Shown here: one piece after another, positions 1-64,000 of the stretch
How the letters are laid out: each line of letters starts with the position of its first letter
How positions within the stretch are numbered: position 1 is the stretch's first letter
Assembly: GCA_012729555.1 (NCBI GenBank)
Contig: JAAYCX010000013.1
Span: 1 to 64,000, forward strand
DNA length: 64,000 bases
Direction: 5' to 3'
Source: Acidobacteriota bacterium
GTDB taxonomy: Bacteria > Acidobacteriota > UBA6911
Made by a program: the position numbers and the translations under genes
Notes under the pieces: generated by a model
Seen by the model: only the letters and a program-made list of their open reading frames with translations
Told to the model about the DNA's origin: nothing
Databases searched by the model: none

Positions 1-890
1 CGGCCACCGTCACCATCCAGGGGGACAACAAGGTGTACGTGCCGCTCAAGGGGCCCTGGATGGGGGTCTACGCCGCCGACGCCTGCGCCCTGGTCGTCGC
101 CGAGGAGATGGGGGCCCGGATCGAGGATGTGATCCTCCAGTACGACAACCGGGCGTTCTTCACCCCGGTCGGGGGGGGGAGCGACGGCACCACGGCCTCC
201 GCCTGGGTGATGAAGGAGGCGGCCGTGCGGTGCCGCAAGGCGCTGCTCGAGCTGGCCGCGCCCAAGTTCAAGGCCGGACCGGAGGAGCTCGACACGAAGG
301 ACACCATGGTTTTCCTGAAGTCCGACCCGGGCCGGAAGATCCCGTTCGGCCAGTTCATCGCCGACGAAGGCTTCGGCGACCAGGACAAGGACATCGCCGC
401 GACCTTCTTCGGCCGCCCCCCCGAGACGACCTGGCACCAGGGGGGGAAGGTGCTCGATGTCATGAACGCGAGCTTCTGCGAAGTGGCCGTGGACACCGAG
501 ACCGGCGAGGTCGAGGTGACCCGGTTCGTGGTGGCCTGCGACCCCGGCAAGGTGCTCCGGATGACGTCGTTCGAGGGGCAGCTGCACCAGGCGATGTACT
601 TCAGCCAGGGGGGCGGCCTTTCGGAGGAGTTCGTCTACGACAAGGCCAGCGGGGTGAAGCTCAGCACCAACATGATCGAGTACAGGAAGCCCACGATCCT
701 CGACCTCGGGCCGATCGAGACCTGCGCCGTGGAGAGCCGGTCGGGAAACGCCTGCTACGGCGCCTCCGGCATCAGCCACTGCATGGCGGCCCCGCAGCTC
801 CCGGTCTGCGCCGTGGCCAACGCCATAGGCAAGTGGATCGAACCCCCGATAACCCCGGACAAGGTGCTCCGGGCGCTCGGGAAGGCATAG
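1..890 (+). CDS. Molybdenum hydroxylase (xanthine dehydrogenase/aldehyde oxidase family) large subunit, C-terminal part
   Basis: The reading frame is open from base 3, so the gene starts upstream and only about 295 C-terminal residues are present. The pattern GGGSDGTTASAWVMKEAA, the late CEVAVDTETGEVEVTRFVVACDPG segment and the terminal AVANAIGKWIEPPITPDKVLRAL are typical of the molybdopterin-cytosine-dinucleotide binding domain of the XdhA/CoxL/aldehyde oxidase family, which hydroxylates carbon centres using water. In most members the last catalytic loop reads GxGEPP, with the Glu acting as base. Here the matching stretch is GASGISHCMAAPQ, with no Glu, so the substrate or activity may be atypical. 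A Tat-type ferredoxin follows 56 bases later and may be its electron partner. The family call is firm; the substrate is unknown. Confidence 0.85.
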   Translation, partial: ATVTIQGDNKVYVPLKGPWMGVYAADACALVVAEEMGARIEDVILQYDNRAFFTPVGGGSDGTTASAWVMKEAAVRCRKALLELAAPKFKAGPEELDTKDTMVFLKSDPGRKIPFGQFIADEGFGDQDKDIAATFFGRPPETTWHQGGKVLDVMNASFCEVAVDTETGEVEVTRFVVACDPGKVLRMTSFEGQLHQAMYFSQGGGLSEEFVYDKASGVKLSTNMIEYRKPTILDLGPIETCAVESRSGNACYGASGISHCMAAPQLPVCAVANAIGKWIEPPITPDKVLRALGKA

Positions 891-946
891 GAGCGGAGAG
901 GATCCGCATTCATGAAGCCGGTGACGACTCAGACGGGAGAACGGAA

Positions 947-1651
947 ATGGCCGACGATAAGAAGGTATTGAGGCGCGATTTTCTGAAGAGCGGGGGGACC
1001 GCCCTCGCCGCGGGGGCCCTGACGGTGGGGGCGCCGCTCGCCGCGGCGCCTCCGGCCGTGGAGGCCGCCGTTTCCCATGCGGCGTCCAAGGGGTATATCG
1101 TCTACGACAGCCGGCTCTGCTTCGGCTGCCAGAGCTGCATGTACGCCTGCTCGATGACGCACGAGGGGGTGGCGAACCCTTCGCTTTCGAGGATCCAGAT
1201 CATCCGCGACGCCCCCTCCTTCACCAAGTACCCCTATGACATCGTGATGTCGGTCTGCCGCCAGTGCGTCACCCCCGTCTGCGTGCAGAACTGCCCGACC
1301 GGCGCCTGTCACATCGATGCCGCCAACGGGAACGTACGCCGCATCGACCAGGAAAAATGCATCGGCTGCAAGCGCTGCATCCAGTCGTGCCCCCAGAGGC
1401 CCCACCGGACGGTCTGGGACCCGGGGAAGAAGAAATCGACCAAGTGCGACCTCTGCGTCGACGCCCCGTACTGGAACCACAAGGGGGGGCCCGGGGGAGA
1501 ACAGGCGTGTGTCAGCGTCTGCCCGGCCAAGGCGCTCAAGCTGGTGGACAAGGCGCCGTCGCAGACCGACATCGCCGGCTACGACGTGAACCTGGCGCCG
1601 CCCCCCCGGCCCAAGGCCGCTTTCCCCGTGCCGCCCCCCTCCCAGGAATAG
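947..1651 (+). CDS. Tat-exported 4Fe-4S ferredoxin-type electron transfer subunit
   Basis: 234 residues. The N-terminus has a twin-arginine signal (RRDFLKSG, followed by an Ala/Gly-rich hydrophobic stretch), so the protein should be exported folded with its clusters. Four cysteine groups of the DmsB/NrfC type follow: CFGCQSCMYAC, CRQCVTPVCVQNCP, CIGCKRCIQSCP and CDLC...CVSVCP, enough for four [4Fe-4S] clusters. The ATG at 947 is preceded by GGGAGA at suitable spacing. It lies between a molybdenum hydroxylase and a UGSC-family protein, all on the same strand, suggesting one periplasmic redox unit. The C-terminus is proline-rich. Family assignment is secure; the partner assignment is inferred from position. 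Confidence 0.88.
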   Translation: MADDKKVLRRDFLKSGGTALAAGALTVGAPLAAAPPAVEAAVSHAASKGYIVYDSRLCFGCQSCMYACSMTHEGVANPSLSRIQIIRDAPSFTKYPYDIVMSVCRQCVTPVCVQNCPTGACHIDAANGNVRRIDQEKCIGCKRCIQSCPQRPHRTVWDPGKKKSTKCDLCVDAPYWNHKGGPGGEQACVSVCPAKALKLVDKAPSQTDIAGYDVNLAPPPRPKAAFPVPPPSQE

Positions 1652-1764
1652 GGGGATCCGGGGGAAACCCGGGACCGGCTGGAGGGGCGCACGAAAATGC
1701 CCGCCGGCGCAGCGCGGCGGAAGCGCATCATCCTGATCGAGCCATTTTGAGGGGAGGGGGAGCC

Positions 1765-3516
1765 ATGAAGACATCCGTCCTGTCGGGAGCCGTCCTGCTT
1801 TTTTCCGCCGTCCTGATCTCCGCCGGGGGGACGGCGCCCGTCGCCGGCCAGGAAGCCCCCGACACCACCGCGGAGCGGCGCGTCACGGTCCTCAACCCGG
1901 CGATCGCCACGAAGCTGGTGGAGCGGGTGCCGCTCGCGCCGCGGACCCCTTCGCTCGAAGGAAAGACCCTCTACCTGGTCGACCTGCAGTGGGGGGGACC
2001 CGAGGCGGCCTACAGCGTCTTCGAGGAAATGCGGGACTGGTTCGCCCGAAACATCCCCTCGGTAAAGATCGAAATCCGGCGCTCCGCCGGGGGGCCGTTC
2101 GGCGACGACGCCGGGCTGCGGAAGGAGATCCTGGCCTCGGGGGCGGCGGGCGCCGTCATCGGGATAGGCGGTTGACACGGCTGCGTATCGGCCGTGAGCC
2201 GGTTTGCGCGGAACCTCGAACTTGAAGGCCGCATCCCCACCGTCGGCGCCTCCGCCGTCAATGTCGTGAAATTCAAGGACTACGAGCTCCAGTATTCCAA
2301 CGGCATGCCGATCCGCTACGTGGCGGTTCCCTTCCCCGTGGCCGGCCAGCCCCGAAGCGTCCACCGGGCCTACGTCGAGGGGAAGGACCTCCTCTCCGGC
2401 AAACCGATGATGCGGGCCGTCATCGACGCCCTGACGGCCCCGCTCACGGCCGAAGAGAAGCGCGCCGGGATGCCGCCGGCCGCCGCGCCCGAGCCGAGGC
2501 TCCTGGCGCCCGGCACGGAGGACGATCTCCAGCGCCTGTTCAAGGAGAGGGAGTGGACCGACTTCCTCCCCGTCGTCCTCCCGACCGAAAAGCGGGTGGC
2601 GGCCATGCTGCGGGGGACCAGCCGCAAGCCGGAAGAAGTGGTCAGCCGGACGGGCTCCCGGGAACTGACGGTGGAGAAGGCGGCGGTTTACGCCGTCATG
2701 GCCGGCGCCCGGCCCGAGTACTTCCCCGCCATCCTCGCGACGCTGACGCAGGCCCCCTCTTTCGGGAACTCCACCAGCTCCATGGCGAACATGATCGTCT
2801 TCAACGGGCCGGTCCGCCGGCGGCTCGGGATCCACTCGGGGACCGATGTGATGGGCCCCTTCAGCGAGGCCAACTCCGTCATCGGCCGCACCTTCACCCT
2901 GGCGGGCAAGATCCTGGGGGACCTCCGTCTCAACGTGGGAGCCTATTCGACCCTGGGCAGCGCGCTGCAATACAACAACCTCTGCATCGCCGAGAACGAG
3001 GAACTCCTCCCCGCCGGCTGGAATTCCCTCAGCGTCGAGATGGGGTTCAAGCCGGAGGAGGACGTGGTCAGCGTCGGCATTGGCTGGAGCTACATCTCGA
3101 GCGTGGGGGAGGCGCAGAGCGCCCACCCGCCCCACATGCTCATCCGCGACTACATGCGCTCGCTCTACGGCTCGGCCGCGACCATCGTCATGGACCCGAC
3201 CGTGGCCGGCCTGCTCAGGGACGTGCACGGCTTCAAATCCAAATCGGAGCTCGGCCGGTGGCTGGCGGACAACGTCGAGGTGGCCGCCTCCACCTTCTGG
3301 GGGAACGGCGTCAACACCACGGCCAGCATGCCGATGGCCCTCCAGGGGCTGGAACCGTTCGCGGGCTGGATGAAGGCGCCGCCGGACACCCTGATCAAAC
3401 CCTTCACCAACGCCCGCTCCATCCAGGTCATCGTCGCCGGCGGGAATATCCAGACCACCTGGTTCGCGACCGATTTCCGCTTCGGCCGGGGCATCCCCAT
3501 CACCCCCTGGAAATAA
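1765..3516 (+). CDS. UGSC-family selenoprotein with in-frame UGA (probable selenocysteine at residue 137)
   Basis: A signal peptide (MKTSVLSGAVLLFSAVLIS) is followed by one protein family that runs across a TGA at 2173-2175. Read through, the junction is AVIGIGG-U-HGC followed by VSAVSRFARNLELEGRIPTV. This matches the UGSC family, where U-G-S-C sits at the same place before a RGIPTV-like segment. The downstream half (EKAAVYAVMAGARPEYFPAI, FNGPVRRRLGIHSG, CIAENEE) is typical of the rest of that family. ATG 1765 has a strong GGGGAGGGGG ribosome binding site, whereas the possible restart GTG at 2194 has none. A SECIS-like hairpin follows the TGA. Total length would be 583 residues. The reaction is unknown; a redox role is inferred from the UxxC motif and the neighbouring ferredoxin. 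The alternative is a plain nonsense mutation in a broken gene, less likely because both halves look intact. Confidence 0.8.
2182..2208 (+). promoter_or_regulatory. bSECIS-like hairpin after the UGA of the UGSC gene
   Basis: Counting the TGA at 2173-2175 as bases 1-3, bases 17-20 (CGGC) pair with 26-29 (GCCG) around the loop CGTGA. The stem continues with a U-G and an A-U pair, a U-U mismatch, then four more pairs (two of them G-U). Its apical loop lies about 18-22 bases after the UGA, the range expected of bacterial selenocysteine insertion elements, and carries a G near its 5' side. Pairing was done by eye; folding energy was not computed. Confidence 0.55.
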
Positions 3517-3518
3517 TC

Positions 3519-3702
3519 AAATCCTGGACATCCACTCTTTGGGAAATTGTGGACATCCACCAAATGAGAGCCCCTGATCCTGGACATCCACCAATTCTGG
3601 ACATCCACTGATCCTGGATGTCGGCCAATCCTGGACACCCACAGATTGACATGGAAGGACCTCAACCCGGACCCGCACCCGATTGGTGGGTGTCCAGGAT
3701 TT
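3519..3702. repeat. Cluster of TGGACATCCAC repeats (family C)
   Basis: Exact copies of TGGACATCCAC lie at 3525-3535, 3550-3560, 3581-3591 and 3598-3608. Variants lie at 3616 (TGGATGTCGGCC) and 3632-3642 (TGGACACCCAC), and an inverted copy (GTGGGTGTCCA) at 3686-3696. Each is usually preceded by AATCC or AATTG. The same element recurs between and after the two aldo/keto reductase genes. The rest of the 290-base gap before the next gene holds no recognisable gene. Confidence 0.9.
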
Positions 3703-3806
3703 GGGGCCGGCCCCCGGGATCGCCCAATGGTATATTGTTAGAAGACCATCGGGTGCCCGAGCGCGTCCTGCAGGCGCACTTGCACCCGACCAGAGGAGGA
3801 CGCACC

Positions 3807-5324
3807 ATGGCCGGTTTCCCGGATACCCCCCTTTCGAGGCGAAAATTTCTCAAGGGCGCCACGCTCGTATCCGCGAGCCTCTCCCTCGGACCCCATTTCG
3901 TCTTTGGCAAAACCGGGCCCGACCGCCTGATGAAGCGTCCCATCGGACGCCTCGGTTTCGAGGCGACAACCCTCGGCCTGGGAGGCCAATCCTCCCTGCA
4001 GTGGACCCCCGCGGACGAGGATCCCGTCAGGATCATCCTCAAGGCCTTCGACCTCGGGATCAATTATTACGACACCTCGAACGTCTACGGCCCCAGCCAG
4101 TCCAACTACGGCAAGGCGTTCCGCGAGCTTCACCTGGTCCCCGGGCGGCCGGGGTACAACGAACGGCTCCGCCGCTCCTTCTTCCTGACCACGAAGACGA
4201 TGCTCCGCTTCGGCAAGGGAGGGTGGAAGAAGGAGGGGCTCTGGAGCTGGACCGACGGCGCCCAGGGATCGACCACTGTGGACGACATCCGGCGCACCCT
4301 GTCGCTCGTCTTCGGAGACGGGCAGGGGGCCTACCCCAGGGGGGCCTACGTCGACATGGTCCTGGTTCACGCCCTGGAGAGCCAGGCCGACATCGAGGCA
4401 GTCTACGAGGGGTACGGCCATCCCGATCCCAAGGCGGAGCACATCGGCGCGCTGACCACTCTCGTCGACTTCCGGGACGGCACCAACCTCACGGGCCTCA
4501 ACCCGAAGGAGGAAAGGCTCCTGCGCCATATCGGCTTCTCGGCCCACGCCTCGCCGGCCACCACGATGGAGATGATCCAGCGCGACCACCGGGGGGTGCT
4601 CGACGGGTTGCTCGTGGCCATCAACGCCAACGACCGGATGAACTTCAGCATGCAGCTGAACGCGATCCCCGTGGCCGCGGCCAACAATATCGGCGTCATC
4701 GCCATGAAGGTGTTCGCCGACGGCGCCATGTATTCCAAACCGGCGACCTGGACCAGCCGGGCCGACATGCTGGTCAGGACCGTGGGCAGCCCCGCGCTTC
4801 CCAGCCGCCGGCTGGTGGAATACTCCCTGACCACCCCCGGCGTTCATACCGCCGTCATCGGCATCGGGCACATCGACAGCGACTCCGCAGCCTGCCAGCT
4901 CGAGCAGAACCTCCTTGCCGCCCAGGTCGAACCGGCCGCCCTCGGCGCGGGCGACCGCCGCGCGATCGAAGAGCTGGCGCATTCGGCCAAGGAGGGCAAA
5001 ACCAACTACTTCCAGGCCGCCGCACAGCCCCTGGGCTCCCCGCGCTCGCCGGAAGCCAGCCAGCGGATGCGGGGAGAGCGGCGCACGGCGAGGCTTGAGT
5101 GGCATACGGCTTACGCGGGAGACGAACCTCTGGTGCGGTACGAAATCTGGCGCGACGGCCGGAAAACGGCCGAGACGCCCCACAAGCCGCAGGCCAGGCT
5201 GAACACCCCCTTCGCCTTCGAGGAAACCCTGGCCGACCGTTCCGCCCATCGCTACCGGGTGGTCGCCGTGGACCGCGCGGGAAGGAGGGCCGGGACCGAA
5301 GAGCTGGACCTTCCAAACATCTGA
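3807..5324 (+). CDS. Tat-exported aldo/keto reductase with C-terminal fibronectin III-like tail (copy 1)
   Basis: 505 residues. The Tat signal (SRRKFLKG) precedes an aldo/keto reductase barrel beginning RPIGRLGFEATTLGLGGQ. The usual catalytic set is visible: Asp and Tyr in YDTSNVYGPSQS, Lys in LTTKTML and His in MVLVHALE. The family reduces or oxidises carbonyl/alcohol groups of sugars and related compounds with NAD(P)H. After the barrel, the last 90 or so residues (EWHTAYAGDEPLVRYEIWRDG ending HRYRVVAVDRAGRR) resemble a fibronectin III module. ATG 3807 follows AGAGGAGGA. A second, closely similar gene follows directly, so this is a tandem duplicate. Export with a nucleotide cofactor makes Tat use plausible. 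The substrate is unknown. Confidence 0.85.
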   Translation: MAGFPDTPLSRRKFLKGATLVSASLSLGPHFVFGKTGPDRLMKRPIGRLGFEATTLGLGGQSSLQWTPADEDPVRIILKAFDLGINYYDTSNVYGPSQSNYGKAFRELHLVPGRPGYNERLRRSFFLTTKTMLRFGKGGWKKEGLWSWTDGAQGSTTVDDIRRTLSLVFGDGQGAYPRGAYVDMVLVHALESQADIEAVYEGYGHPDPKAEHIGALTTLVDFRDGTNLTGLNPKEERLLRHIGFSAHASPATTMEMIQRDHRGVLDGLLVAINANDRMNFSMQLNAIPVAAANNIGVIAMKVFADGAMYSKPATWTSRADMLVRTVGSPALPSRRLVEYSLTTPGVHTAVIGIGHIDSDSAACQLEQNLLAAQVEPAALGAGDRRAIEELAHSAKEGKTNYFQAAAQPLGSPRSPEASQRMRGERRTARLEWHTAYAGDEPLVRYEIWRDGRKTAETPHKPQARLNTPFAFEETLADRSAHRYRVVAVDRAGRRAGTEELDLPNI

Positions 5325-5331
5325 GGCTCAC

Positions 5332-5380
5332 AAATCGTGGACATCCACCCATTCACACAATGTGTGGATGTCCACGATTT
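5332..5380. repeat. Perfect inverted pair of family C repeats, possible terminator
   Basis: Arms 5332-5348 and 5364-5380 are exact reverse complements over 17 bases (AAATCGTGGACATCCAC and its complement) with a 15-base loop. It begins 7 bases after the stop of the first aldo/keto reductase and ends 19 bases before the next start. It could act as a transcription terminator or RNA-stabilising hairpin, but it lacks a T tract. Confidence 0.9.
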
Positions 5381-5399
5381 TCATCAAGGAGTGATCGGC

Positions 5400-6911
5400 A
5401 TGGCTGAAATGATCGAATGCACCGTCCCCCGCCGGCGGTTTATCCGGACCGCCGCCGCGGCCTCGGCCGGACTGGCCCTCGGACCCTGGTTTGTTTTCGG
5501 AAAGGCCAGGCCCGCCCGCCTCATGAAGCGCCCGATGGGGCGCCTCGGCTTCGAGGCCACCACCCTCGGCCTGGGGGGACAGGCATCCCTGCAGTGGACT
5601 CCCGCGGACGAAGACCCTGTCAGGATCATCCTCAAGGCTTTCGATCTCGGGGTGAATTACTACGACACCTCAAACGTCTACGACGGCAGCCAGTCCTTCT
5701 ACGGCAAGGCCTTCCGCGAGCTTCACCTGATCCCCGGGCAGGCGGGGTACAACGAGAGTCTCCGTCGATCCATCTTCCTGACGAGCAAGACCGCCCTCCG
5801 CTTCGGCAAAGGGGGATGGCAGAAACAGGGCCTGATCAACGTCTCCAACGGCAAGGGCGGCCACACGGCGGACGATTTGCGGCGGACCCTGTCGCAGGTC
5901 TTCGGGGACGGGCAGGGGGGGTATCCCGGCGGCTCCTACCTGAACATGGTGCTGCTGCACAGCATCTCGACCATGGCCGACATCGACGCCGCCTTCGAGG
6001 GGTACGACAAACCCGACCCGAAAGCGGAGACCATCGGCGCCCTGGCCACGCTAGTCGACTTCCGCGACGGCACCAACCTCACCGGCCTCAATCCGAAGGA
6101 GGAAAAGCTCATCCGCCACATCGGCTTCTCGGGCCACGCGGCCCCCGATATCATGATGGAGATCATCCAGAGGGATCGCCGTCGGGTCCTGGACGGGATG
6201 CTCGTGGCCATCAACGCCAACGACCGGATGAATTTCAGCATGCAGTACAACGTCATCCCGGTGGCCGCGGCAAACGACATCGGCGTCATCGCCATGAAGG
6301 TGTTCGCCGACGGCGCCATGTACTCGAAACCTGCCACCTGGACCAGCCGCCCCGACATGGTGGTCCGGACCGTGGGAAGCCCCTCCCTCCCCAGCCACCG
6401 GCTGGTGGAATATGCCTTGACCACCCCCGGGGTCCACACGGCCATTATCGGCACCGGGCATATCGATCCCGATGCGTCGGCGTGCCAGCTGGAGCAGAAC
6501 CTGCTCGCCGCCCAGGTCGAACCCGACGCGTTCGCCGTCTCCGACCGACGCGAGATCGAAAAAATGGCCCGCACTGCCAAGGAGGGCAAAACCAACTACT
6601 TCCAGGCCGCCGCCCAGCCGCTCGGAGGGCCGCGCGAAGCCGCGGCCGATCAGCACCTGCGGGAAGGCCATCGGATTTCCAGCGTCAGATGGCAGACGGC
6701 CTACGCGGGGGACGAGCCCTTGGCCCGCTATGAAATCTGGCGGGACGACCGGAAAGCGGGGGAGGTGCCCCACAGGCCGCAGGCCGATCGGACCCCCTTT
6801 TCCTTCGAGGAAAGGCTCGGGGACAAGGCGGCACACCGATACCGGGTCGTGGCGGTGGACGCCGCCGGACGGAGGGCCGAGACGGCCGATCTGGACCTGC
6901 CCGCCGTCTAG
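5400..6911 (+). CDS. Tat-exported aldo/keto reductase with C-terminal fibronectin III-like tail (copy 2)
   Basis: 503 residues, collinear and highly similar to the gene just upstream over its whole length. Shared segments include RLGFEATTLGLGGQ, SLQWTPADEDPVRIILKAFD and INANDRMNFSMQ. The Tat signal (PRRRFIRT) differs most. The same Asp/Tyr (YDTSNVYDGSQS), Lys (LTSKTAL) and His (VLLHSI) of the aldo/keto reductase family are present, with the same Fn3-like tail (YEIWRDDRKAGE). ATG 5400 has AAGGAG at 8 bases; the longer frame would begin inside the repeat hairpin. Tandem duplication followed by divergence is the simplest history. Whether both copies are active on the same substrate is unknown. 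Confidence 0.85.
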   Translation: MAEMIECTVPRRRFIRTAAAASAGLALGPWFVFGKARPARLMKRPMGRLGFEATTLGLGGQASLQWTPADEDPVRIILKAFDLGVNYYDTSNVYDGSQSFYGKAFRELHLIPGQAGYNESLRRSIFLTSKTALRFGKGGWQKQGLINVSNGKGGHTADDLRRTLSQVFGDGQGGYPGGSYLNMVLLHSISTMADIDAAFEGYDKPDPKAETIGALATLVDFRDGTNLTGLNPKEEKLIRHIGFSGHAAPDIMMEIIQRDRRRVLDGMLVAINANDRMNFSMQYNVIPVAAANDIGVIAMKVFADGAMYSKPATWTSRPDMVVRTVGSPSLPSHRLVEYALTTPGVHTAIIGTGHIDPDASACQLEQNLLAAQVEPDAFAVSDRREIEKMARTAKEGKTNYFQAAAQPLGGPREAAADQHLREGHRISSVRWQTAYAGDEPLARYEIWRDDRKAGEVPHRPQADRTPFSFEERLGDKAAHRYRVVAVDAAGRRAETADLDLPAV

Positions 6912-6926
6912 CGGGGTCCTCCGTAA

Positions 6927-7072
6927 GAAATCGTGGATGAAATCCTGGACATCCACCAATTGCCACGGATCGGCTCTTCCCAAAAGAGTGGATGTCCACA
7001 ATTGAAATCATGGACACCCACTCTTTGAAGGGTTCAGCGTAAAAGGTGGATGTCCACTATTTCAGGTGGATG
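6927..7072. repeat. Family C repeat cluster after the second aldo/keto reductase
   Basis: Contains TGGACATCCAC at 6946-6956, GTGGATGTCCAC at 6988-6999, TGGACACCCAC at 7011-7021 and GTGGATGTCCAC at 7046-7057. The last copy ends on the stop codon of the converging GH2 gene. Copies in both directions can form several alternative hairpins. No gene is visible between 6912 and 7056. Confidence 0.88.
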
Positions 7073-9714
7073 CGGGTTCGGGCTTCGCTGAGGCCTTCGG
7101 ACCGGGCGGTCACCGTGATCCGTCCTTGCGCGCCGGGGCGCGCCCGGACGATCACGAGCGCCAGGCCGTTGAACGCCTTCCGCTCGGTCGACGGAAAGCG
7201 GGTCATGTCGGTCGGGTCTCCGTTGTCGGTCGCCACGATCTCCCCGGGCCCCTCCACCTCGAAACGGATCAGGTTCATCGAACGGGGAACGACCCTCCCC
7301 TCCCCGTCCGTCACCTTGAGGGTCACGAACGACAAGTCCCTGCCGTCCCCCGAGATCGTCGCCCGGTCCGGCTCGAGCAGCAGCCGTCCGGCGGCCCCGG
7401 CGGTTTTGACCGAATCGGTCGCCCACTCCCTGCCTTCCTTGTAAGCCACCACGCGGAGCTCCCCCGGCTCATAGACGGCGTCGTCCCAGCGCAACCGGTA
7501 CTCGGCCTCCCCTTTTTTCTTTCGTCCCAGCGACTTCCCGTTCAGGAAGAGCTCCGCCTCGTCCCCCGACGTGTAGACGTGCACCGGCGTCACCTGTCCC
7601 GCCCGCTCGGGCCAGGTCCAGTGCGGCAGGATATGGGCCATCGGGAGCTCGGGGCGCCAGTAGGCCTGGTAGAGATAAAACCGGTCCTTTTTGAACCCGG
7701 CCAGATCGATGATGCCGAAATAGGAGCTGCGCGACGCGTCAAACGGCGTCGGTTCCCCCAGGTAATCGAATCCCGTCCAGACGAACTCCCCCCCCAGGAA
7801 GGGGTAGCGGTCCTGGGCGGCGAACTCCTTGTCGGGGGCGTAGGACCAGGGGGCGAAGTAGAGGTCGTAGGAGCTGACCTGCCGCTTTTCCACGTCCTGC
7901 CCCGCCTGGGCCGTGGCCGGGGTCCCGGGGCCCGGGGCCACCGGGAAGGTGTACACGCCGCGGCTGGAGAGGGTGGAGGCGGTCTCGCTCCCCACGATGA
8001 ACTTGTCCGGCAGGCTCTCATGAAAGAGGGGGTACTGGGCCGGCCGGCCGTAGATGCCCACCCCCTGGTAGTTCAGCCCGATGGCGTCGACCGCGGCCGC
8101 AAACGGCCCCTTGGGATCGGCCGTGTTCATCCCGGCGATGGTGGGACGGGTCGGGTCCTCCTCGTGACAGATGGCCGTGAGCCGGGCCGCCACGGCCGCG
8201 CCCTCCTCCCCGGCCCCCTGCTCCCCGACCTCGTTGCCGATGCTCCACATGAAGACCGAGGGGTGGTTGCGGTCGCGCCGCAGGAGCGCGCGCAGGTCCT
8301 GTTCGTGCCACTCCGGGAAGAGCCGGTGATAATCGAGCTCCGTCTTCGCCCTGGCCCAGACGTCGAACGCCTCGTCCATGATCAGAAACCCCATCCGGTC
8401 GGCCAGCCCCAGCAGCTCGGGCGCCGGGGGGTTGTGGGAGGTCCGGATCGCGTTCACCCCCATCTCCGCCAGCATCTCCAGCTGCCGCTCCAGGGCCCGC
8501 GTGTTCACCGCCGCCCCCAGCGCCCCGAGGTCGTGGTGGTTGCAGACGCCGTTGAGCCTGAGGTGCCGCCCGTTGAGGAAAAACCCCCGGTCGGGGTCGA
8601 ATCGGAGGGTACGGATCCCGAAGGGGGTTTCGTACACATCGACCGTCTTCCCCTCCTGCCGCACCGTCGTCACCGCCAGGTAGCGGTGGGGGTTCTGTCC
8701 CTCCCCGATCCCCCAGAGTTTCGGATTTCTCAGGGTCCCGTCCGCCTCGGCCGAGGCGCTTTCCCCCGCGGGGACCCGCACAAGGACCGGTCCGATCGTG
8801 GCCACCGCCTTCAGCCCCCTCCGGCCCCCCCGGTCGATCTCGAAGATCTCGTGGGCCACGCGCAACCGGGCGTCCCGGGCCGAATCGTTGTCGATCGAGG
8901 CCTTAAGGTGGATCCGGGCCCTGGCCGCGGAAACCTCGGGCGTGGTGACGAAGGTGCCCCACTGCCCCACGTGCACCGGCCCGGTCTTCTCGAGCCAGAC
9001 ATTGCGGTAGATTCCGGCGCCCGGGTACCAGCGCGACGACCCGGACTGCCAGCCCGCGTCTTTCGGGACCGGGTTGTCGAGCCGGATGGCCAGCAGGTTG
9101 GCCCGGCCCGGCCTGAGATAGGGGGTCAGGTCGAGCCGGTAGGAGGCGTAGCCGTAGGGCCAGCCGCCCACGAAACGGCCGTTGCACCAGACCATGCTGT
9201 AGGACATGGCGCCGTCTATGTCGAGGAAGAGGGACCGGCCCGCGTCGCTTCCCGGGATGCTCAGCCTTTTCCGGTACCAGGCCACTCCGGGCGCGGGGAG
9301 GCGGCCGGCGCTCCCGCTGACGGCATCGGTGAAGGGCCCCTCGACGGCGTAGTCGTGGGGGAGGTCGAGAGTGCGCCAGCCGCTGTCGTCGAAAGCGGGG
9401 GCGGCGTAGGCCGTGTTCACCCCGGGATTCCCATCGGGCCGGACCGGTCCTTTCGCCGGGTCGGCCAGAAACGCGTTCCCCGTCGGGAGGACCCACGCCT
9501 TGACCGCGTCGTAGCCGAGGCCGGAGGAGGCGCCCGGAGGATCCCCCTGGATGAAGCGCCAGCCGTCGTTGATCAGCAACCGCTCCCGCGGGGAAGCGTC
9601 CGACGCGCTCGCCACCAGCGGGGAGCGCTGCCGATCCCCGAATCCCAGCAGGGCGCAGAGGACGCCGCACCCCAAAATCAGTCCCCTTCGCCTTATCCCA
9701 TGCGGTATTTTCAT
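7057..9714 (-). CDS. Glycoside hydrolase family 2 protein (beta-galactosidase-like)
   Basis: 885 residues with an N-terminal hydrophobic export signal (RRRGLILGCGVLCALLGFG). Order: sugar-binding jelly roll (INDGWRFIQGDP, YRKRLSIPG), immunoglobulin-like domain, TIM barrel, then C-terminal Ig-like domains (DEAELFLNGKSLGRKK). The acid/base Glu is residue 495 in WSIGNEVGEQ and the likely nucleophile Glu is residue 577 in VGSETAS. The family releases beta-linked sugars such as galactose from oligosaccharides. ATG 9714 is preferred over an upstream ATG (9738) because it begins the signal peptide and has GGGGAG upstream. The stop codon overlaps a family C repeat. A galactokinase and sugar symporter occur elsewhere in the window but are not linked. 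Exact substrate unproven. Confidence 0.88.
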   Translation of the reverse strand: MKIPHGIRRRGLILGCGVLCALLGFGDRQRSPLVASASDASPRERLLINDGWRFIQGDPPGASSGLGYDAVKAWVLPTGNAFLADPAKGPVRPDGNPGVNTAYAAPAFDDSGWRTLDLPHDYAVEGPFTDAVSGSAGRLPAPGVAWYRKRLSIPGSDAGRSLFLDIDGAMSYSMVWCNGRFVGGWPYGYASYRLDLTPYLRPGRANLLAIRLDNPVPKDAGWQSGSSRWYPGAGIYRNVWLEKTGPVHVGQWGTFVTTPEVSAARARIHLKASIDNDSARDARLRVAHEIFEIDRGGRRGLKAVATIGPVLVRVPAGESASAEADGTLRNPKLWGIGEGQNPHRYLAVTTVRQEGKTVDVYETPFGIRTLRFDPDRGFFLNGRHLRLNGVCNHHDLGALGAAVNTRALERQLEMLAEMGVNAIRTSHNPPAPELLGLADRMGFLIMDEAFDVWARAKTELDYHRLFPEWHEQDLRALLRRDRNHPSVFMWSIGNEVGEQGAGEEGAAVAARLTAICHEEDPTRPTIAGMNTADPKGPFAAAVDAIGLNYQGVGIYGRPAQYPLFHESLPDKFIVGSETASTLSSRGVYTFPVAPGPGTPATAQAGQDVEKRQVSSYDLYFAPWSYAPDKEFAAQDRYPFLGGEFVWTGFDYLGEPTPFDASRSSYFGIIDLAGFKKDRFYLYQAYWRPELPMAHILPHWTWPERAGQVTPVHVYTSGDEAELFLNGKSLGRKKKGEAEYRLRWDDAVYEPGELRVVAYKEGREWATDSVKTAGAAGRLLLEPDRATISGDGRDLSFVTLKVTDGEGRVVPRSMNLIRFEVEGPGEIVATDNGDPTDMTRFPSTERKAFNGLALVIVRARPGAQGRITVTARSEGLSEARTRIHLK

Positions 9715-9769
9715 CTCCTCGTCTCCCCTGGGACCCACCCGTTTTCATTGAACAGGGCGGGCCGGGCGC

Positions 9770-11398
9770 CTACGGTTCCACGCAACGGAAATTGGCCGCG
9801 TCGTCGATACTCCCCTCCCCCGTGTGGCGCGCCACCTGAGGATAGGGGCAGAGCGGCCGGGTGCGCACGACCTTCCCGTCGACCGTTCGCCTGGCGATGA
9901 TCTGGTCCGGCGCTTTCCCTTTTTCCACCCAGTTGATGATGACGGTCATGGGGTCGTGCTGATCGGGGCCGATCCCGCCGCTGCAGTGCGACATCCCCGG
10001 CACCATGAAAAGCCGGAAGAAATCGCCCGTGCCGGGGCCGTTTTTGCGCACCGCTTCCTCGTAGTAGCGAACACCCATCCGGGGCTGCAGGATGGAGTCG
10101 GCCCAGCCGTAGGTCATGAGGAGCTTCCCCCCCCGGTTGCGGAACTTTCCGAGGTCCGCGTCCTTGGCGTCGGCCAGCTTGCCCCAGCGCTCGAGCATTT
10201 TGATGTCTTTGTCGAAGTCGAAGGTTTTGTAATCGTAGTCGGGTTTGGGGGGCTTGTGCACGAGATAGCGCATGGTGTCCTCCGCCAGGCCGAAGTCGGC
10301 CGACTTCCCCCCCGGCTGCGGGCTCACGATCATGTTCAGCCACCCGCTCGACACTCCGCCGCCGAAGAAGTTGGGCATCACCGCTTCACTCCCCGGCTCG
10401 AAGCCGGGGAAGAACGGTTTCCCCTTGCTCACCGGACCGTTCTGGATCCTGGCGACCGTCGTGGCCTGGGCCGCCGTGAGGCAGCCCGGTTCGTCGACCC
10501 CCGCGGCGCACGCCGGGACGTCGCGCGCCGGGTCGAAATCGCACCGGCGCGGGTCGTCGATCAGCCCGTCGGCGAGCCCGTCCATCGCGTCGCACCTGGC
10601 CATCACCCTTTCGGCCAGCAGGTGGAGCTTGGCCGCCGACAAGGGGGCCTCGTCCAGCGCGCGCTGGTTCCACAAGGCGCCGATGGTGAACCCCGTCTGG
10701 TCCACCCAGGGGGCGTTGGCCACGATGCCGTCGAAATCCTCCGGGAAGCGCTGGGCCTCGATCAGCCCCTGCCGCCCGCCGTTGGAGCAGGAGTTCCAGT
10801 AGGCGTAGTCCACGCTCCGGCCGAAGTAATCCTTTGCAATGGCCCTGGCCGTCACGGCGGTGAGATGCACGGCGCGGTAGGCATAGTCGATCGCCTTTTG
10901 CGGATCGCTCATGACGAAGGTGGCGCCCGGCTCCTTGCGCGAGTCGTGGCCGGTGTTGGTCTGGGCGACGGCGAAGCCCACCTTCAGGGCGTCGTGGATC
11001 TGCGACACGCGCCCCGGATCATCGAGCGCTTCCCCGGCGTGGCCGCCGTTGCCGATCATGTAGAGGCGGCCGTTCCACCGGTCGGGGAGGCTGACCTCGA
11101 AGGCGATCTCCGGGTCGAGCAGCCCGGAGACCCGGCAGTAGGCGGGCACGCCCTCCGCGCCGGGCACCGGGGCCGCGGAGAGCTGGACGAGGTCCTTCGC
11201 CCTGAAGCCGCTCATGCCCGGGCACGCCTTGGCCGGCCCGAAGTCGGCCCTTGAATAGTCCACCAGCGCCGTCGCGCGGTCGGCAAAGACCTGCGCGCCC
11301 GCCGTCGGAAGCGCCGCCCAAAGCAATGCCACTACCGGACACAATCCGGCCACCAAACGCACCAGGGATACCCGGTCAAACCGCATCGTCGATTTCAT
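9770..11398 (-). CDS. Tannase/feruloyl esterase family protein
   Basis: 542 residues, exported (signal LVRLVAGLCPVVALLWAALPTAGA). The alpha/beta-hydrolase nucleophile lies in WNSCSNGGRQG, the CS(D/N)GGR motif of the tannase family. The catalytic His lies in PGMSHCSGG, and the neighbouring Cys residues probably form the disulfide typical of the family. Members cleave ester bonds of gallate or ferulate linked to sugars and plant polymers. ATG 11398 is taken as start because AAGGGG lies 9 bases upstream; ATG 11404 is an alternative. It is transcribed in the same direction as the downstream GH2 gene, 55 bases apart, consistent with a plant-polysaccharide locus. Substrate specificity cannot be read from sequence. 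Confidence 0.85.
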   Translation of the reverse strand: MKSTMRFDRVSLVRLVAGLCPVVALLWAALPTAGAQVFADRATALVDYSRADFGPAKACPGMSGFRAKDLVQLSAAPVPGAEGVPAYCRVSGLLDPEIAFEVSLPDRWNGRLYMIGNGGHAGEALDDPGRVSQIHDALKVGFAVAQTNTGHDSRKEPGATFVMSDPQKAIDYAYRAVHLTAVTARAIAKDYFGRSVDYAYWNSCSNGGRQGLIEAQRFPEDFDGIVANAPWVDQTGFTIGALWNQRALDEAPLSAAKLHLLAERVMARCDAMDGLADGLIDDPRRCDFDPARDVPACAAGVDEPGCLTAAQATTVARIQNGPVSKGKPFFPGFEPGSEAVMPNFFGGGVSSGWLNMIVSPQPGGKSADFGLAEDTMRYLVHKPPKPDYDYKTFDFDKDIKMLERWGKLADAKDADLGKFRNRGGKLLMTYGWADSILQPRMGVRYYEEAVRKNGPGTGDFFRLFMVPGMSHCSGGIGPDQHDPMTVIINWVEKGKAPDQIIARRTVDGKVVRTRPLCPYPQVARHTGEGSIDDAANFRCVEP

Positions 11399-11450
11399 CT
11401 CCATCGGCCCCTTCCATTCGGAAAATTGGATCCATTCTGGCCGAAAATCC

Positions 11451-11605
11451 GGGGACAGACCACAAAAAAACGGGGACGGACCCGAACCCTTCGTTGAAGA
11501 CATTGAAAATTTCCGAGGCTTCTCCCGGTCTGTGCGATATCGTTAAGCGATGACGATCCGTTTGTGGTCCGTCCCCAAATCGGCCGGTCCCCGATTTCAC
11601 GATCA
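11451..11605. repeat. Inverted pair of GGGGACGGACCAC repeats (family B)
   Basis: GGGGACAGACCACAAA at 11451-11466 faces its near-exact complement TTTGTGGTCCGTCCCC at 11561-11576. A second partial unit (CGGGGACGGACC) lies next to the left arm and CCGGTCCCCGATTTC next to the right. The element fills the divergent gap between the esterase and UbiA genes. The spacer has no coding potential that I recognise. Confidence 0.85.
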
Positions 11606-11617
11606 CCGCTTTCCGGC

Positions 11618-12487
11618 ATGAAGATGATGAAAATCGGAGGCCTCTATCGCCTGCTCCGGTTCGAACTCCCGTTTGCGGCGGGGGTTTGCGTGGTGCTGGG
11701 GCAGCTTTTCGCGCTGGGCGCGTTTCCCCCCATGTACGTGGCGCTGGCCGCCTTCCTCTCCATTTTTTCCATTTCCGCATCCATCCTCGTATTGAACGAC
11801 TGCCTCGATGTCGAAACCGACAGGATCAACGCCCCAGGCCGGCCGATCCCCTCCGGCAGGGTGACACGGACCGAGGCCCTGGGGTTTTCGGCCCTCCTCG
11901 CAGGCGCGGGACCGCTCCTGGGCTTTGCGCTGGGCGCCGCCCCGTTCGCGCTCGCCATTCTCCTGCTTCTTGTGGGATTTCTCTATGACCGGTGGTTCAA
12001 GAAAAGCGGCCTGCCCGGGAACCTGATGGTCGCGTTCTCCGTCGGCATGACCTTCGTCTACGGCGGGGTAAGCGTCGGAGAGCCCTGGAACGGCACCGTC
12101 TGGTTTTTCGCCCTGATCGCAGCACTCCTGGATCTGGGCGAAGAGATCGCGGCCGACGCGACGGACATGACGGGGGACCGGTTGATTCAGTCCCGTTCGC
12201 TGGCGCTCACCTACGGCAGGCGCACCGCCCTGCGGATCAGCGGCAGCCTGTTTCTTCTCGTCATTCTCCTGACCCCCCTCCCCTTTTTGCTGCGCTGGTT
12301 CCTCCCCGTGTATGCCCTCCCGATCGCCCTCATGGACATCGCCATCGCCCGCCCCGCTCTTCTCCTCGTACGTTCCGGCCATGAAGAGACCGACGATGAC
12401 GCGGCACGCCGGCACATCCGCCTGCTTTACCTGGGCGCCTCGGGCGGGATGCTCCTGTTCCTGGTAATGCGCCTGGCCGGCGCGTAA
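11618..12487 (+). CDS. UbiA-family prenyltransferase
   Basis: 289 residues, almost entirely hydrophobic helices. The two Asp-rich substrate motifs are present: NDCLDVETDRINAPGRPIPSG (first) and ADATDMTGDR (second), with YDRWFKKSGLPGN between them. UbiA enzymes transfer isoprenyl chains to aromatic rings or other acceptors at the membrane, in quinone, haem or lipid synthesis. The first motif with RPIPSGR resembles the digeranylgeranylglyceryl phosphate synthase/chlorophyll synthase-like group, but the acceptor cannot be assigned. Three close ATGs (11618, 11624, 11627) are possible, and no good ribosome binding site is visible. The gene stands alone. Confidence 0.85.
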   Translation: MKMMKIGGLYRLLRFELPFAAGVCVVLGQLFALGAFPPMYVALAAFLSIFSISASILVLNDCLDVETDRINAPGRPIPSGRVTRTEALGFSALLAGAGPLLGFALGAAPFALAILLLLVGFLYDRWFKKSGLPGNLMVAFSVGMTFVYGGVSVGEPWNGTVWFFALIAALLDLGEEIAADATDMTGDRLIQSRSLALTYGRRTALRISGSLFLLVILLTPLPFLLRWFLPVYALPIALMDIAIARPALLLVRSGHEETDDDAARRHIRLLYLGASGGMLLFLVMRLAGA

Positions 12488-12585
12488 CCGCAACGGGTAT
12501 CGCCGAGAGATCCTATGTCATCACGGGGCAAAAACGTTTATATTAGACCTATACCGTCCTTCATCGGACGCAGGCCGGAGAGATC

Positions 12586-13344
12586 ATGGACGCAAAAACC
12601 AAGGCCCTGTTCATCAGGAAATGGGAAAAGTATTTTCCGGGGAGCGAATGGCCCCTCGCCTGCTTTTACTCCGACAGCCTGTGCGGCGCAGAGCCGGCCC
12701 CCATGCCCAGGCCCAGCGACAAGGGATACACCTGCGTCTTCGGCCAGCTGGCGGCGGTCCGGGCGGGGAAACCCCTCGCCTTCAACGGAGAGAATCTCGG
12801 GTGCTTCGGCGCCATCGGGACCCTGGGATTTTCGGCAAACGCCCCGACCCGGGAGGAGGCCGCCTACCTGGTCGATTTCCTGGTCACCACGGAGAAGTTC
12901 TACAGGAGCGCGGCCCAGGTCGAGGCCACGATGAAGCACAATCCCCCGCTCCCCGCCCGGGGCAGATACCTGGTGGTCAAGAGGTGGGACGCGCTGGAAA
13001 AAGCCGACAGGCCGCAGGTCGTCTGCTTTTTCGCCACCCCGGACACGGTTTCGGGCCTGCACGCGCTGGCCGGCTATGACAGCATGACGCCGCACGCGGT
13101 CATGGCCCCCTTCTCTTCCGGCTGCGACACCCTGATCGGGTTTGCCATGAAGGAGCTCGACAGCGCCGAGCCTCGGGCGGTCCTGGGTGGTTTCGATCCC
13201 TCCATGAGGTCGTGCACCAAACCCTCGGTCCTGACCTTCTCCGTCCCCTGGCCCAAGTTCCTGACCATGCTCGACAACATGGACCGCTGCTTTCTGACCA
13301 CCACGGTCTGGGACGTCATCCGCCGCCGCATGCAGAGAACCTGA
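12586..13344 (+). CDS. DUF169 domain protein
   Basis: 252 residues matching the DUF169 family end to end: an early WPLACFYSD, a central CFFATPDTVSG and the late FSSGCDTLIGFAMKELDS, GGFDPSMR and LTFSVPWPKFLTML. No signal peptide or membrane helix is seen. Several conserved cysteines suggest a metal or redox role, but the function is not established. ATG 12586 is preceded by GGAGAG. A TTTATATT-rich stretch at about 12535-12546 could be the promoter. It converges with the lipoprotein gene that follows. Confidence 0.8.
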   Translation: MDAKTKALFIRKWEKYFPGSEWPLACFYSDSLCGAEPAPMPRPSDKGYTCVFGQLAAVRAGKPLAFNGENLGCFGAIGTLGFSANAPTREEAAYLVDFLVTTEKFYRSAAQVEATMKHNPPLPARGRYLVVKRWDALEKADRPQVVCFFATPDTVSGLHALAGYDSMTPHAVMAPFSSGCDTLIGFAMKELDSAEPRAVLGGFDPSMRSCTKPSVLTFSVPWPKFLTMLDNMDRCFLTTTVWDVIRRRMQRT

Positions 13345-13362
13345 AATGGGCGGTTAACCCGA

Positions 13363-13998
13363 TCAATCCACCCGACGGCGGGCGAAGGTGGGGCGGAAGT
13401 CCTCGGTGGTCACCCGTACCAGTTCGGCCATGATTTCGGCATGTTTGCGGACCGGGTCGGCCATGCCTCCCCCCACGCCCCGCTCCGATGCCGTCACGCC
13501 CCCCAGGTTCCAGGTGCCTGATGCCCCGTTGGTCCAAAGCATGGCCCCTTTGCCTGTTTCGTGGAGCACCGCTTTCATCGAAGCGTCGACCTTGACCGTG
13601 GTACGGATCGTCGTGAGGCCGGCAATGTTCACCCCCGTCCGCGGACTCTTGACCTCGACGCTGCCCGAAAGGACCGCGTCGACACCGCTCATCTTCCCGA
13701 TAGCCTGAAGCGCGGCGGGATCCAGTGCCCGGGCACCGATTTTCGCCAGCACCTCCGGTTTCGTCCCCAGCTCCAGCACCCGGATGCCCGGCTGCGCCCG
13801 CTGCACGGTGGCGATGAAGCGGTGGGTCGCATCCTCGCCGATCTCCGGGTCCCCCTCCGGGACCTCGAATTTCAGGATCCCCACCGTCTCGATGCTCCAC
13901 AGCTCGACCACGGGCGGGTATTCCACGGTGGTATAATGAGCGCACCCCCCCGCAAAGACCGCCCCCAGTACCCCCAACATCCCGAGTATACGCATCAT
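13363..13998 (-). CDS. Putative lipoprotein of unknown function
   Basis: 211 residues. A short signal ends in a lipobox (VFAGGC), so the mature protein should be lipid-anchored through Cys. The body (VGILKFEVPEGDPEIGEDATHRFIATVQ, GVDAVLSGSVEVK) resembles the CsgG/GNA1162-like group, in which a small domain predicts a nucleotide-like fold and secreted complex assembly, but the match is loose. The later GASGTWNLGGVTASERGVGGGMADP resembles a short substrate-like loop found in related lipoproteins. ATG 13998 is chosen for GGAAGG at 6 bases; GTG 14004 and ATG 13995 are alternatives. It converges on the DUF169 gene with an 18-base gap. Function is unknown. Confidence 0.7.
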   Translation of the reverse strand: MMRILGMLGVLGAVFAGGCAHYTTVEYPPVVELWSIETVGILKFEVPEGDPEIGEDATHRFIATVQRAQPGIRVLELGTKPEVLAKIGARALDPAALQAIGKMSGVDAVLSGSVEVKSPRTGVNIAGLTTIRTTVKVDASMKAVLHETGKGAMLWTNGASGTWNLGGVTASERGVGGGMADPVRKHAEIMAELVRVTTEDFRPTFARRRVD

Positions 13999-14327
13999 CC
14001 CCACCCTTCCGGCCCTGTCCTTACGTTTTGCCGCAAATCGGCCCCTTATTCCCTATCGTCCAGGCCCGCAGCCACCCTTATTTTTCTCTTACCCAGATGA
14101 CTTCCCCTGATGGCTCCAGTGATCGGTTGTGCTATAATACCCGGCGCCCCGGGCAGGAGTCTCGCTGACGGCACAACCCGAAAAGCCTGACCGGTGACCC
14201 GACAGCGCCCTCGCCTTATGGCCCTCGGCGGAATCGGAAGGGGCCGCTGCATTTCAACCAGGCGCAACCGGGAACCGGGAGCACATTGAGTTCTCTTCCG
14301 TCCCTCTGAATGAGGAGGAAAGGCGAG
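13999..14327. other. Intergenic region with possible promoter
   Basis: About 330 bases between divergent genes. A perfect TATAAT lies at 14133-14138 on the plus strand but has no convincing -35 box at the usual distance. No RNA gene, repeat of the four families or conserved ORF was recognised. Confidence 0.4.
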
Positions 14328-15212
14328 ATGTCCGTACTGCTCTACGATCCCGCAAGAAAGACCCACATCCTGGGGCTCCGGACCGGCCCCTGGGCAAACC
14401 GGCGCTGGATTACGGCCATCAGGGTCTGCGCCAATCCCTGCTGTCCCTGCTTTCACCTCAATTTTCAATGCGCCCCGGAAGATCCGGCTTCCGCCCCAAC
14501 CCTCCATTTCACCCTCGATGCCGAAAAACATTCGCTGAGCCCTGACCCCGCATCCCCACTCTCCCACGATTCCCGGGCCCTCGTCCGCACGCTGGTGGCG
14601 GAACTGGACGAGGCCGGGTGGGGATACCTCGAGGAATTCTTTACCGGCGCCAAGCAGAAGCAGCTCGATGAATGCGACCCGGAACAGCTCGATGCCGAAT
14701 TCGACCCGGAGCTCCTGAGCGGACGGGAGACCACGGCCGGTTACGGGGCCATCTTCCCCTTCGCCCCGTTACTCACCTTTTCGGTCGAAGGCTGGGAATG
14801 GATCGCGTTCGATGATTATTGCGTAAATCCGGAATGCGTATGCCGCGAAGTCATCCTTCAGTTTGCCCCGATCGATGCCAGGGGCCGGATACGATACCCC
14901 AAAAACCTCCCGGCCGCCATATACGATTACGAGGAAGGGACCCTCGAAACCCTTCAGGAACCCGGTTCCAGGCACCCTTCGACGCCTGCCCTTATTGACG
15001 GACTCATCCAGCAGAACGAAGACTTCCACGCCGAAGTGGAGAAGCGCCATCGGATGCTGAAAACCGTCTTCAAACGGGCCCGGGAAAAATGGGCCTCGCA
15101 GCCCGCAGATTCGGACCCGGTATCCCGTCCCCAGGGGGCGGCGAAACCGGGCAGGAACGATCCCTGCCCCTTCGGAAGCGGGAAGAAATTTAAAAAATGC
15201 GGCGGCGGCTGA
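14328..15212 (+). CDS. Protein with a degenerate C-terminal SEC-C motif
   Basis: 294 residues. The C-terminus GRNDPCPFGSGKKFKKCGGG is clearly a SEC-C zinc-binding tail (usual form CPCGSGKKYKKCC/H), but the second Cys is Phe and the final Cys/His is Gly, so two of four zinc ligands are missing. The N-terminal part has a CANPCCPCFH cluster and, centrally, a CVNPECVCREVILQFAP segment that repeats the same C-x-NP-x-C-x-C theme, suggesting a duplicated domain. ATG 14328 is chosen over ATG 14310 because AGGAGG lies 8 bases upstream of it. The function is unknown. SEC-C tails often occur on proteins handling unfolded protein or nucleic acid. Confidence 0.7.
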   Translation: MSVLLYDPARKTHILGLRTGPWANRRWITAIRVCANPCCPCFHLNFQCAPEDPASAPTLHFTLDAEKHSLSPDPASPLSHDSRALVRTLVAELDEAGWGYLEEFFTGAKQKQLDECDPEQLDAEFDPELLSGRETTAGYGAIFPFAPLLTFSVEGWEWIAFDDYCVNPECVCREVILQFAPIDARGRIRYPKNLPAAIYDYEEGTLETLQEPGSRHPSTPALIDGLIQQNEDFHAEVEKRHRMLKTVFKRAREKWASQPADSDPVSRPQGAAKPGRNDPCPFGSGKKFKKCGGG

Positions 15213-15271
15213 CGGTACATGAATTGATGGAGATCGTGGGCGGCCGGAGTATCCTTTCCATGGTATGAATT

Positions 15272-15305
15272 TGCCTGGGGCGACAACCATACACCACCCC
15301 AGGCA
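15272..15305. other. Nine-base-pair hairpin upstream of the SNF2 gene
   Basis: TGCCTGGGG (15272-15280) and CCCCAGGCA (15297-15305) are perfect complements around a 16-base loop. No T tract follows. It may end the upstream transcript or lie in the leader of the helicase gene, whose start is 24 bases further on. Confidence 0.6.
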
Positions 15306-15328
15306 TGTAACGGGTTTGCGAAAGACAA

Positions 15329-18300
15329 ATGATCATCTATCACGCCGCTCTTTGCGGGGAGGATTTCGTTCTCTGGGGAGAAACCCCCCGGGACCGCGCC
15401 CCTGCCACAGCCCGGCCCGGACGCAGGCGGGCCGCCGCCGATGTTCCGCCCTTCCCTTACGATTCCGGAGCTGCGGCGCTCCGCGCGCCTTTCGGGGAGC
15501 CATCCGACCCGGACGCCTCCAAAGCGGCGGCTCTCTCGAAAAAGCCCGCGCAGGCGCCCGTTCGCTGCATCTGGCTGCCGACGACAAAAGCGGGACCGGT
15601 CCCCTCAAGCCCGCTGATCGCCGAGACGGGAGGCAAAGGCAAGGGCGCCTGCGCACCCTGGGCCGTTTCGGTCCGGGTTCTGGACGACCGGGAAATCGTC
15701 GACCTGCTCGGTACCTGCATTGGCAGGCGGATCCTGGCTCCGAGCCGGATGGTGGGAGTGGATCTCGCCTGGTGGTGCCATGCGCTCCGTTTTGCAGGAA
15801 CGCTGGTAGCCCGGCAGAGCTATCTGCCCGGCATTGACGATTCCGGTGAGGCCTGTGCTTCACGCTGGATCCCCATCCTGCAGCCGGAGGATATCGCAAC
15901 GTCGGCGGCGCTGGCGGCCGCCATGCCGGGCGCGGCGCGCGCGGTCAGCGCCACACGCGCGGCCCCTCCTCAAGGAACCGCGGCCGACCTGCTGCGGCGT
16001 TTCGTGCAGCGCATGGTGGACACCCTCGTCCGCATGGACGCGTCATCGCAGTTGCCGGCGCCGGCGGCCCGATCCCGGCGCCGGGCGGGACGCAAAGCTC
16101 CTTTCGAGAGCCTGCATGAACAGTGGATACATTCGCTGCGGTCCGAAAACCCCTCCATGCCGGGCGACGCGAAGGAGCTCTCTCGTTTTGCCGCCCAGAT
16201 CGACGAATGGCACCGCCCGGTGTCCATGTCCGCCTTCTCCCCCTTCCGTTTCTGCTTCCGCCTGGAAGAGCCGGAAGCAGAAGCCGAGAAACCCGCCAGC
16301 CGGGCCCCCTGGCACGTACGCTATCTACTGCAGGCGGCCGACGACCGCAGCCTGCTCATCGAGGCGCCCGCCGCCTGGAAGCCGCCGAAGCCGGTGGCCG
16401 CCCTGTTCCGCGCACGCGCCTTCGAGCCTCGGCCGTACCTTCTCTCGGTGCTTGGACGGGCCGCCGGGATCTGCCCCCGGATCGAGGAGAGCATGAGGCG
16501 GCCGGATCCTGCCGGCTACCCTCTGGACGCCACCGGAGCCCACGAGTTTCTCACCCTGCGCGCCCAGGCCCTGGAACAGGCGGGCTTCGGCGTCATGCTC
16601 CCCTCATGGTGGACCCGAAAAGGGACGAAATTGCGGCTCGCCGCCCGCGCGCGCATAAAAAGCCCCGCCCTGAAAACATCTGCCGGACTATCGCTGGACC
16701 GGATCCTGAGATTCGACATCGACCTGGCCCTGGCCGGCGAGCCGATCACCCTCCAGGAACTCGAATCCCTGGCAAAACTCAAAGCCCCGCTGGTGAAGCT
16801 GCGCGGACAATGGGTCGAAGTCGGCACGGACGAAATCGCGACGGCGCTCGAGTTCTGGAAAAGGAAATCCGGCGGCAAGGCCCCGGTGCGCGATATCTTG
16901 CGGATGGCGCTCGGCGGCTGGACCGACCGCGGTGGCGTGCCGTTCGAGGGAGTATCGGCCGACGGCTGGATCGCCGACATGATCGCGCGCCTGGAGGGGG
17001 GAAAAACCCTGGAGGAAGAAGCGGTGCCGACGGGATTTCGCGGCGAACTGCGTCCATACCAGGTCCGTGGCTACTCCTGGCTGGCCTTCCTGAAGCGGTG
17101 GGGACTGGGCGCCTGTCTGGCCGACGACATGGGCCTCGGCAAGACGATCCAGGCCCTGGCGCTGATCCAGCGAGATTGGGAAACCAACGGCCGCCGTCCC
17201 GTGCTCCTGGTATGCCCGATGTCCGTGGTCGACAACTGGCGGAAGGAGGCGGCCAGGTTCTGTCCCGGGCTGCCGGTGATGGTGCATCACGGCGGAACGC
17301 GCGTCCGGGGGAAGGCATTTCAAAAAAAGGCCGATCGGCATGCCATCGTCCTGTCGAGCTACGCGCTGCTGCACCGCGACCTGGAACCCTTCAAGACCGT
17401 GTCCTGGGGCGGTATGATTCTGGACGAGGCGCAGAACATCAAAAATCCGGAAACCCTGCAGGCGCGAGCCGCCCGCACCATCCAGGCCGGATATCGCATC
17501 GCCATGACAGGCACTCCCGTCGAAAACAACGTGGGCGATCTCTGGTCCGTGATGGAATATCTCAATCCCGGCTTTCTCGGATCGAAGGAAGAATTCCGCC
17601 GCAGCTTTTTCCTCCCCATCCAGGCTATGCGCGACGTGAACGCGGCTGAGCGCCTAAAACGCCTGACCGCCCCCTTCATCCTGCGGCGGCTGAAAACCGA
17701 CCGGTCGATCATCACCGACCTCCCCGAGAAGAATGAAATGAAGGTGTTCTGCTCCCTGACCCGGGAACAGGCATCCCTGTACCGGGCCGTCGCCGATGAG
17801 GCGGAGGAGGTCCTGGATTCCGCTCAGGGGATCCGGCGCAAGGGAGTGATCCTGGCCCTCTTGTCCAAGCTCAAGCAGGTGTGCAACCATCCCGCTCAGT
17901 TCCTCGGCGACCGTTCGGCAGTGGAAGGACGTTCCGGAAAGCTGGCGCGCCTTGAGGAAATGCTGGAAGAAATCCTCGAAGCGGGGGAGCGGGCCCTGAT
18001 CTTCTCCCAATTTTCGGAAATGGGGGAAATCCTGCAGCGGCACCTGCAGGAGACCTTCGGCCGGGAGGCCCTGTTCCTGCACGGCGGCGTGTCCCGGAAA
18101 AAGCGCGACGGGATGGTCGAACGCTTCCAGAAGCCCGGGGGGCCGCCGCTGTTCGTCCTGTCGCTCAAGGCGGGCGGGACGGGGTTGAATCTGACCGAAG
18201 CCAGCCACGTTTTTCACTTCGACCGATGGTGGAACCCGGCCGTCGAAGACCAGGCCACCGATCGCGCTTTCCGCATCGGGCAGCGCCGGAATGTGCAGGT

Positions 18301-18472
18301 GCACAAATTCCTCTGTGCCGGAACGCTGGAAGAGAAGATCGATGAAATGATCGAAAACAAAAAGGACATCGCAGACACGGTGGTCGGCACGGGCGAAGGC
18401 TGGTTGACAGAGCTTTCCACGCGCGAACTGAAGGAGCTCATCGCCCTCAGAGGCGAAGCGATCGGAGACTGA
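15329..18472 (+). CDS. SNF2-family ATPase/helicase
   Basis: 1047 residues. The N-terminal 550 residues are a poorly conserved SNF2-associated region. The two RecA-like domains follow: Walker A LADDMGLGKTIQ near residue 600, Walker B/motif II ILDEAQNIKNP, motif III AMTGTPVENN, motif V LKAGGTGLNLT and motif VI DQATDRAFRIGQ. SNF2 enzymes translocate on double-stranded DNA and remodel protein-DNA complexes; in bacteria this type (like B. subtilis YwqA) has no settled role. The stop is one base from the start of the SWIM gene, a conserved gene pair, so the two products probably act together. The start lacks a clear ribosome binding site. Confidence 0.9.
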   Translation: MIIYHAALCGEDFVLWGETPRDRAPATARPGRRRAAADVPPFPYDSGAAALRAPFGEPSDPDASKAAALSKKPAQAPVRCIWLPTTKAGPVPSSPLIAETGGKGKGACAPWAVSVRVLDDREIVDLLGTCIGRRILAPSRMVGVDLAWWCHALRFAGTLVARQSYLPGIDDSGEACASRWIPILQPEDIATSAALAAAMPGAARAVSATRAAPPQGTAADLLRRFVQRMVDTLVRMDASSQLPAPAARSRRRAGRKAPFESLHEQWIHSLRSENPSMPGDAKELSRFAAQIDEWHRPVSMSAFSPFRFCFRLEEPEAEAEKPASRAPWHVRYLLQAADDRSLLIEAPAAWKPPKPVAALFRARAFEPRPYLLSVLGRAAGICPRIEESMRRPDPAGYPLDATGAHEFLTLRAQALEQAGFGVMLPSWWTRKGTKLRLAARARIKSPALKTSAGLSLDRILRFDIDLALAGEPITLQELESLAKLKAPLVKLRGQWVEVGTDEIATALEFWKRKSGGKAPVRDILRMALGGWTDRGGVPFEGVSADGWIADMIARLEGGKTLEEEAVPTGFRGELRPYQVRGYSWLAFLKRWGLGACLADDMGLGKTIQALALIQRDWETNGRRPVLLVCPMSVVDNWRKEAARFCPGLPVMVHHGGTRVRGKAFQKKADRHAIVLSSYALLHRDLEPFKTVSWGGMILDEAQNIKNPETLQARAARTIQAGYRIAMTGTPVENNVGDLWSVMEYLNPGFLGSKEEFRRSFFLPIQAMRDVNAAERLKRLTAPFILRRLKTDRSIITDLPEKNEMKVFCSLTREQASLYRAVADEAEEVLDSAQGIRRKGVILALLSKLKQVCNHPAQFLGDRSAVEGRSGKLARLEEMLEEILEAGERALIFSQFSEMGEILQRHLQETFGREALFLHGGVSRKKRDGMVERFQKPGGPPLFVLSLKAGGTGLNLTEASHVFHFDRWWNPAVEDQATDRAFRIGQRRNVQVHKFLCAGTLEEKIDEMIENKKDIADTVVGTGEGWLTELSTRELKELIALRGEAIGD

Positions 18473-18473
18473 A

Positions 18474-19382
18474 ATGAGCCGCTGGAGCCGATGGGACAAC
18501 TATTATTTCCCCCCTTCACGGCCGCTCGACGCCAAAGGGGGGATCAAGTCGCAGGCTCGCCGCGGCGCGTTCGGGGAGAGCTGGTGGGCCAGGCGATGGA
18601 TCTCCGTCCTGGAAGGCTTCCAGATCGGCGCGCGCCTGCAGAGGGGACGAGCCTATGCCCGCAAAGGGCAGGCGCTCTCCATCGATATCGAAAAAGGGAT
18701 CGTACATGCACATGTGCAGGGTTCTCGGCCCCGGCCTTATCGCGTGACCATCCGGATGAAGCCGCTTGCGGACGCCCAATGGGAAAAGTTGGAAGCGGCA
18801 CTCGCAGCGGCCCCCATCTACGCCGCCCGTCTGCTGGCCGGGGAGATGCCTCAGGACATCGAGAAGGTGTTTGGCCAGGCGGGTGCCCCCCTCTTCCCGC
18901 AGGCTGCGCGCGACCTCGAGACCGAATGCTCCTGCCCGGACTGGTCCAATCCATGCAAACACATCGCCGCCGTATATTACCTGCTCGGAGAGGAGTTCGA
19001 CCGCGACCCTTTTCTCCTGTTCAAGCTGCGCGGGCGCTCCCGGGAGGAAATCGTCGGGGGACTGAAGGCCCCGTCCCGGTCTGAAAAGGCGGAGGCGATC
19101 GCGTCCCAAAACGAAGCGCTTCCTGAAAACGCCGAAGCCTTCTGGGAGGGCGCGCCGATCCCTGACGACCTTTGCGGCGCCGTGCAGATCCCCCGGGTTC
19201 CGGCGGCCCTGGTCAGGCAACTCGGGAATTTCCCCTTCTGGCGCGGCAAGGTGAGATTGGCGGACGCACTGGAACCCCTCTATGCCTCGGCGTCCAACCG
19301 GGCCCTGGACCTGACATTCGGGGACGGACCACACCCACCAATCGGGGGCGGGCCCCAGAAGAGGCGACGAAGCTCACCTTGA
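18474..19382 (+). CDS. SWIM zinc-finger protein, partner of the SNF2 ATPase
   Basis: 302 residues. The SWIM motif ETECSCPDWSNPCKHIAAVYY (CxC...CxH) lies in the middle, after an N-terminal WWARRWISVLEGF segment typical of the YwqB-like family. SWIM domains bind zinc and contact DNA or protein. The gene starts one base after the SNF2 stop, so it is translationally coupled to it. The last 20 residues (GDGPHPPIGGG then a basic tail) are encoded by a family B intergenic repeat, so the natural C-terminus has probably been extended or replaced by repeat insertion. The SWIM call is firm; the role is inferred from its partner. Confidence 0.85.
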   Translation: MSRWSRWDNYYFPPSRPLDAKGGIKSQARRGAFGESWWARRWISVLEGFQIGARLQRGRAYARKGQALSIDIEKGIVHAHVQGSRPRPYRVTIRMKPLADAQWEKLEAALAAAPIYAARLLAGEMPQDIEKVFGQAGAPLFPQAARDLETECSCPDWSNPCKHIAAVYYLLGEEFDRDPFLLFKLRGRSREEIVGGLKAPSRSEKAEAIASQNEALPENAEAFWEGAPIPDDLCGAVQIPRVPAALVRQLGNFPFWRGKVRLADALEPLYASASNRALDLTFGDGPHPPIGGGPQKRRRSSP

Positions 19383-19431
19383 CGCCATCCCCAGCAATTT
19401 CGGCGCTTTATCCTGGTCCGCCCCCGATTGG
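19318..19431. repeat. Family B inverted repeat overlapping the end of the SWIM gene
   Basis: Arms at 19338-19351 (CCAATCGGGGGCGG) and 19418-19431 are exact complements. GGGGACGGACCAC lies just before the left arm and CTGGTCCG overlaps the right. The left part encodes the last residues of the SWIM protein, and the right end lies four bases before the stop of the converging lipoprotein gene. Confidence 0.88.
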
Positions 19432-19434
19432 AGA

Positions 19435-20457
19435 TCACTCCCAGCCAGTGGGGGAGTTGTAGGGGGCCATGAAGCCCGAGGCCTCGATCTCGTGCACCTT
19501 GCCGTCCCCCCCGATCTTATAGACGTGTGCGGCCGGGAGGTCGAAGGGCTCAAACTTCATTTCGAACATGGCCCTGGTCCCGTCGGTATTGATCACCTCG
19601 TACCTGGGGGTATCCATCGGGTGCCGGAAATGGGACAAGCCCATCACCAGGCCGGTTACGGGATCGGCCGCAAACACGCGCCGGTTCACGATGGGGCCGA
19701 TGTAGGACATGACCTTGCTCGTCAGCTGGCCGGCGCAGTCGCGGGCGATCTTCCCGGTTCCCGCGCTGTTGGGGCCGGCCCCGGCGTTGGCGCCGGCGGT
19801 GACCATGCCGTTCTCGTGCCGCTCGCAGTCGTCGGCGAAGGGCATCAGCGTGCCGTCGTTGTCGTCGAGCGCGTCGTAGTAGGACGCGCCGATCCTGATG
19901 AGTTCCGCATGATCCATCCGCTCGGCCGCGGGGACCTCCGCCAGCAGCCCGGGGCGCGGGGTCTTGAGAGTGTCCATGTCCCCGGTGATGCCCGCCAGCA
20001 GGTGTTCCGCCTCGGTGATCTTCCCCCCCTCGAGCTTGAGCCGCAGCGCGACCAGCACGGGCTGCTCGGTTTTCTCCGCGGGACCCTCGCCCTTCGGCGC
20101 CGCGGCGCCCGGGGCGGCGGGGGGTTCCGCCATGTAGGTCATCATGCCCAGGAATCCGGCTGCCTGGTTCTTCTCGTCCGGGACGTAGATGGCGAAGCTG
20201 GACGGGCCCGTGAGGGCCGACTGCCACAGCCCCTCGCCCGGCTTCATCCGGGTGATGTTCTCGACGAAGGCCACGTTCTCCGCCAGCGGCGCGGCGCCCG
20301 GATCGTGAGCCACCAGCGCGGACAGGTAGGTCTTCGTAACCTCGATAAGGCAGTCGCGGTCGCACGCCGTCGACCGGCTCTCCACCTCTTTCTTACTGCA
20401 TCCGGCCAGCGTGAGCACCAGCACTGTGGCCAGCGCGGCAACAAGACGAATATGCAT
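19435..20457 (-). CDS. Putative lipoprotein, NTF2/SnoaL-like region
   Basis: 340 residues. The signal MHIRLVAALATVLVLTLAGC ends in a lipobox. After a Cys-containing stretch (STACDRDCLIEVTKTYLSALVAHD), two related regions follow. The second (SYYDALDDNDGTLMPFADDCERHENGM) looks like an NTF2-like fold found in many uncharacterised exported proteins. A Pro/Ala-rich linker (PAAPGAAAPKGEGP) sits between. ATG 20457 has AAGGGG at 6 bases. No catalytic residues can be named and no function is assigned. The gene converges on the SWIM gene and its repeat. Confidence 0.65.
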   Translation of the reverse strand: MHIRLVAALATVLVLTLAGCSKKEVESRSTACDRDCLIEVTKTYLSALVAHDPGAAPLAENVAFVENITRMKPGEGLWQSALTGPSSFAIYVPDEKNQAAGFLGMMTYMAEPPAAPGAAAPKGEGPAEKTEQPVLVALRLKLEGGKITEAEHLLAGITGDMDTLKTPRPGLLAEVPAAERMDHAELIRIGASYYDALDDNDGTLMPFADDCERHENGMVTAGANAGAGPNSAGTGKIARDCAGQLTSKVMSYIGPIVNRRVFAADPVTGLVMGLSHFRHPMDTPRYEVINTDGTRAMFEMKFEPFDLPAAHVYKIGGDGKVHEIEASGFMAPYNSPTGWE

Positions 20458-20582
20458 AGGTATCCCCTTTACGGTTTGATTGATCCCGCGTTCCAGGGTC
20501 CGGGAGAGGCCGGGCCTCCATCCGCCCTGAGCCTTTCCCCGCCCCCGCTTGGGGGGAGCATAGTCCAGACGGCCCCTCCCCG

Positions 20583-21527
20583 TCAGCAAAATCCGCGGTC
20601 CGCCCCCAGATCGAAGGCGCCGAGGTGGAGGATCCGGCCGGCGGCGGCCAGCGCGGCCCCGGTCAGGCCCTCGGCCTGGAGGCGCAGGTCCGTCCCTTCC
20701 CCGACCGCCGGGAACTCCCCGACTTCCGCCGAGGCGACCCGCCGGAGGAAGTCGCCCGCCTCCTCCTTCGCACACCCCCCCTCCGGGGATTCCGACCGTG
20801 CACGGTCGAGGGCGTCCAGGCCGTAGCTGCGCAGCAGTTTCGGAAAGAGCTTGCGGAAGGTCTCGGCGGAGTCGAACAGGTCGACGCCGACCACCCGGCC
20901 GGCGACGGCGAAGACGGCCCCCCGCTGCCCGTCCAGCACCGGGAACGATTCCACGTAGTCCTCGAGCCTCACCGCTTCCTGGCAGAAGATGTCGCCCATG
21001 GCCGAGGTCTCCGACCGGACGCCGAACCGGGCCGACATTTCGCTGATGTGGTCCCAGACCGCCCCCTGGTCGGAAAGCCTGTGGCCGCTTCGTCGCATGG
21101 ACAGGCTGACCTGGGCCATCTTGCGCGCCCGCCCCCCGGCATACTGCGCCCGCGGCGCCGCGCAGAACTTCCGGCTGCGCCGGTGCCACCGCCCAGCCTC
21201 CACGCACGACACCGGCACCAGGATCGTCCTCCCGGCCGCGACCAGGATGCTGAGGTTCAGCACCCGGTTCTGCTTCGCTCCGACGAGTTCCTCCCCGTCG
21301 AGGAGAAACACCGGGAACTTCCCGGAATTCACGAATTTGAGCTCGGGCACGCTCCCCCCCTCGCTCACCTCGGTGACCTCGGCCTCCTGCCGCTCCAGCG
21401 CCTCGTCGAGCGTCACATAACCGGCCTCCCGCACCCCCTCCCCGCACAACGGGAAGAGAGTCATGTTTTTGTACACCGCCCCTTCCCCCAGCCTCACCCC
21501 CGCTACCGCATCCGCAATCCTCTCCAT
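20583..21527 (-). CDS. ARPP-1 domain protein (DUF6569 family)
   Basis: 314 residues with no export signal. The N-terminal half, including YVTLDEALERQEAEVTEVSE, VPELKFVNSG, VFLLDGEELVGAKQNRVLN and VPVSCVEAGRWH, is the hallmark of the ARG and Rhodanese-Phosphatase-superfamily-associated protein domain. The C-terminal half (MGDIFCQEAVRLEDYVESFP, GVDLFDSAETF) is the family's second part. The biochemical function is unknown. ATG 21527 is chosen for the GGGAGGTGAAA site directly upstream; a longer reading would start inside the family A repeat at 21571-21587. The protein stands alone. Confidence 0.75.
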   Translation of the reverse strand: MERIADAVAGVRLGEGAVYKNMTLFPLCGEGVREAGYVTLDEALERQEAEVTEVSEGGSVPELKFVNSGKFPVFLLDGEELVGAKQNRVLNLSILVAAGRTILVPVSCVEAGRWHRRSRKFCAAPRAQYAGGRARKMAQVSLSMRRSGHRLSDQGAVWDHISEMSARFGVRSETSAMGDIFCQEAVRLEDYVESFPVLDGQRGAVFAVAGRVVGVDLFDSAETFRKLFPKLLRSYGLDALDRARSESPEGGCAKEEAGDFLRRVASAEVGEFPAVGEGTDLRLQAEGLTGAALAAAGRILHLGAFDLGADRGFC

Positions 21528-21570
21528 TTTCACCTCCCTGACGACAATGCGCGGATGGTAGCAGGCGGGG

Positions 21571-21587
21571 GTGACATCCGGGGTCAC
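21571..21587. repeat. Family A palindrome GTGACATCCGGGGTCAC
   Basis: 17-base near-palindrome (GTGAC arms around ATCCGGG) in the leader of the ARPP-1 gene. Further copies lie at 23736-23752, 25974-25990 (opposite orientation) and, degenerate, at 24764-24780. Confidence 0.85.
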
Positions 21588-21881
21588 TCCCGCCCCCCTC
21601 CCGAATCAAGCAACCTATAGCTCGCTCTATCCGCTTTTCTAAATCGAAGTTTTTGTCCCGGCTGCCGATAAATATATAGGCGATCGGCGGCAATGGCGTT
21701 AGGCTGTCCAGAGCCGCCGACCGTTTCGGGGGATGACGCGTCCATGGGATCGGGGACGGGCCCCGGGGATAACGCTTCCCGCATTTGGGGGACACCACCC
21801 GTTCCATACATAGGATCGCGCGGTTCGTCCCCGGGTACGCGAAGCCGGATACGGGAAGCCGAAAAAGTGAGGGAAGCGCTC

Positions 21882-22874
21882 ATGCGGTGGGATGACGGCA
21901 AGGGGCACTATTTACGGAGGTGCCTGCAGGAATTTCCCGAAATCTGCAGGTTGAAGTACGGCGCCCCCTTCGACCCGGCCGCCGTCGAGGACAAGGTCCG
22001 CCACCTGCGCTGCCGCACCACCCTGGCATGCGCGGACCTGGCGCACTTCGAGTCCCCCGACCTCTGGTGGTTCCGCCGCTTCTGGGTGTTCCCCCCCAGG
22101 GAGCAGATAGAGCCGGCCCTGGAAAAGACCTTCTTCGACTTCTGGAACCTCCCGGAGAGCAACGAGCCGGAAACGGTCCTCGGCCTGCTCCACATCTTCA
22201 AGTCTATCGAGCTGGTCTCGATCATCCTCCGCTTCGTGCGCCCCGAGCATTACGCGATCTATAGCGCGCCGATCCAGCACATGCTGGACATCCGCCACAG
22301 GCGCGACCTGGTGCAGACCTATCTCGCCTACCTCGAAAACCTCAGGGAACTGAAAACCCACCACCGCCTCGATCGGGTCGCTGACGTGGACATGGCGCTC
22401 TGGGTGCTCCATGAAAAATGCTACGGGCAGTGGCGCGACCGCGAGATAGAGGCGGCCTACCGGGAGGACGACTTCATCCTGCAGCTGCGGGTGGGGAACC
22501 TCGTGGCGCCGTTGGCCGCGCTGTCCGAGGCCCGCCTGGCCCGGGCCCTGGCGGAAGCGAAGCCGGGGCTCGCCGCGCTGATCGCGTGCCACCAGCTCGA
22601 GATCCTGCTCCGGAAGCTGGCGGGGCAGCTGCGCCTCTGCGAAATCGAGGACGCGACCCCCCTCGAGGAGGTGATCGATCGGCTCCCTCACTTCGGCCCC
22701 GTCGGCCCGATGCGCAAGGCGCTCTGGAAATCGCTCAAATCGATCCGCAACGACCTGATCCACAACGGCCGCCAGCCCGGCCCGCAGGAAACCCGCCTCC
22801 TGCTCCACGAGGTCGGCCGGCTGGAAACGGAAATCGATGCCGGCGCGTTCGCCCGGGCCCCGGCGCATCCCTGA
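21882..22874 (+). CDS. Uncharacterised protein with a C-terminal HEPN-type RNDLIH motif
   Basis: 330 residues, soluble. The C-terminal third is helical and contains KSLKSIRNDLIHNGRQPGP; R-x4-H is the catalytic signature of HEPN ribonucleases, which are common in toxin and defence proteins. The N-terminal part (FFDFWNLPESNEPETVLGLLHIFKSIE, RPEHYAIYSAPIQHMLDI) resembles uncharacterised N-terminal domains found with HEPN. ATG 21882 is preferred because GAGGGA lies upstream. The frame is open to 21693, but that extension is Gly/Pro-rich and lacks a ribosome binding site. Function is not established. The gene sits next to a truncated gene remnant, 3 kb before the BREX island. Confidence 0.6.
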   Translation: MRWDDGKGHYLRRCLQEFPEICRLKYGAPFDPAAVEDKVRHLRCRTTLACADLAHFESPDLWWFRRFWVFPPREQIEPALEKTFFDFWNLPESNEPETVLGLLHIFKSIELVSIILRFVRPEHYAIYSAPIQHMLDIRHRRDLVQTYLAYLENLRELKTHHRLDRVADVDMALWVLHEKCYGQWRDREIEAAYREDDFILQLRVGNLVAPLAALSEARLARALAEAKPGLAALIACHQLEILLRKLAGQLRLCEIEDATPLEEVIDRLPHFGPVGPMRKALWKSLKSIRNDLIHNGRQPGPQETRLLLHEVGRLETEIDAGAFARAPAHP

Positions 22875-23087
22875 GGAGGAATGGAGCGCCCGCATCTTCC
22901 CCCTCCTCCCGGGACGGCCCGGCTCCCCGCCGCCCCCCGATTCGAAATCCCGGCGCGTCTCCTCCGAGAGGGGCTGAAACAGGTTGTCCCCGACCTCGCT
23001 GCAGTAGTCCAGATCGTAGAGCCGGGCCCCGTACTCCCACGCCCACGCCCGCTGCCTCGCCTTGAAGGCGTCCACCAGTTTTCCCAT
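22872..23087 (-). pseudogene. Truncated N-terminus of an uncharacterised nuclease-like gene
   Basis: The first 72 residues, MGKLVDAFKARQRAWAWEYG through DNLFQPLSEETRRDF to KMRALHSSS, read like the start of an intact protein family. I recall this N-terminus from uncharacterised proteins that resemble PD-(D/E)XK restriction nucleases, but this is from memory. A GGGAGG site precedes the ATG. After ALHSSS the frame runs into the antisense of the HEPN gene's 3' end and no homology is visible, so the gene is probably cut off at that point. Confidence 0.45.
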
Positions 23088-23120
23088 CCTCCCGACCCTT
23101 TCCTCCGCCGCCTCCGAATC

Positions 23121-23145
23121 AAAATCGGGGACGGACCATCAACGG
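23121..23145. repeat. Single family B repeat
   Basis: AAAATCGGGGACGGACCATC at 23121-23140 overlaps the stop codon (23139-23141) of the exported protein gene that follows on the minus strand. Only one arm is present. Confidence 0.75.
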
Positions 23146-23660
23146 CCCGATCCCAGCCCCGACTTTTTTGCCTCCTCGTCCTGATACATGATTCTTTTGC
23201 CCGACCTCGCCTCCAGGATCGGGAGCGTCGTGCGCACGACGTCCTTACCGAGTTCGAATACGGCCACCTGCTCCTTCCCGAGGTCGTCTGTATAACCGAT
23301 GGTGACGAAATGCTTGCGCTTCTTGGAAAAGAGCATGAAAAGCCCGACCGGGCTGATCAGGATAGCGGTGGCGATGGAAGCTCCCACCCGTCTGCCGGCC
23401 TTCTGCCCGTACTCGATATCCACAAAATGCCGGTACGGAATCTGATAAATCCGTCTTCCCCCGTTGATCACGTATTCGAATTTGAGCACCTCTTCATCCG
23501 CGGTGTCGAGATACCCCTCCACCGCCTTCCCGGCTCCCGGGAAATCCCTGTCCTTCGTGGTTCCCCCCTGGTACGCGGCCTTCTTGCTGCCGAGGCCGGC
23601 GAGCGCGGTCGCCGGAAGGACCAGCGACACCATCAAACAAAGTGCGATAACAGACTTCAT
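23139..23660 (-). CDS. Exported protein of unknown function
   Basis: 173 residues with a clear signal peptide (MKSVIALCLMVSLVLPATALA). The mature part (FEYVINGGRRIYQIPYRHFVDIEYGQKAG, then a hydrophobic ASIATAILISPVGLFMLF and KKRKHFVTIGYTDD) looks like one beta-rich domain with a membrane segment. This arrangement is common in uncharacterised acidobacterial proteins. ATG 23660 follows AAGGAG. The final residues overlap a family B repeat. No function can be named. Confidence 0.65.
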   Translation of the reverse strand: MKSVIALCLMVSLVLPATALAGLGSKKAAYQGGTTKDRDFPGAGKAVEGYLDTADEEVLKFEYVINGGRRIYQIPYRHFVDIEYGQKAGRRVGASIATAILISPVGLFMLFSKKRKHFVTIGYTDDLGKEQVAVFELGKDVVRTTLPILEARSGKRIMYQDEEAKKSGLGSGR

Positions 23661-23735
23661 TGGATTCTCCTTGTCAAAAACAATTCATAACCGGGTTTAT
23701 CGCAAATTCACCATGCCCTGATTCTGTTCAGCAGC

Positions 23736-23752
23736 GTGACATCCGGGGTCAC
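23736..23752. repeat. Family A palindrome, second copy
   Basis: GTGACATCCGGGGTCAC, identical to the copy at 21571-21587, in the 190-base gap before the SH3/outer-membrane gene. No other element is visible in the gap. Confidence 0.85.
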
Positions 23753-23850
23753 ACCCACCCATTTTTCATGGGCTTGATCCACCAAGAAGCGTCCCGCCGC
23801 CGCAACCGTGAAGGCCCCGGAGCCGTAGGCAGAATTCACGGATTCCTGGG

Positions 23851-24690
23851 CTAGAACTTGAGCACGACTCCCCCACCGAATCGCATGTTTTTGTAAGCCC
23901 ATGCCCCCTCACCACGCAAAGCCACATAATCAGCCTGGATGGCACGGATCGCCAGGTGGCGGTTCACATCGACGTCCAGCCCGAAACCGGGCATCAGCGC
24001 CAGATGGTTGGTGGATCCGCCGAAACCGAACAGGCGGGCGTTCCCGTGAACATAACCAGCCAGGAAATGGAGGAAAGGGGTCACGCGCCCGGCGGGGAAG
24101 GAGACCTTCGGCCCTCCCAGGATGCCATGAAAGCTCTCGGAGTAATAGCTGACGGGCGAATTGTAGTAATTGCCCATCACGTTGGCTTCGAGGCCGAAAT
24201 TCTCCGTGACATTACCAGCGAAGGAAAGATTCCAGCCCAAGTAGTCGGCATCATTGCCGGCCTGGAACGCGTGGACCCAGTGGAAGGTCCCGGCGGTTTC
24301 ATAGCGTGTGGACGCCCGCCCGGGATCGAATCCGCTATTCCTCTGGCTGGAAAGATCCTTTTCACCGGCCACGGGGATCCGATCGAGAGTCGCCGCCCGA
24401 TCCCCAGGATCGCCGGTTCGCCGGTCAGCGGACCCGGGCATTCGAACATATTTTGCGTCCACGTAGCCGATCCGATCCCCGATTTGAATCCGCACGTATC
24501 CCCGCTCGAGACCGGTGACGCTGACCATCTGTCCGCATACGAGTTGTTCCACGACATGGGCCCCCCCGGGCGCTGTCCAGGCCGGGACCGAGGATGTACC
24601 GGGCCCGCACTCGATGCGGCCCTCGTCCTGACAGAGGGCCGTTCCCGCAAAAACCAGGCTGAAGATCAAAACGATGAAATGGCGATACAT
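23851..24690 (-). CDS. Outer-membrane beta-barrel protein with N-terminal SH3-like domain
   Basis: 279 residues. The signal peptide (MYRHFIVLIFSLVFAGTALC) precedes a bacterial SH3-like domain (VVEQLVCGQMVSVTGLERGYVRIQIGDRIGYVDAKYV). A linker follows, then about 150 residues of alternating aromatic strands (GWNLSFAGNVTENFGLEANVMGNYY, HLALMPGFGLDVDVNRHLAIR) ending in F, as in OmpA-like barrels. It probably sits in the outer membrane, with the SH3 part contacting peptidoglycan. ATG 24690 has GGGAGG at 4 bases. Specific function is unknown. Confidence 0.75.
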   Translation of the reverse strand: MYRHFIVLIFSLVFAGTALCQDEGRIECGPGTSSVPAWTAPGGAHVVEQLVCGQMVSVTGLERGYVRIQIGDRIGYVDAKYVRMPGSADRRTGDPGDRAATLDRIPVAGEKDLSSQRNSGFDPGRASTRYETAGTFHWVHAFQAGNDADYLGWNLSFAGNVTENFGLEANVMGNYYNSPVSYYSESFHGILGGPKVSFPAGRVTPFLHFLAGYVHGNARLFGFGGSTNHLALMPGFGLDVDVNRHLAIRAIQADYVALRGEGAWAYKNMRFGGGVVLKF

Positions 24691-24993
24691 GGTTCCTCCC
24701 ATAGATGACCGGTTCCAGAATTCGCCCGAAAAGGACGAAACGGGGCGATGATAGGGAACCGGAGTGACAACGCAGGTCACTTGCGCCAAAAAAATCGGCG
24801 GTCCTTTCCACGGGCGAAAAGACGCTCTATATCGATAAAATAGCGTAGTCCGTCCCAAGGCAGTCGATAAGATATTGTATTGCACGGAAGCCCTTAGTTG
24901 ATTTAGGGTAACGAGACCGCCCTCCCGCTCCGCGCGACCGGGAGGCATGCGCCGGATTGGACTTTTGATCACGCGATTCCGTGGAGAATGCCG
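24691..24993. other. Divergent intergenic region with a degenerate family A palindrome
   Basis: About 300 bases separating the outer-membrane gene from the WYL regulator. GTGACAACGCAGGTCAC at 24764-24780 resembles family A repeats and, with flanks, forms AGTGAC...GTCACT. The stretch 24830-24910 is more AT-rich (ATATCGATAAAATAG, GATATTGTATTGC) and probably carries promoters. No gene was recognised. Confidence 0.5.
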
Positions 24994-25977
24994 ATGCCCC
25001 GAAACGACCAAGTGATGCGCCAGTGGTTCCTGCTCAAGATGCTGGAGCGGCCCGGGGGCGCGACCATCGACGAGCTCGCCGCCTCCCTCCCGGGCGATTA
25101 CGCCTGTCACCCGCGTACCGTCCGCCGCGACCTGGAGGCGCTTTCGATCTGCTTCCCGCTCTACACCGAACACGCCGAAGGGCGCGCGCGCTGGAAACTG
25201 ATGGACGGCTTCGGCCACGCCCCCGCCCTGCAGTTTTCGGCCACCGAGCTGATGGCGATGGTGTTCACGAGCGACCTGGCCCGGCCGCTGGCGGGGACGC
25301 CGATCAAGGAGTCGCTCGATTCGGCGCTGCTGAAGATGCGGGGCGCCCTCCCGGCCTCGGCCGACGGGTACTTCCCGTCGCTCGCGGGGTGGTTCTCCGC
25401 CGGGCTCGGGGCGCACAAGAGCTACCGCGAGCACCGCGACAAGATCGAACAGCTGGGGCGCGCGATCGAGAGGAAGCGGACGGTGGAGATGCGCTACTTC
25501 ACCGCCGCCCGCGACACCACCTCGCGCCGCAAGGTCGACCCCTACCACCTCCGCTTCGCCGGCGGCGCTCTCTACCTGATCGGCCGCTGCCACACCCGCA
25601 GGGAGGTCCTGATTTTCGCCGTCGACCGCATCCGCTCCCTCACGGTGACCAACCTCCCCTGCCAGATGCCCCTCGCCTTCGACGTGGAGGAGTACCTCGC
25701 CGGCGCCCTGACCGCCATGCGCGGCGCCGAGACCCTCGACGTGGAACTCCGTTTCGACCGCCGCACCTCCGCCTGGGCCCGCGACCGCATCTGGCACCCC
25801 AGCCAGACCGCCGCCCTGTCCAGGGACGGCCGCCTCACCCTCCGGCTCCAGGTCGCCGACACCCCCGAACTGGTCAGCTGGATCCTGAGCCTCGGCCCCG
25901 GAGTCCGGGTGGCCCGCCCCGACCGCCTCCGCGACCGGGTCCGGGAAACCGCGCGCAGAATCGCCGGGGCGGAGTGA
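24994..25977 (+). CDS. WYL-domain transcriptional regulator
   Basis: 327 residues: N-terminal winged helix (VMRQWFLLKMLERPGGATIDELA, HPRTVRRDLEAL), a linker, the WYL domain (MRYFTAARDTTSRRKVDPYHLRFAGGALYLIGRC, FAVDRIRSLTVT) and a WCX extension. WYL proteins sense nucleic-acid or nucleotide ligands and often control defence islands; the BREX regulator BrxR has this architecture. GGAG is 7 bases before ATG 24994, while ATG 24988 would be too close. It lies directly before the BREX island but has host-like high GC, and a family A repeat overlaps its stop. A role as BREX regulator is therefore an inference from position only. Confidence 0.8.
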   Translation: MPRNDQVMRQWFLLKMLERPGGATIDELAASLPGDYACHPRTVRRDLEALSICFPLYTEHAEGRARWKLMDGFGHAPALQFSATELMAMVFTSDLARPLAGTPIKESLDSALLKMRGALPASADGYFPSLAGWFSAGLGAHKSYREHRDKIEQLGRAIERKRTVEMRYFTAARDTTSRRKVDPYHLRFAGGALYLIGRCHTRREVLIFAVDRIRSLTVTNLPCQMPLAFDVEEYLAGALTAMRGAETLDVELRFDRRTSAWARDRIWHPSQTAALSRDGRLTLRLQVADTPELVSWILSLGPGVRVARPDRLRDRVRETARRIAGAE

Positions 25978-25990
25978 CCCGGGATGTCAC
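25974..25990. repeat. Family A palindrome at the left edge of the BREX island
   Basis: GTGACCCGGGATGTCAC, nearly the reverse complement of the other copies, overlaps the TGA stop of the WYL gene. The sequence to its right changes to the lower-GC character of the island. Confidence 0.8.
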
Positions 25991-26057
25991 AACCATGTTG
26001 GAAACTCATCATTCGTCAATGCCTTGCCCACAATGTGCAGGAGCACAATGAACATGA

Positions 26058-26306
26058 ACAGCAAAAGGAAAGGAATTTGACGCGGTCATCGTGCTTGATG
26101 CCAATAATGGGATCTGGCCCAGCAAACTCGCCACGAGTGAGAATGACCTGGAACAGGAGCGGCGGCTTTTCTATGTCGCCATGACCCGGGCGCGCCGGTA
26201 TCTCTACTTCATTGTCAATGACAGCATTATCGGGGAGAAATGCAGCCCGAGCCCCTACCTGGCCGAAATGGGGCTTTCCATCCCGGCCACAATGCATTTA
26301 AGATGA
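26058..26306 (+). pseudogene. C-terminal remnant of a UvrD/PcrA-like helicase
   Basis: The frame starts directly after a stop at 26055 and reads TAKGKEFDAVIVLDANNG then DLEQERRLFYVAMTRARRY. These are motif V and motif VI of superfamily 1A helicases, in the right order. The rest of the enzyme (about 600 residues) is absent. A GTG at 26091 could start a 71-residue peptide, but it would begin inside motif V. The remnant ends 53 bases before brxA, so it marks a deletion or insertion end of the island. Confidence 0.75.
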
Positions 26307-26358
26307 ATGATTGCTAAGAAATATAAAAGGAAGGCCCTGGGGGCAGGGGTACTATCTG

Positions 26359-26970
26359 ATGCACGACAAATACAGCCTGTCTTTGGCAACCGGAGGCTTG
26401 TTTCATCCCGAATCGGTGCTGGTGACTGCACTGTACCTCGAACTAAAGGACTGGCAGGCAGTTCGCGATCAAGTTGCGGCTCAGAACCTGCTTCAAGCCA
26501 GGACACAGAGCAGTTCCGCCCGCATCTGTCGGGAAATCGTCGCACGCCTGAAGACCCTCAATGATCCGATGCTGCACCTGCTTGTTGAAACCCATCATCA
26601 GGAACAAGGCTATATGCTCTGGCTTGCCGCTTGCCGGCGGTATAGATTCGTCTCGGATTTCGCCGTGGATGTCCTGCATGAACGATTCACTGCCCTGAAA
26701 AGGGATTTGAACTACGAGGATTTTGACGCCTTCTTCAACCGGAAATCGGAATGGCACCCGGAACTTGACGCCCTCCGTCCCGATACCCGTAACAAATGGC
26801 GCCGTGTGCTCTTTAAAATGCTTCGCGAGGCGGACCTCCTGACGGTGAATCATTCAATCAATGCCGCCCCCCTCAGCCGAAGGCTGATAGAACTGATTTC
26901 CCGGGATAATGGAATGGAACTCTCTTATTTTCCAATATTTGAGGCGGATGTGAAAAGGATGCTCCAGTGA
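26359..26970 (+). CDS. brxA: BREX protein BrxA (DUF1819)
   Basis: 203 residues. The start MHDKYSLSLATGGLFHPESV matches the BrxA N-terminus (usual form YxxSLTKGGLL...ES), and the end SYFPIFEADVKRML is typical. ATG 26359 is preferred over TTG 26311, which would add 16 residues not found in the family. BrxA is a small helical DNA-binding protein conserved in type I BREX and needed for defence in tested systems. It is the first gene of the operon, and its stop overlaps the brxB start by 4 bases. A distinct ribosome binding site is weak. Confidence 0.9.
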   Translation: MHDKYSLSLATGGLFHPESVLVTALYLELKDWQAVRDQVAAQNLLQARTQSSSARICREIVARLKTLNDPMLHLLVETHHQEQGYMLWLAACRRYRFVSDFAVDVLHERFTALKRDLNYEDFDAFFNRKSEWHPELDALRPDTRNKWRRVLFKMLREADLLTVNHSINAAPLSRRLIELISRDNGMELSYFPIFEADVKRMLQ

Positions 26971-27578
26971 AAGCCGAAATTGCCCGAATGTCCATGCAGG
27001 AAAGGTTCCAGTGTCTTTTTTCGGTGATCTCCGGCGAGCGCTTTCTCAAAAAGCAGGGCCTGGGCAATGAGGTCCCCTTCTTCATCTGTCCCTACAGCCC
27101 CGAAGATGCGGTGGGAATGGACCGGCTCCGGCACCAGTTGGTCCATCGGCTGGAGCAGGCCGGGGTTCGCATCCTGGAAATCAACCTTTACGACCTTTCC
27201 ATAGAACTACTCAAGGAACGTGGAGTCTGGGACCGGATCCTGGAAATGGAAGATTCGATCTCAAAAGAACAGCTCAAGGAACTGCTCCAGGGTGTCCTGG
27301 ATCCGGAGACCCACCTGGTTCCGGCCATCGCGGCCAGCCTGGGGAAAGCGGCTTTTGATGTGCTCTTCATTTCCGGAGTGGGCGAGGTCTTCCCCTATAT
27401 CCGCTCCCACAATGTCTTGAACAATCTGCAGAGCACGGCCAAGGACCGGCCGACGGTGATGTTTTTTCCCGGCGCCTACACTCATTCCCTGGAATCAGGG
27501 GCCTCCCTGGATCTGTTCGGAATGCTTCATGACGATAAGTACTACCGGGCCTTCAACATCTTTCATTGCGAAGCTTAA
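26967..27578 (+). CDS. brxB: BREX protein BrxB (DUF1788)
   Basis: 203 residues with GTG start inside the brxA stop (GTGA overlap), so translation is coupled. Family features: KAEIARMSMQERFQCLFSVI, FFICPYSPEDAVGMDRLRHQL, LFISGVGEVFPYIRSHNVLNNLQ and the final MFFPGAYTHSLESGASLDLFG. BrxB is an uncharacterised cytosolic member of all type I BREX systems and is thought to contact other BREX subunits. It precedes brxC by 15 bases. Confidence 0.92.
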   Translation: MKAEIARMSMQERFQCLFSVISGERFLKKQGLGNEVPFFICPYSPEDAVGMDRLRHQLVHRLEQAGVRILEINLYDLSIELLKERGVWDRILEMEDSISKEQLKELLQGVLDPETHLVPAIAASLGKAAFDVLFISGVGEVFPYIRSHNVLNNLQSTAKDRPTVMFFPGAYTHSLESGASLDLFGMLHDDKYYRAFNIFHCEA

Positions 27579-27593
27579 CCAAAGGAATGCGCG

Positions 27594-30500
27594 ATGCCGC
27601 TGAAAAGCATTTTCAATAAACCTGTTGACCGTCCCATCGAGGGGGTCATCAAGGCCGATGATGAAGCCAGCCTTCGCCTTGAAATCGAAGAATATGTCCT
27701 GACCAACGAGGTCGAAAAGCGGCTCGAGGCCTTTCTCGACGCTTACATCAATTACGAGGGCGCCAATGGCGTCTGGATATCCGGCTTTTTCGGATCCGGG
27801 AAATCCCACCTGTTGAAAATCCTGGCGCTGCTGCTCGAAAACAGGCCCATCGACGGCGCATCGACGCTCGACCTGTTTCTGCCCAAATGCGGAGACAACG
27901 AAATCCTGCGCGGCGACCTCAAGCGGGCGGTGGCCATCCCCTCGAAAAGCATCCTTTTCAATATTGACCAGAAGGCCGACGTCATCAGCAAGACGCAGAT
28001 CGACGCTCTGCTCGCCGTTTTCGTCAAGGTTTTCGACGAAATGTGCGGCTATTACGGCAAGCAGGGGCATATCGCCCAGTTTGAGCGCGACCTCGACAGC
28101 CGCGGCCTCTACGAAGCGTTCAAGGCGGAGTATGCGTCGGCTTCGGGAAGAAGCTGGCAGACGGGGCGGGAACAGGCTCTGCTGGAAGCGACGAACATCG
28201 CCAAGGCATATGCCCAGGTAACCGGCACCAACGATGATTCGACACTGGGGATTCTGGACAAATACCGGAGCGAATACCGGGTCTCCATCGAGGATTTTGC
28301 GGACAAGATCAACGCCTATATTCAGCGTCAGTCCCCTGATTTCCGTCTGAACTTCTTTGTTGACGAAGTCGGGCAGTATATCGCCGAAAACGTGAAGCTC
28401 ATGACCAACTTGCAAACCATCGCCGAAAGCCTCGCCACCAAGTGCCGCGGCCGGGCGTGGGTTGTCGTCACCTCCCAGAACGACATGAGCACCGTTCTGG
28501 GCGAAATGAACAAGCAGCAGAGCAACGATTTTTCGAAGATCATGGCCCGTTTCGAAACCAAGATGCTGCTGACGAGCACCAACGTCGCGGAAGTCATTCA
28601 GAAGAGGCTGCTGGCGAAAACCGATGAAGGCGCCGAGCTCATTTCGGACCTCTACCACCGGCACTGCAACAACTTCGGCACCCTGTTCAGTTTTGTCGAC
28701 GGCTCCCGAGAGTACAAACCCTATCGCGACCGCGACGAGTTCATCCGCGGATACCCCTTTGTTCCCTACCAGTTCGATCTCTTCCAGTCATGCATAGAGA
28801 ACCTCTCGCGCCATAACGCCTTCGAGGGGAAGCATAGTTCGGTCGGCGAACGATCGATGCTGGGAGTCTTTCAGCAGGTGGCCATTCAGATAGCCGATTA
28901 TGAAATCGGACAATTGGCCACCTTCGACCTGATGTTCGAAGGCATTCAGACCGCTCTGAAGGCCCAGATGCAAAGGTCCATTCTGGCCGCCGAACATCAG
29001 CTGGGCAACCCCTTCGCCATCAAGGTGCTCAAGTCTCTGTTCCTCGTCAAATATGTGAAGGAATTCAAGCCGACGGTGCGCAACCTTTGCGTTCTCATGC
29101 TCGACAATTTCGACCAGGATCTGCCCGCCTTGCGCAAAAAGGTCGAGGAGGCGTTGAATCTTCTCGAACAGCAGACCTATATCCAGCGCAGCGGCGAGCT
29201 CTACGAATTCCTGACGGATGAAGAAAAAGACGTCGAACAGGAGATCAAGAACACCGAGGTCGAATCCAGAGAAGTTGCCGCCGAACTCGAACAAATAATC
29301 TTCGATCATGTGATCAAGCATCGAAAAATCCGCTACCAGGAAAACGGACAGGACTACGCTTTCACGAGAAAACTCGACGACCATTTGCATGGGCGGGAGC
29401 AGGAACTGGCCATTCATGTCATCAGCCCCTTCCATGAAAACGCGGACAACGAATCGATTCTGGTGATGCAGAGTATGGGCCGGGACGAGCTGCTGGTCAT
29501 CATGCCACCAGACGATCTGATGGTTCGCGACCTCCTCATGTACAAGCGGACGGAAAAATACATCCGTCAGAACATATCCATCACCCAGCAGGAAGCGGTG
29601 AAACGCATCCTGACCGACAAAGGGTTCCAGAATCGCGAACGCTTTGCGGACCTGCAGCAACGGGTGAAGAACCTCCTGGGCAGATCCAGACTGCTGGTCG
29701 CCGGCAACCCTGTTGAAATCGGCTCTGAAGATGCACAGACGCGCGTGGTCCTGGGTTTCCATGACCTGATTGCGCGCGCCTATCCGAATTTGCGCATGCT
29801 GCGCGGTATCCAATTCACGGAAAATGATATCGCCAATTACCTGAAACATTCGCATCAGGGGCTGTTCGGCAACGATGCGACCTCGCTGGCCGAATCCGAA
29901 CAGGAAATGCTGGCCTTGATTCAGACCAACGGCCGCGGCGGCGTACGCACAACCTTGAAAAGCCTGGTGGAGAAGTTCGAACGCAAACCGTATGGCTGGT
30001 ATTACGCGGCCATCCTCTGCACCCTGGCGAGTCTATGCGCACGGGGCAAGGTCGAGGTGCGCACCGACGGCAACCTGGTCGAAGAAGAAGACCTGGAGCG
30101 GGTGCTGCGCAATACCCATGCCCACGGCAACGCCATTCTGGAACCGCAGGTGGAGTTTACGGCCTCGCAGGTGCGTACGCTTAAACAGTTCTACGAAGAG
30201 TTCTTCGACGCCCCTCCCCAATCGAGCGAGGCCAGAGCCCTGGGGAAGGAAACGGGTGCGGCCCTGCAGGATCTGGTGCGCCGCCTGGAATCGCTGGGAT
30301 CTCAAGTGGATCAGTACCCCTTCCTGGCCGCGCTTACTCCTGTCATCCGCGCACTCGAAGAGATCACCGGCAAGCCCTATACCTGGTACCTGACCGAGGT
30401 ATATCGCCGGGAAGAAACTCTTTTCGCCTTGAAAGAAAGCGTCCTCGACCCGGTCACCAGATTCATGAGCGGCCCTCAAAAAGCCATTTTCGATCACGCC

Positions 30501-31103
30501 CGGAGATTTGTCTCGGCCGAGGAGCCCAACTTTTCCTGCATCGGCGGCGATGAAGCCGCCCAGATCGTTAGCACGCTGTCCGATCCGGAGTGCTTCAGAG
30601 GAAACCGCATTCAGCAGCTCAAGACCCAGGTGGACGCCCTGCAGGAGCTCATTGCCGCCCAGGTGAAAAGCGAAATTGCCAAGGCGCAGGAGGCTGTAAC
30701 CGCCCTCCAGAATCGACTGTGCGGCATGGCCGAATTCGGCTTTATTGGCGAAAAGCAGAAGGAAGAGATCGCCCGGACATTCGGCGACTGCATTTCCGCC
30801 ATCGAGCGCCAGAAATTGATCGCCGTTATCCGGGATATGCGTCATCGCTTCGTTGAAACCGAATATCCCCGGCTGCTGGCCCTCCTCAGCGAGCCGCCTT
30901 CATCCGCCGACGCCCGGAAGGGACCGGATTCGAGGGGGGTCTCCGACAAAAAGGCCCTGTACAGCCTGGTTCCCATAGCCTCACTCAAAGTCCCTTTCGA
31001 CGGAGCATGGCTGGCCGATGAAACCGCCGTGGAGCGCTACCTCGAATCGATGCGCAAAATGCTCCTGGAGGAAATCCGCAAAGGAAAGAGAATCCAGATC
31101 TAG
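27594..31103 (+). CDS. brxC: BREX ATPase BrxC
   Basis: 1169 residues, the usual length of BrxC (DUF499-like P-loop ATPase). Walker A GFFGSGKSHLLK is near residues 64-75. LNFFVDEVGQYIAEN fits Walker B, and TSQNDMSTVLGEM is a following sensor-like element. It hydrolyses ATP within the BREX complex that both methylates the host and blocks phage DNA replication. ATG 27594 follows AAAGGA. The stop is 8 bases before the AlbA_2 gene. The C-terminal coiled-coil (LKTQVDALQELIAAQVKSEIAKAQE) is visible. Secure call. Confidence 0.93.
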   Translation: MPLKSIFNKPVDRPIEGVIKADDEASLRLEIEEYVLTNEVEKRLEAFLDAYINYEGANGVWISGFFGSGKSHLLKILALLLENRPIDGASTLDLFLPKCGDNEILRGDLKRAVAIPSKSILFNIDQKADVISKTQIDALLAVFVKVFDEMCGYYGKQGHIAQFERDLDSRGLYEAFKAEYASASGRSWQTGREQALLEATNIAKAYAQVTGTNDDSTLGILDKYRSEYRVSIEDFADKINAYIQRQSPDFRLNFFVDEVGQYIAENVKLMTNLQTIAESLATKCRGRAWVVVTSQNDMSTVLGEMNKQQSNDFSKIMARFETKMLLTSTNVAEVIQKRLLAKTDEGAELISDLYHRHCNNFGTLFSFVDGSREYKPYRDRDEFIRGYPFVPYQFDLFQSCIENLSRHNAFEGKHSSVGERSMLGVFQQVAIQIADYEIGQLATFDLMFEGIQTALKAQMQRSILAAEHQLGNPFAIKVLKSLFLVKYVKEFKPTVRNLCVLMLDNFDQDLPALRKKVEEALNLLEQQTYIQRSGELYEFLTDEEKDVEQEIKNTEVESREVAAELEQIIFDHVIKHRKIRYQENGQDYAFTRKLDDHLHGREQELAIHVISPFHENADNESILVMQSMGRDELLVIMPPDDLMVRDLLMYKRTEKYIRQNISITQQEAVKRILTDKGFQNRERFADLQQRVKNLLGRSRLLVAGNPVEIGSEDAQTRVVLGFHDLIARAYPNLRMLRGIQFTENDIANYLKHSHQGLFGNDATSLAESEQEMLALIQTNGRGGVRTTLKSLVEKFERKPYGWYYAAILCTLASLCARGKVEVRTDGNLVEEEDLERVLRNTHAHGNAILEPQVEFTASQVRTLKQFYEEFFDAPPQSSEARALGKETGAALQDLVRRLESLGSQVDQYPFLAALTPVIRALEEITGKPYTWYLTEVYRREETLFALKESVLDPVTRFMSGPQKAIFDHARRFVSAEEPNFSCIGGDEAAQIVSTLSDPECFRGNRIQQLKTQVDALQELIAAQVKSEIAKAQEAVTALQNRLCGMAEFGFIGEKQKEEIARTFGDCISAIERQKLIAVIRDMRHRFVETEYPRLLALLSEPPSSADARKGPDSRGVSDKKALYSLVPIASLKVPFDGAWLADETAVERYLESMRKMLLEEIRKGKRIQI

Positions 31104-31111
31104 GGACGGGA

Positions 31112-32767
31112 ATGGATACCGATATCGAAGACCTGATCCGTCGGGGCGAAAGCCTGACGGTGGAATTTAAGAGCGACCTGAGGTGTTTACCCGATCGCGA
31201 CCTAGTGGCTGCCGTGGTGTCCCTGGCGAACACCGAAGGAGGAGACCTGCTGCTGGGCGTGGAAGACGACGGCACGGTCACGGGTCTGCACGCAAAGCAT
31301 CAAAACATCTCCACCCTTCCCTCGCTCATCGCCGGCAGGACCAATCCCTCCATTTCCATCAGACTGGAAAGGCACCTGCTCCAACAAGGACCCATCGCCC
31401 GCATCGCCGTTCCCAAATGCCGCCAGTTGGTGTCGACCTCCGAGGGGCAGTTGTTGCGGCGGCGCCTCAAATTGGATGGAACCCCCGAAGCGGTGCCCTT
31501 TTATCCGCATGAATTCATTCAACGCCAGTCTTCCCTCGGGCTTGTGGACCCCTCCGCCATGACGATGGAGGAACTGACCGTCGACCAGCTGGATCCCCTG
31601 CAGCGGCTGCGCATCCGCAATGCCATCAAGAAGTTCGGGGGCGAGCAGACCCTGCTGTCGCTGGCGGACGATGAACTCGATGGGGCCCTTGGACTCTGCC
31701 GCGAATCTCATGGCATCCGGCGCCCCACGGTGGCCGGATTGCTCCTGATGGGAACCCCTGACCTGCTGCGACTGCATCTGCCGGCCCATGAAGTCGCCTT
31801 TCAGGTGCTCCAGGGAACGGATGTCAAGGTCAACGAGTTCTTCCACAAACCCCTTCTGGACACCTTTGAAGATGTCGAACTGCTCTTCAAGGCACGGGTC
31901 GAGGAAGAGGAAATCCAGGTCGGGCTCTTCCGCGTACCGGTCCCCAACTTCGACCGTCGCGCCTTTCGTGAAGCCTTCGTAAATGCTTTGGTTCACAGGG
32001 ATTACAGCCGTCTCGGAGCGGTCCACGTCAGAATCTCCAGCGACGGTCTTTCCATCAGCAACCCCGGGGGCTTTGTGGAAGGGGTCACGCTCGAAAACCT
32101 GCTGGTGGCCGATCCCCGGTCGCGAAATCCCCTGCTGGCCGATATCATCAAGCGCATTGGGCTTGCCGAACGAACCGGGCGCGGAATCGACCGGATCTAT
32201 GAAGGCATGCTGCGCTACGGGCGGCCGGCGCCGGACTACTCCATGACAAACGCGTCCACGGTACGCGTCTTTTTATCCAATGCTTCTGCCGATCTCGATT
32301 TTCTGAAAATAGTGCTGGAACAGGAGGAAAGCCTCGGAAGGATGCCGATCGATTCCCTGATCATCCTTTCCCGCCTGCGAGAAGAACGACGCTTGACGAC
32401 GGCCGAACTCGCCCCCTCGGTGCAGAAGTCAGAAACCAATGTCCGGGCGACGCTCGAAAGGCTGGTGGAAGCCAGCTTTCTCGAACCCTACGGAACCGGA
32501 AGGGGTCGTACCTACACGTTGAGTGCGCGCCTATACCAGAAAGCCGGACTGCAGGACGAATATATCCGCCAGGCCGGGTTTGCGCCCATCCAGCAGGAAC
32601 AGATGATACTCAACTATGTGGACAAGCACGGGAGCATTAAACGAGCGGGGGTCATGAGCCTGTGCCGCTTGAACGGCCCTCAGGCCTACCGCATACTCAA
32701 GTCATTGACCTCTAAAGGTTTACTAAAGAAAAAGGGCGAAAAGAGACATGCTTTCTATACACGATAA
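31112..32767 (+). CDS. AlbA_2/Schlafen-domain ATP-binding protein with C-terminal winged helices (BREX-associated)
   Basis: 551 residues. The N-terminus (GESLTVEFKSDLR, VVSLANTEGGDLLLGVEDDGTVTG) is an AlbA_2 (Schlafen-type) nucleic-acid-binding domain. The centre (NFDRRAFREAFVNALVHRDYS, GLSISNPGGFVEGV, GRGIDRIYEGM) is the HATPase-like domain of the COG2865 'RecG-like' group. The C-terminus has winged helices (LTTAELAPSVQKSETNVRATLERL). Such proteins often sit inside BREX operons, but no role in the core mechanism is established. Regulation is one possibility, and a palindrome array follows its stop. It is 8 bases after brxC and thus in the operon. Confidence 0.85.
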   Translation: MDTDIEDLIRRGESLTVEFKSDLRCLPDRDLVAAVVSLANTEGGDLLLGVEDDGTVTGLHAKHQNISTLPSLIAGRTNPSISIRLERHLLQQGPIARIAVPKCRQLVSTSEGQLLRRRLKLDGTPEAVPFYPHEFIQRQSSLGLVDPSAMTMEELTVDQLDPLQRLRIRNAIKKFGGEQTLLSLADDELDGALGLCRESHGIRRPTVAGLLLMGTPDLLRLHLPAHEVAFQVLQGTDVKVNEFFHKPLLDTFEDVELLFKARVEEEEIQVGLFRVPVPNFDRRAFREAFVNALVHRDYSRLGAVHVRISSDGLSISNPGGFVEGVTLENLLVADPRSRNPLLADIIKRIGLAERTGRGIDRIYEGMLRYGRPAPDYSMTNASTVRVFLSNASADLDFLKIVLEQEESLGRMPIDSLIILSRLREERRLTTAELAPSVQKSETNVRATLERLVEASFLEPYGTGRGRTYTLSARLYQKAGLQDEYIRQAGFAPIQQEQMILNYVDKHGSIKRAGVMSLCRLNGPQAYRILKSLTSKGLLKKKGEKRHAFYTR

Positions 32768-32824
32768 GGCTATTCTATGCACGCGTGCATAGCGCCTATA
32801 CACGCGTGCATTACTCGTGTATAG
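32755..32824. promoter_or_regulatory. Array of CTATRCACG half-sites upstream of pglX
   Basis: Half-sites CTATACACG at 32755-32763, CTATGCACG at 32775-32783 and CTATACACG at 32796-32804 are faced by CGTGCATAG at 32784-32792, CGTGCATTA at 32805-32813 and CGTGTATAG at 32816-32824. The central 32775-32792 is a perfect 18-base palindrome. The first copy overlaps the end of the AlbA_2 gene. The AT-rich stretch that follows (ATATAAATATTATG) may be a promoter for pglX. Likely an operator; the regulator is unknown. Confidence 0.7.
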
Positions 32825-32884
32825 CGTTCCATATAAATATTATGTTTATTGTACTTAGCTTCAAACTTTACAGGATTTGAGTGT

Positions 32885-35800
32885 ATGGAAACAGCCAAAC
32901 TGAAAAAATTCGCCCAGTTCGCCCGACGCAGCCTGATGGATCAGGTCTCCACCAAGCTGAAAATGGCGCTTGCGGACGAAAGTTCCCCAAGACGTGAACA
33001 TCCGAAGGCGGTCAAGAAGCTTTCCGAGACCATCGCCATCCACGGCAAGGAACAGGTCATCGAGCGGGTGGCCTACATCTGGTTCAACCGCTTCTGCGCC
33101 CTGCGCTTCATGGACGTCAACCGCTACACCCGCATCGGGGTGGTGTCCCCCGCCGAGGGACAGTTCCAGCCCGAAATCCTTGCCGAAGCCAAGATGGGCC
33201 ATATCGATGAAGAAATGGTGCCCGCAAATACAAGGCAGGAGATCTTCTCCTTGCTAAACGGCAAATCGCCCAGCCCCGACCCGCAGGGCGAGGTCTACCG
33301 CCTGCTGCTGGTGGCCGCCTGCAACTTCTGGAACAAGGCAATGCCGTTCCTGTTCCAGCATATCGATGATTACACCGAACTGCTGATGCCCGACGACCTC
33401 CTCTCGGGCAACTCCATCCTCACCTATACCCGCGAGGCGATGACGCCCGATGCGTGCGAGGATGTCGAGGTGATCGGCTGGCTCTACCAGTTCTACATCT
33501 CCGAAAAGAAAGACGAGGTGTTCGACGGCCTGAAGAAGAACAAGAAAATCACGCCCGAGAATATCCCCGCCGCCACCCAGCTTTTTACCCCGCACTGGAT
33601 CGTCCGCTACCTGGTGGAAAACTCCCTCGGCCGCCTGTGGCTGCTCAATCGTCCCGCCTCGAAGCTGATTGAGCAGATGGACTACTACATCAAGCCCGAA
33701 CAGGCCGAGACCGACTTCCTGCGCATCAGCAAACCGGAAGAGATCAAGATCTGCGATCCCGCCTGCGGCTCCGGCCACATGCTCACCTACGCCTTCGACC
33801 TGCTCTACGCAATCTACGAAGAGCAAGGCTACGAACCCGCCGAAATCCCGGAGAAGATCCTCACGAATAACCTCTACGGCATCGAGATCGACGAACGCGC
33901 CGGGGAGCTGGCCGCCTTTGCACTGACCATGAAGGCCCGCGCCAAACAGCGCCGCTTCTTCAACAAGGGAGTCAAACCGAACATCTGCGTACTGGAGAAC
34001 GTCCACTTCGATGACGACGAGCTCAAAAACTACATGGACTTCGTCGGACGCGACCTGTTCACCGCGCCGCTGCAAACCACCCTGCGCCAGTTCGAAGAGG
34101 CAGACAATTTCGGTTCTCTGATTCGCCCCGACGTCACCGATGTGGACGGTATGCTCAGTATTCTGGAGTCAAAAAACGTCTCTGGGCAGCTGTTTATCGG
34201 AATGACCCACCAGAAGGTCCTGCAGGCCCTGCGGCAGGCTGATTACCTGAGCCCGAAATACCATGTGGTGATTGCCAATCCGCCGTATATGGGGGCAAAA
34301 GGTATGAACCCCCAACTGACAAGTTTGGCCAAGGCCAAGTATCCAAGCTGCTGGGATAGAGGGAATTCTGATCTATTTGCATTGTTTATTGAACGTAATT
34401 TGGGGCTGGCGAAGTCGCGTGGCTTAGTCTCTATGATAACAATGCAGACATGGATGTTCCTTTCATCATTTGAGAAACTGCGCCTAAACATCGTGGATGA
34501 CAATACAATTCTATCTATGGCTCATTTGGGCGCTAGGGCTTTCGATAGTATTGGGGGAGAAGTCGTATCAACAACAGCCTTTGTCATTAGCAATGTACGT
34601 CAACTGGAATATGAGGGAAGCTACATAAGACTAGTCGACGGTGGTTCGGAAAGTGAAAAAAACGCCACCCTATTAAGAGCAGTCAAGAGCAATGATGTTG
34701 CCTTGTGTAGAGCCTCCTCTGCTGATTTTCGTAAAATACCAGGAGCGCCAATTGCATATTGGCTTAGTGACACGCTCCTAAACATTTTCGAGAACGAGAG
34801 TCCTTTGAGTGAGTTCGCCACTCCACGCCAAGGCTTAGCAACCAGTGATAATAATAGATTTGTTCGAACCTGGAGCGAAGTTCCATTCAATCGAATCGGA
34901 TTTTGCTGTGCTGATCGCGAAGAAGCCATGGAGTCTCGAAAGCGGTGGTTTCCATTCAATAAAGGTGGCTCTTTTAGGCGCTGGGGCGGAAACGCTGAAC
35001 TAGTTGTTAATTGGGAGAACGACGGTGCAGACATTAAGGATAGCATTCTTACAAAATATCCCTATTTAAATGGAAACCCTGACTTTGTGGCCAAGAATCC
35101 GAATTATTACTTTAAGCCAGGATTGACATGGTCGGCTCTCAGCTCAGGTCTATTTTCAATTAGGTTTCAACCGAAGGGATTCATTTTTGCCGACAAAGGT
35201 CAGGCAATGTTTCCATTTAAGCGAGATGGCATTCTGAACCTTGAGGGGTTGTTAAACTCCAAAGTTGTTGTGGAGTTTCTTAAGGCCATCTCGCCAACGC
35301 TTGATTTTAATGCGGGGTACATTGCAAAAGTTCCATGCCACATAAAGCAATCTCCCGGCGTTTCACGTCTCAATAGTGGATTTTTGTCTGACTGGGATTC
35401 CTATGAAACCTCCTGGGATTTCACCAGCCTGCCACTTCTGAATCCTGACTACCTTCAGCCGACTCTAAAGGCCACCTACCAGAAACTACACGCCCACTGG
35501 CAGGAAACGACACTGGAGATGCAGCGGCTCGAGGAAGAGAACAACCGCATCTTCATCGACGCCTACGGCCTGCAGGATGAGTTGACGCCCGAGGTGCCGC
35601 TGGGCGAGATCACCCTGACCTGCAACCCGCACTACCGCTACGGCAACGACAAGAGCGAGGATGAACTGGAGGCGCTGCTGCTGGCCGATACCATGCGCGA
35701 GCTGGCCTCTTATGCCGTGGGCTGCATGTTCGGCCGTTACGCGCTGGACAAGCCGGGGTTGATCCTGGCAAACCAGGGCGAGACCATCGAGGACTACCTG

Positions 35801-36436
35801 AAGCGGGTTCCGGAGCCCAGCTTCCCGGCCGATGACGACAACGTCATCCCCATGCTCGACGGCGACTGGTTCACTGACGATATCGCCGAGCGCTTCCGCA
35901 AGTTCCTGCGCGTGACTTTCGGCGAGGAACACTACGAGGATAACCTCAGGTTCGTCGAGCAGGCGCTGAACATCAAGGGCAAGCGCAGCTACAGCATCCG
36001 AGATTACTTCCTCGGCGAGTTCTACCCCGATCATGTGAAACGCTACAAGAAGCGCCCCATCTACTGGCTTTTCAGCAGCCCCAAAGGCAGCTTCAACGCG
36101 CTGATCTACATGCACCGCTACCGCTCCGATACTGTCAGCGTGTTACTCAATAAATACCTGCGCGAGTTTCGAACCAAACTCACTTCTCGAAGAAATTTTC
36201 TGGAAGCTTTCAGCATCAGCGCCAGCAGCAGCCAGGGCGAGAAGACTAAAGCCCTGAAGGAGATCGAGAAGATCACCAAGATGATCGCCGAGATGGAGGA
36301 GTACGAGCGCGAGGTGCTTTACCCGCTGGCCACCCAGCAGGTGGAGATCGACCTCGACGACGGCGTGAAAGTCAACTACCCCAAACTCGGCGCGGCCTTG
36401 AAGAAGATCCCGGGGCTGGATGCGAAAGAGGATTAA
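32885..36436 (+). CDS. pglX: BREX adenine-specific DNA methyltransferase PglX (BrxX)
   Basis: 1183 residues, full length for type I PglX. Motif I DPACGSGHMLT starts at residue 291 and the catalytic NPPYMG at 465. The enzyme methylates adenine in a non-palindromic site to mark host DNA and is needed for defence. ATG 32885 begins METAKLKKFAQFARRSL, the usual N-terminus. From about 34280 to 35400 (residues 465-840, from the catalytic motif through the target-recognition region) base composition is clearly more AT-rich than both ends, as if this part had been exchanged. Its target site cannot be read from sequence. Confidence 0.95.
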   Translation: METAKLKKFAQFARRSLMDQVSTKLKMALADESSPRREHPKAVKKLSETIAIHGKEQVIERVAYIWFNRFCALRFMDVNRYTRIGVVSPAEGQFQPEILAEAKMGHIDEEMVPANTRQEIFSLLNGKSPSPDPQGEVYRLLLVAACNFWNKAMPFLFQHIDDYTELLMPDDLLSGNSILTYTREAMTPDACEDVEVIGWLYQFYISEKKDEVFDGLKKNKKITPENIPAATQLFTPHWIVRYLVENSLGRLWLLNRPASKLIEQMDYYIKPEQAETDFLRISKPEEIKICDPACGSGHMLTYAFDLLYAIYEEQGYEPAEIPEKILTNNLYGIEIDERAGELAAFALTMKARAKQRRFFNKGVKPNICVLENVHFDDDELKNYMDFVGRDLFTAPLQTTLRQFEEADNFGSLIRPDVTDVDGMLSILESKNVSGQLFIGMTHQKVLQALRQADYLSPKYHVVIANPPYMGAKGMNPQLTSLAKAKYPSCWDRGNSDLFALFIERNLGLAKSRGLVSMITMQTWMFLSSFEKLRLNIVDDNTILSMAHLGARAFDSIGGEVVSTTAFVISNVRQLEYEGSYIRLVDGGSESEKNATLLRAVKSNDVALCRASSADFRKIPGAPIAYWLSDTLLNIFENESPLSEFATPRQGLATSDNNRFVRTWSEVPFNRIGFCCADREEAMESRKRWFPFNKGGSFRRWGGNAELVVNWENDGADIKDSILTKYPYLNGNPDFVAKNPNYYFKPGLTWSALSSGLFSIRFQPKGFIFADKGQAMFPFKRDGILNLEGLLNSKVVVEFLKAISPTLDFNAGYIAKVPCHIKQSPGVSRLNSGFLSDWDSYETSWDFTSLPLLNPDYLQPTLKATYQKLHAHWQETTLEMQRLEEENNRIFIDAYGLQDELTPEVPLGEITLTCNPHYRYGNDKSEDELEALLLADTMRELASYAVGCMFGRYALDKPGLILANQGETIEDYLKRVPEPSFPADDDNVIPMLDGDWFTDDIAERFRKFLRVTFGEEHYEDNLRFVEQALNIKGKRSYSIRDYFLGEFYPDHVKRYKKRPIYWLFSSPKGSFNALIYMHRYRSDTVSVLLNKYLREFRTKLTSRRNFLEAFSISASSSQGEKTKALKEIEKITKMIAEMEEYEREVLYPLATQQVEIDLDDGVKVNYPKLGAALKKIPGLDAKED

Positions 36437-36448
36437 GGAGCGCCATTG

Positions 36449-38944
36449 ATGGAAAACCGTATTGCCCAAGCCCTGACCAAACTCTTTGACCGGCACCGGA
36501 TCGTCTTCTGGTATGACGCCAAGCGGGAGTTGCGCGGCAACTTCGAGGCGCTCGAGCTGCCCGGCGTCGAGAAGCTGGAGCTGACCAACAACGAGTATGG
36601 GATCAAGTACAGGGTGCTGCGCGAGGAGCCGGACCGGAAATTTTTGCTCTATCGTGAAGGGCCCGAGCCGCCGCACCTGGAGAACTGGCTGCTGGACGTT
36701 CGGCTGGCTCATGGCGAGTTCCGAACCGATCAGGCGGGGATTTGGCTGTCGGAACTGGAGCTCGGCCTGGAATTTGCGGATGTGGTCGAGGGACATGCCG
36801 AGTTTTTCCAGGCGGTTAAAAGAAGGGAGGCCCTCAGGAAGCTGCTGAAATCCGACGATACCGCCGGCAAGATTCGGATGAAGATGCTTGCGGTCTGTGC
36901 CGGCAGCGAGCCGCGCATGGATGCGGTGGTGGAGAATCTCCTGCAGGAACTCGCCGAGGGACGGGACGAAAAGGTTAAGCTGATCGGACGGTGCCGCCTC
37001 GATGGCTTTCTCTGGGAGCAGATGACGCGCTGCTACGGGTATAGGTCGGAGGAGCCGGGAATCCGGGATTTTGTCATCGAGCTGTTCAAGTCATGTTACG
37101 CGATGGGCACCGATGGCCAGGTGAAACTGACCGGCGACGCCCTGGTGCTGCTCAAGCGCTGGAAGGACAGCCGCCAGTTTGAAAAGGGGTTCGAAACCCT
37201 GTCGGAAGAATGCGCCGAAGTTCTCTCGATCGAGCAGGACCTGGCCAGACGGGATTTCCGGGAATTGATCGAACTGGATTACTTTCGCCTGATCGACCAG
37301 AAGATCATCAGTGACCTGGTGCGGGCCGTCGCCTCCCGCACGGTTTCGAGCGGCGACGTGTCCCTCTGGGTCCGGCAGCGGCGGACGGGTCACTGGTATC
37401 ACCAGTACCGTCATCATTATGAGGCGGTGGATTACGGCTCCCGGTTGATTCATGCCATGGACGAGACCCGGATCGACATGGACAGCCTGGCCGATGGCGT
37501 GCAGCGCTACAGCCGTTTCTGGTATCAGCTGGATCAGCTCTACCGCAAGTTCACCTACCATGTGCGCATGTCGGGGCAGGCGTCCCTGACCGCCTCGTTG
37601 AGCGAACAGGTCGAAAATCTTTACTCAAACAATTACCTGCTGAAACTGGGCGACTCCTTTCAGGCACGCGTGGAGGAAACACCGCGCTGGGAGGCCCTCC
37701 CCTTCCCCAGGCAGGACGAATTCTTCACCCATTGGGTGCAGCCGTTCCTAGGCAGGGACAACAAGGTCTGCGTCGTCATTTCCGACGCCCTGCGCTACGA
37801 GATCGGTGACGAATTGCTGAGCCTGATCCGTCAGGAAGACCGGTATGGAGCGGAACTGGAGCCAATGATCTCCATGCTGCCCAGCTACACCCAGCTCGGC
37901 ATGGCGGCACTTCTGCCCCACAAGGAGCTCGCGCTCGCGGATAACGATACGGGCGCGGTTCTGGTGGATGGTCAATCTTCCCAGGGAACGGCCAACCGCG
38001 GCAAGATCCTCATTGCGGCCGTAGAAAGAGCCGTGGTCTGCAAGGCCGAGGAACTGATGGCGATGAAGGGGGAGGACTGCCGGGCGCTGGTGCGCGACCA
38101 CGATGTGATCTATGTCTATCACAACCGGATCGACGCCACCGGCGACAAACGGGAGTCCGAGGAGCGGATTTTCGAGGCGGTGGAGGATACTCTGGAGGAA
38201 CTGATCCGGTTGTTCAAGAAGTTGACCGGGGCCAATGCCAACAATTTGCTGGTAACCTCCGACCATGGCTTCATTTACCAGAATCGTACCATCGATGAGA
38301 GCGATTTCGCCGGAGCGGATGCCGCCGGGGATCGGATCCTGGTGCGGGACCGGCGCTTCGTGCTCGGCCAGGGTCTGGCTGAGTCTCCCAGCCTGCACAC
38401 GTTCTCCTCGACGCAGCTCGGCCTTGCGGGAAAGATGGAGATCCAGATCCCCAAGTCGATCAACCGGCTGCGCCTGAAAGGTTCCGGCAGCCGCTATGTG
38501 CATGGCGGAGCGTCGTTGCAGGAGGTGGTGGTCCCCGTACTGAGGATCAACAAGAAGCGCCAGAGCGATGTGTCCGCCGTAGAGGTGGACATCCTTCGTG
38601 GAGCCAGCTCGGTGATCACCTCCGGTCAGCTGGGGGTAACGATGTACCAGAGTGAGCCGGTGACGGACAAGATCCAGCCGCGTGTTCTCCGGGCGGGCAT
38701 CTACACCGAGACCGGAGACCTGATTTCCGAACAGCACGATTTGACTTTTGACCTGAGGTCGGACAATCCCCGGGAGCGCGAACTGCAGGTGCGTTTCCTG
38801 CTCACCCGCAAGGCCGACGAGGCCAACGGTCGTGAGGTCCTGCTCCGCCTGGACGAAAAGCTCGCCGGAACTTCACATTACAGGGAATACAAGTCGCTCC
38901 GGTATTTGATCCGCCGCTCTTTTACCAGCGATTTCGATTTTTAA
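36449..38944 (+). CDS. pglZ: BREX alkaline-phosphatase-superfamily protein PglZ (BrxZ)
   Basis: 831 residues. The phosphatase-like core carries metal-ligand motifs VCVVISDALRYEIGDE (near residue 443) and LLVTSDHGFIYQN (near 602), with VYHNRIDATGDKR between. PglZ hydrolyses phosphodiester bonds in vitro and interacts with PglX and BrxB in BREX assembly. ATG 36449 has AAGGAG 8 bases upstream; the TTG just before it is not needed. The gene follows pglX by 12 bases. Confidence 0.93.
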   Translation: MENRIAQALTKLFDRHRIVFWYDAKRELRGNFEALELPGVEKLELTNNEYGIKYRVLREEPDRKFLLYREGPEPPHLENWLLDVRLAHGEFRTDQAGIWLSELELGLEFADVVEGHAEFFQAVKRREALRKLLKSDDTAGKIRMKMLAVCAGSEPRMDAVVENLLQELAEGRDEKVKLIGRCRLDGFLWEQMTRCYGYRSEEPGIRDFVIELFKSCYAMGTDGQVKLTGDALVLLKRWKDSRQFEKGFETLSEECAEVLSIEQDLARRDFRELIELDYFRLIDQKIISDLVRAVASRTVSSGDVSLWVRQRRTGHWYHQYRHHYEAVDYGSRLIHAMDETRIDMDSLADGVQRYSRFWYQLDQLYRKFTYHVRMSGQASLTASLSEQVENLYSNNYLLKLGDSFQARVEETPRWEALPFPRQDEFFTHWVQPFLGRDNKVCVVISDALRYEIGDELLSLIRQEDRYGAELEPMISMLPSYTQLGMAALLPHKELALADNDTGAVLVDGQSSQGTANRGKILIAAVERAVVCKAEELMAMKGEDCRALVRDHDVIYVYHNRIDATGDKRESEERIFEAVEDTLEELIRLFKKLTGANANNLLVTSDHGFIYQNRTIDESDFAGADAAGDRILVRDRRFVLGQGLAESPSLHTFSSTQLGLAGKMEIQIPKSINRLRLKGSGSRYVHGGASLQEVVVPVLRINKKRQSDVSAVEVDILRGASSVITSGQLGVTMYQSEPVTDKIQPRVLRAGIYTETGDLISEQHDLTFDLRSDNPRERELQVRFLLTRKADEANGREVLLRLDEKLAGTSHYREYKSLRYLIRRSFTSDFDF

Positions 38945-38957
38945 GGAACAGGTGACC

Positions 38958-40994
38958 ATGAACGAACTTGACCAGAAGATAAACACCCATTTCCCGGGAC
39001 TCGTTGTCCGCAAGGACCTCGTCAAGACGGTCAAAGGCAACGCCATTGTTCCCTCCTACGTGCTGGAATACCTGCTGGGACAGTATTGCGCCACCAGCGA
39101 CGAGGCCACCATCCAGTCCGGCATCGAAACCGTAAAGGAAATCCTGCGAAAGCATTACGTCCATCGCAACGAGGCGGGTCTGGTCCGGTCCAATATCAAG
39201 GAGAAGGGGCGCTACAAGATCATCGACAAGATCAGCGTGGCGCTCAACGACAAGGCCGACGTCTACGAGGCCGAATTCGCGAATCTTGGCGTCAAGAAGG
39301 TGCTGGTCGATTCCGGGACCGTAAAGGCCCATCCCAAGCTGCTGGTCAGCGGCGTCTGGTGCATCGCCGACATCGAGTACGAGTTCACCGAAGAAAAAAA
39401 CGCCAGTCCCTGGATTCTGTCCTCACTCAAGCCGATTCAGCTCTCACACTTCGATTTTGAGGGCTATCTTGCCGCCCGCAGGCAGTTCACGACCGAGGAG
39501 TGGATTGACCTCCTGATCCAGAGCATCGGGTTCAATCCTGAAATGTTCGGAAGACGCAGCAAGCTCACGCAGTTGATCAGGCTGATTCCCTATTGCGAGC
39601 GCAATTACAACCTGATCGAACTCGGCCCCAAGGGCACCGGAAAGTCCCACATATATTCGGAATTTTCTCCTCACGGGATTCTCATCTCCGGAGGGGAGGT
39701 GACCGTTCCCAAGCTGTTCGTGAATAATGCCTCGGGCAAGATCGGCCTGGTGGGGTACTGGGATTGCGTGGCCTTCGACGAGTTTGCCGGAAGGCAGAAG
39801 CGGGTCGATAAAGCGCTCGTCGATATCATGAAAAACTATATGGCCAACAAGTCCTTCTCCCGGGGGGTGGAAACGCTGGGCGCTGAAGCCTCAATGGTAT
39901 TTGTGGGCAACACCCAGCATGCCGTGCCCTACATGCTCAAGCACTCCGACCTCTTCTGCGAACTGCCCGACAAGTTCCACGATTCCGCCTTCCTCGACCG
40001 CATCCATTGTTACATTCCGGGGTGGGAGGTGGATATCATCCGCGGCGAGATGTTCTCCGACGGCTACGGCTTTGTGGTGGATTATCTCGCGGAGATTCTT
40101 CGTTCGCTGCGGGACCATGATTATTCGGACCGCTACGGGGACTTCTTCTCGCTTTCACCCGATATTTCCACCAGGGACCGGGACGGCATCCACAAGACCT
40201 TCTCGGGCCTGATGAAGATCCTCTTTCCCCACGATGGCGCCACCCGCGAGGAGGTCGAGGAGCTGCTGCGCCTGGCCATCGAGGGACGAAAGCGCGTCAA
40301 GGACCAGCTGATGCGGATGGATTCCACCTACGTCCCGGTGGTTTTCTCCTACCTGGACGCCAATCAGAAATCGAAACGGGTTACGACGCTCGAGGAGGAG
40401 GAATATCCCCACCATTACGCCAGAACCGTGGATTCGGGAGCTTCCGAACAGGGCACCGAGTCAGACACCCGCCCTCAGCCTGCAGCGGCGAAGCCTCTCG
40501 AGGAGAAGCACCTCACCTTCCAGGAAAACCAGAAGGGGGTCTCCTTTGACACCCTGCTGGGTCCCTATCTAAAAGGCGCAAAAAGAATTACGGTGACGGA
40601 CCCCTATATCCGCCTGTTTTATCAGATTCGCAATTTCATGGAGCTGTTGGAAACGATCGTCAGGCACAAGGAACCGGATGCCGAGGTGGACGTCCACCTG
40701 GTGACAACCGAGGACGAGTTCAAGGGGGATCTCCAGAAGGAGAGCCTGCAGAAGATCAAGGATTCCAGCGAAACGGCAGGCGTGAACTTCACCTGGGAAT
40801 TCAGCGGGACGGGAGCCATCCATGCCCGGCATATCCTGACCGACCACGGCTGGAAGATCTCCCTGGACAGGGGGCTCGATATCTTCCAGCACTACGAGAT
40901 GAACGAAGCCTTCAGTTATTCCAACCGGCTGCAGCAATACCGCCAATGCAAGGCGTTTGAGGTGACTTACATAAAAACAGACGCCTCCGCTTAA
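38958..40994 (+). CDS. brxL: BREX Lon-like AAA+ protein BrxL
   Basis: 678 residues. The AAA+ Walker A LGPKGTGKSHIYSEF starts near residue 222, followed by WDCVAFDEFAGRQKRVDK (Walker B) and MVFVGNTQHAVPYM. The C-terminal part after the acidic linker (SEQGTESDTRPQPAAAK) is the MIT-like domain of type I BrxL (RITVTDPYIRLFYQIRNFMEL). BrxL forms rings on DNA and is needed for phage exclusion but not for methylation. ATG 38958 is chosen over GTG 38952. The gene ends the core operon, so the set brxA-brxB-brxC-pglX-pglZ-brxL is complete. Confidence 0.93.
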   Translation: MNELDQKINTHFPGLVVRKDLVKTVKGNAIVPSYVLEYLLGQYCATSDEATIQSGIETVKEILRKHYVHRNEAGLVRSNIKEKGRYKIIDKISVALNDKADVYEAEFANLGVKKVLVDSGTVKAHPKLLVSGVWCIADIEYEFTEEKNASPWILSSLKPIQLSHFDFEGYLAARRQFTTEEWIDLLIQSIGFNPEMFGRRSKLTQLIRLIPYCERNYNLIELGPKGTGKSHIYSEFSPHGILISGGEVTVPKLFVNNASGKIGLVGYWDCVAFDEFAGRQKRVDKALVDIMKNYMANKSFSRGVETLGAEASMVFVGNTQHAVPYMLKHSDLFCELPDKFHDSAFLDRIHCYIPGWEVDIIRGEMFSDGYGFVVDYLAEILRSLRDHDYSDRYGDFFSLSPDISTRDRDGIHKTFSGLMKILFPHDGATREEVEELLRLAIEGRKRVKDQLMRMDSTYVPVVFSYLDANQKSKRVTTLEEEEYPHHYARTVDSGASEQGTESDTRPQPAAAKPLEEKHLTFQENQKGVSFDTLLGPYLKGAKRITVTDPYIRLFYQIRNFMELLETIVRHKEPDAEVDVHLVTTEDEFKGDLQKESLQKIKDSSETAGVNFTWEFSGTGAIHARHILTDHGWKISLDRGLDIFQHYEMNEAFSYSNRLQQYRQCKAFEVTYIKTDASA

Positions 40995-41081
40995 TGATAG
41001 ATGGACGCGGCATGGGCGATGCATGTTCCCATTTTGGGATCATACATATATTGACACATTATGGGAACCCAGGTAGACTGA

Positions 41082-41381
41082 ATGCGGGTGATTGCGAAGG
41101 CAGCTCTAACAGACTTCTGGTCCCGGCCCGGGCACGCAGACAGCGAACGCCCTCTAAAATCATGGTATTACGAAGCTTTCCACGCTAAATGGAAGAGCCC
41201 GGCGGAAGTAAAGCTGCGATACCCCAGTGCGAGCATACTGAAAGATGGGCGCATCGTCTTCAACATCGCCGGAAACAAATACCGGCTCGTAGTTCGCATC
41301 GTTTTTGAATGGGAAGTGGTGTACATCCGATTTGTCGGTACCCATCGGCAATACGACCAAATCGACCCGGAGAGCATCTAA
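41082..41381 (+). CDS. higB: HigB-type mRNA interferase toxin
   Basis: 99 residues matching the HigB_toxin family throughout: MRVIAKAALTDFWSR, PLKSWYYEAFHAKWKSPAEV, DGRIVFNIAGNKYRLVVRI and VVYIRFVGTHRQYDQID. HigB cuts mRNA on the ribosome. Its stop codon overlaps the ATG of the antitoxin gene by one base (TAATG), the usual toxin-first HigBA order. It is 87 bases after brxL. An AT-rich stretch at about 41035-41060 probably holds the promoter. Confidence 0.9.
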   Translation: MRVIAKAALTDFWSRPGHADSERPLKSWYYEAFHAKWKSPAEVKLRYPSASILKDGRIVFNIAGNKYRLVVRIVFEWEVVYIRFVGTHRQYDQIDPESI

Positions 41382-42595
41382 TGGACTCTGAGATCCGACC
41401 GATCAGAACGGACGCCGACTACCGGGACGCACTTGCGCGGGTAGATGTCCTTGTGAATGCACGGCCGGGCACCCCGGAAGGAGACGAACTCGAGGTGCTC
41501 TCGACTTTGATCGAGGTTTACGAAACCAAACACTTCCCGATAGACATGCCCTCGGCCGTGGACGCTATCCGATTCCGGATGGAACAACAGGGACTGTCCA
41601 AACGGGACCTTGAACCCCATATCGGTTCCCGGAGCAAGGTATCCGAAGTCCTCTCCGGCAAGCGTCCCCTGACGCTCCAGATGATCCGATCGCTTCATTT
41701 CCACCTGGGCATCCCCGCGGAAGTCCTGCTGCAAAAACCTGGAGCCGATCTTCCGGAATCTCCGGCAGGTTTGGACTGGAACCGCTTCCCCATCCGGGCT
41801 ATGGCAGGTCTCGGATGGATCCCGGACCAGCGGGAAAGCAAAGAGCATGCGGAAGAGATCATGCGCGACTTTATCAACCGGGCCGGAGGATTCGATGCCT
41901 TGCCACAGCCGCTCTTTCGCAAAACGGCGAACGCCCGGCAGAATACGAAATCGTGCCCCTATGCGCTGAAAGCATGGTGCTGGCGTCTACTCGCCCTTGC
42001 CCGGGGAAACCCTCCCGAAGCTGAGTATGAGGCGGGCTTGGTGACTCTTGATTTCTGCCGCAGGGTGGCCCGTCTGAGTTGGTCCGAGCACGGGCCGAGG
42101 CTGGCTCGGGAGTTTTTGAGAAATCACGGAATCCAATTGATTCACCTCCCTCACTTGCCGCACACCTATCTCGACGGCGCGGTGCTCCAGCCCGCGGGTA
42201 GCGCGCCCGTGATCGGCCTGACTTTGAGATACGACAGGCTGGATTATTTCTGGTTCAGTCTCTGCCATGAACTCGCCCATATCGCCCTCCACCTGCAGGG
42301 CAGCGACGCCGCCGGGTTCGTGGATGACTTGAGCATAGAAGGATTCGGGCGAAAGCTGAGCCGCCAGGAAAAGGAAGCAGACGAGTGGGCACAGGATGCG
42401 CTGATCCCCCCCGAGGAGTGGGAAGAGAGCGGGATCCTGCGCAGTCCTGATATTGCCGCGGTCACCAGGCTGGCCCATCGCCTCGAAATACACCCGGCGA
42501 TCGTCGCCGGGCGCGTGCGCCGCGAAAAGCGCAACTACCGGCTGCTGACCCATTTCGTCGGCGTCGGTGAGGCCACCCGGGCCCTGGCCTGCTGA
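41381..42595 (+). CDS. higA: HigA-like antitoxin fused to an ImmA/IrrE metalloprotease
   Basis: 404 residues. The first 120 residues are a HigA-type XRE helix-turn-helix antitoxin (LSTLIEVYETKHFPIDMPSA, LSKRDLEPHIGSRSKVSEVLSGKRPLT). The C-terminal half is an ImmA/IrrE zinc peptidase with HELAH at residues 296-300 (CHELAHIALHL) and a downstream EKEADEWAQDAL that supplies the third ligand. The protein should neutralise HigB and repress the operon, while the protease domain could cleave the antitoxin itself or another repressor under stress. Start ATG 41381 is fixed by the TAATG overlap with higB. Confidence 0.88.
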   Translation: MDSEIRPIRTDADYRDALARVDVLVNARPGTPEGDELEVLSTLIEVYETKHFPIDMPSAVDAIRFRMEQQGLSKRDLEPHIGSRSKVSEVLSGKRPLTLQMIRSLHFHLGIPAEVLLQKPGADLPESPAGLDWNRFPIRAMAGLGWIPDQRESKEHAEEIMRDFINRAGGFDALPQPLFRKTANARQNTKSCPYALKAWCWRLLALARGNPPEAEYEAGLVTLDFCRRVARLSWSEHGPRLAREFLRNHGIQLIHLPHLPHTYLDGAVLQPAGSAPVIGLTLRYDRLDYFWFSLCHELAHIALHLQGSDAAGFVDDLSIEGFGRKLSRQEKEADEWAQDALIPPEEWEESGILRSPDIAAVTRLAHRLEIHPAIVAGRVRREKRNYRLLTHFVGVGEATRALAC

Positions 42596-42805
42596 GACAA
42601 ATCCTCACCGCCCTCCGGAAGTTCACCCTTGAATGCGGGCGCGCCGGGGCTCATAGTTCTTCGGCGGTTCCATGGGTCCCGGGACCGACCGGATTTCGGG
42701 AAGTGAAGGACCAGGGTCATTGCGTAACGAATCGTTGCCCCGCCTGATGCACCGCAGTTCCTAATCACGCGCGCCGAACCGTTTCCCCGCAGCCAAGGAG
42801 TGTAC

Positions 42806-44563
42806 ATGTCATCCGATACGCCGCCGGAAGTCACCGGCTTCCGCAGCTTCAACCTCGCCGGGCCCCTCCTCGAGGCGCTCGACGACGTGGGGTACGAGAC
42901 CCCGACGCCGATCCAGGCGGGCATCATCCCGCCCCTGCTCGAGGGGCGGGACGTGCTGGGGCAGGCCCAGACGGGCACCGGGAAGACGGCGGCCTTCGCC
43001 CTGCCGCTGCTCGCCCGGCTCGACCTCGGGCGGGCGGAGCCGCAGGCGCTGGTGCTCGCGCCGACGCGCGAGCTGGCGATCCAGGTGTCGGAGGCGTTTT
43101 TGCGCTACGCCTCCCACCTCGAGGGGTTCCGCGTCCTCCCCGTCTACGGCGGGCAGGGGTACGACCTGCAGCTCCGGCAGCTCAAGCGCGGGGTCCACGT
43201 CGTCGTGGGGACCCCCGGCCGCGTCATGGACCACATCCGCCGCAAGACCCTGGCGCTCGACGCGATCCGGTGCCTGGTACTCGACGAGGCGGACGAGATG
43301 CTGCGCATGGGCTTCATCGACGACGTGGAGTGGATCCTCGGGCAGACCCCCGCCGGGCGGCAGATCGCCCTCTTTTCGGCCACCCTCCCCGCGGCCATCC
43401 GCCGGATCGCCAGGAAGTACCTTCACGATCCGCTCGAGGTCACGATCGCCGTGCGCACCACCACGGCCGACACCATCCGCCACCGCTACTGGCTCGTCGA
43501 CGGGGTGCACAAGCTGGAGGCCCTGACCCGGATCCTGGAATCGGAGCCGTTCGATGGCATGCTGGTCTTCGTCCGGACGAAAACCGCCACCGCGGAGCTG
43601 GCCGAGAAACTGGAGGCGCGCGGGTACGCCGCCGCCCCCCTCTCCGGCGACATCGCCCAGAAGACGCGCGAGAAGACGGTGGAGAGGCTGAAAAAGGGGA
43701 AGCTCGACATCCTGGTGGCCACCGACGTCGCCGCCCGCGGCCTCGACCTGGACCGCGTCAGTCACGTCGTCAACTACGACATCCCCCACGACCCCGAATC
43801 GTACGTCCACCGCGTGGGGCGCACGGGCCGGGCGGGCCGGGCCGGGGACGCCATCCTCTTCGTCTCCCCGCGCGAGCGGCGCATGCTCGGGGCCATCGAA
43901 AAGGCTACGCGCCAGAAGATCGACCGGATGACGCTCCCGTCGGCCGAGACGATCTCCAACCGGCGCATCGACCGCTTCAAGCAGCGCATCACCGACACCC
44001 TGGCCGCCGGGGAAACGGAATTCTTCGCGCGCCTGCTCGAGCAGTACTGCCTCGAGCACGACACCCCCCCGCTCGAGGTCGCCGCGGCGCTCGCGCGCAT
44101 GGTCCAGGGGGAAAAGGAACTGGTGCCGGAGGAGCTCCCGCCCGAGCCAGCCAGGGTCTCGAAGCGTCCGGTCGGGCCGAAGGGGCCGAGGGAAAAATCG
44201 GGCTCCGGGCGCTCAAGGCCGCTGGGGCCGCCCGAGGCCGGAACGGAACGCTTCCGCCTCGAGGTGGGGGAGGCCCACGGCGTCCAGCCCGCCAACATCG
44301 TCGGCGCCATCAGCAACGAATCGGGGCTCGACGGCGAACATATCGGCCGGATCCGGATCCACGAGGACTACAGTACCGTGGACCTGCCGGAGGGGATGCC
44401 GAAGGACATCTTCATGCTGCTGAAGAAGGTCTGGGTCTGCAACCGGCAGCTCGGGATCACGCGCCTGGAACCCGGGGGCGCGCCGCGCCCGGCGGGGGGC
44501 AAAAAAAAGGACGGGAAGAAAGAAAAGGGGAAAAAGGCGCGGGAACGCCGGAAAGGCATCTAG
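42806..44563 (+). CDS. DEAD-box RNA helicase with DbpA-type RNA-binding domain
   Basis: 585 residues. All helicase motifs are visible: the Q motif (GYETPTPIQAGIIP), GTGKT, PTREL, GTPGR, DEADE, SAT, RGLDLD and HRVGRTGRAG. After a basic linker, the C-terminus (FRLEVGEAHGVQPANIVGAI, HIGRIRIHEDYSTVDLP) is the DbpA RRM-like domain that binds structured rRNA. CsdA/DeaD-like helicases of this type assist ribosome assembly and RNA decay, especially in the cold. The C-terminal tail is Lys-rich. ATG 42806 follows AAGGAG. This is the first host-like gene after the island; the 210-base gap before it holds nothing recognisable. Confidence 0.92.
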   Translation: MSSDTPPEVTGFRSFNLAGPLLEALDDVGYETPTPIQAGIIPPLLEGRDVLGQAQTGTGKTAAFALPLLARLDLGRAEPQALVLAPTRELAIQVSEAFLRYASHLEGFRVLPVYGGQGYDLQLRQLKRGVHVVVGTPGRVMDHIRRKTLALDAIRCLVLDEADEMLRMGFIDDVEWILGQTPAGRQIALFSATLPAAIRRIARKYLHDPLEVTIAVRTTTADTIRHRYWLVDGVHKLEALTRILESEPFDGMLVFVRTKTATAELAEKLEARGYAAAPLSGDIAQKTREKTVERLKKGKLDILVATDVAARGLDLDRVSHVVNYDIPHDPESYVHRVGRTGRAGRAGDAILFVSPRERRMLGAIEKATRQKIDRMTLPSAETISNRRIDRFKQRITDTLAAGETEFFARLLEQYCLEHDTPPLEVAAALARMVQGEKELVPEELPPEPARVSKRPVGPKGPREKSGSGRSRPLGPPEAGTERFRLEVGEAHGVQPANIVGAISNESGLDGEHIGRIRIHEDYSTVDLPEGMPKDIFMLLKKVWVCNRQLGITRLEPGGAPRPAGGKKKDGKKEKGKKARERRKGI

Positions 44564-44659
44564 GTGGTGCCAGCGGCGGCCGAATGCGATACACTGGAAG
44601 GGAAAGGGAGGTGGAGAGGTAGAGTGAGAGACAGGAATTTTGAAGCTGGAACCGCAATC

Positions 44660-45565
44660 ATGACCCAGGAATGGCCGTCGTTCGCCCGGAAACTGGCGGA
44701 GGTGCTGGCCGAGCTGGGACCCGACCAGTTGCTGGTCCTTTCCGACCCGGCCACCACCCGTTTCGTGCAGTTCGTGGCGCAGGGAACGGACGGGATACGG
44801 GCGGAAATCTCGAGCAACGCCAGCCTCTCCCCCGGGGATCGGCTGAGCCGGGCCCAGGCGGCCCAGCTGGTCAGCGCGGGCTGGGAGAAACCGGCCGACA
44901 CCCCGAAACCGTCGGCGCCCGAAACCGCCCCCGACGGATCCCCCAACTTCTTCATCGACTTCCCCGCCCCCGTGGAGGTGACGCGGGTCTCGGAACAGAC
45001 GATCGCGGCCCTGGCGGGGGTGCTCCGGATCCCGCGCCCGGAAATGCTGGAATACGCCGCCTTCGATGCCGAAGGGAGGGCGCTCGACTTTTCTCGACTG
45101 GGGATCCGGCGGATCGAGAAGCGGCAGCAGATCAACCCCGGGAGAATCTCCAGGCGTCTGCTCGTCTGCCTCCGCAAATTCACGGGGATCCCCGACCTCG
45201 ACTACGACGAGGACGGGGACATCGGGCTCGTTTTCGACAACGTGAGCATGTTCATCCGCATCCTGGGCAGCCCCCCCGCCGTCCGCCTGTACGCCCCGCT
45301 GGTGCACGGCGCGCGCGAAAGCCGCGGCCTGCTCACCCGGCTCAACGAGCTGAACTCGGGCTTCGGGTCCATGCACTTCTTCATTCTCAACCGGACCATC
45401 GGCGCCGTGACCGAAATCCCGGCCGCGCCGCTGCGGTACGAAGTCCTGGCCCAGACCATGAACCATTTCTGCAGCGTGGTCGACGGGGTGCACAAACAGC
45501 TCAACGAGGAATTCGGCCGCAGGCGGTCCTACCTGAAAACGCCCAAAAGCACCATGGTCCACTGA
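44660..45565 (+). CDS. TY-Chap/YbjN-type chaperone-like domain protein
   Basis: 301 residues. The N-terminal 90 residues (FARKLAEVLAELGPDQLLVLS, TRFVQFVAQGTDGIRAEIS) match the TY-Chap domain, seen next to many toxin or secretion chaperones. The C-terminal 150 residues (ALDFSRLGIRRIEKRQQINPG, GLLTRLNELNSGFGSMHFFI) resemble the T3SS-chaperone-like YbjN fold. A cytosolic protein-binding role is plausible; no partner is evident. ATG 44660 is chosen over several in-frame upstream codons without family similarity. It converges with the selenoprotein gene, 7 bases away. Confidence 0.65.
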   Translation: MTQEWPSFARKLAEVLAELGPDQLLVLSDPATTRFVQFVAQGTDGIRAEISSNASLSPGDRLSRAQAAQLVSAGWEKPADTPKPSAPETAPDGSPNFFIDFPAPVEVTRVSEQTIAALAGVLRIPRPEMLEYAAFDAEGRALDFSRLGIRRIEKRQQINPGRISRRLLVCLRKFTGIPDLDYDEDGDIGLVFDNVSMFIRILGSPPAVRLYAPLVHGARESRGLLTRLNELNSGFGSMHFFILNRTIGAVTEIPAAPLRYEVLAQTMNHFCSVVDGVHKQLNEEFGRRRSYLKTPKSTMVH

Positions 45566-45572
45566 CGCCCGG

Positions 45573-46193
45573 TCAGCCGCCCGCGTCCGCCTTTTTCGCC
45601 ACCCCGTGCTTTTCCACGAACTCCGCGAGTGCGGAGTAGCCCTGCGCCCCCGAGAGCCGTTCGCCGCCGAGGATCAGGGTGGGGACGACGCGCACCCTTT
45701 CCCCCTCCGCAAGGGCCCAGTCGGCGTCCACCGCCTGGCTGAAGGTGCGCAGGCTGAGGATGTCGGCCGCCCGCTCCTCCGGGAGCCCCACCGAACCGGC
45801 CGTGCGGGCCAGTACCGCCGGGGAGGAGATGTTTTTCCCCTCCACGAAGTAGGCGCGGTAAACGGCCTGGAGGAACTCGTCCCCCCGCCGTTCGGCCGCG
45901 GCCCAGAGCGCCAGTTCCTGCGCCAGGCGCGTGTTGTAGAGCCGGTCCGCCCCCTGGAAGGGGACCCCGTACTTCTCCGCGGCCTGCGCCAGCCGCCTCC
46001 TCATTCTTTCCAGGTCCGCGCCCGGGCCCATGAATTCTTCCATCGGCGTCCCCTCCGCGGGCGTTTCCGGGTGGAGCGGGTAGGCGCGCCAGAGAAGGGA
46101 GATGTCGTATTCCTGCTTCAGTTTTTCAATACCCCCGGTAATGAAATAGCACCAGGGTCAAACGTAATCGTGAAAGATCTCCAGGATGTGCAT
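45573..46193 (-). CDS. DsbA/FrnE-family selenoprotein with UPWC active site (in-frame UGA, residue 12)
   Basis: Reading from ATG 46193 (GGAGGG ribosome binding site), the frame is MHILEIFHDYV, then TGA at 46158-46160, then PWCYFITGGIEKLKQEYD and on without break to 45573. The FrnE/2-hydroxychromene-isomerase-like DsbA family has D-x-V-C-P-W-C-Y at this place, so the UGA replaces the first active-site Cys and gives UPWC. The C-terminal conserved parts (QALYRAYF-like VYRAYFVEGKNIS, VRVVPTLILGGERLSGAQGY) are intact. A SECIS-like hairpin follows the UGA. Total 206 residues. A cytosolic thiol/disulfide or isomerase role is inferred. The only shorter start is ATG 46043, which would delete the active site. 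A nonsense mutation is the alternative, but the rest of the gene shows no decay. Confidence 0.85.
46124..46146 (-). promoter_or_regulatory. bSECIS-like hairpin after the UGA of the DsbA-family gene
   Basis: On the minus strand, with the TGA as bases 1-3, TTTCA (15-19) pairs with TGAAA (33-37). A U-U mismatch follows, then TACC (21-24) pairs with GGTA (28-31) around the loop GGG. The G-rich apical loop lies 22-24 bases after the UGA, within the range expected of bacterial SECIS elements. The layout, including one U-U mismatch, resembles the hairpin in the UGSC gene. Pairing by eye only. Confidence 0.65.
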
Positions 46194-46325
46194 GTTTCCC
46201 TCCGTTCGGTGATCGGCTCCTGCATCCATAGTAGCATCGGAGGGGAAAATGTGCACGGAAACGCCCGAAACGTCCCCCGCTGTGATATCGTGGGGCGCAA
46301 AATCAAAACCAGCGGAGGACCGGGC

Positions 46326-47864
46326 ATGGAACTGAGCCTTTTCGATATCGCCTCCTTTCTCCTCTTCTTCCTGATAGTCATCGGCGTGAGCATGTACAAG
46401 AGCCGCCGGGAGGAATCGGGGGAAGACTTCTTCCTGGCCGGGCGCGGTCTCCTCTGGCCCATGATAGGGCTCTCGCTCATCGCGGCCAACATCTCGACCG
46501 AGCAGATCGTGGGGCAGGCGGGCCAGGGGGCGGGAAATGTCGGCTTCGCCGTCGCCAGCTACGAGTGGATGGCGGCCATCACCCTCGTCTTCGTCGCCTT
46601 CTTCTTCCTGCCGCGCTTTCTCCGGAGCGGCATCTTCACCATGCCCGAGTACCTCGAGTACCGCTATTCGACCGCCGCCCGGGGACTGATGGCGTTCTAC
46701 ACCCTGGTCATCTACGTCGGCGTGACCATCTCGGCCGTCATCTATTCCGGGGCGCTGACGATCCATACCATCTTCGACATGAAGCTCACGACCGCCGTGT
46801 GGCTGATCGGCGGGATCGCGGCCCTCTACGCGACCTGGGGCGGCCTGAAGGCCGTCGCCTGGGCCGACCTCTTCCAGGGGGGGGCGCTGCTCGCCGGCGG
46901 CCTCGTCGTCGTGGGGATCGGCCTCCACGCCGTCGGGGGGGTGGAGCGGTTCATGGCCGTCAACGCCGACCGCATGCACATGATCCTCCCCGCGGACCAC
47001 CCGGTGCTCCCCTGGACCGCCCTGGTCGTCGGCCTCTGGATCCCCAACTTCTACTACTGGGGGCTGAACCAGTACATCACCCAGCGCACGCTGGCGGCCC
47101 GCTCGATCCGGCAGGGCCAGATGGGCATCCTCTTCGCGGCCTTCCTGAAGCTCCTGATCCCCTTCATCGTCATCGTCCCCGGCATCGTGGCCTACCAGCT
47201 CTACGGCGGCGAGCTGGCCGCGCAGCCCGACGCCGCCTACCCGCTCCTGATCCGGAACCTGATCCCCATCGGCGTGCGCGGCCTCATCTTCGCCGCCATC
47301 GCCGGCGCCGTCATCAGTTCCCTCGCCTCAATGCTCAACTCCGCCTCCACCATCTTCACGATGGACCTCTACAAGCGCCACCTGAGAAAGGACGCCCCGC
47401 CGAAGGCGCTCGTGTCGATGGGGCGCGCCGTGACGGTCGCGCTGGTCGTTCTGGGGTGCCTCATCGCTCCCCAGCTGGGAAACCCGCGCTTCCAGGGGAT
47501 CTTCAACTACATCCAGGAATTCCAGGGCTTCGTCTCCCCCGGCATCCTCGCCGCCTTCGTCTTCGGCATGATTTTCAGGCGCTGCCCGCCGGCCGCGGGG
47601 GTTACGGCCCTGGTCTCGAGCCCCCTCATCTACGGCTTCCTCTTCTTCGCCGCCGCCGACATGGCGTTTCTCAACCGGATGGCCGTGACTTTCGCCGTCA
47701 TCCTCGCGCTCATGGCCCTCATCACGGCCTTCCGCCCGCTCCGGCAGCCCCGGACGATGCCGGTGCGCGCGGGGTTCGAGGATATCGCCCTGGCCCCGTC
47801 GGTCAAATACATCGGTGCGGCCGTTATCGCCGTCACCCTCGTGCTTTACTGGATCTTCTGGTAG
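46326..47864 (+). CDS. Sodium:solute symporter (SSS family), probable sugar transporter
   Basis: 512 residues with about 13 membrane helices. Family features: DFFLAGRGLLWPMIGLSLIAANISTEQIVG near the N-terminus, SGIFTMPEYLEYRYS, GGLKAVAWADLFQG and the SSLASMLNSASTIFTMDLYKR segment. This matches the SglT-like branch, in which Na+ drives sugar uptake. It is followed 10 bases later by galactokinase, so galactose is the most likely substrate. ATG 46326 has GGAGGA 6-7 bases upstream. It is divergent from the selenoprotein gene; the 132-base gap should hold both promoters. Confidence 0.88.
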   Translation: MELSLFDIASFLLFFLIVIGVSMYKSRREESGEDFFLAGRGLLWPMIGLSLIAANISTEQIVGQAGQGAGNVGFAVASYEWMAAITLVFVAFFFLPRFLRSGIFTMPEYLEYRYSTAARGLMAFYTLVIYVGVTISAVIYSGALTIHTIFDMKLTTAVWLIGGIAALYATWGGLKAVAWADLFQGGALLAGGLVVVGIGLHAVGGVERFMAVNADRMHMILPADHPVLPWTALVVGLWIPNFYYWGLNQYITQRTLAARSIRQGQMGILFAAFLKLLIPFIVIVPGIVAYQLYGGELAAQPDAAYPLLIRNLIPIGVRGLIFAAIAGAVISSLASMLNSASTIFTMDLYKRHLRKDAPPKALVSMGRAVTVALVVLGCLIAPQLGNPRFQGIFNYIQEFQGFVSPGILAAFVFGMIFRRCPPAAGVTALVSSPLIYGFLFFAAADMAFLNRMAVTFAVILALMALITAFRPLRQPRTMPVRAGFEDIALAPSVKYIGAAVIAVTLVLYWIFW

Positions 47865-47874
47865 GAGGCGGAGC

Positions 47875-49131
47875 ATGAAAGTCCCGGAGAAAATGCTGGC
47901 CCGGCTTTACGGGGCGGAGGATTCCGGCCGCCAGAAGCGGCGCTACCGCGACCTGCTGCGCGAATACGCCGGAAGCTTCGAGAAACCGCAGCCCGCCCTT
48001 TACGTCTCCTCCCCCGGGCGGACGGAACTGGGGGGGAACCACACGGACCACAACAACGGGCGGGTGCTGTGCGCCTCCGTCAGCCGCGACACCGTCGCGC
48101 TCTGCGGGCCGCGCTCCGACAACCGGGCCAAGCTCCGCACTTCGGCCCTGCCGGGGCTCTTCGACGTGGACCTCGGGGACCTCCAGCCGCGCCCGGAGGA
48201 GAGGGAGACGTCCCACGCCCTCATCCGCGGCGTGGCGGCCGGGTTCAGGGAGGAAGGGTTCGCCATCGGGGGCTTCAGCGCCATCATCCACAGCGAGGTG
48301 GGGATCGGCTCGGGGCTCTCCTCCTCGGCGAGCTTCGAGGTCCTCCTCGGCGGGATCCTGAGCGCGCTCTACAACGACGGCCGGGTCGACCCGCTCGCCG
48401 TCGCCACTATCGCCCGCCGGGCGGAAAACGAATACTTCGGCAAACCGTGCGGGCTGATGGACCAGGCCGCGGCCGCCCTGGGAGGGGTGCTGGCCCTCGA
48501 TTTCGAGGAGGAGGACACCCCCGCCGTGGTGCGGGTGCCGGCCGATTTCGCACGCTCGGAATACGTGCTCGCGGTCGTCCACACCGGCGCGGGGCACGAG
48601 GGGCTGACGGACGCCTACGCCGCCATCCCCGCGGAGATGAGGGCGGCCGCCGCCCTGTTCGGCCAAAAGACCCTGCGCGGGGTATCCGAGCGCGCCTTCC
48701 GAGCGCGCCTCCCCGAGGTGCGGCGCCGCGCGGGGGACCGGGCCGCCCTCCGGGCCCTTCACTTCTTCGCCGAAAACCAGCGCGTCGGCCTGATGGCGGA
48801 AGCGCTGGCGGCCGGCCGCTTCGACGATCATGTCCGGCTGGTGGCGGCGAGCGGCGCGTCGAGCGCCGGGCTGCTGCAGAACACCGTCCCGCCCGGGGGG
48901 TCCGGCCGGAGCCAGCCGGCGGCCCTGGCCCTCGCCCTATCCAACGAGTTCCTCGCCCGCGCCGGCCGGGGCGCCTGCCGCATCCACGGCGGGGGTTTCG
49001 CCGGGACGGTCCAGGCCTATGTCCACCGCGACGATTTCCGAGCCTACTCCCGGCTCCTGACCCCGCTGTTCGGCAAAGGGTCGGTCGAACCGCTCCGCAT
49101 CCGGGCGGAGGGGGTGACGCCGGTCGCCTGA
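47875..49131 (+). CDS. galK: Galactokinase
   Basis: 418 residues of the GHMP kinase family. GRTELGGNHTDHNNGRVL is the galactokinase signature (usually GRxNLIGEHTDYNxG; here E-L-G-G-N-H-T-D-H-N). GIGSGLSSSASFEV is the ATP-binding loop and HGGGFAGTVQAYV the C-terminal motif. It phosphorylates galactose at C1, the first step of the Leloir pathway. ATG 47875 follows GGAGGCGGAGC, 10 bases after the symporter stop, so the two form an operon for galactose use. The GH2 enzyme could supply galactose, but it lies far away. Confidence 0.88.
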   Translation: MKVPEKMLARLYGAEDSGRQKRRYRDLLREYAGSFEKPQPALYVSSPGRTELGGNHTDHNNGRVLCASVSRDTVALCGPRSDNRAKLRTSALPGLFDVDLGDLQPRPEERETSHALIRGVAAGFREEGFAIGGFSAIIHSEVGIGSGLSSSASFEVLLGGILSALYNDGRVDPLAVATIARRAENEYFGKPCGLMDQAAAALGGVLALDFEEEDTPAVVRVPADFARSEYVLAVVHTGAGHEGLTDAYAAIPAEMRAAAALFGQKTLRGVSERAFRARLPEVRRRAGDRAALRALHFFAENQRVGLMAEALAAGRFDDHVRLVAASGASSAGLLQNTVPPGGSGRSQPAALALALSNEFLARAGRGACRIHGGGFAGTVQAYVHRDDFRAYSRLLTPLFGKGSVEPLRIRAEGVTPVA

Positions 49132-49378
49132 CCGCCCGCGGCAGCGACATCCCCCGCACCCGATTCTGGTCGCGAGCAAAATCAGGTATATGCGATGTTA
49201 CTCACGAAGATAACCACCGGTCCCTGATCGCGCTCAACGCCGTGGCCCCGACACCCCCGCCCGGCCCTTGCGGCGCCGGCCGCTTCCCCAGTATATTGGA
49301 TCCGGTCTGTCCGGTGGAATGAATCGGCCCGGGCCCCGTATCCGGTCAGGGGTGCGGGTTGGCCTCCCGGAGGAAACG

Positions 49379-50164
49379 ATGCACATCCCCTTTTACCACG
49401 TCGACGCCTTCACCTCCCGGGTCTTCGCGGGCAACCCCGCGGGGGTCTGCATCCTCGAGCGCTGGCCCGGCGACGCCGACCTGCAGGCGATCGCGGCCGA
49501 AAACAACCTGCCCGAAACGGCCTTCCTGCTCCCGGACGGCGGGGGCTGGGAACTGCGCTGGTTCTCGCCGACTACCGAGGTGGCCCTGTGCGGCCACGCG
49601 ACGCTCGCGGCCGCCTTCGTCCTCTTCAGCCGCCGGGGGGTCAAGGAGCCCGCCGTCCGCTTCACCACGCGCCACAGCGGCCGGCTCACCGTCCGCAGGG
49701 AGGGGGATCTCCTGGCGCTGGACTTCCCGGCGCGCCCCGTGCTCGGCGCGATCGGGGCGCGGGACCTCGAAGCGGCCCTGGGCCTCCTGCCCCTCGAGGC
49801 GCACACCTCCGCCGAGGACCTGCTGGCGGTTCTGGACTCGGAACAAACGGTTCGGCGCCTCGATCCCGACATCGCGGCCCTGGGCCGGCTCCCCTGCCGC
49901 GGCGTGATCGTCACCGCGCGGGGCGATCGCTGCGATTTCGTATCCCGCTTCTTCGCCCCCCGGGTGGGAATCCCCGAGGACCCGGTCACCGGCTCCGCCC
50001 ACTGCGTCCTGATCCCCTACTGGGCCGCAAAGCTGGGAAAGGGCAGCCTCCACGCCTTCCAGGTGTCCCGCCGCGGGGGGGAACTCTTCTGCGAAAACCG
50101 GGGGGGGCGGGTGGCCATCTCCGGGCGTGCCGCGCTCTACCTGGAGGGGACCATCCGCCTGTAG
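49379..50164 (+). CDS. PhzF-family isomerase-like protein
   Basis: 261 residues. Hallmarks of the family: MHIPFYHVDAFTSRVFAGNPAGVC at the start, the catalytic Glu in NLPETAFLLP, WFSPTTEVALCGHATLAAAFV, and EDPVTGSAHCVLIPYWAAKLG in the second half. PhzF proteins have a diaminopimelate-epimerase fold and most have unknown substrates. ATG 49379 follows GGAGGAAACG; the upstream in-frame codons are not conserved. The 247 bases before it contain no recognised element. Confidence 0.88.
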   Translation: MHIPFYHVDAFTSRVFAGNPAGVCILERWPGDADLQAIAAENNLPETAFLLPDGGGWELRWFSPTTEVALCGHATLAAAFVLFSRRGVKEPAVRFTTRHSGRLTVRREGDLLALDFPARPVLGAIGARDLEAALGLLPLEAHTSAEDLLAVLDSEQTVRRLDPDIAALGRLPCRGVIVTARGDRCDFVSRFFAPRVGIPEDPVTGSAHCVLIPYWAAKLGKGSLHAFQVSRRGGELFCENRGGRVAISGRAALYLEGTIRL

Positions 50165-50248
50165 GCCTCCCCCGGGAGGTCCCGGGATTTGTGTCCGTCC
50201 GATCGCGATCTTATACAAGCGGGCAGAACACCTCGAGGAGGACCTCCT

Positions 50249-50764
50249 ATGAAAAGGACGACGGCCATGGCCATACTGATGCTGGGCTTTGGGGGGAGCG
50301 CTCCCGCTTCCGACCTGAAGGTGGGGGACGCGGCGCCGGCGGTGAAGCTCCGGACCGACGCGGGGAAGGAGTTCGACCTCGCCGCACGCAAAGGGCTCTG
50401 GACGGTGCTCTATTTCTATCCCAAGGCCGACACGCCCGGCTGCACCAAGCAGGCGTGCGCCTTCCGCGACAACCTCGATCGGATCCGCGCGCGGGGGGCG
50501 GAACTCTTCGGGGTGAGCGCCGACGGGGTGGAGGCCCTCAGGAAGTTCAAGGAGAAGCACCGCCTCAACTTCACCCTGCTGGCCGATCCCGGCCTCGACG
50601 CGATCAAGGCCTACGGCACGAAGATGCCGGCCCTCGGGATGTCGAAACGGTGGACCTTCATCATCGGCCCGGACCTCGTGATCCGCGCCATCGACAGGGA
50701 CGTCGACCCGGTGCTCGACGCCGAACGGGTGGCCCGCAAGCTGGAAGAGCTGCAGAAGACATAG
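50249..50764 (+). CDS. Exported peroxiredoxin of the BCP/PrxQ type
   Basis: 171 residues with a signal peptide (TAMAILMLGFGGSAPAS). The thioredoxin fold carries FYPKADTPGCTKQACAFRDN, with the peroxidatic Cys and a resolving Cys five residues later as in atypical 2-Cys PrxQ. It reduces hydroperoxides in the cell envelope. Conserved Arg and Trp positions (SKRWTFIIGPD) are present. ATG 50249 has GAGGAG upstream. It converges with the ferredoxin gene, 6 bases away. Its own redoxin partner is not obvious here. Confidence 0.88.
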   Translation: MKRTTAMAILMLGFGGSAPASDLKVGDAAPAVKLRTDAGKEFDLAARKGLWTVLYFYPKADTPGCTKQACAFRDNLDRIRARGAELFGVSADGVEALRKFKEKHRLNFTLLADPGLDAIKAYGTKMPALGMSKRWTFIIGPDLVIRAIDRDVDPVLDAERVARKLEELQKT

Positions 50765-50770
50765 CGGGGC

Positions 50771-51586
50771 TCAACGGCGCCGGGACGCCATGAAGGTCTC
50801 CGGCTCCCGGCGCTCCGCGGCGTTCTCGCCGAGCCACTCCCGGATTTTGCTGATGAAGGGGCCCTTGAGCGCGCGGGCGCCGAAGGCGCACCCCTTCACG
50901 CAGGCGGCGCAGAGGATGCAGCCGGCCTCGTCCGTTTCCGAGATCGCGCGGGTGGTGATCGAACCGGTGGGACAGAGCTGTTCGCAGGCGCCGCAGGCGG
51001 TGCACCTGTCGGGGTCGGTCACCGGCCCCATGACCGGGAAAACCGGGCGTTCCCTGAGTTCCGGGCTCCCCGGCAGGTCCGGCTCCCGCAGGTCCCGGAC
51101 TCTTTCCGCCCCCCGCAGGCGAAGGGAGATCTCGCGCCCGAACTCCCGGGCGCGCTCGAGATCCTTGTCGTCGGGCCGCCCGGCGGCGATGGGGCCCTTC
51201 CCGGTCGAATAGGAGTGCTCGGCGATAAAGGAGGCCCCGGCGACGGGCACGCACCCTGCGGCGCGGGCCAGGGCGGACAGTTCCTGGAGCGCGTCCTCGA
51301 TAGCCCGGTTGCCGTAGACGGCGACCAGCACCGCCGGCCCCCCCCGCGAGCGCAGACCCGCGAATCTCTCCATGGCGATTTCGGGCACCCGCCCGGCGTA
51401 GACGGGCGCGCCGAGGAGCAGCAGGTCGTCTCCCCCCGCCTCCCCGAAACCGGCCGGGGCTCCGGGGAGGGTAACGTCCAGGCGGGTCACCCTCTCCACG
51501 CCGGTCCCCGCGGCGATCTGTTCGAGCACCCTGCGGGTCCCCCCGGTGGGGGAAAAACAGACGAGGCGTATGGAGCGTAGGTTCAC
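50771..51586 (-). CDS. EFR1-family ferredoxin/flavodoxin-like protein
   Basis: 271 residues. The N-terminal flavodoxin-like part (LVCFSPTGGTRRVLEQIA, LLLGAPVYAGRVPEIAMERFAGL) is followed by two [4Fe-4S] motifs CTACGACEQLCP and CILCAACVKGCA. EFR1 proteins shuttle electrons and are often combined with other redox or maturation proteins. The start is GTG at 51586 with GGGAGG upstream, and it overlaps the stop of the ATPase gene by 4 bases, so the two are coupled. Partner and electron donor are unknown. Confidence 0.85.
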   Translation of the reverse strand: MNLRSIRLVCFSPTGGTRRVLEQIAAGTGVERVTRLDVTLPGAPAGFGEAGGDDLLLLGAPVYAGRVPEIAMERFAGLRSRGGPAVLVAVYGNRAIEDALQELSALARAAGCVPVAGASFIAEHSYSTGKGPIAAGRPDDKDLERAREFGREISLRLRGAERVRDLREPDLPGSPELRERPVFPVMGPVTDPDRCTACGACEQLCPTGSITTRAISETDEAGCILCAACVKGCAFGARALKGPFISKIREWLGENAAERREPETFMASRRR

Positions 51587-52167
51587 GGTTCCTCCCGCTG
51601 AGGTTGCATTGCGCCGAAGTTTTCCGTCAGCTCCCGGGTCGATGCGACGAGGCGCGGGAGGGTGTCCCGCCCGAGGTCGACGAGGTGCCCCCCCTGCATG
51701 AACACGAGGCTGTTGCTGGCGATGATGACCTGGTACCGTTCGGCCATCTTCCGGAGCCCCCGGTAGATCATCCCCGCGCTCTCCTGGTCCTGCCCCGTCT
51801 CGGGGCTGTCGATGAGGACCGCCGTCTCCCCGCCGTGCGCCTGGTTCAGGAGCCCGTCGGCCACCCCCTGGCCATGCGACAGAAAGAGCGCACGGATCCC
51901 CTGGACCATCTGCTCCCAGCCGTCGAAGACCCCGCCCATGTTGGGATTGAGCGATTCGGTGGAGATGTATTTCAGCCCCTCCCGGCCGCTCCCCTCCAGG
52001 GTGCAGAAGGGGCAGCGGGCGACGGCGCGCAGCACCGTCGACTTGCCCGCCCCGTTGGGCCCGATGAGGACGTTGTAGCCCGGCTCGAAACGGATGACCG
52101 GCCGGTCGATCCCCAGTTTCGCCACCTTCACCGAATGGTTGATGCACAGCTCCACGCTCGAAATCAT
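51583..52167 (-). CDS. Small AAA/ABC-type ATPase
   Basis: 194 residues. Walker A IGPNGAGKSTVLRAVA and Walker B-like TAVLIDSPETGQDQESAG are clear, with a late D-loop-like VIIASNSLVFM. It resembles the ABC-type ATPase domain of RecF/SMC-like proteins without coiled coil. There is no membrane partner. Coupling by a 4-base overlap to the EFR1 ferredoxin suggests a common role, perhaps in regulation or cofactor handling, but this is inference. A TTTTAACATAAC stretch just upstream may be the promoter. Confidence 0.75.
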   Translation of the reverse strand: MISSVELCINHSVKVAKLGIDRPVIRFEPGYNVLIGPNGAGKSTVLRAVARCPFCTLEGSGREGLKYISTESLNPNMGGVFDGWEQMVQGIRALFLSHGQGVADGLLNQAHGGETAVLIDSPETGQDQESAGMIYRGLRKMAERYQVIIASNSLVFMQGGHLVDLGRDTLPRLVASTRELTENFGAMQPQREEP

Positions 52168-52270
52168 GTACCCGCGCTCCCCGTCGATGTTTTAACATAA
52201 CATCGGCCGCGCTCCCCCGACAGCCCGATGTGGGTGGGGGCGCGCGGCCGGGGAGGGGGGCGGAGGCACC

Positions 52271-53068
52271 ATGTTCCATCAGGATACCGTCCTGGGACGG
52301 ACGGGGTTCAGGGTCGGGCGGCTCGGCATCGGGAGCGGGTACCACGCCCCGGCGGCCGCCATCGAGGAAGCGTTCGAACGCGGCTGCAACTACTTCACCT
52401 GGGGCACCGTCATCAAGGGGTTTTCCCCCGGGATGCGGGAGGCGATCCGCAACATCGCCGGGAAAGGGGAGCGCCACCGCCTGGTGCTCGCCATGTTCAC
52501 CTACGCCCACTGGAACTTCCTGACCGAGCGCTTCCTCATGAAGGGGCTGCGGGAGGCGCGGACCGGATACGCCGACGTGCTGGTCCTCGGGTATTTCCCC
52601 CGGCCCCCCTCGGAGCGCCTGCTCGAAGGCGCCCTGAAGCTGCGGGACAAGGGTCTGGTGCGCTCCATCGGCGTGAGCGGCCACCACCGGAGGATGTTTG
52701 CGTCGCTGGCGGGGGACGAACGGGTCGGCGTCCTGCACCTGCGCTATAGCGCCGTGCACCGCGGGGCCGAGACCGACATCTTCCCCTCCCTCCCGGACGG
52801 GGGCCGGCCGGGGACGGTCGCTTTCACCGCCACGGCCTGGGGGAAGCTCCTCCGTGCGAAAGGGATGCCCCCGGGGCAGGCGCCCCCCACCGCCGCCGAG
52901 TGCTACCGCTTCGTCCTCTCCCACCCCGCCGTCGATGTCTGCATGAGCGCCCCGCGGACCCGGCAGGAGATGAGGCGGAACCTGGCGGTCCTCGACCAGG
53001 GACCGATGACGGGGGAGGAACTCGACCGGATGCGCCGGATCGGGGACCACCTCTACGGCCGCCGCTGA
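52271..53068 (+). CDS. Aldo/keto reductase-family protein with altered active site
   Basis: 265 residues. The barrel start (TVLGRTGFRVGRLGIGSGYH) and the cofactor-side ending (SHPAVDVCMSAPRTRQEMRRNL) are those of the aldo/keto reductases. However, where the family has D-T-x-x-x-Y-G (compare YDTSNVYG in the other copies here), this protein has GCNYFTWGTVIKG, so both the catalytic Asp and Tyr appear replaced. It may be a non-catalytic or altered enzyme. ATG 52271 follows GGAGGC. It is divergent from the ATPase/ferredoxin pair and convergent with the flavoprotein gene. Confidence 0.75.
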   Translation: MFHQDTVLGRTGFRVGRLGIGSGYHAPAAAIEEAFERGCNYFTWGTVIKGFSPGMREAIRNIAGKGERHRLVLAMFTYAHWNFLTERFLMKGLREARTGYADVLVLGYFPRPPSERLLEGALKLRDKGLVRSIGVSGHHRRMFASLAGDERVGVLHLRYSAVHRGAETDIFPSLPDGGRPGTVAFTATAWGKLLRAKGMPPGQAPPTAAECYRFVLSHPAVDVCMSAPRTRQEMRRNLAVLDQGPMTGEELDRMRRIGDHLYGRR

Positions 53069-53086
53069 TCGGGCCCGGCCGGGGGC

Positions 53087-54430
53087 TCAGCCGGAGGAAA
53101 GGGCGCCGCGGGCGGCGTTCTCCCCCGCCACGTGGCCCGTGGAGAAGGCGGCCTGCAGGTTATAGCCGCCGGTGTCGGCGTCGAGATCGATCACCTCCCC
53201 GGCCAGGAAGAGCCCGGGCGCCTTCCGCGACTCGAGGGTACGCGGGTCGATTTCATCCAGGGCGACTCCCCCGGCCGTCACGATCGCCCGGGCGAGCGGG
53301 AGCGGACGCTCCACGTTGAAGGGGAGGGCCTTGAGCAGGCCGATCAGCCGCTCCCGCCCTGCGGCGCCGATCCCGCGGGCCGGCGCGCTCCCGTCGAGCC
53401 CCGCCAGCTCGAGGAGCGGACGGGCCGCCCGGAGCGGCAGGTACTCCTTCCAGATCGAGAGGAGGCTCCGCCCGCCACGAAGGTCGAGGTCCGCCTGCAG
53501 CCGCCGGCGCAGCTGCTCCCGGGAAAGCGCGGGCTTGAGGTCGATCAGGATGGAGACCGGGCCGGAGGCGAGGGCGTCGACGACGGCGAGGCTCATCATC
53601 AGGATGACGGGGCCCCCCAGGCCGAACGGGGTGAAGCCCAGCTCCCCGAAGCGGCTCTCGACGAGGGGCGGCCGGGGTTGCTTCCTCTCCCCGCGCCCGT
53701 AGTCGCGGGCGGGGATGGAAGCGCCGTCGACCTCGGCCGCCTCCCGGGCGAAAGCCGCGGCGCGCACGTTGCGGAGGTCGACCCCGCCCAGGGAACGGGC
53801 CAGGGCCCGCTCCCGCACGACCAGGGGGACCAGGGCCGGACGGGGCCGGACGACGGCGTGGCCGAGCGCGGCGGCCAGGGTAAAGCCATCCCCGGCCGAG
53901 CCGGTTTCGGGCCAGGAAGCCCCGCCGGCCGCCAGGACCACGGTTGCGGCCGCGAAGCGCCCCTGCCCGCTCTCCACCCGGAACCCTCCCCCGTCGCGCG
54001 GCACCAGGGAGGAGACGGGGGCGTGGCGGAGCACGCGCACCCCGGCGGCAGCCAGCTCCCGTTCGAAGAGGCGCACCACGTCGCGCGCGTCCCCGGAGGC
54101 GGGGAAGATGCGGCCCCCGCGCTCCGTCCGGGTTTCCAGGCCGCGGCTCCGGAGGAACGCGAGCAACTCCGGGCGGAAGAAGCGGGAAAAGGCGGAGTGG
54201 AGGAAGCGGCCGTTCAGCCCGTACATGGCGATGAAGTCGCGGAGTTCGGCGGCGTTGGTGAGGTTGCACCGCCCCTTGCCGCTCACGAGGATCTTCCGGC
54301 CGCAGCGGCCGGTCTTCTCGACGAGCAGCACCCGGGCCCCCGCCCGGGCGGCGGCCGAGGAGGCCATCATCCCCGCCGCGCCCCCGCCGATCACGAGAAC
54401 GTCGGCGTCCGCGCTTCCCGCATGGCTCAT
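53087..54430 (-). CDS. NAD(P)/FAD-dependent oxidoreductase, BaiN/HI0933 family
   Basis: 447 residues. The FAD-binding dinucleotide fold ADVLVIGGGAAGMMAS starts near residue 9, followed by GRKILVSGKGRCNLTN (family signature). The C-terminal end has LFLAGEVIDLDADTGGYNLQAAFSTG, which closes on FAD. BaiN-like enzymes reduce flavin-linked substrates; the exact substrate is unknown in most species. The stop of GH8 is 13 bases upstream and in the same direction, so they may be co-transcribed by chance rather than function. Confidence 0.88.
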   Translation of the reverse strand: MSHAGSADADVLVIGGGAAGMMASSAAARAGARVLLVEKTGRCGRKILVSGKGRCNLTNAAELRDFIAMYGLNGRFLHSAFSRFFRPELLAFLRSRGLETRTERGGRIFPASGDARDVVRLFERELAAAGVRVLRHAPVSSLVPRDGGGFRVESGQGRFAAATVVLAAGGASWPETGSAGDGFTLAAALGHAVVRPRPALVPLVVRERALARSLGGVDLRNVRAAAFAREAAEVDGASIPARDYGRGERKQPRPPLVESRFGELGFTPFGLGGPVILMMSLAVVDALASGPVSILIDLKPALSREQLRRRLQADLDLRGGRSLLSIWKEYLPLRAARPLLELAGLDGSAPARGIGAAGRERLIGLLKALPFNVERPLPLARAIVTAGGVALDEIDPRTLESRKAPGLFLAGEVIDLDADTGGYNLQAAFSTGHVAGENAARGALSSG

Positions 54431-54443
54431 GGCTCCCCCGCGG

Positions 54444-55748
54444 TCAGTTCATCCCGGGAGTGATGACGCGGTAATTGCCGCTCAGGTGCATCAGGCTGAA
54501 CAGGTAGAGCAGCCCGTCGTAATAGGGGTCGAAATAACCGTCGTCGTACGGCTCGAGCTTCGCGTTCCAGACCGCGTCGACGAACTTCCAGCTCTTGGCC
54601 TGGGTCCCCATGATCGACGCGGCGGCCGAGGTCGCCACCAGCCCGAGCGAGTGGCGCAGCTTGCGGTACCCCCCGGCCTGCAGGATCCATTCGGGCAGCG
54701 TGCCGTCGATGTTGAACTGGTCCTCGAAGGTGTCGATCCCGCGGCAGAAGAGGAAGTTCTGGATGCGGCGGGCGTAGTCCCGCTGCCACTCGACGTCTTT
54801 CGCGTACCAGGAATAGTCCATGGCGATGTTCATCGGCACCCGCCAGGAATCGTAGCGGAAGGCGCCGGGGAACCAGCGGTTCTCGAGCGGCTTGCCGCTG
54901 TAGTCGGTGGTGTCGGTGTTCAGCCCGGTCTCGGGGTGGATGGCACGGTGCAGGTAGCGGCGCGCCTCCACGGCGCACTCGCGGTAGAACTCCTCGTGCC
55001 CGTCGCGCGCGTACTCGGCCCAGACCTCGTAAAACGCCGGCAGGTGGTAGGAGGGGTCGGTGAAGTGGTAGCCCGACCTGTCGGGGACGAAGGTGATCAG
55101 CTTGTGCCCGGTGTGGATCACGTGCGTGATCCCGTCGGTCCCGTCCTTGCTCCACATGGCGTCGAGGATGCGGCGCGCCTCCCCGTAGTAGTCGATCCCG
55201 GTCTCGTTCCCCCAGCGGTTGGAGGCGAACAGGAGCGCCGTGACGAAGTAGAGCTCCCCGTCCGAGGCCGAGCCTTCCGAATTGTGCTTCCCCGTCTTCG
55301 GCTCCACGCTCCAGGCGAAATAGGCGTCCCGCGGCCCCCCCTGGTGCTGCATGTACTTCTTCGTCCAGCGCCAGAGCCGGTCGAACACCTCCTTCCTGTC
55401 GAGCTGCACCGCCACCATCATGCCGTAGGAGAGCCCCTCGGTGCGGGCGTCGTGGTTTTTCAGGTCGGAGATGTAGGCCATGTCGTCGCCGACCGCGAAG
55501 TAGACCCGGTTCTGCCCCAGGAAGAGGTCGTAGTACGCCTTGGCGAGCTTGACGTCGATGGCGGCCTGGGAATAGCCCGCTTCGCGGAAGACGTTGCGGT
55601 ATTTCCCGGTTTCCCGCGCCCCCTTCTCCCACGGCTTCATCTTTCCGCGGGGGTCCGAGACGTCCTGGGCGCACTCTTCATCGACACTCCAGGCCGCGCC
55701 GCCGGCGAGGAGGAGAATCAGGATTGCGGAGCAGATCGATTTTTTCAT
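54444..55748 (-). CDS. Glycoside hydrolase family 8 (reducing-end xylose-releasing exo-oligoxylanase-like)
   Basis: 434 residues with a signal peptide (MKKSICSAILILLLAGGAAW). The GH8 catalytic acid Glu is residue 104 in ARTEGLSYGMM. The following YFAWSVEPKTGKHNSEGSASDGELY carries the conserved Asp, and ALLFASNRWG is typical. It resembles Rex enzymes that trim xylooligosaccharides from the reducing end, suggesting xylan use together with the tannase/feruloyl esterase. ATG 55748 has no good ribosome binding site, and a family D repeat lies just 17 bases upstream. Confidence 0.85.
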   Translation of the reverse strand: MKKSICSAILILLLAGGAAWSVDEECAQDVSDPRGKMKPWEKGARETGKYRNVFREAGYSQAAIDVKLAKAYYDLFLGQNRVYFAVGDDMAYISDLKNHDARTEGLSYGMMVAVQLDRKEVFDRLWRWTKKYMQHQGGPRDAYFAWSVEPKTGKHNSEGSASDGELYFVTALLFASNRWGNETGIDYYGEARRILDAMWSKDGTDGITHVIHTGHKLITFVPDRSGYHFTDPSYHLPAFYEVWAEYARDGHEEFYRECAVEARRYLHRAIHPETGLNTDTTDYSGKPLENRWFPGAFRYDSWRVPMNIAMDYSWYAKDVEWQRDYARRIQNFLFCRGIDTFEDQFNIDGTLPEWILQAGGYRKLRHSLGLVATSAAASIMGTQAKSWKFVDAVWNAKLEPYDDGYFDPYYDGLLYLFSLMHLSGNYRVITPGMN

Positions 55749-55765
55749 GGTTGGTATTTTAACAT

Positions 55766-55787
55766 GGGGACAGTCACCACTGTCCCC
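55766..55787. repeat. Family D palindrome (GGGGACAGT...ACTGTCCCC)
   Basis: Imperfect 22-base palindrome with 9-base arms around CACC, followed by CCCCGATTTTTC. Lies in the leader of the GH8 gene. Other copies are at 57866, 57913, 59674 and 63848. Confidence 0.9.
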
Positions 55788-55804
55788 CTCCCCGATTTTT
55801 CCCC

Positions 55805-55844
55805 TTGACAAATCCCCTCACTGTACTTATTGTCTATATACAGT
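55805..55844 (+). promoter_or_regulatory. Promoter and operator of the GntR/ABC operon
   Basis: TTGACA at 55805-55810 and TATTGT at 55828-55833 (17-base spacer) make a good promoter. An inverted repeat ACTGTA (55820-55825) and TACAGT (55839-55844) with a 13-base spacer overlaps the -10 region. This is the likely binding site of the YtrA-like GntR repressor encoded just downstream. Confidence 0.65.
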
Positions 55845-55912
55845 AAGAGCATTTATGGGGGCCGTGAGGTTCGCGGCCCTCCGGGTAAACCGATTCTTCC
55901 CATGGGGGGGAT

Positions 55913-56287
55913 ATGCTCCTCGACTTGACCGATCTCTCCAGCGAACCGCTGCAGGCGCAGATTGTCCGGCAGATCAGGGCACACATCCTCGCCGGCAACC
56001 TGGGCGCGGGCGCCGACCTCCCCTCGATCAGGAAGATGGCCAGCGACCAGCGCATCAGCGTCATCACGGTGCAGCGGGCGTACGAGAGCCTCGAGCGCGA
56101 GGGGCTGATCCACTCCCGGCGCGGGAAGGGGTTTTTCGTCAGCGAATTCACCCGGGACCGCAGGAGGGACCTGGCCGCGGAAAAGCTGCGGGAGTCGGTC
56201 CAGCCGGTGATCCGGGAAGCCCTTGCCGAAGGTCTGGACAAAGAGGCCATCCAGGCCGTCATCGGCACCATCCTGCGCGAGGTTTGA
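55913..56287 (+). CDS. GntR-family regulator, YtrA subfamily
   Basis: 124 residues. The winged helix carries LQAQIVRQIRAHILAGNLGAGADLPSIRKMASDQRISVITVQRAYESLEREGLI split as HTH plus wing (SRRGKGFFV), with a short C-terminal dimerisation segment, as in YtrA-type regulators of ABC transporter operons. It should repress its own operon and release DNA on an unknown signal. ATG 55913 follows GGGGGGAT. The downstream ABC ATPase starts 23 bases after its stop. Confidence 0.88.
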   Translation: MLLDLTDLSSEPLQAQIVRQIRAHILAGNLGAGADLPSIRKMASDQRISVITVQRAYESLEREGLIHSRRGKGFFVSEFTRDRRRDLAAEKLRESVQPVIREALAEGLDKEAIQAVIGTILREV

Positions 56288-56310
56288 TCCCCGATTCCAA
56301 AGAGGACACT

Positions 56311-57186
56311 ATGGAAAAAGCGCTTCAATGCCGTTCCCTAACCAAACAGTTCCGGGATTTCACGCTCGGCCCCCTGGATCTCGACCTGGAGCCGGGCACC
56401 GTGCTCGGGCTGGTCGGCCCCAACGGGGCGGGCAAGACCACCTTTCTTCAGTGCCTGGTCGGGCTGCTGCGCGCGGATGCGGGCGAAACGCGGATCCTCG
56501 GGCGCCCCAACGACCCGAACCGCCCGGACTGGAAACTGGACATCGGGTATGTCGGCGATCTCCAGGTTTTCTGGGAACGCTGGACCGCGGCCCGCAACCT
56601 CGAATTCGTGGCGCAGTTCTATCCCGGCTGGTCGCAGGAGCGGGCGGCCGAGCTTGCCGGGCGATTGCGGCTCCCCCTCGAGAAGCGGGCCAAAGACCTG
56701 TCGACCGGGAACCGGGTCAAGCTGTCGCTCGTCATGGCCCTGGCCCGCTCCCCCCGGTTGCTCCTGCTGGACGAACCGACCTCGGGAATGGACCCGGTCG
56801 TGCGGGCCGAACTGCTGGAGGTGCTCTTCGAGACCCTGGAAACCGGGGACCGCGCCATCCTCTACGCCACCCACATCCTTTCCGAAATCAGCCGCCTCGC
56901 CGACGACCTGGCCTTCCTCGACGAGGGGCGCCTGCGCCTGCGCGCCCGCAAGGAGGACCTGCTCGAGCGCTGGCGCAGGATCACCTTCCGCCACGGCGAC
57001 GGCGAGGTGAGGCTCCCATCGGTGGTGAGCCACCGCAGGGAGGGGATGGACCACCAGGTCGTCTCGTCCGATGCGGACTCGACACGGCGTCAGCTCCGGG
57101 AACTCGGCGCGGAAAACATCCGGGAGACGAACATGGGCATCGAAGAGATTGCCATCCAGATACTCAAGGGAGGGGAGAATGCGTAG
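56311..57186 (+). CDS. ABC transporter ATP-binding protein
   Basis: 291 residues. Walker A GLVGPNGAGKTTFL, signature loop DLSTGNRVKLSLVMAL, Walker B LLLLDEPTSGMDP and an H-loop in YATHILSEI are all present. The signature is a variant (LSTGNR instead of LSGGQ), as seen in YtrB/DrrA-like antibiotic or peptide exporters of GntR operons. A C-terminal extension of 80 residues follows. It ends 8 bases inside the permease gene. The substrate is unknown, but the operon type often responds to envelope stress or antimicrobials. Confidence 0.88.
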   Translation: MEKALQCRSLTKQFRDFTLGPLDLDLEPGTVLGLVGPNGAGKTTFLQCLVGLLRADAGETRILGRPNDPNRPDWKLDIGYVGDLQVFWERWTAARNLEFVAQFYPGWSQERAAELAGRLRLPLEKRAKDLSTGNRVKLSLVMALARSPRLLLLDEPTSGMDPVVRAELLEVLFETLETGDRAILYATHILSEISRLADDLAFLDEGRLRLRARKEDLLERWRRITFRHGDGEVRLPSVVSHRREGMDHQVVSSDADSTRRQLRELGAENIRETNMGIEEIAIQILKGGENA

Positions 57187-57865
57187 ACTCATCCAGGCCG
57201 ATTCGGAGTACAACCGGGTCGCAAACTTCATCCAGTGGCCCGTCGTCCTGGCCATGGTTGCGGCCAACTCCATTTGGGGGGGGATGGAGGAAGCGATCGC
57301 CACGGCCATGTTCTTCATGGCCATATTTCTGGGCATCCTGGTCACCTCGGAATCGGCGAAGACCCGGAGGATCCGGATGCTGTCCGCCCTGCCGCTCCCC
57401 GCGAGGACCCTGGGGCTGTACCGCCTGTACGGGCTGGTGGTCGGGTGGAGCACCTGGATGGCGCTTTTGGCCGCCAGTTCCCTGATCAGCCGGCGCGGGG
57501 ACCTCGGCCCCGATTACGCCGCCTGGCTCCTGACCAGGATCGGGTGCATGTTCCTCTTCGCGGGAATGATGAGCCTGTCGACCGATGTTTACTTCGGAGC
57601 CCGGGAAACCAAAAAGGCCAGGGACCTCCAGAAGTGGGTGGTCCAGCCGCTCCTGATCGCCGCCGCCTCGATCGCTGGCCCCATCCTGTACATGGCGACC
57701 GTTCCCATGCCCGGAGCCAACAAGATCCTGCTTCTCACCCGGATCACCCAGTCGCTTCCCGGCTCGGTATTCCTCCTGATCGCGGGCCTCCTGGTCCTCG
57801 CTCTCGATGTCCATGCCTACCAGCGGCGCCGCTCCTACCTCGAGGAGTCCGCCTGGCCGATGTAG
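57179..57865 (+). CDS. ABC transporter membrane protein
   Basis: 228 residues with about six membrane helices (VANFIQWPVVLAMVAANSIW, AIATAMFFMAIFLGILV, TWMALLAASSLIS, LLTRIGCMFLFAGMM and others). It has no signature of a known permease family, but its position after the ATPase with an 8-base overlap makes it the transmembrane half of the same transporter. ATG 57179 has GGGAGGGGAG upstream. A pair of family D repeats begins directly after its stop. Confidence 0.75.
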   Translation: MRRLIQADSEYNRVANFIQWPVVLAMVAANSIWGGMEEAIATAMFFMAIFLGILVTSESAKTRRIRMLSALPLPARTLGLYRLYGLVVGWSTWMALLAASSLISRRGDLGPDYAAWLLTRIGCMFLFAGMMSLSTDVYFGARETKKARDLQKWVVQPLLIAAASIAGPILYMATVPMPGANKILLLTRITQSLPGSVFLLIAGLLVLALDVHAYQRRRSYLEESAWPM

Positions 57866-57934
57866 GGGGACAGTCACCACTGTCCCCTTTCTCAACCCGC
57901 TTTTTCGAGCGGGGGGACAGTGGTGACTGTCCCC
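57866..57934. repeat. Inverted pair of family D palindromes
   Basis: Copies at 57866-57887 and 57913-57934 are inverted relative to each other around TTTCTCAACCCGCTTTTTCG. The whole can form one long hairpin and may end the ABC operon. The spacer is shared with the copy at 59674, where it lies at the end of the kinase gene. Confidence 0.9.
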
Positions 57935-57953
57935 CCCCAACAAAAGGACGCTT

Positions 57954-59666
57954 ATGAAGGTCACTCTGATATTGTCCCTGGCCGCCCTGCTGGCGGCAGC
58001 AACGCCCGCCGCGGCGCAGCCCGCCTCCCCGGTCCCCTCCGACGGAGAGATCCGCAAGATCCTCGCCGGGCGGCTGGGGGCCCGGGCGGAGCGCATCGGC
58101 ATCGTGGTGGGCGTCATCGAACCCTCGGGGCGCAGGATCGTGGCCCATGGCAGCATGGGCGAAGGCCGGGCGGTCGACGGGGACACGGTGTTCGAGATCG
58201 GCTCCACCACCAAGGTTTTTACAGCCCTGCTGCTGGCCGACATGGCCCGGCGCGGCGAAGTCGCGCTCTCCGACCCGGTGGCCAAATACCTCCCGCCGGC
58301 CGTGAAGATGCCCGGGCGGGGGGAGCGCGCCGTCACGCTCGAAGATCTCGCCCGGCACCGGTCCGGACTGCCGCGTCTCCCCTCCAACCTGGACGCCGCC
58401 AAGAACCCGCTCAATCCCTATGCCGATTACACCGTGGCACAGCTGTACGAGTTTCTCTCCGGCTACGCGCTCCCCCGCGAGATCGGGGCGGAGTTCGAAT
58501 ATTCCAACCTCGGGGTGGGGCTGCTCGGGCACGCGCTCTCCCTTGCCGCCGGCAAGGACTACGAGGCCCTCGTGCGGGAACGGATCCTCGACCCGCTCGG
58601 GATGAAGAGCAGCGCCATCACGCTCAGCCCCGAGCTGAAATCGAGGCTGGCCCCGGGGCACAACGACCGCTTCCAGCCGACGCCCAACTGGGACCTCCCC
58701 GCGCTTGCGGGGGCCGGCGCCCTGCGCTCGACGGCCAATGACATGCTCTCCTTTCTGGCCGCCCACCTGGGTTACGCCGATTCCGCCCTCGCCCCGGCCA
58801 TCGGGACGGCGCTGGGCAAAAGGACTCCGTCGAATCCCGGGATGGAGATCGGCCTGGGCTGGCTGATGCAGCCCAGGGCGGGGTCGGAAATCGTCTGGCA
58901 CAACGGGGGGACAGGCGGCTACCGAGCCTTCGCCGGCTTCGACCCCAAGGCGAAAACGGGGGTCGTGGTGCTCGCGAGCGTCAGCACTCCCGCCGGGGTG
59001 GACGACATAGGCTTCCACCTCCTCGACCCCTCGTCCAAGCTTCTGCCCCACGACTCGCCCCTGGTCGCCCCACCCCCCGAGCACCGGGCGATCGCTCTCA
59101 CCCCGGAAGTACTGGAGCGTTATGTCGGGAAATACCAGTTTGTTCCCGGGGTCTTCGTGACCGTCACCCGGCAGGGGGGGCAGCTTTCGGCCCAGCTGAC
59201 GGGCCAGCCGGCATTCGAGATCCACCCGGAAGGGGAGACCGATTTCTTTTTGAAGGTCACCGAAGCCCAGGTCTTTTTCCGTAAGGATGACCAGGGCCGG
59301 GTAAAGGGATTGGTGCTCCGCCAGTTGGGGCGCGACCAGTTCGCCGGCAGGATCGAGGGGGAGGGCAGTGTCGAGGAGTGGTTCGGCCGGCGCGAGGTGA
59401 GGATCGACCCGGCCCTCCTCGACCGTTACGTGGGCCGGTACCGGGTAGCCGAAGGGGCGATCTTCACCGTAACGCGCGAGGGGGACCGGCTCTGGACCCA
59501 GCTGACGGGCCAGCAGAAGATCGAGGTCTATCCCGCGAGCGAGAGGGTCTTCTTCCTCAAGGTCACCGACGCCCAGATCACCTTCGAAACGGAAGGGCCG
59601 GGGCCGGCCCCGGCCGTCGTCCTGCGCCAGAACGGCCGCGACATCCGCGCCCCGCGCCTGGAATGA
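57954..59666 (+). CDS. Exported serine hydrolase (beta-lactamase/PBP family) with two DUF3471-like repeats
   Basis: 570 residues with a signal peptide (MKVTLILSLAALLAAATPAAA). The SxxK nucleophile is Ser84 in EIGSTTKVF, YSN is at residues 183-185 (FEYSNLG) and the third motif is WHNGGTGGY. Two tandem C-terminal repeats start LERYVGKYQFVPGVFVTVTRQG and LLDRYVGRYRVAEGAIFTVTREG, each ending VVLRQxGR. The class C beta-lactamase-like group includes esterases and D-aminopeptidases, so antibiotic resistance should not be assumed. ATG 57954 follows AAAGGA, directly after the family D repeat pair. Confidence 0.88.
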   Translation: MKVTLILSLAALLAAATPAAAQPASPVPSDGEIRKILAGRLGARAERIGIVVGVIEPSGRRIVAHGSMGEGRAVDGDTVFEIGSTTKVFTALLLADMARRGEVALSDPVAKYLPPAVKMPGRGERAVTLEDLARHRSGLPRLPSNLDAAKNPLNPYADYTVAQLYEFLSGYALPREIGAEFEYSNLGVGLLGHALSLAAGKDYEALVRERILDPLGMKSSAITLSPELKSRLAPGHNDRFQPTPNWDLPALAGAGALRSTANDMLSFLAAHLGYADSALAPAIGTALGKRTPSNPGMEIGLGWLMQPRAGSEIVWHNGGTGGYRAFAGFDPKAKTGVVVLASVSTPAGVDDIGFHLLDPSSKLLPHDSPLVAPPPEHRAIALTPEVLERYVGKYQFVPGVFVTVTRQGGQLSAQLTGQPAFEIHPEGETDFFLKVTEAQVFFRKDDQGRVKGLVLRQLGRDQFAGRIEGEGSVEEWFGRREVRIDPALLDRYVGRYRVAEGAIFTVTREGDRLWTQLTGQQKIEVYPASERVFFLKVTDAQITFETEGPGPAPAVVLRQNGRDIRAPRLE

Positions 59667-59673
59667 CGTTCAG

Positions 59674-59720
59674 GGGGACGGTCATCACTGTCCCCATTGT
59701 CAACCCGATTTTTCGAGGGC
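59674..59720. repeat. Family D repeat overlapping the end of the kinase gene
   Basis: A variant palindrome (GGGGACGGT...ACTGTCCCC) at 59674-59695 is followed by ATTGTCAACCCGATTTTTCG. On the minus strand this tail encodes LEKSG and the stop of the histidine kinase. The same tail occurs at 57888 without any gene. Confidence 0.85.
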
Positions 59721-62108
59721 GCGGCGCACCTGCTCCGCCAGGGTGTTCATCGCGAAGGGCTTCTGGAGAAAGTGGGCGCCCGGCGGGAGGCCGCGCTGGT
59801 GGGCTGCCGCGTCGGGCGTATAGCCCGACATGAAGAGGAGCCGGAGACCGGGGTGGGACGCCTGCAGGCGGGCGGCTAGGTCCAGCCCGTTCATCTCGGG
59901 CATCACCAGGTCGGTCAGCAGGAGGTGGATCTCCCCGGCGTGCGCCCCGGCCAGGGCGAGGGCCTCGCCCGGGGTGGACGCGGCCAGCACCCGGTAGCCC
60001 GCCCGCCCGAGCATCCGCCGGCACATTTCGAGGATCGCGCTCTCGTCCTCCACCACCAGGATCGTCCCGCTCCCCGGCCTGGCGGCCCGCGCCTGGATTT
60101 CCACCGGGGCGGTTTCAGCGCTCCCCTCGTGCCTGGGCAGATAGACGCAGAGGGTCGTTCCCGCCCCGGGTGCGCTCTCGACGCGGACGAAGCCCCGGTT
60201 CTGCGTGACAATGCCGTAGACGGTCGACAGGCCCAGCCCGGTTCCCTGCCCCAGCGCCTTGGTGGTAAAGAACGGCTCGAAGAGCTTGGCCATCGTCTCC
60301 CCGTCCATGCCGCACCCGTCGTCCCGGACCGCGAGCAGCACGTAATCGCCGGGGACGCAGTCCGCGTTCCCGATGCAGTCGGCCTCGTCGAGCGTCACGG
60401 TCGAAGTCTCGATCCCGATGCTGCCGACCCCGGCGATGGCGTCGCGGGCGTTGACGCAGAGGTTGGCCAGGATCTGGTGAATCTGCGAGGCGTCCATCCG
60501 GACCGGCCACAGGCCCCTCCCGGGGAGCCAGGAAAGCTCGATCTCCTCCCCGATGAGGCGCCGCAGCATCTTCAGCATCCCCTCCACGGTCCCGTTCAGG
60601 TCCAGCACGCGCGGGTTTATGGTCTGCCGGCGCGCGAACGCCAGGAGCTGGCGCGTGAGGTCGGCCGACCGCTCGGCCGCCCGGCGGATTTCGAGCAGCC
60701 CGGAGTGGAGCTCGCCGCCCGTTTCCACGGCGTTCATCGCCATCTCCGCGTGCCCCAGGATCACCCCCAGCATGTTGTTGAAATCGTGCGCCACCCCCCC
60801 CGCCAGGCGGCCGATCGACTCCATCTTCTGGGCCTGGACCAGCTGCTCCTTCAGTTTCTCGCGCTCCGCCTCAGCCCGCTTCTGCTCGGTGACGTCGTTG
60901 TTGACGACGATGGCGCCGAGCACGCTCCCGCCGTCGTCCAGGATGGGGGTGGTGTAGTTGTAGATGACGCGCTTCCGGCCGTCGAAGGCGTCGATTTCGA
61001 GCAGTTCGTCCTTGATCGTGACCCCTTCCCTGATGGTGCGGACCAGGGCCCAGTCGTCGGGGCCGACCTCCTCCCCCGAGGGGAGGCGCCGGGCCTTGAA
61101 GATGCCGTAGCCGTCGAGGGGAACGGTAGGTTCGGCGCCCCAGATCCTCACCCCGGCCGGGTTGCCGCGCAGCAGCGTGCCGTCGCGGTCGGCGAACCAC
61201 AACCCGATGGGGAGCACGTCGAAGATCCGGTTGAGCACGTACTCCCGGTGCCGGAGCTCGCTCTCGGCCTCCTTCCTCCTGGTGATGTCGATGCCGACGC
61301 CGACAAAGAAACCGGCGTTCTTCCCTTCCTCCACCACGGTCCGCCCCTGCCACTCGACGAGACGCGACTGCCCCGAACGGCCGACGATGCGGTTTTCGTT
61401 GACCGTGGAGATTCCTTCCCGGATGAGGCGGTCGAAGACCGCCCGCAGTTCCTTCCTCTCCTCCGGGGGCACGAAAGTCTCGAGGTAATCGGCCCCCCGG
61501 ATCTCCGCGGGCGTGTACCCCAGCGCGTCCAGCAGCGCCCGGTTCATCATGCGGGTCCTGCCGTCGAAGCCGATCGCCACGATGAAGGCGGGCGTGGTGT
61601 CGAGGAGGAGCTGGGAAAATTCCTGCTCCCGCACCCTCCGGGCGACCGATTCCTCGAGCAGCGCCTCCGCCTTCTTGCGTCCGCTGATGTCGCGGATGAT
61701 GGAGTGATAGCTCCCGTCGGGCATCCTGCGGCTGTGCATCTCCACGAACGCCCGCTCCCCGTCCGGCCGCTCCACCTCCCGCTCGGTCACGACGACGCCC
61801 CCCGCGGCGAGCAGGTCGAAGCGCAGGGGGTGCGCCGCCAGGGACCGGGGCGGGAAAAGCTCGCCGATATGCCTTCCGATCAGCTCTGCTCTCGTGACCC
61901 CGAAAATCTGCTGCGCACTCGTGTTGGCGTCGGTGATGACACCCTCGGAAGACCCCTGGAGGATTCCGTCCACCGCCATCTCGATAAGGGTGCGCAGCCG
62001 GAGTTCGCCGGCGAGCGCCTCCCGAAGGGCCCGGCCGCGCTCCTCTGCCTCCCCTTCGAGACGGCGGATCTTTTCCTGCAGCTCCTCAAGCGATGGTTTC
62101 CCGGACAT
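59700..62108 (-). CDS. PAS-domain hybrid sensor histidine kinase
   Basis: 802 residues, apparently cytosolic. Order: N-terminal coiled coil (EELQEKIRRLEGEAEERGRAL), three or four PAS/PAC domains (for example LLDALGYTPAEIRGADYLET, GIDITRRKEAESELRHREYV), a HisKA helix with His441 in GGVAHDFNNMLGVI, HATPase (NLCVNARDAIAG, DDGCGMD, GTGLGLSTVYGIV) and a C-terminal receiver with Asp733 in LLLTDLVMPEMNG. It should phosphorylate its own receiver and relay to an unknown response regulator. ATG 62108 has AGGGGG upstream. Its stop lies in a family D repeat. The outer-membrane protein gene precedes it by 9 bases. Confidence 0.92.
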   Translation of the reverse strand: MSGKPSLEELQEKIRRLEGEAEERGRALREALAGELRLRTLIEMAVDGILQGSSEGVITDANTSAQQIFGVTRAELIGRHIGELFPPRSLAAHPLRFDLLAAGGVVVTEREVERPDGERAFVEMHSRRMPDGSYHSIIRDISGRKKAEALLEESVARRVREQEFSQLLLDTTPAFIVAIGFDGRTRMMNRALLDALGYTPAEIRGADYLETFVPPEERKELRAVFDRLIREGISTVNENRIVGRSGQSRLVEWQGRTVVEEGKNAGFFVGVGIDITRRKEAESELRHREYVLNRIFDVLPIGLWFADRDGTLLRGNPAGVRIWGAEPTVPLDGYGIFKARRLPSGEEVGPDDWALVRTIREGVTIKDELLEIDAFDGRKRVIYNYTTPILDDGGSVLGAIVVNNDVTEQKRAEAEREKLKEQLVQAQKMESIGRLAGGVAHDFNNMLGVILGHAEMAMNAVETGGELHSGLLEIRRAAERSADLTRQLLAFARRQTINPRVLDLNGTVEGMLKMLRRLIGEEIELSWLPGRGLWPVRMDASQIHQILANLCVNARDAIAGVGSIGIETSTVTLDEADCIGNADCVPGDYVLLAVRDDGCGMDGETMAKLFEPFFTTKALGQGTGLGLSTVYGIVTQNRGFVRVESAPGAGTTLCVYLPRHEGSAETAPVEIQARAARPGSGTILVVEDESAILEMCRRMLGRAGYRVLAASTPGEALALAGAHAGEIHLLLTDLVMPEMNGLDLAARLQASHPGLRLLFMSGYTPDAAAHQRGLPPGAHFLQKPFAMNTLAEQVRRALEKSG

Positions 62109-62117
62109 GCTGGCCCC

Positions 62118-62804
62118 CTAAAAACGCAGGATGAACCCTCCCGCAAGATCCAGCTGATGCTGGAGCACGGCCCGGAGCCTCACGCGGCACGCCGTCCCCG
62201 CCCCGCCGACGCGGCACCAGAAGTCACTGTCGGAGGCCGAGAGAAGCGTCGGGCTCCAGCGCGCCTCCCCCCGGATGCCGAACCGCCGCGACGGGAAATA
62301 TTTCACCCCGCCGCCGATGGCGAAGGAGAAATGCGAGGCGGAGTCCTTCCAGAGCCCGCGCGCGCCCCGGTAGGTCGTCACCCCGAGGCCCCCCGTCACG
62401 TAGGGACGGACCCTGGGGTCGGGGAGGCGGTAATGGTGCAGGAAATTGCAGTGGAGCTGATCAATGGAGAGCGCGCCCGAGGCGGGTACGGTCGCCTCGT
62501 CCGGCTCCGGGGCCGCGGGAGCCTCCAGGAGTGTTCCGCGGGTGAACTGCCGTTTCCAGAGCCCCTCGACGGCGTCCAGCTCGTTGAGGTAAACGGTCAG
62601 GGACGCCCCGGCGCTCGCGGAACTGTCGACCGCAAAGGTCCCGACGCGCTCTCCGTCCCTGGAGGTGAGGGGGACGGAGCCGCTCGCGACCACGCCGGCC
62701 AGGGGCTGCAGCTCGAACCGGGCGAAATCGCCCGCCGACGCGGGGGGGGCCTGCCCCGATGCGATCAGGAGCACGAGCGCCCCGATGGCCCATATCCTCT
62801 TCAT
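62118..62804 (-). CDS. Outer-membrane beta-barrel protein
   Basis: 228 residues with a signal peptide (IGALVLLIASGQAPPASAGD). Alternating strands (RVRPYVTGGLGVTTYRGARG, SHFSFAIGGGVKYFPSRRFGIRGEARWSP) and the C-terminal LDLAGGFILRF are typical of small OmpA/OmpW-like barrels. It is 9 bases upstream of the histidine kinase and could form an envelope-sensing pair, but this is inference. Function not assigned. Confidence 0.75.
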   Translation of the reverse strand: MKRIWAIGALVLLIASGQAPPASAGDFARFELQPLAGVVASGSVPLTSRDGERVGTFAVDSSASAGASLTVYLNELDAVEGLWKRQFTRGTLLEAPAAPEPDEATVPASGALSIDQLHCNFLHHYRLPDPRVRPYVTGGLGVTTYRGARGLWKDSASHFSFAIGGGVKYFPSRRFGIRGEARWSPTLLSASDSDFWCRVGGAGTACRVRLRAVLQHQLDLAGGFILRF

Positions 62805-62861
62805 GATGGTCGCGGAGCGGCCCCGCGCCCCCCCCCGGGAGCGCGAGCCCGCCCCCGTCCT

Positions 62862-63830
62862 CTAAACCGCCTCGATCGTGGAGGTCGGTTTCGACGTGAT
62901 GTTGTAGGTCACGCTGACCACTTCCGGGATCGTCCGGGTGATCTTCTTCGCAACGGCTTCCAGGAGGTCGTAGGAGAGCCGGGTGGGCCGGGCCGTGCGC
63001 GCGTCGAGGCTGTCCCAGCAGCGGATTTCGATCTGGTTGCCGAAGACGCGCTTGTGGTCCCGCATCCCCGTCACCCGGTCTTCGTGCAGGATGGCCAGGT
63101 ACTGGAACGCCGGCACGTCCTTGAGCGCCGCCTCCAGGATGGCCGTGGCCCGGCGCACCAGGGCCAGTCGCGCCGGGGTCGCCTCGCCGATGACGCGCGC
63201 GGCCAGCGCGGGGCCCGGGAAGGGGATGCGGGCGAACATGCTCTCGGGGAGTCCCAGTCCGCGCCCGACCTTGCGCACCCCGTCCTTGCGCAGTTCGATC
63301 AGCGGTTCCAGGATCTGGTACCCGAACGCCTTCTGCGGATCGATGCCGAGCTGCGCGAAGACGTTGTGCTGGCGCTTGATCCCCGCCACCGTTTCGTCCA
63401 CGTCGGTCAGGATCGTCCCCTGCAGGAGGTACTTGGCCCTGCTCTTGACGACGAGCCGCCCGAAGACCTTCTTGTAGAAAGTCTGGGTGATGGCCTCACG
63501 CTTCTCCTCGGGGTCGGTGATCCCCTTCAGCGCGGAGAGAAAAGCGCGCGAGGCGTCCAGGACTTCGACCCGGATCCCGAGTTTCCTGAATTCGGCCGCC
63601 ACGCGCGCCGGCTCCCCCTGGCGCATCAGCCCGTTGTCGATGAAGTACGTCTTCAGCCGGTCCCCCAGCGCCCGGTGCCCGAGCGCCGTGACCACGGAGG
63701 AATCCACCCCGCCCGAAAGGGCGTTGATCGCCAGCCCGTCCCCCACCGCCAGTTGGATGTCCCGGACCTTGTCCGCGATAAATTTGTCCACCTTCATCGT
63801 GCCCGCCTTGATTTCCCTGATCTTTTCCAC
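62862..63830 (-). CDS. guaA: GMP synthase, ATP-pyrophosphatase subunit
   Basis: 322 residues. The PP-loop SGGVDSSVVTA is followed by the XMP-binding half (PFPGPALAARVIGEATPARLAL, RVTGMRDHKRVFGNQIEIRCWDS). The glutaminase domain usually fused at the N-terminus is absent, as in archaeal two-subunit enzymes, so a separate glutaminase must exist outside the window. The C-terminus reads SKPTSTIEAV where many enzymes have KPPGTIEWE; Lys, Thr, Ile and Glu are kept. GTG 63830 has AGGAG 6 bases upstream. A family D repeat lies just upstream. Confidence 0.92.
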   Translation of the reverse strand: MEKIREIKAGTMKVDKFIADKVRDIQLAVGDGLAINALSGGVDSSVVTALGHRALGDRLKTYFIDNGLMRQGEPARVAAEFRKLGIRVEVLDASRAFLSALKGITDPEEKREAITQTFYKKVFGRLVVKSRAKYLLQGTILTDVDETVAGIKRQHNVFAQLGIDPQKAFGYQILEPLIELRKDGVRKVGRGLGLPESMFARIPFPGPALAARVIGEATPARLALVRRATAILEAALKDVPAFQYLAILHEDRVTGMRDHKRVFGNQIEIRCWDSLDARTARPTRLSYDLLEAVAKKITRTIPEVVSVTYNITSKPTSTIEAV

Positions 63831-63847
63831 CGCAGCTCCTTTCGAAT

Positions 63848-63869
63848 GGGGACAGTCACCACTGTCCCC
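63848..63869. repeat. Family D palindrome upstream of guaA
   Basis: GGGGACAGT...ACTGTCCCC between the guaA start and the fluoride riboswitch region. It lies in the divergent leader and may separate the two transcription units. Confidence 0.9.
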
Positions 63870-63927
63870 ATTCTAACGGGAAACCCCTGGGACGTCCCGG
63901 ATTTTTCTGCTACATTTTCGGGGTTAT

Positions 63928-64000
63928 CAGGGGATGGAGTCCCCCAAAACCGCCCGGGCCGGCTGATGACTCCTACCGCGCAGGCATCTGCGGCGGTGGG
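63928..64000 (+). ncRNA. Fluoride riboswitch (crcB RNA) with partial expression platform
   Basis: The aptamer at 63928-63977 reads AGGGGATGGAGTCCCCC, AAAACCGCC, GGCTGATGACTCCTACC, in the same order as the crcB motif (GGCGATG-G...CCGCC...AACxGCC...GGCTGATG-CxCCTAC). P1/P2 stems and the long-range GGAGT/ACTCC pairing are all possible. A TACATT at 63911-63916 is a likely -10 box. From 63972 the 3' end of the aptamer (CCTACCGC) can instead pair with GCGGTGGG (63994-64000) through GCAG/CTGC, giving a competing terminator-like hairpin. The controlled gene, probably a fluoride exporter or enzyme, lies beyond the window. Confidence 0.9.

Follow-up and report, generated by a model that had tools for sequence, protein, structure and literature searches.

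A predicted exported selenoprotein of the UGSC superfamily, one of 18 selenocysteine paralogues in an Acidobacteriota genome

Selenoproteins are usually few in a bacterial genome. The UGSC proteins are among the commonest aquatic selenoprotein families and their function is unknown. Selenoprotein B of glycine reductase (GrdB) works with a partner subunit that sometimes bears a pyruvoyl group. The motif of the UGSC family has been tabulated as UxxC (PMC2398784, PMC9312934). The Global Ocean Sampling (GOS) paper suggested a Trx-like fold for these proteins and mentioned a fusion of UGSC to an unknown domain, Unknown_1 (PMC2398784). Selenocysteine (Sec) is a catalytic nucleophile in the GrdB-type family: the glycine and proline reductases use the selenolate to attack carbon, after which the selenoether is cleaved and a selenenylsulfide is formed (PMC10298544). 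GrdB-type Sec enzymes elsewhere are multi-copy and substrate-specific, a GrdB-like protein has been implicated in carbon-fluorine cleavage, and a genome with eight Sec-type grdB genes was remarked on for their overabundance (PMC10838667). The reported maxima of 57 and 63 refer to whole selenoproteomes (PMC13188914).

The gene studied here lies near the start of the window, that is, the whole stretch of 64,000 nucleotides that was analysed. Its features, and those of its upstream neighbours, are listed below.

3-890, + strand: xanthine-dehydrogenase (XDH)-type molybdenum hydroxylase, C-terminal part (295 residues present), cut by the contig end; putative partner only
947-1651, + strand: Tat-type 4Fe-4S ferredoxin-like protein, a neighbour whose membership in the system is only putative
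1751-1762, + strand: putative Shine-Dalgarno-like purine-rich stretch GGGGAGGGGGAG, from sequence
1765-3516, + strand: selenoprotein coding sequence, 583 aa, Sec at residue 137, ATG start, TAA stop
1765-1851, + strand: signal-peptide-like N-terminus, residues ~1-29 (hydrophobic stretch, basic n-region, low pLDDT over residues 1-34)
1888-2376, + strand: UGSC (Sec) domain, residues 42-204 (PF24696 match, AlphaFold2 model)
2173-2175, + strand: TGA read as Sec137, with which a helix begins (alignment, selection, model)
2182-2184, + strand: codon of Cys140, the invariant second residue of the UxxC pair (alignment)
2182-2208, + strand: bSECIS-type hairpin UGCGUAUCGGC[CGUGA]GCCGGUUUGCG (folding, covariation)
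2476-3513, + strand: C-terminal domain, 346 aa, with no Pfam family or close solved fold (Pfam and structure comparison)

The reading frame, the TGA codon and the downstream hairpin

The frame 1765-3516 is interrupted once, by the TGA at codon 137, and reads GIGG-U-HGC. The match to PF24696 (UGSC) crosses this site with an E-value of 2.4e-7 and 31.5 bits, above the cut-off of 25. An earlier sequence-only reading, which saw the family sequence continue unbroken across the TGA and proposed an exported selenoprotein of the UGSC superfamily, is thereby supported, as it is by the signal-peptide-like N-terminus and the conservation of the TGA. The score against the NCBIfam UGSC_fam equivalog NF041046 is 19.7 bits, below the curated cut-off of 125, and the gene product is therefore a distant member of UGSC. 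The protein is very probably exported, to judge from its N-terminus, with cleavage of the signal peptide expected near AGQ/E. Compared with L044, the nearest relative outside the genome (72% identity), the gene has a dN/dS of 0.08 upstream and 0.13 downstream of the TGA, and in other near pairs the downstream value lies between 0.06 and 0.23. Such low values after the TGA are strong evidence that the downstream part is translated in frame, and selection is purifying on either side of the codon.

The genome (3.83 Mb, 98 contigs, 98.9% complete) encodes the complete selenocysteine machinery on which the sequence-only reading depended: tRNA-Sec (selC, 72.4 bits), selB (380), selA (564) and selD (369) all score above curated cut-offs. 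The selD gene (contig C9:39575-40507) has one in-frame TGA of its own and its product is probably a selenoprotein too. Reassignment of TGA was considered and rejected, TGA being the normal stop codon that ends other family members, for example in loci L016 and L018.

A bSECIS element has its apical loop roughly 16-37 nt after the UGA and a G early in that loop. The hairpin at 2182-2208 comprises 10 pairs and one mismatch, and its apical loop CGUGA (2193-2197), with G in second place, begins 20 nt after the U of the UGA. The 27-nt hairpin folds at -12.0 kcal/mol, with a z of -2.1 when compared with dinucleotide shuffles and of -1.3 with synonymous ones; taken alone, its stability is moderate only. 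In this gene by itself, the 48 nt that follow the TGA do not fold significantly (z -0.57) and have a competing fold; the case for a SECIS element rests on the relatives. In 31 sequences of the hairpin's class the stem shows 79.7% pairing and six pairs are changed on both sides. Its covariation score over these relatives is 0.276, compared with 0.008-0.115 for slid partners, and is reached by none of 500 shuffles. The SECIS-like hairpin noticed at the right distance in the sequence-only reading thus covaries across relatives. A strong hairpin with an early-loop G occurs in 58% of 108 Sec genes as against 19% after synonymous shuffling, the counts coming from related sequences that are not independent events; the mean folding z is -1.22 for Sec genes and -0.10 for control windows. 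The stem is also conserved in the GHUSxC class, with weaker covariation, and is not clearly evident in the three UGSC-motif paralogues by folding and a rule-based hairpin scan. An Rfam scan of positions 1500-4000 returned sub-threshold chance matches only. Judged from sequence comparison, TGA 2173 is almost certainly recoded to Sec by the standard selABCD/tRNA-Sec system together with the bSECIS hairpin just downstream.

Paralogues, relatives and gene neighbourhoods

The genome contains 18 Sec genes of this family, namely the gene at 1765-3516 and 17 further full-length paralogues whose products are 28-58% identical to its own. Each of the 18 has one in-frame TGA in the same alignment column and each has the UxxC motif, as UHGC, UDGC, UDSC, UWGC, UPGC, USSC, USQC, USLC, USVC or UGSC. 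All of them match PF24696 (E up to 10), and 16 display a signal-peptide-like N-terminus according to a simple hydrophobicity rule and inspection; some relatives from other lineages do not. A mixture of strains was rejected as the source of the 18 copies, given their identity of only 28-58% to the gene product. The expansion extends to the genus, with 11-35 family matches in each of ten genomes searched and at least 6-18 TGA-bearing members per genome among the matches listed. Other genera of the same taxonomic family have none or one match, and in the rest of the phylum, where scoring covered five candidates per genome, few matches turned up, most of them to the C-terminal part and lacking a TGA. 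The sequence-only reading was right about the identity of the protein as a selenoprotein and overlooked what matters most, its place among 18 Sec paralogues of the genome.

The expansion of one family to 18 Sec genes looks undescribed. In an incomplete search of the literature, no mention was found of an expansion of such size in one genome, of the link to GrdB or of the unmatched C-terminal fold. Ordinary gene calling splits every copy at the TGA, and these proteins are therefore easily missed in annotation. That a single family has 18 Sec copies suggests that selenium chemistry is used here as a diversified strategy for catabolism or respiration.

A scan of GTDB genomes yielded relatives in Acidobacteriota, Chloroflexi/Dehalococcoidia, Delta-, Gamma- and Betaproteobacteria, Actinobacteria, Rokubacteria and Bacillota. 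Paralogues and relatives together provide 108 distinct Sec sites and 5 Cys sites at the TGA column, so that the homologues bear Sec or Cys where their lack would have spoken against a selenoprotein; neither TAA nor TAG was seen there among the relatives. The five Cys sites read GHCSTC and all belong to Burkholderiales or other Betaproteobacteria. A minority of homologues (L026, L059, L085, L095) have neither residue. One of them (L026:6675-8384, - strand), reading GDMGTSPATC, is lined up with genes for an FAD oxidoreductase and a molybdenum hydroxylase of XDH type.

UHGC is one of about a dozen UxxC variants and is recurrent in Acidobacteriota, with nine sites in the tally (including L044, L053, L054, L055, L056, L057, L058 and L079); its recurrence in at least eight loci marks it as a lineage variant. 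The suggestion of the sequence-only reading that UHGC might be an undescribed motif is not supported, as both the UGSC family and the UxxC motif are already known. What is new is the number of Sec paralogues, 6-18 per genome, and not the letters UHGC.

No conserved operon partner emerged across the neighbourhoods compared. The recurrent neighbours vary by lineage and include short-chain dehydrogenases (SDR), tricarboxylate-transporter receptors, aldehyde:ferredoxin oxidoreductases (AOR), glycyl radical enzymes and a thioredoxin-reductase-like protein; aldo/keto reductases and PQQ dehydrogenases occur as well. These neighbourhoods resemble those of catabolic enzymes, a likeness that is suggestive only. 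At the locus itself, the signal-peptide-like N-terminus, the adjacent Tat ferredoxin and the molybdenum hydroxylase are all present as previously noticed. Downstream, two aldo/keto reductases that closely resemble each other stand in tandem (3807-5324 and 5409-6911); both have Tat-like signal sequences, and repeats separate them. The short repeat TCCTGGACATCCACC is found between genes at 3522-3699, 5335-5374 and 6943-7056, in both orientations. It has 87 genome copies at one mismatch or fewer (control pattern: 1), clustered on contigs C21, C41, C53, C79 and C93, and looks like a dispersed intergenic repeat. The genome is rich in Mo/W enzymes, with 18 matches to the AOR C-terminal domain and about 11 XDH-type matches; 18 AOR matches seem many for one genome.

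Predicted fold and remote similarity to GrdB

The AlphaFold2 model of the full protein has a pLDDT of 85.7 and a pTM of 0.84, residues 1-34 being disordered as expected of a signal peptide. In this model, strands and helices alternate through the Sec domain in a doubly wound, Rossmann/flavodoxin-like arrangement in which Sec137 starts the helix after the third strand. The solved folds that match it (receiver, periplasmic-binding, lumazine synthase) are common doubly wound domains with Z of about 8-10, and the model does not support the Trx-like fold suggested earlier for UGSC proteins. The C-terminal domain, modelled alone, reaches a pLDDT of 92.3. It matches no Pfam family, and comparison of its fold by Foldseek and VIA-align, using the full model and the domain alone, gave no confident relative (best Z 5.7), with weak matches such as fumarase and the Toblerone fold at TM ~0.2. 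A search of PDB sequences with the family profile returned nothing significant.

Profile-profile alignment of the Sec domain with GrdB by hhalign gave a score of 42.9 (E 5e-6) over 46 columns and placed Sec on Sec; decoys reached 17.0 (shuffled), 18.7 (reversed) and 27.1 (20 unrelated families). Weak NCBIfam matches were obtained to GrdF in two members (best E 0.01) and to glycine reductase B in two (0.077), and PF07355 matched none of the 18 members at E up to 10. Remote homology of the Sec domain to GrdB of glycine/sarcosine reductase is probable on this profile-profile similarity. GrdB itself has no relative in the PDB. Classical GrdB was not found in the genome; the search for GrdA gave no match there, nor in any control genome.

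Proteins of about 400 residues with a PVUPGC motif, encoded at loci L128 (3.3 kb, Dehalococcoidia) and L129, match the C-terminal part of PF07355. They also match the UGSC domain by profile (E 7e-6) and may be a bridge between the UGSC and GrdB groups.

Proposed chemistry, rival readings and known systems

The best explanation overall, to which a probability of about 0.5 is given, is that the paralogues are two-domain Sec enzymes, mostly exported, related to GrdB and substrate-specific, acting by selenolate attack and Se-S resolution. Sec137 would begin a helix within a Rossmann-like domain akin to the one that carries Sec in GrdB-type reductases. A small organic substrate would bind between this Sec domain and the C-terminal domain, and the selenolate of Sec137 would attack a polarised bond in it that involves carbon or a heteroatom. 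Cys140 would then form a selenenylsulfide with Sec137, releasing the reduced substrate, and a thiol or thioredoxin-type reductant would regenerate the pair. Specificity would be set by the C-terminal domain and the residues around Sec; it is proposed that the differences among the paralogues, beside Sec and in the C-terminal domain, reflect a separate substrate for each. That such substrate-specific paralogues cleave small molecules reductively is put forward by analogy and tentatively, at somewhat less than even odds. In favour count the GrdB match, the multi-copy GrdB-type enzymes described elsewhere and the disulphide oxidoreductase gene preceding the family gene in L105 and L112. Against it stand the export of most paralogues, which puts them away from cytoplasmic thioredoxin, the limitation of the GrdB match to 46 columns, the homologues with neither Sec nor Cys, and the failure to find a conserved operon partner or a classical GrdB; an equivalent of the partner subunit of GrdB was not seen here. 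A broader proposal is doubtful as a whole: these proteins might form a new class of mostly exported, substrate-specific selenoenzymes that combine a GrdB-like Sec domain with a C-terminal domain of new fold, number 6-18 Sec-bearing copies in each genome of one Acidobacteriota genus, and reductively cleave, outside the cytoplasm, many organic compounds that might serve as electron acceptors, with a diversification comparable to that of the reductive dehalogenases of other anaerobes. A distant relationship to GrdB would provide the UGSC family with a chemistry that can be tested.

The main rival to reductive cleavage is a general thiol-redox role, which is considered rather unlikely. The paralogues would then be periplasmic thiol/disulfide or peroxide redox proteins whose UxxC cycles between selenol/thiol and selenenylsulfide, protecting or folding exported proteins without any small-molecule substrate. 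The UxxC motif itself, the signal peptides on most family members of the genome, the pyridine-nucleotide disulphide oxidoreductase gene directly upstream of a family gene in L105 and L112, and the Trx-like fold suggested in the GOS paper (PMC2398784) are in line with such a role. However, the model is doubly wound beta-alpha with Sec after the third strand, whereas the thioredoxin fold has its motif after strand one. The 18 strongly diverged paralogues and their large conserved C-terminal domain suggest substrate diversity and not housekeeping, and the presence of SDR, AOR, glycyl radical enzymes and PQQ dehydrogenases among the neighbours also argues against it.

A function tied to molybdenum is improbable. 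The protein would in that case be a subunit or maturation partner of the upstream molybdenum hydroxylase and Tat ferredoxin, or of Mo/W enzymes, for example inserting or reducing a sulfido ligand. The gene order at the locus, the presence of an AOR or XDH-type gene no further than 3 kb from five of the 18 family genes (binomial P ~0.003) and an AOR directly after a family gene in L067 point towards it; yet the closest orthologue, L044, has no molybdenum enzyme nearby, the other 13 paralogues have no AOR or XDH-type gene within 3 kb, and the many AOR genes of the genome make chance neighbours likely. Sulfuration of the Mo cofactor is moreover cytoplasmic, whereas the family member is exported according to its N-terminus. 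The molybdenum link drawn in the sequence-only reading is thus reduced to a weak association of the family with Mo/W enzymes, without conservation. Far less probable still is a true stop at the TGA, with a 136-residue secreted protein ending at 2173 and a second one starting at GTG 2194, or a decayed pseudogene. The GTG is present and the list of open reading frames divides the gene there, but 18 paralogues and relatives from several phyla share this one TGA, some relatives having Cys instead and none being seen with TAA or TAG in that column. Conservation extends over the residues from TGA to GTG, among them the invariant Cys140; dN/dS stays low before and after the TGA, PF24696 spans the site and the Sec machinery is in the genome.

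Compared with selenoprotein B of the glycine, sarcosine and D-proline reductases (GrdB/GrdF/PrdB; PF07355, TIGR01917, TIGR01918, NF040794), the gene product aligns Sec on Sec and then along a ...LE..GIPTV... segment. It differs by the missing PF07355 match, its predicted export and its other C-terminal domain, and no GrdE/GrdA-type partner was found. The Dehalococcoidia PVUPGC proteins share the UxxC Sec motif and the same downstream pattern, but have another downstream domain and no signal peptide that could be seen. From the UGSC family (PF24696, NF041046, the GOS selenoproteins) the gene product is distinguished by UHGC in place of UGSC, a C-terminal domain of about 350 residues, a signal peptide and 18 Sec paralogues in one genome, whereas the homologous Sec domain, the UxxC motif and the exchange of Sec and Cys are common to both. 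The Unknown_1 fusion mentioned in PMC2398784 may be the architecture found here.

Follow-up and report, generated by a model that had tools for sequence, protein, structure and literature searches.

Organization of the Locus

The window considered here is the whole stretch of DNA analyzed, 64,000 nucleotides of an Acidobacteriota contig, and on its minus strand, between genes for a YbjN-type protein and a sodium:solute symporter, lies a predicted selenoprotein gene whose reading frame is interrupted close to its start by a TGA codon. The features relevant to the analysis are as follows:

45573..46193, minus strand: predicted selenoprotein gene of 206 aa with selenocysteine (Sec) at residue 12 (UPWC), from the translation and a PF01323 match (E 6.5e-32)
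46198..46203, minus strand: ribosome binding site GGAGGG, 4 nt before the ATG at 46193, read directly and identical in sister genome L038
46158..46160, minus strand: in-frame UGA predicted to be read as Sec (U12), first residue of UPWC; TGA kept in relatives, Cys at the same column elsewhere
46149..46151, minus strand: codon of C15, the resolving Cys of UPWC, invariant in alignment A2 and the sole Cys of the protein
46126..46144, minus strand: predicted apical stem-loop of a bacterial SECIS element, with a UGA-to-loop distance of 20 nt and the loop core GGG at 46134-46136
45681..45683, minus strand: codon of P171 in a VP motif, expected cis-proline facing the active site; V170-P171 invariant in A2
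44564..45565, plus strand: convergent neighbour, TY-Chap1/TY-Chap3 (YbjN-type) domain protein (PF22551, PF22552)
46326..47864, plus strand: divergent neighbour, sodium:solute symporter (PF00474, E 2.5e-62; NF007790)
1765..3516, plus strand: second gene with an in-frame UGA (2173-2175), best match the UGSC family (PF24696, 31.5 bits against a cut-off of 25)

Direct translation of the frame 46193-45573 (minus strand) reveals a single internal TGA at 46160-46158, corresponding to residue 12 of a read-through product that begins MHILEIFHDYV-U-PWCYF, and the gene ends in a TGA terminator of its own (45575-45573, minus strand). Ordinary ORF calling recovers only 45573-46043, a product of 156 aa from which the active site is missing, which is exactly the short protein from 46043 that the initial annotation had expected of standard annotation pipelines; its placement of a ribosome binding site and start upstream of the UGA was likewise borne out by the GGAGGG at 46203-46198 before the ATG at 46193. 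Compared with sister genome L038, where the convergent TY-Chap neighbour also adjoins the gene, the gene is identical at the DNA level over the 11 codons that precede the UGA and the 12 that follow it, and the remainder of the gene carries 14.5% synonymous differences. The same comparison gave a dN of 0.069, a dS of 0.153, and a dN/dS ratio of about 0.45; judged from this pair of sequences, the protein is under purifying selection, being conserved downstream of the UGA.

The window was also said to hold two Sec-type genes, and the second is indeed present: the UGSC-family gene with its UGA at 2173 is probably the one that was meant. Its product carries the motif GGUHGC, begins with a signal-like N-terminus, and is extended at the C-terminus, and the NCBIfam UGSC model scored 19.7 bits against it, below the cut-off of 125. 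Elsewhere in the window, two tandem similar genes at 3618-6911 (plus strand), aldo/keto-reductase-like and with twin-arginine-like N-termini by eye, probably represent a duplication, and a fluoride riboswitch (RF01734, 52 bits) lies near the right end at 63921-63982 (plus strand).

Conservation of the UGA Codon

In a scan of public genomes with one genome per species, TGA occupied the residue-12 codon in all 28 relatives (36-87% identity), and Cys or Ser forms at this column appeared only at identities of 29% or below. Within the window's class, one TGA is present in each of four full-length copies, that of the window and three others with at least 41% identity. Broader searches gave a similar picture. 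In 396 genomes from the window's phylum, seven of seven matches scoring over 240 bits had TGA, and the next matches drop to 116 bits; in 395 genomes from the phylum to which the Desulfamplus relative L004 belongs, 49 of 51 matches of at least 200 bits had it. A copy with 87% identity and the same TGA is found in a sister Acidobacteria MAG, and apparently the same copy also occurs in a genome from the genus of the window; the assignment of the window genome to Acidobacteriota is based on these two occurrences. No relative was found in the viral contigs scanned, and the relatives in plasmid records all fell short of 60% identity, with the best of the listed matches at about 28-33%. In the alignment of the homologues at the UGA, other branches have Cys, not Trp, in this column, in agreement with the proposal that the UGA at 46160-46158 replaces the first Cys of CPWC at residue 12.

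It might be argued that a nonsense mutation or a sequencing error gave rise to the UGA in an ordinary CPWC gene, which would leave a pseudogene or a protein started internally at 46043. Standard ORF calling does yield 45573-46043, and metagenome assemblies do contain single-base stops, but the identical TGA recurs in dozens of independent genomes from several phyla, the codons flanking it are DNA-identical to those of the sister genome despite the synonymous differences elsewhere, and the frame upstream of it retains a ribosome binding site and a start. Because the UGA is conserved across independent genomes, sequencing error and local nonsense mutation are ruled out; an error at 46158-46160, which the initial annotation had raised as an objection, does not withstand the presence of TGA in independent assemblies at 36-87% protein identity. 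This explanation is already refuted by TGA conservation, and the probability left to it is vanishingly small.

Selenocysteine Machinery in the Genome

The window's assembly (3.8 Mb in 98 contigs, 98.9% complete) contains selA (563.7 bits), selB (380.4 bits), and selD (368.7 bits), all above curated cut-offs, together with a tRNA-Sec (72.4 bits) for which ARAGORN reports the anticodon tca. The other objection raised in advance, a genome lacking selB or selC, thus fails. Among the 28 genomes holding the UPWC gene, selA is above the cut-off in 27, and the only one without it (L029) is metagenome-assembled and may be incomplete. Co-occurrence with selA is uninformative in the window's own class, since 32 of its 38 genomes have selA regardless. 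The selD gene of the window's genome (L060, G000:C9:39575-40507) has an in-frame TGA, and by its sequence selenophosphate synthetase is likely itself a selenoprotein in this organism.

A Conserved SECIS-Type Hairpin

Downstream of the UGA, the window copy can form the hairpin UUUCA.UUACC-GGG-GGUA.UUGAAA, which has one U.U mismatch; numbered from the U of the UGA, nt 17-23 pair with nt 29-35 around a loop core of G[G/U]N. The published bSECIS model requires a loop of 3-9 nt, a stem of 4-16 bp, a G in the first two loop positions, and a distance of 16-37 nt from the UGA (PMC13188914). The hairpin is within these limits on loop, stem, G position, and spacing (20 nt), the window copy with its single U.U mismatch, and the SECIS-like hairpin with a GGG loop suggested by the initial annotation is therefore compatible with the published rules. 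bSECIS elements are in many cases species-specific. The hairpin alone is weak evidence because the model, in our own implementation, accepts 19% of all the window's TGAs, and scoring against the bSECIS consensus by itself was rejected as evidence for this reason. The Rfam scan of the window returned no SECIS match and only the fluoride riboswitch, and free-energy z-scores of four hairpins (-1.9 to 0.05) were not significant.

Synonymous-codon counts along the gene in 31 Sec relatives were used to measure excess constraint over codon usage, with a cut-off set by the authors. Besides codon 12 (the UGA), only codons 17, 18, 21, and 22 exceeded it, with nearly uniform codon choices (Ser AGT in 21/21, Arg CGT in 19/19, and Ile ATT in 25/26 cases); these codons form the two sides of the hairpin stem and are the only strongly constrained synonymous stretch of the gene. 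At least six of seven pairs and the G[G/U]N loop core are kept in all 54 distinct sequences. Changes on both sides were seen in five of eight pairs, including compensatory replacement of U21-A31 by C-G (L103, L105, L106, L107, and L115) and of A19-U33 by G-C (L109, L110, and L115) or U-A (L112). Compensatory cells numbered 20 versus 4.8 in shuffles, and the covariation score was higher than in all 500 shuffles and all slid controls; the shuffle test may be inflated by kinship among the sequences, a kinship that the slid controls share. Unlike the hairpin alone, its conservation across species, as read from the aligned sequences, exceeds chance.

In free RNA of the window copy, a competing hairpin (nt 4-11 with nt 21-28) is equally stable or more so. 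With the first 12 nt held unpaired, as a ribosome positioned at the UGA would presumably keep them, the pairs of the conserved stem have probabilities of at least 0.95, except for the U.U mismatch.

These observations also bear on whether the UGA could be read through in some other way, by a near-cognate tRNA (Trp or Arg) or under a reassigned code, so that the full-length protein would contain no selenium. Natural UGA readthrough exists; here, the same gene terminates at a UGA, homologues show Cys rather than Trp at the column, the conserved element fits bSECIS, and the genome has the Sec machinery, all of which make such readthrough very improbable and favour decoding of the codon as Sec.

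Protein Family, Fold, and Active Site

The read-through translation matches the PF01323 (DSBA) profile over residues 4-192 with 111.3 bits (cut-off 25.6, E 6.5e-32), and the solved protein closest to it in sequence is Deinococcus radiodurans FrnE, with 28% identity. An AlphaFold model built on the alignment of relatives has a mean pLDDT of 94.2 and predicts a thioredoxin fold with a helical insertion, in which helices at residues 51-164 lie between the two thioredoxin halves. The best structure match of the model by E-value is FrnE (5cnw, E 1e-14, TM 0.85; 5cp1, TM 0.86), and a DsbA-type protein of S. coelicolor (3gl5, TM 0.87) comes next after FrnE. Profile, sequence, and fold thus agree with the DsbA/FrnE assignment made in the initial annotation. 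No NCBIfam model scored above its cut-off for the UPWC clade, the closest model being far below.

U12, C15, and the VP motif with P171 are all invariant in alignment A2, and a cis geometry of P171 would be expected from the DsbA fold. The first strand of the predicted model begins at residue 2, leaving no space for a signal peptide, on which basis the enzyme is probably cytosolic. The C-terminal CXXXXC motif is absent from the protein, in which U12 and C15 are the only Sec or Cys residues.

The same Pfam domain and fold are found in 2-hydroxychromene-2-carboxylate (HCCA) isomerase and glutathione S-transferase (GST) kappa, both of which are among the structure matches (2imd, 3fz5, and 1yzx), raising the question of whether the selenoprotein acts as a glutathione-dependent isomerase or transferase of this type and not as a disulfide oxidoreductase. 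HCCA isomerase and GST kappa have Ser at the active-site position and lack a U/C-x-x-C redox motif. The window protein keeps a dithiol-type U-x-x-C with an invariant C15, and its predicted fold is closer to FrnE and the DsbA-type oxidoreductase (TM 0.84-0.87) than to HCCA isomerase and GST kappa, which rank lower (TM 0.71-0.76). An isomerase or transferase role is therefore unlikely, and a disulfide oxidoreductase is the preferred reading.

Relationship to Known Selenoproteins

A 2005 study of the Sargasso Sea (PMC1088965) described DsbA-like UxxC selenoproteins (COG2761), a family named DsbA 1 comprised 63 sequences in the Global Ocean Sampling (GOS) data (PMC2398784), and a DsbA-like protein form 1 was listed in 2026 (PMC13188914). 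The window gene resembles this COG2761/PF01323 family in its Pfam domain, the replacement of the first Cys of CxxC by Sec, and a bacterial SECIS element with a small G-containing loop, a likeness drawn from the published descriptions; it differs in being an Acidobacteriota copy that falls in a group made up mainly of Desulfobacterota. Selenoproteins of this kind have thus been known since 2005; the present analysis adds an Acidobacteriota member, support for the SECIS element at the codon level, and a reversion from Sec to Cys. Sec-containing FrnE has also been noted in green algae (PMC6627142).

D. radiodurans FrnE (DR_0659; 5cnw and 5cp1), presented in a review as a proposed disulfide reductase of the cytoplasm, is regenerated by its C-terminal CXXXXC, a motif that some FrnE homologues do not have (PMC8945050). 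The window protein shares the DsbA fold and has its motif at the same place as the CPWC of FrnE, but it carries Sec for the first Cys, has no C-terminal CXXXXC, and is only 28% identical. Given the missing motif, its function may differ from that of the D. radiodurans enzyme.

Evolution of the UPWC Clade

In the phylogenetic tree, the UPWC clade is separate from other DsbA-fold proteins, including a UPFC/UPYC selenoprotein clade that belongs to the same superfamily and has Sec at the same column; two members of the latter (L041 and L042) do not have the UPWC-type loop and stem there. Members of this second DsbA-fold selenoprotein clade were observed in the same class and phylum (L041, L042, L072, L075, L078, and L080), along with one Cys member (L073, CPYC). 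A third group, adjoining the UPWC clade, mixes Sec (L117 and L119) and Cys (L116 and L118) forms and would be well suited to dating switches between Sec and Cys. Sequences of the Desulfobacterales type surround the window gene and its sisters, in a mainly Desulfobacterota group, and this position suggests that the gene was transferred into the window's Acidobacteriota lineage. The UPWC clade also takes in alpha- and gammaproteobacteria and SAR324 members.

Two Cys members (L113 and L114; TGC, CPFC) branch within the Sec clade, next to the window's lineage (fork support 100/98). In both, the G[G/U]N loop core is gone and only 4-5 of the seven pairs are left, and their genomes still have selA. 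Joint loss of the UGA and the hairpin is what would be expected if the hairpin served only UGA recoding. The idea of a strictly Sec-only clade was dropped once these members were found. It is conceivable, though somewhat doubtful, that the UPWC sequences form a FrnE-like subfamily of their own in which Sec is nearly obligate and Cys fills the role poorly; this reading is based on Sec in 49/51 and 7/7 of the matches described above and on the return of Cys in one small lineage.

Proposed Mechanism and Implications

The gene very probably encodes a single-domain, FrnE-like enzyme of the DsbA superfamily, presumably cytosolic, with Sec as the active-site nucleophile. When the UGA at 46160-46158 reaches the ribosome, SelB carrying Sec-tRNA(UCA) would bind the hairpin (46144-46126), which would then lie just beyond the ribosome, and translation would continue with Sec and not terminate; if selenium or SelB were lacking, the product would be a peptide of only 11 residues. 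Reduction or isomerisation of cytosolic disulfides is the most likely activity of the enzyme, with Sec12 attacking the disulfide and Cys15 resolving the intermediate. Regeneration would have to be external because the C-terminal CXXXXC of D. radiodurans FrnE is missing, and thioredoxin, a low-molecular-weight thiol, or another cellular reductant may carry it out.

As ORF calling truncates the gene and drops its active site, and the NCBIfam models remain below cut-off, genes of this type have likely been misannotated in many genomes. In addition, a Sec clade with two nested Cys members provides a natural Sec/Cys comparison, which could test the contribution of Sec to an enzyme with the DsbA fold.
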